Shown here piece by piece: positions 1 to 9,302 of a stretch of DNA of 9,302 nt. The notes below the pieces were generated by a model, which worked only from the letters and a program-made list of their open reading frames with translations, was not told where the DNA came from and did no database searches. Origin of the DNA: Pseudomonadota bacterium (GTDB lineage Bacteria; Pseudomonadota; Gammaproteobacteria; Acidiferrobacterales; UBA6901). Both the position numbers and the translations under genes were made by a program. Where the stretch lies: contig JAJXUF010000126.1 in NCBI GenBank assembly GCA_021783175.1, positions 1 to 9,302 on the forward strand. The letters run 5' to 3'. The number at the start of each line of letters is the position of its first letter. Position 1 is the first letter of the stretch.

Positions 1-138
1 ATGCTGTTGTGCCGCTTCCGTTTCGACGAGCGCTTATTGCTCAACATGGTCACCGATTACAACAAGGACAGGATGATGTCGCAGGCGCATGCCGCCATCC
101 TGATGTCGGGACAGCCCGCCGAAGCCCTGGTTCTCTGA
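1..138 (+). CDS. flhD: FlhD, flagellar master regulator subunit (3' end only)
   Basis: The frame is open from the first base to a TGA at 136-138 and gives the last 45 residues of a protein whose start lies upstream of the window. The segment CRFRFDERLLLNMVTDYN, followed by a short helix with ILMSGQPAEAL, matches the C-terminal part of FlhD. The Cys at visible residue 4 corresponds to the cysteine in the NQLVCHFRFD segment of E. coli FlhD. FlhD pairs with FlhC to form the FlhD4C2 activator that recruits sigma-70 RNA polymerase to early flagellar promoters. The identification rests on this short tail and on the adjacent flhC, 17 bases downstream. The ATG at position 1 is an internal Met codon, not the start. 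The two genes are almost certainly co-transcribed. Confidence 0.85.
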   Translation: MLLCRFRFDERLLLNMVTDYNKDRMMSQAHAAILMSGQPAEALVL

Positions 139-143
139 GCGCT

Positions 144-151
144 AAGGTGAG
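144..151 (+). promoter_or_regulatory. Ribosome binding site of flhC
   Basis: AAGGTGAG lies 4 bases before the ATG at 156. It selects this start over the longer open frame that reaches back to position 9. Confidence 0.7.
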
Positions 152-155
152 AGCC

Positions 156-698
156 ATGCGAAACAAGAGCGTAGTGAACGAAGCCCGCGAGATACAGATA
201 TCGGTTGAACTTATCGAATTGGGCGCACGCCTTCAGTTGTTGCAGGAAGAGACGGGGCTGAGCCGGGAACGTCTTTTGCGGCTCTACAAGGAGGTCAAGG
301 GGGAATCGCCTTCCAAGGGTATGCTGCCGTACTCGACGGACTGGTTCATGAGCTGGTTGCCCAATATTCATTCTTCCTTGTTCATGGGCATCCACCAGTA
401 TCTGCTGAAAAATGCGAGTGTTTCCGGCGTCGAGGCTTTGATCAAGAGTTACCGTTTGTACCTTGAGCAGGTGACGGTCACCACGGGAGAACAGGTGTTG
501 AGCATTACGCGCGCGTGGTTCCTGATTCGCTTTTTCGAGGCCAAAATGCTGCAACTGACGGAATGCAAAGAGTGTGGCGGTCATTTCGTTGTGCACACCA
601 ACGAACTTTGCGAGAGCTACAACTGCGGCATTTGCCGTCCGCCTTCACGTGCGGGGAAAACGAAAAAAGCCGCACAAAGCGAAGCTGCCGTCGCCTAA
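156..698 (+). CDS. flhC: FlhC, flagellar transcriptional activator subunit
   Basis: FlhC is the DNA-contacting partner of FlhD in the heterohexameric master activator of flagellar genes. From the ATG at 156 the product is 180 residues, close to the usual FlhC length. A zinc-binding cluster is visible as CKECGGHF (Cys137, Cys140) and CGICRPPSRA (Cys157, Cys160), the same spacing and numbering as the zinc cysteines of E. coli FlhC. One more cysteine lies at 152. The N-terminal half (IQISVELIELGARLQLLQ, then GLSRERLLRLYKEVKG) is the helix-turn-helix-like region typical of the family. The start at 156 is chosen because AAGGTGAG (144-151) sits 4 bases ahead and the protein then begins as in the family. 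The frame is also open upstream to position 9, but there it overlaps flhD and has no homology. The TAA stop at 696-698 doubles as the first bases of the sigma-28 promoter for motA. Confidence 0.96.
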   Translation: MRNKSVVNEAREIQISVELIELGARLQLLQEETGLSRERLLRLYKEVKGESPSKGMLPYSTDWFMSWLPNIHSSLFMGIHQYLLKNASVSGVEALIKSYRLYLEQVTVTTGEQVLSITRAWFLIRFFEAKMLQLTECKECGGHFVVHTNELCESYNCGICRPPSRAGKTKKAAQSEAAVA

Positions 699-722
699 AG
701 TTATTACATCAAACGCCGCTAC
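696..722 (+). promoter_or_regulatory. Sigma-28 (FliA) promoter of motA
   Basis: TAAAGTTA (696-703), an 11-base spacer (704-714) and GCCGCTAC (715-722) match the enterobacterial FliA consensus TAAAGTTT-N11-GCCGATAA at 13 of 16 positions with exact spacing. The first three bases of the -35 element are the flhC stop codon. Transcription would start near 729 and leave a leader of about 160 bases before motA. The motAB operon is a class 3 gene set in E. coli, so a FliA promoter is expected here. The promoter is predicted from sequence only. Confidence 0.82.
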
Positions 723-765
723 TACTGACGAGTGGGTATCATCAGCAGTGGCGGCGTTGTTGCGT

Positions 766-802
766 CCTGAATCGCCGAGAAGCTGAAATGCCGGCGATTA
801 GG
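766..802 (+). promoter_or_regulatory. Stem-loop in the motA leader
   Basis: AATCGCCG (770-777) is the perfect reverse complement of CGGCGATT (792-799). The stem extends by CCT (766-768) against AGG (800-802) across one bulged G (769), giving 11 base pairs and a 14-base loop. It lies inside the predicted motA transcript, downstream of the sigma-28 promoter. No run of T follows, so it does not look like a standard intrinsic terminator. It could stabilise the transcript, control translation, or be a protein or RNA target. Its function is unknown. Confidence 0.6.
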
Positions 803-839
803 CACCCTGTTCTATATGATGGGAAGGCTGCCTAAATGC

Positions 840-854
840 TACGATGCCATCGTA
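840..854 (+). repeat. 15-bp palindrome upstream of motA
   Basis: TACGATG (840-846) and CATCGTA (848-854) are perfect reverse complements around a single central C. The centre is about 40 bases before the motA start. A one-base centre suits a dimeric DNA-binding site better than an RNA hairpin, although a 5-bp stem with a 5-base loop is also possible. The site lies well downstream of the predicted sigma-28 start, where a bound protein could act as a roadblock. No binding protein can be named. Confidence 0.4.
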
Positions 855-874
855 ATAGGAAAAAGTGTCGATTC

Positions 875-881
875 AAGGGGG
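875..881 (+). promoter_or_regulatory. Ribosome binding site of motA
   Basis: AAGGGGG lies 6 bases before the ATG at 888. It decides the motA start over the upstream in-frame codon at 816, which would add 24 residues with no resemblance to MotA. Confidence 0.75.
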
Positions 882-887
882 CAAATT

Positions 888-1742
888 ATGCTGGTGATTG
901 TTGGGTATTTAGTGGTTTTGGGTTCGGTGTTCGGCGGTTTTGCCTTGGCTGGGGGACATCTTGCCGCATTATTGCAGCCGCTGGAGTTGCTGATGATCGC
1001 GGGGGGGGCGGGTGGCGCCTTCTTCGTTGGCAATAGCATGAAGGCCATCAAGGCGACGTTTAAAGATTTGCCTACTATATTCAAAGGCTCCAAGTACAAC
1101 AAAGAAAGTTACATGGAGCTGATGGCGCTGATGTACGAGTTGCTCGGCAAAGTGCGCAAAGAAGGTCTGATGTCCATCGAAGGCGATGTCGAAAATCCGC
1201 ACGAGAGCCCCGTGTTCGCCAAATACCCGAAAATTTTAGCCGACCATCACGTGGTCGAATTCATGACCGATTACCTGCGCATCATGGTCAGCGGGAACCT
1301 GAATGCCATGGAGATCGAGAACCTGATGGATGTGGAGATCGAGACGCATCACCACGAGGCAATGGTGTCGTCGCACGTGATCGCCAAAGTGGGCGACGGC
1401 ATGCCGGCGTTCGGTATCGTTGCAGCGGTGATGGGCGTGGTGCACACCATGGAATCGGTGGGCATTCCGCCAGCCGAACTGGGCATGTTGATCGCGCATG
1501 CTCTGGTGGGAACCTTCCTCGGGATTTTGCTGGCCTATGGTTTCGTCGGTCCGCTGGCCGGCCTGCTGGAGCAGAAGGCCGAAGAGGGCAGCAAGATGTT
1601 GCAGGCCATCAAGGTCGTCCTGTTGGCCAATCTTAACGGCTACGCACCCGCCATGGCAGTGGAGTTCGGGCGCAAGGCGCTCAATTCGACCGAACGCCCC
1701 GGCTTCATCGAACTGGAAGCGCACGTCAAACAAAAACGCTAG
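888..1742 (+). CDS. motA: MotA, flagellar motor stator protein (proton channel)
   Basis: MotA and MotB form the stator that couples proton flow to flagellar rotation in the inner membrane. From the ATG at 888 the product is 284 residues (E. coli MotA is 295). Two N-terminal membrane segments (about residues 1-22 and 30-48) are followed by a cytoplasmic loop and two further segments (about 172-192 and 200-223). Arg90 and Glu98, which contact FliG in E. coli MotA, are present at identical positions (RKEGLMSIE). So are the channel prolines Pro173 (GMPAFG) and Pro222 (FVGPLAG). The N terminus MLVIVGYLVVLGSVFGGF is typical of MotA. The gene is followed after 34 bases by motB, and both should be read from the sigma-28 promoter at 696-722. 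Ion use is judged to be protons because the closest resemblance is to MotA rather than PomA. That part is inference. Confidence 0.97.
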   Translation: MLVIVGYLVVLGSVFGGFALAGGHLAALLQPLELLMIAGGAGGAFFVGNSMKAIKATFKDLPTIFKGSKYNKESYMELMALMYELLGKVRKEGLMSIEGDVENPHESPVFAKYPKILADHHVVEFMTDYLRIMVSGNLNAMEIENLMDVEIETHHHEAMVSSHVIAKVGDGMPAFGIVAAVMGVVHTMESVGIPPAELGMLIAHALVGTFLGILLAYGFVGPLAGLLEQKAEEGSKMLQAIKVVLLANLNGYAPAMAVEFGRKALNSTERPGFIELEAHVKQKR

Positions 1743-1776
1743 TCGCTACCAATAATCCAGTCGATAGAACCGAACC

Positions 1777-2814
1777 ATGTCCAACGAAGATAAACGACCC
1801 ATCGTCATCAAACGCATCAAGAAAGTGGTGGGTGGCGCCCACGGCGGCGCATGGAAGATCGCCTACGCCGACTTCGTGACGGCGATGATGGCGTTCTTCC
1901 TGCTGATGTGGCTGCTGGGATCCACTACCAAAGGCGATCTCAACGGCATCTCCGAATATTTCAAAACACCGCTGAAAGTGGCCTTGATGGGCGGCACAGG
2001 GAGCGGCGACAGCTCCAGTATCATCAAAGGCGGGGGGCAGGATCTCACGCGCAGCGAGGGCCAGGTCAAATCGGGCGAGTTGCCGCCGGAAAAAAAGATC
2101 ATCAACCTCAAGGCGACAAGGGAAGAATTTCTGCGCCTGGAACGAAAAAAGGAGCTCGAAAAACTCAAGGACCTGAAAGCCAACCTTGAAAAAATGATCG
2201 ACGCAGATACCAAGCTGAAAAAATTCAAGGACCAGATATTGCTCGACCTGACTTCCGAAGGCCTGCGCGTTCAGATCGTGGACGAGAAGAACCGTCCCAT
2301 GTTCAAGAGCGGCAGCGCGGAGCTGGAACCCTATACCAAGGATATCTTGCGCGCGATCGGCAATGTACTGAACGAAATGCCGAACAAGATCAGCCTGTCC
2401 GGGCATACCGATGCGCAGCCGTATGTGACTGCGGACGGGCGTTACAGCAACTGGGAGCTGTCGGCGGATCGCGGCAATGCTTCCCGACGCGAGCTGATCA
2501 AAGGCGGGCTGGCCGACGACAAGATCGTGCGCGTGGTCGGTCTGTCGTCAGCCGTGCTGTTCGATAAAACGCAGCCGCTGAACCCCATCAATCGCCGGAT
2601 CAGCATCATCGTGATGAACAAAAAAGCCGAAGAGGCCGCCCTGAAAGATGGTGGCAGCGTGGATATCGATGCTGAAACCGGGGATCCGCTAGATGCGCTT
2701 CAACCCGATGCGGCATCCGGAGTGGCGGGCGCCGTTTCTGCCCCGGCGGCTGCGACCGCTCAAGGATTGGCGGAATCGGCAGTAAGTCCAGGTCAGCCGC
2801 CTGCTCTGCGCTAA
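1777..2814 (+). CDS. motB: MotB, stator protein anchored to peptidoglycan
   Basis: MotB holds the stator to the cell wall and supplies the proton-binding aspartate. The product is 345 residues, somewhat longer than E. coli MotB (308). The cytoplasmic N terminus (IVIKRIKK) leads into one membrane segment (about 28-49). Asp32 in AYADFVTAMMAFF is the essential channel aspartate and has the same number as in E. coli. A charged, probably helical linker (about 112-155) precedes an OmpA-like peptidoglycan-binding domain (about 165-280) with LSGHTDAQPY and a NPINRRISIIVMN ending. The last 60 residues are rich in Ala, Ser, Pro and Asp and look disordered. No good Shine-Dalgarno sequence is visible in the 34 bases after motA, so translation may be coupled to motA. 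The TAA stop is also the start of the next sigma-28 promoter. Confidence 0.97.
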   Translation: MSNEDKRPIVIKRIKKVVGGAHGGAWKIAYADFVTAMMAFFLLMWLLGSTTKGDLNGISEYFKTPLKVALMGGTGSGDSSSIIKGGGQDLTRSEGQVKSGELPPEKKIINLKATREEFLRLERKKELEKLKDLKANLEKMIDADTKLKKFKDQILLDLTSEGLRVQIVDEKNRPMFKSGSAELEPYTKDILRAIGNVLNEMPNKISLSGHTDAQPYVTADGRYSNWELSADRGNASRRELIKGGLADDKIVRVVGLSSAVLFDKTQPLNPINRRISIIVMNKKAEEAALKDGGSVDIDAETGDPLDALQPDAASGVAGAVSAPAAATAQGLAESAVSPGQPPALR

Positions 2815-2838
2815 AGAATAATAACCTTATGCCGCTAT
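2812..2838 (+). promoter_or_regulatory. Sigma-28 (FliA) promoter of the haem receptor genes
   Basis: TAAAGAAT (2812-2819), an 11-base spacer (2820-2830) and GCCGCTAT (2831-2838) match TAAAGTTT-N11-GCCGATAA at 12 of 16 positions with exact spacing. As at motA, the TAA of the -35 element is the stop codon of the preceding gene. The -10 element carries the same C in place of the consensus A (GCCGCTA). The start would be near 2845, about 40 bases before the first receptor gene. Confidence 0.8.
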
Positions 2839-2853
2839 GGAAAATACGGCATA
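2828..2853 (+). repeat. Inverted repeat spanning the -10 region
   Basis: TATGCCG (2828-2834) and CGGCATA (2847-2853) are perfect 7-base reverse complements separated by 12 bases. The left arm covers the first half of the predicted -10 element, and the right arm falls just after the predicted transcription start. This is where an operator would lie, but the left arm is partly fixed by the promoter consensus, so chance cannot be excluded. Confidence 0.35.
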
Positions 2854-2873
2854 TATAACAGAGCAGGGAAATC

Positions 2874-2877
2874 AGGG
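2874..2877 (+). promoter_or_regulatory. Ribosome binding site of the first haem receptor
   Basis: AGGG lies 8 bases before the ATG at 2886. A nearer ATG at 2881 opens only a two-codon frame (Met-Lys-stop), so the start is at 2886. Confidence 0.5.
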
Positions 2878-2885
2878 TAAATGAA

Positions 2886-4511
2886 ATGAGAAAGTGGTGG
2901 AGCGGGCTTTCACTAAAAAGCAAATTGCAGATCCCTATCCAGCTGGTCCTGATCGTCGTACTGACGATGGTGCAAATGACCGCATTGGACAGGTTCGAGG
3001 CGCATGTGCTGGAAAGCGCGCGCGAAAAGGCAGTCGTTTCGGCGGACGGGGTAATCAACGGACTCAATTTGTTGATGCTCAACGGCATCATCAGCCAGGA
3101 AGACCAGCGCACCCTGCTGGTTAAAAAGATGGGCGCTTCCGAACATGTGCTGGAGTTGCGGGTCATCCGCAACAAGCCGGTGCAGGATCAATTCGGCCCC
3201 GGCATGCCGTCGGAGCAAGCGGTGGACGATCTGGATCGGCTGGCACTGTCCTCTGCAAAACAGCAGCAGGAATTGCTGGAAAAGAACGGCGTGCGCGCAT
3301 TGCGAGTAGTCGTCCCTTTCATCGCCAGCAAAGAATTCCGCGGAACAAACTGCCTGACGTGCCATACGGTGCCGGAAGGCACGGTGAACGGTGCGGCCAG
3401 CATCACGCTGGATATCGCTGGCGAATATGCGGTGGTGAAGCGCGTCAGTCTGACGCTATGGGGGGTGCAGATCGTTCTGCAAATCGCCTTGTATTTCATC
3501 ATCGGCTGGCTGATCGGTCTGGTGACCAAACCCGCGAAAGAGCTGCAAAAAGCCATGCAGACCATGCAGGCGGATGGAGACCTGTCCAAGCGCGTAGTCG
3601 TGCACAGCGAGGATGAAATCGGCCAGACATCCAAAGCCTTCAATGACCTGGCCAACGGCTTCCATGTGATCGTCACCCAGGTTGACGGCCATGCCCATCA
3701 GGTTGCAGATGCCGCGCGCTCGCTTGCGCAGGATGCGGAGCAACTTGCGCAAAGCATGCAACAGCAAAGCGATGCGGCAGATTCCACATCGAAGGCGGTG
3801 GAACAAGTCAGCGCCAGTATCGCCCAAGTTGCGGAAGGCACCGACCAGGTGGCCAGGCTTTCAAACGACAGCCTGGAACGCGCCAACCGGGGGCAGCAAA
3901 GCCTGCAAGACATGATGCGGGAGCTGGAGCGTGTGGAAAGCTCGGTGCAGGAGATCGCCACCGATGTGGGCAAGTTCGTCAACAACACCCAGAGCATCAC
4001 CAGCATGACGCAACAAGTGCGCGAGATCGCGGAGCAAACCAACCTGCTCGCGCTGAATGCGGCAATCGAGGCGGCGCGAGCGGGCGAGCAGGGCCGCGGC
4101 TTCGCAGTGGTCGCCGATGAGGTGCGCAAGCTGGCGGAGAAATCCGCGCAATCCGCGCTGCAGATCGATGAAGTCACCCAGGCTCTTGGCGTGCAGTCGG
4201 GGCAGGTCGAAAAGACCGTGCAGCGGGGCCTGGCTGCTTTGCAAGGCAGCCAGGCGCACATCAGGGAGGTTACAGCCGTTCTGGTGGAAGCCAATGCATC
4301 CGTGGACGGTGTGAATAGCGGCCTGGCGAATATTTCCGGCTCTATCAACAAACAGCGCGATGCCAGCCGGGAGATCACCCGCAACGTCGACCAGATCGCC
4401 CATATGGCTGGCAGTAGCAACGAGATAGTCAAGCGCACCGTCAATGCCGTGAAATCGATGGAAGCGCTGGCGGAAAATTTGAACAAGACCATCGGACGTT
4501 TCAAGGTTTGA
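2886..4511 (+). CDS. Methyl-accepting chemotaxis protein with periplasmic c-type haem sensor domain (first copy)
   Basis: This 541-residue transmembrane chemoreceptor signals to CheA/CheW. Membrane segment 1 is at about 14-34 and segment 2 at about 190-212. Between them lies a periplasmic domain of about 155 residues that ends in CLTCH (156-160; DNA 3351-3365), a c-type haem attachment motif. The pattern [37 protein letters not shown] resembles the Tll0287-like (DUF3365) haem-binding PAS-like domain. A HAMP region (about 211-265) leads to a long helical MCP domain with the invariant hairpin tip at about 380-418 ([18 protein letters not shown], then [18 protein letters not shown]). The C terminus is FKV, with no NWETF-type pentapeptide for CheR/CheB docking. 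The gene follows the sigma-28 promoter after motB. The next gene is a tandem paralogue 43 bases downstream. Redox or gas (O2/NO) sensing is inferred. Haem attachment would need the Ccm machinery, which is not in the window. Confidence 0.93.
4119..4150 (+). repeat. 32-bp exact repeat in the receptor signalling tip, copy 1
   Basis: The 32 bases coding for [10 protein letters not shown] (from GAGGTGCGCAAG to the last bases of the following Ala/Gln codons) are identical to 5794-5825 in the second receptor. The flanking codons differ at synonymous positions. This reflects paralogy of the most conserved part of the MCP domain and is a possible substrate for recombination between the two genes. Confidence 0.6.
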
Positions 4512-4541
4512 TGGATACCGATGACGGAAGACCAAGCTATA

Positions 4542-4546
4542 AAAGG
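4542..4546 (+). promoter_or_regulatory. Ribosome binding site of the second haem receptor
   Basis: AAAGG lies 8 bases before the ATG at 4555. The 43-base gap after the first receptor holds no credible sigma-28 promoter or terminator, so the two genes are probably co-transcribed. Confidence 0.55.
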
Positions 4547-4554
4547 TAAACAAA

Positions 4555-6186
4555 ATGAGCGAATGGTGGAGCAGTCTCTCAATCAAGAATAAATTGCAGA
4601 TTCCCATCCAGCTGATACTGCTGGTGGTGATGATTGCCGCCCAACGCTGGGCGTTCGACCGTTATGAAATGCGCGTGCTGGAAGATGCCAGGAATCGTGC
4701 GGTGATACCGGCGGACGGCGTATTCAACGGCCTGAACATGATGATGTTGAACGGGACTATTTCGGATGTCGAACAGCGGAAACTGTTCGTCAAGAAGATG
4801 GCTGCATCCAGCAAAGTGGAAGACTTGCGCGTCATACGCGGCAATCCGGTACAGACGCAGTTCGGTCCGGGCGCGACCGAGGAGCAGGCCAAAGACGAGT
4901 TGGATCGTGCGGCATTGAGTAGCGGTACGCAGCAAAATGAAATTACCGAAAAAGACGGCAAGCGTACCTTGCGCGTGGTTCAACCGATCGCCGCCTCAAA
5001 GGACTTTCGCGGTACCGGAACGAACTGCCTGCAATGCCATACGGTGGAAGACGGTGCTGTGATGGGTGCAGTGACCGTGAGTCTCGATATGACCGGCGAA
5101 TACGAGGCAATGAGCAAAGCCAGTGCGATGTTGTGGATCGGACAGGCCCTGGTGCAATTGGTATTGTTCTTCGTCATTGGCTGGTTGATTAATCAGGTGA
5201 CGCGCCCGACGCGGGAATTGCAGCAGATCATGCTGGCGATGCAGACCGACGGTAATTTGTCCCGGCGTGTCTCGGTGCACAGCAAAGACGAGGTCGGCCA
5301 GACTGCCGTGGCGTTCAATGCCCTGATCGATAGTTTTTCCGCCATCATCCGGCAAGTGCTGGACGGCGTGGACAGGATCAACAAGACCACCAGCCACATC
5401 GCCGCGGCTTCATCGGAAGTGGCGGACGGTTCGCGAGCGCAAAGCGATGCGGTTTCATCTACCGCCGCGGCAGTGGAGGCGGTTACGGTGAGTATCAATT
5501 CGGTCGCCGAGAACACCAATGAGGTGCGCGGACTGTCTGAGAAAAGTCTGCAGCAGACCGAGCAGGGCAATCGCAGCGTAGAAGAGATGGTGCACGAGAT
5601 ACAAAGCATCGAAAATGCAGTGCAACAGATCGCATCGGCCGCCGGCGAGTTTGTCGAAAGTGCCCGCACCATTGCCAGCATGACGCAGCAAGTGAAAGAC
5701 ATTGCCAACCAGACCAATTTGCTGGCATTGAACGCCGCCATCGAGGCGGCCCGTGCCGGCGAGCAGGGTCGCGGCTTCGCCGTGGTGGCGGACGAGGTGC
5801 GCAAGCTGGCGGAGAAATCCGCGCAGTCGGCCAGCGAGATCGACAAGGTGACCAGCAAGCTGGATGAGAAGTCGTCGCGGGTGGAGCAGGCCATTGCATC
5901 CGGCGTGCAGTCCCTGCAAACCACGCACAAGCATGTCGAATTGATGGCTGTCGTGTTGAACGAGGCTGGTGCGGCCGTGAAGGAGTCGAACGTGGGGATC
6001 GGCGAAATCGCCGTATCTGTAGGCGAGCAAGGTGCTGCAAGCAACGAGATCACGCACCATATCGAACAGATTGCCAGGATGGCCGAGAAAAACCATGCTG
6101 CAATCGAACAAACGACACATGACATTGGCGATCTGGAACGCATGGGCGTCGAACTGCAGAGTGCAGTCTCGCGTTTCAAAGTGTAG
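4555..6186 (+). CDS. Methyl-accepting chemotaxis protein with periplasmic c-type haem sensor domain (second copy)
   Basis: This 543-residue receptor is a full-length paralogue of the preceding one: the two align from end to end with a two-residue insertion (GTGTNC against GTNC) just before the haem motif. Membrane segments lie at about 14-34 and 192-213. The periplasmic domain carries CLQCH at 158-162 (DNA 5026-5040), and these are its only cysteines and histidine. Met64 in MMMLNG is conserved with the other two receptors and is a candidate second haem ligand. HAMP is at about 213-267 and the MCP hairpin tip at about 382-420. The C terminus is SRFKV. The domain again resembles the Tll0287-like (DUF3365) family. 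Divergence is largest in the first part of the cytoplasmic arm and smallest at the hairpin tip. A difference in ligand or redox potential from the first copy is plausible but cannot be read from sequence. Confidence 0.93.
5794..5825 (+). repeat. 32-bp exact repeat in the receptor signalling tip, copy 2
   Basis: This is identical to 4119-4150. The corresponding stretch of the third receptor (from about 7977) encodes [10 protein letters not shown] with different codons and is not part of the exact repeat. Confidence 0.6.
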
Positions 6187-6280
6187 AAGAAAGATCGGGG
6201 CCAATACATGTCTGCAGGACATTGTGCATCAGGAAAAATCGGCGAGAGAGCTGCAAAAAGCAGCCAGCCAGGTTAAGGCG

Positions 6281-6294
6281 GAGGCGTCAGCCTC
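6281..6294 (+). promoter_or_regulatory. Small hairpin before the Aer-like receptor
   Basis: GAGGC (6281-6285), loop GTCA, GCCTC (6290-6294) form a perfect 5-bp GC-rich stem ending 11 bases before the ATG at 6306. The only purine-rich Shine-Dalgarno-like sequence in the area, GGAGG (6280-6284), is in the left arm and 21 bases from the ATG. No T-run follows, so it is not a classic terminator. Its role is unclear. Confidence 0.3.
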
Positions 6295-6305
6295 AGTGCG
6301 AAATC

Positions 6306-8384
6306 ATGCAAAACAAGAATGCTTATGTTTCGCAAAAGGAAGTGCCGTTCCCGGCAGGGACGGTATTGGTCTCCAAGACCGATACCAAGGGCATCATCAC
6401 CTATTGCAATCAGGCATTCGTGAATATCTCCGGCTACTCGCGCGAGGAGTTGCTAGGCAAAAGCCACAACATCGTGCGTCATCCCGATATGCCGCCGCAG
6501 GCTTTCAAGTGGCTGTGGGATGAGATCAAGGCAGGACGGCCCTGGCGCGGGATCGTCAAGAACCGCTGCAAGGACGGTAATCATTATTGGGTGCGCGCCA
6601 CCGTTGCGCCATTCATCGAGCAGGGCAAGATTACGGGATATGTCTCGATACGCAGGGCGCCGAGCCGCGAGCAGGTGGCCGAGGCGGAGGCGTTGTACCG
6701 GGAGCTGAAGCGAACCGGCGCGCAGGCCGTTTCGCGGTACGAGCGTTACAAATTCAAGAATTGGTCGCTGATCGCAAAGCTGCAGTTCCTGATACAGACG
6801 ACGCTTTTGATCGTGCTATCCGCGGCGCAATTCTTCGTTTCCGCCAACATGCGCGAAGAATCGAAGACGCAGGCAACGGAAAAGGGCGCGCAGATCGCCA
6901 ACGAGATCATTGACGGATTCAACATGTTGATGGTGACGGGGCAGATCGGGGATGTCGGCAACCGCGAACTTCTCATCCGCAAGTTCGGCAGCGGAGTGAA
7001 CATCAAATCGGCGCAGATACTGCGCTCAAAGCCGGTGATCGACCTTTACGGCGCCGGGCTGCCGCAAGAGCGCGTCCAGGACGATGCACAGCGTCAGGCG
7101 CTCGATACCCGGAAACCGGTTGTGATATTCGGCCGGGACGATCAGGGCGCCCAATACCTGCGCGTCGTCACCCCTTATATGGCGAGCAAGGATTTTCACG
7201 GCACCGATTGCACCGGTTGCCATCAGGCCCAGGAAGGGGCGGTTCTCGGCGCATCGGACGTGGTGGTCGACTTGAAGCCGGATTACGACCGCATCAGGCA
7301 TATGGAGATTCAGACCATCTCGGGCCAGATCGCACTGCATGTGTTCCTGTTCTTCTATATTGGTTTCTGCGTAAGACGCTATGTGCGCCGGCCGGCCGAC
7401 ATGGTCAGGGCCGAATTCAGGCACATCATGGAAGGCAACCTGGATAACGAGCTCGACATTTCAACACGGGACGAAATGGGTGTGTTGTTATGCGAGATCC
7501 AGACCATGCAATCCTACTTGCGCACCATGATGGATGAGATTGTCTCTTCGGTGAAGAATATGCGGGAACACATCGGGGGCGTGGATGCCAAGGTGACCGG
7601 AGTGGCGAACAACGCAATGACGGAACAGGACCATATCCAGCAGATCGCAGCTACCATGGAGCAGTTCAGCCAGTCCGTTGCCGAAGTGGCCAATATGGCG
7701 GCAGATTCGCTTGATGATGTCAAAACGATGCGGCAGATCGTCGACGAAAACAGCCGCAACATGGAACTCAGCATCGTGGCGACCGGCAAGGTGGCCAGCA
7801 CCGTCCAGTCATCCAGCAAGACCATCGCCGATCTGGGCGAGTCTATCCAGCGCATCGGTGCGATCGCCAACACCATCAAGGAGATCGCCGACCAGACCAA
7901 CCTGCTGGCCTTGAATGCGGCCATCGAAGCGGCGCGCGCCGGCGAGCAGGGACGCGGTTTTGCGGTGGTAGCCGACGAAGTGCGCAAACTGGCGGAACGT
8001 ACGGCAGCCAGCACCAAGGATATCGCCCGGACCATCGCCGAGATCAATGCGGTTTCCGATACCGCCGTGAAATCGATGCAAGTCGCGGTGACGGAGGTCG
8101 AGGACGGTATCATGCTGATACGCGAGAACGGCGAGGGCTTGAAGCAGATCAAGAGCGCCACGGAAAATGTGTCGGGGCGCGTCGATCATATCGCAACCGC
8201 TTCCAAGGAGCAGTCGGCCGCGGGCGAAAGCGTGGCGCAGAGCCTGGAACGTATCGCTGCGTTGGTGGACAATAATACCCATTCCGCACAAGAGGCCAAA
8301 TCTGCCACTGAAGAATTGGCAAAATCTGCCGATGAACTGAGCAAGGCGGGATATCCGTTAACGAAATGTGCTGTGGGCAAATGA
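6306..8384 (+). CDS. Aer-like PAS chemoreceptor with an added periplasmic c-type haem domain
   Basis: The product is 692 residues from the ATG at 6306. Residues about 15-115 form a PAS domain very close to that of the energy-taxis receptor Aer, with [20 protein letters not shown], then DMP, and [19 protein letters not shown]. In Aer this domain binds FAD and senses the respiratory state from the cytoplasm. E. coli Aer has only a short membrane hairpin after PAS. Here a first membrane segment (about 157-178) is followed by a periplasmic domain like those of the two upstream receptors ([29 protein letters not shown]) with the haem motif CTGCH at 302-306 (DNA 7209-7223). A second membrane segment is at about 338-357. 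A HAMP-like region and an MCP domain follow, with the hairpin tip at about 525-566. The tail ([16 protein letters not shown]) lacks the FKV ending. The start at 6306 matches the Aer N terminus. An upstream TTG at 6222 would add an Arg-rich stretch without homology. No Shine-Dalgarno sequence is close. Confidence 0.92.
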
Positions 8385-8397
8385 AATCGGGGAAGCA

Positions 8398-8411
8398 GGG
8401 GCATCCGCCCC
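8398..8411 (+). promoter_or_regulatory. Small GC hairpin before cheV
   Basis: GGGGC (8398-8402), loop ATCC, GCCCC (8407-8411) form a 5-bp stem in the 48-base gap between the Aer-like receptor and cheV. It ends 21 bases before the cheV ATG. No T-run follows, so termination is not supported. It has the same geometry (5-bp stem, 4-base loop) as the hairpin before the Aer-like gene. Confidence 0.3.
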
Positions 8412-8419
8412 GGTTATCC

Positions 8420-8427
8420 GGAGGAGA
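8420..8427 (+). promoter_or_regulatory. Strong ribosome binding site of cheV
   Basis: GGAGGAGA sits 5 bases before the ATG at 8433. It is the best Shine-Dalgarno sequence in the window and fixes the cheV start. Confidence 0.8.
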
Positions 8428-8432
8428 GATAC

Positions 8433-9302
8433 ATGTCTGATCTGTTAAAGAACATCGATGCCCGTACCAAGCTGGCGGGTACCAACAAGCTGGAGATCCT
8501 GATGTTCACGCTCGGGTTGGACAAGCGCACTGCGCGCGAGGAGACCTACGGTATCAACGTGTTCAAGGTGCGCGAGGTGATGCGCATCCCGCCCATCACC
8601 CGTGCGCCGGACATGCCGGAGGCGGTGGAGGGCATGGTGAGCCTGCGCGGGGCGCTGGTGCCGGTGATCGATCTGGCGAAGTACGCCGGCATCGAGACGG
8701 ACGAGAAGGCCGATATCATGATCGTCACCGAGTACAACGGCCACACGCAGGGATTCCTGGTGAAGGGCGTGGACAACATCCTGCGACTGGACTGGTCGGC
8801 GATGCGCGTGCCGCCGGCGATGCTGGTGGCGCAGATGGGCGGCCTGGTGACCGCGATCACCGAACTGAAGGATGGCCGGCTGGTGATGATGATGGACGTG
8901 GAGAAAGTGCTGTCGGAGACCGGCCACTTCGACGAAGACGAGATGATCTTCAAGAGCGTGAAGCCGATAGGCAAGGATCGCACAGTGTTCTACGCCGACG
9001 ATTCTTCCGTCGCAAGGCACCAGATCCAGCGCACGCTGGATGCGATGGGAGTCAAGTCCATCGCGGCCATCAACGGGCGTCAGGCATGGCTGGAACTGAC
9101 CAAGATGGCCGATTACGCCGTAGCCTCTCATACCTCGATGAAAGACCTGGTGCAGGTCATCCTGACCGACGTGGAAATGCCGGAGATGGACGGATACATG
9201 CTGACGCGCAAGATCAAGTCGGACAAACGTTTTGCCGGGATCCCGGTATTGATGCATTCGTCCTTGTCCAGTACTTCCAACCAGCAGCTCGGCAAAGCGG
9301 TG
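8433..9302 (+). CDS. cheV: CheV, chemotaxis coupling protein with receiver domain (3' end outside the window)
   Basis: CheV links chemoreceptors to the CheA kinase through its CheW-like domain and tunes the coupling by phosphorylation of its receiver domain. The 290 visible codons run off the window without a stop. Residues about 17-165 are the CheW domain (EILMFTLGLD, INVFKVREVMRIP, MVSLRGALVPVIDLAKYAG). Residues about 183 onward are the receiver domain: the acidic pair Asp189-Asp190 (FYADDSS), the phospho-acceptor Asp246 (VILTDVEMPEMDGY), and the Ser of VLMHSSLSS in the usual Thr/Ser position. The conserved Lys should lie just past the window. Third-codon positions appear more G/C-rich than in the receptor genes. 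Its position right after the receptors suggests it serves them, perhaps in the same transcript, with a gap of 48 bases. CheV is known in many Proteobacteria beside or instead of CheW. Confidence 0.95.
   Translation, partial: MSDLLKNIDARTKLAGTNKLEILMFTLGLDKRTAREETYGINVFKVREVMRIPPITRAPDMPEAVEGMVSLRGALVPVIDLAKYAGIETDEKADIMIVTEYNGHTQGFLVKGVDNILRLDWSAMRVPPAMLVAQMGGLVTAITELKDGRLVMMMDVEKVLSETGHFDEDEMIFKSVKPIGKDRTVFYADDSSVARHQIQRTLDAMGVKSIAAINGRQAWLELTKMADYAVASHTSMKDLVQVILTDVEMPEMDGYMLTRKIKSDKRFAGIPVLMHSSLSSTSNQQLGKAV

Follow-up and report, generated by a model that had tools for sequence, protein, structure and literature searches.

Genomic organization of the locus

The window, which is the whole stretch of 9,302 nucleotides that was analysed, shows the gene order flhC-motA-motB-receptor-receptor-fusion receptor-CheW/receiver gene. 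The fusion receptor gene is a single open frame, with an ATG at 6306 and a stop at 8384, and encodes a protein of 692 aa. The first-pass annotation of this DNA had read in this one protein the order PAS, transmembrane segment, periplasmic domain with CTGCH, transmembrane segment, HAMP and MCP domain, and this order is borne out by Pfam, PDB matches, hydropathy and alignment. The features of the region, all on the forward strand, are the following:

2886..4511, +: receptor without PAS, with CLTCH and a homologous sensor (frame, Pfam, hydropathy, alignment)
4555..6186, +: receptor without PAS, with CLQCH and a homologous sensor (PF21563, 27.7 bits, cut-off 27)
6306..8384, +: fusion receptor gene, 692 aa, PAS-TM1-periplasmic haem-type Cache-TM2-HAMP-MCP (frame, Pfam, alignment)
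6363..6659, +: Aer-type PAS, residues about 20-118, with pocket residues H54, N55, R58, F67, W71, N86, V100 and R116 (PDB aerotaxis-receptor chains, residue audit)
6768..6845, +: TM1 region with a KLQ..IQ motif, residues about 155-180 (hydropathy; motif common to haem receptors)
6846..7313, +: periplasmic domain, residues 181-336, predicted single-Cache fold with an inserted CxxCH helix
6930..6932, +: Met209, candidate distal haem ligand (conservation; aligns with the Met of the PF21563 consensus)
7197..7199, +: His298, four residues N-terminal of the first Cys, mostly Arg in PAS-less haem receptors
7209..7223, +: CTGCH, residues 302-306, c-type haem attachment motif (conservation)
7314..7373, +: TM2, residues about 337-356 (hydropathy)
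7371..7523, +: HAMP, residues 356-406, presumed meeting point of both inputs (PF00672, 25.2 bits, cut-off 25)
7797..8264, +: MCP signalling domain, residues 498-653 (PF00015 MCPsignal, 151.5 bits)
8433..9302, +: CheW-receiver protein (CheV-like), truncated by the window end (Pfam)

The start at 6306 is sound, since 117 of 120 aligned rows have a Met at residue 1. The alignment comprises the row of the window and 119 of the best 120 of 2450 matches (7996 candidates scored; P0012, of 441 aa, removed). Counts from this set lean to close relatives, and wider sets of 27 long rows for the PAS domain and 45 rows for the sensor were also used. The loci closest to the receptor of the window belong to Sideroxydans, Sideroxyarcus and Gallionella. 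Among 16 related loci (L010-L025), a CheW/receiver (cheV-like) gene lies directly 3' of the fusion gene in 12, and motA or motB lies upstream of it in nine, some of the loci being cut; four (L015, L016, L017 and L024) show no visible CheW/receiver, motA or motB genes. Five related loci have, directly 5' of the fusion gene, a receptor frame without CxxCH (L012:3963-5645, L014:3720-5714, L018:3885-5555, L020:3228-4886 and L023:4032-5714), which is absent at this place in the window.

PAS domain and flavin pocket

The N-terminal region shows a PAS_3 domain by Pfam at residues 32-115 (E 4.8e-18). Its best PDB matches are 31cj (E 9e-42) and 8dik (E 1e-41), both named aerotaxis receptor, followed by 3ewk (E 4e-32); 8DIK is the PAS domain of E. 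coli Aer (PMC9668731, excerpt). The assignment to the Aer type in the first-pass annotation is thus confirmed, by aerotaxis-receptor chains at E of about 1e-41 and by the pocket residues, which are kept. H54, R58, N86 and R116 of the window align with His53, Arg57, Asn85 and Arg115, which are among the contacts of E. coli Aer (PMC9668731, excerpt). CetB2 of Magnetospirillum uses His54, Asn55, Arg58, Phe67, Trp71, Asn86, Val100 and Arg117, and changing Phe67, Trp71 or Asn86 leads to loss of its function (PMC12442639, excerpt). In the 120 rows (best 120 of 2450), H54, R58, F67, W71, N86 and R116 are invariant, N55 is found in 119 and V100 in 104, with Ile in the others. The invariant residues include the FAD-PAS determinants W71 (Trp at F-alpha), H54 and N86, which correspond to the Trp, His and Asn named as determinants of FAD binding by a survey (PMC10468136, excerpt). 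The wider set of 27 long rows shows H54, R58, F67, W71 and N86 in all 27, and N55 and R116 in 26. Three substitutions rescue FAD binding in E. coli Aer, and Gly29 and Val100 of the window occupy the positions of two of them, S28G and A99V (PMC9668731, excerpt). Since the residues of the flavin pocket are kept, the PAS domain of the window likely binds FAD. A Trp at position 80 in the haem-receptor rows of the residue audit is an alignment artefact.

Periplasmic domain and membrane segments

Hydrophobic stretches (Kyte-Doolittle) within residues 153-180 and 337-356 enclose about 156 residues, including CTGCH. The sensor had been taken to be homologous to those of the two upstream receptors, and the comparison agrees: the TM1-sensor-TM2 stretch is 34% identical over 210 aa to that of the receptor at 2886-4511 (E 1e-44) and 32% over 214 aa to that of the receptor at 4555-6186 (E 6e-38), these two being 59% identical to each other. 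A search with the sensor of the receptor at 4555-6186 gave close relatives only, among the best 120 of 362.

CxxCH and Met209 are each kept in 120 of 120 rows (best 120 of 2450) and in 45 of 45 sensor rows, which include other families and PAS-less receptors; the rows counted for CxxCH were partly found by similarity to the haem region, which favours its retention. The sensor set had been reduced from 67 to 44 rows by removing those more than 85% alike. Of 34 fusion rows, 33 have His at position 298 and one (L022) has Arg; of 11 PAS-less haem-receptor rows, 10 have Arg there and one (L054:456-1001) has His. Met209, a candidate distal ligand, aligns with the Met of the PF21563 consensus. In predicted models, the periplasmic domain is a single Cache fold and the CxxCH helix (302-306) lies between two of its strands; a structure search with the sensor models gave Cache-type matches. 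Tll0287, 3B42 and 3B47 were absent among the matches listed by this search; the Geobacter structures are domain-swapped. Sequence and profile searches of the PDB with the sensor gave no useful match, and the profile searches, run against PDB sequences to E 10, did not find the Geobacter structures 3B47/3B42.

The domain had been labelled DUF3365. Pfam does not assign PF11845 to the protein of the window, so a direct assignment was rejected, and a Pfam search with the sensor by itself gives no family at E up to 1. Kinship with the family is supported by CxxCH, by the Cache fold of the model and by profile-profile comparison, where the sensor matches PF11845 at E 2.8e-10 over the CxxCH half. By hhalign, the sensor matches PF21563 (Mcp40H-20 sensor) over the whole domain (probability 98.0, E 1.5e-13, 149 columns). 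The rows behind this comparison had been selected for CxxCH, and this favours the match. At E up to 0.1, PF11845 is found weakly in 12 of the 45 sensor rows (best 0.0018) and PF21563 in 10 (best 2.9e-5), the row of the window being in neither group. Searches with PF21563 and PF11845 covered one relative and 14 control genomes, with no Geobacter reference sequence. We infer from the sequence that the periplasmic domain carries haem.

Relatives and distribution of the architecture

Mapped over other genomes, the architecture is common, but within one corner of the tree. Residues 1-365 find a match at E up to 1e-60 in at least 70 of the 158 family genomes, and in at least 66 the match runs into or through the haem region, four genomes with only the short form having been removed and one of the 66 (G001) being a contig-edge piece. 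At the level of the order, at least 22 of 399 genomes match, 14 of them in two other families (f218 and f223), with up to five matching places in one genome. The only match in a class sample of 369 genomes is the nearest relative of the window, and among 24 genomes, one each from 24 other families of the order, the best match (E 1.5e-55) ends before the haem domain. At most 12 candidates per genome were scored in the family and at most five in the order and class, and CxxCH was verified in the fetched loci only.

Nine short relatives (L064-L072), with frames of 546-569 aa, show TM1, a short loop and TM2, without the haem domain. The two of them that were scanned by Pfam show PAS, HAMP and MCP over the cut-off and nothing else over it. 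L068 and L069 (HADMP, missed by the motif filter) were left out of the tree, which reduces the short forms to seven, and a split short copy in L052 was also left out. All seven scored short relatives keep the PAS pocket, and their output halves are 57-72% identical to that of the window. In some loci (L064, L065) the short form lies beside a long copy.

The KLQ..IQ motif in TM1 is present in 24 of 27 long, seven of seven short and eight of eight haem-receptor rows, and also in two unscored short forms; none of 11 Aer rows and none of seven PAS-4HB rows shows it.

Another group (L081, L082, L083, L084, L086, L089 and L090) combines an Aer-type PAS, HAMP and MCP with a periplasmic domain that lies between TM segments and has no haem motif. 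In L081, L082 and L009 (record form of L090) this domain is 4HB_MCP_1/TarH by Pfam. These Aer-PAS-4HB receptors have 688-704 aa, and some come from the same genus as fusion receptors. Since 4HB_MCP_1/TarH stands between the TM helices in these other Aer-PAS receptors, at least two kinds of sensor occupy the Aer hairpin.

Origin of the architecture

The output half of the receptor (residues 363-685) is 44.9% identical to that of L080, a plain Aer, and 45.2% and 48.3% identical to those of L081 and L090, both Aer-PAS receptors with a four-helix-bundle domain. Identity to the other 15 Aer-type rows is 28.1-36.8%, and to the eight haem-receptor rows 24.1-26.9%. The output halves of distant long forms (e.g. 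L051, L073 and L075-L078) are 31-36% identical to that of the window. In a quick tree of output halves, from which L009 was left out as a duplicate of L090, the haem receptors form their own clade (SH-aLRT 100) and the half of the window is nearest the Aer type. The 27 long sensors form one side of the sensor tree, whereas in the PAS tree, where resolution is weak, the long rows do not form one group.

The first-pass annotation had explained the protein as an Aer N terminus fused onto a haem receptor like those of the two upstream genes. Such a history would account for the TM1 motif and the sensor, which the fusion and the haem receptors have in common; recombination would be easy between adjoining genes, and the output halves of the haem receptors can be joined with the main group of the fusion without rejection by an AU test (p 0.12). 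The output half nevertheless shows only 24-27% identity to the eight haem-receptor rows and 28-48% to the 18 Aer-type rows, and the haem receptors stand as a separate clade (100), so we consider this history unlikely. Because the HAMP-MCP half is nearest to Aer-type receptors, the haem module (TM1-sensor-TM2) probably entered an Aer receptor. The data fit this direction better than the reverse, and the AU result (p 0.12) means that the opposite origin may apply.

Further AU tests (L027, L051, L087, L091 and L095 were removed before all of them) reject a single clade uniting the output halves of all long and short forms (p 0.0009) and do not reject a single origin of all short forms (p 0.45, unrooted tree). 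Since the one-clade output half is rejected while the long sensors group, the sequences indicate that output halves were exchanged, or the haem module moved, more than once. In the output-half tree the short rows lie in a starred set of 17 long and seven short rows. The short relatives, of PAS-TM-TM-HAMP-MCP type, were considered as the ancestor and set aside: their TM1 has the KLQ..IQ of the haem receptors, and the nearest rows outside the set are long. Because their TM1 carries this motif, they are best read as losses of the haem domain.

Comparison with known receptors

The receptor is like E. coli Aer in its N-terminal PAS with the same pocket residues, its membrane anchor, HAMP and MCP. 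To our knowledge, E. coli Aer has no sizeable periplasmic domain, and the receptor of the window differs from the Aer hairpin by about 156 periplasmic residues with a haem motif. It resembles GSU0582 and GSU0935 of Geobacter sulfurreducens (3B47 and 3B42) in the TM-bounded PAS/Cache-like CxxCH domain, HAMP, MCP and the candidate Met ligand. Met binding in these Geobacter haem chemoreceptors is redox-linked, and no cytoplasmic PAS is described for them, whereas the receptor of the window has one (PMC8396549). With the sCache_heme / DUF3365 / Tll0287 family (PF11845) it shares a Cache fold (in the model) in which CxxCH is inserted between strands; haem Cache domains have been described with a CxxCH helix in this place (2026 preprint). 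The Pfam model of the family does not match the sensor of the window.

A precedent for periplasmic haem c and a cytoplasmic PAS in one chemoreceptor is DcrA of Desulfovibrio vulgaris; its PAS, compared here by description only, is called haem-free and proposed to be an output element (PMC8396549, excerpt). A 2023 pangenome of the Gallionellaceae (mSystems) contains a 'cluster 40' with one CXXCH in 43 of 87 iron-oxidiser genomes, annotated as 'Methyl-accepting chemotaxis sensory transducer with Pas/Pac sensor; Aerotaxis receptor', which is a table line without discussion in section 8 (PMC10734462, excerpt). We infer that cluster 40 is the fusion-receptor family. Sideroxydans ES-1 has one aer gene and Gallionella ES-2 has three, by the count of a 2013 genome paper (PMC3770913, excerpt). 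The text of the 2026 haem Cache preprint does not mention FAD or Gallionella. By term search, a 2026 review of aerotaxis receptors does not mention Sideroxydans or Gallionella and has DcrA and c-type haem in a reference title (PMC13401364).

The first-pass annotation had allowed for the architecture being already characterised; in the open-licence literature, searched by titles, abstracts and passages and partly among the matches listed, no study of an FAD-PAS and a haem-c Cache in one chemoreceptor was found. The parts are thus known, and the whole is probably known in a table; the combination was not found studied in the literature searched.

Proposed function

Since the residues of an FAD-PAS and a haem-c-type Cache share one membrane receptor, two inputs on opposite sides of the membrane, as had been suggested, are the natural reading. 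From sequence and predicted models, we consider it reasonably probable that the protein is a dual-input energy-taxis receptor of Gallionellaceae-type iron oxidisers, with an FAD-PAS inside, a haem outside and a shared HAMP. The PAS would be cytoplasmic and FAD-bound, would report the state of the respiratory chain, and would act laterally on HAMP, as the PAS of E. coli Aer does. On the periplasmic side, the haem would signal redox poise or the presence of a diatomic ligand as Met209 binds to it or comes off, and its domain would move TM2, which enters the same HAMP. Both inputs would thereby act on HAMP and the CheA output of a single dimer. As to its history, an Aer-lineage receptor would have gained a haem sensor module together with its TM helices, and some relatives would have lost the module again.

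The periplasmic domain of such receptors acts through TM2, which runs into the same HAMP. TM2-to-HAMP signalling has also been proposed for the Geobacter haem sensors (PMC8396549), and the PAS acts on HAMP in Aer (PMC9668731, excerpt). Because the PAS acts on HAMP and the periplasmic domain acts through TM2, HAMP is their natural meeting point. The redox potential of the Aer flavin is -290 mV (PMC9668731, excerpt) and those of the Geobacter haems are -156 and -251 mV (PMC8396549). A two-signal 'comparator' role for the receptor is offered as a hypothesis. Its full form, in which one dimer reads the electron-transport state of the cytoplasm through FAD and periplasmic redox or NO through a covalent haem, HAMP compares the two, and the haem module is a cassette that came in at the Aer hairpin and can be taken out with the receptor left intact, is tentative, and we would sooner doubt it than adopt it.

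What the haem reports could also be different. Related haem domains are redox switches in some published cases and NO sensors in others (PMC8396549; 2026 preprint), and the periplasmic haem of the window may be a nitric-oxide sensor and not a redox sensor, with the receptor combining energy taxis with avoidance or seeking of NO. In a haem Cache joined to TM helices and a HAMP, NO release is slow and no stable complex with O2 forms (2026 preprint), and in both Geobacter haem chemoreceptors NO can replace Met60, as can CO in the reduced state (PMC8396549). Many Gallionellaceae have nir and nor genes (PMC10734462, excerpt). In the 158 family genomes, any PF02239 match (cytochrome d1) is found in 27 of 66 genomes with the architecture and 24 of 92 without it (p 0.059, in the direction of NO sensing), but NirK over the cut-off is found in 5 of 66 and 13 of 92, respectively (p 0.31), and NirK or a NirF-sized PF02239 match in 11 of 66 and 19 of 92 (p 0.68). 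None of the three associations is significant, and the test is a weak one that takes no account of relatedness or genome completeness. We regard NO sensing as possible, at somewhat less than even chances. In three genomes (G019, G017 and G033) the sole match of this kind is a full cytochrome d1 domain (PF02239) in a protein of 579-613 aa, with no NirF-sized relative.

A third reading, in which the PAS alone senses and the haem domain is a structural or vestigial spacer, agrees with the short relatives, which keep PAS, HAMP and MCP without that domain, and with the four-helix-bundle domain that other Aer-type PAS receptors, some of the same genus, carry in the same place. A spacer would be expected to lose its motif, but CxxCH is kept in all 120 rows (best 120 of 2450) and all 45 sensor rows, some of them found by similarity to this region; we regard this reading as very improbable. 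Returning to the dual-input receptor, its haem input appears dispensable in some lineages, because seven of seven short relatives keep the PAS pocket without the haem domain.

By what means microaerophilic iron oxidisers reach the thin layer between Fe(II) and O2 is an open question; the 2013 genome paper states that neither of its two strains had been put through specific chemotaxis assays (PMC3770913, excerpt). The fusion receptor offers one testable protein, in which the inner flavin and the outer haem could be switched off separately, and the natural relatives that lack only the haem part could serve as controls. If the comparator reading is true, an iron oxidiser could use this receptor to steer between the opposing gradients of Fe(II) and O2.
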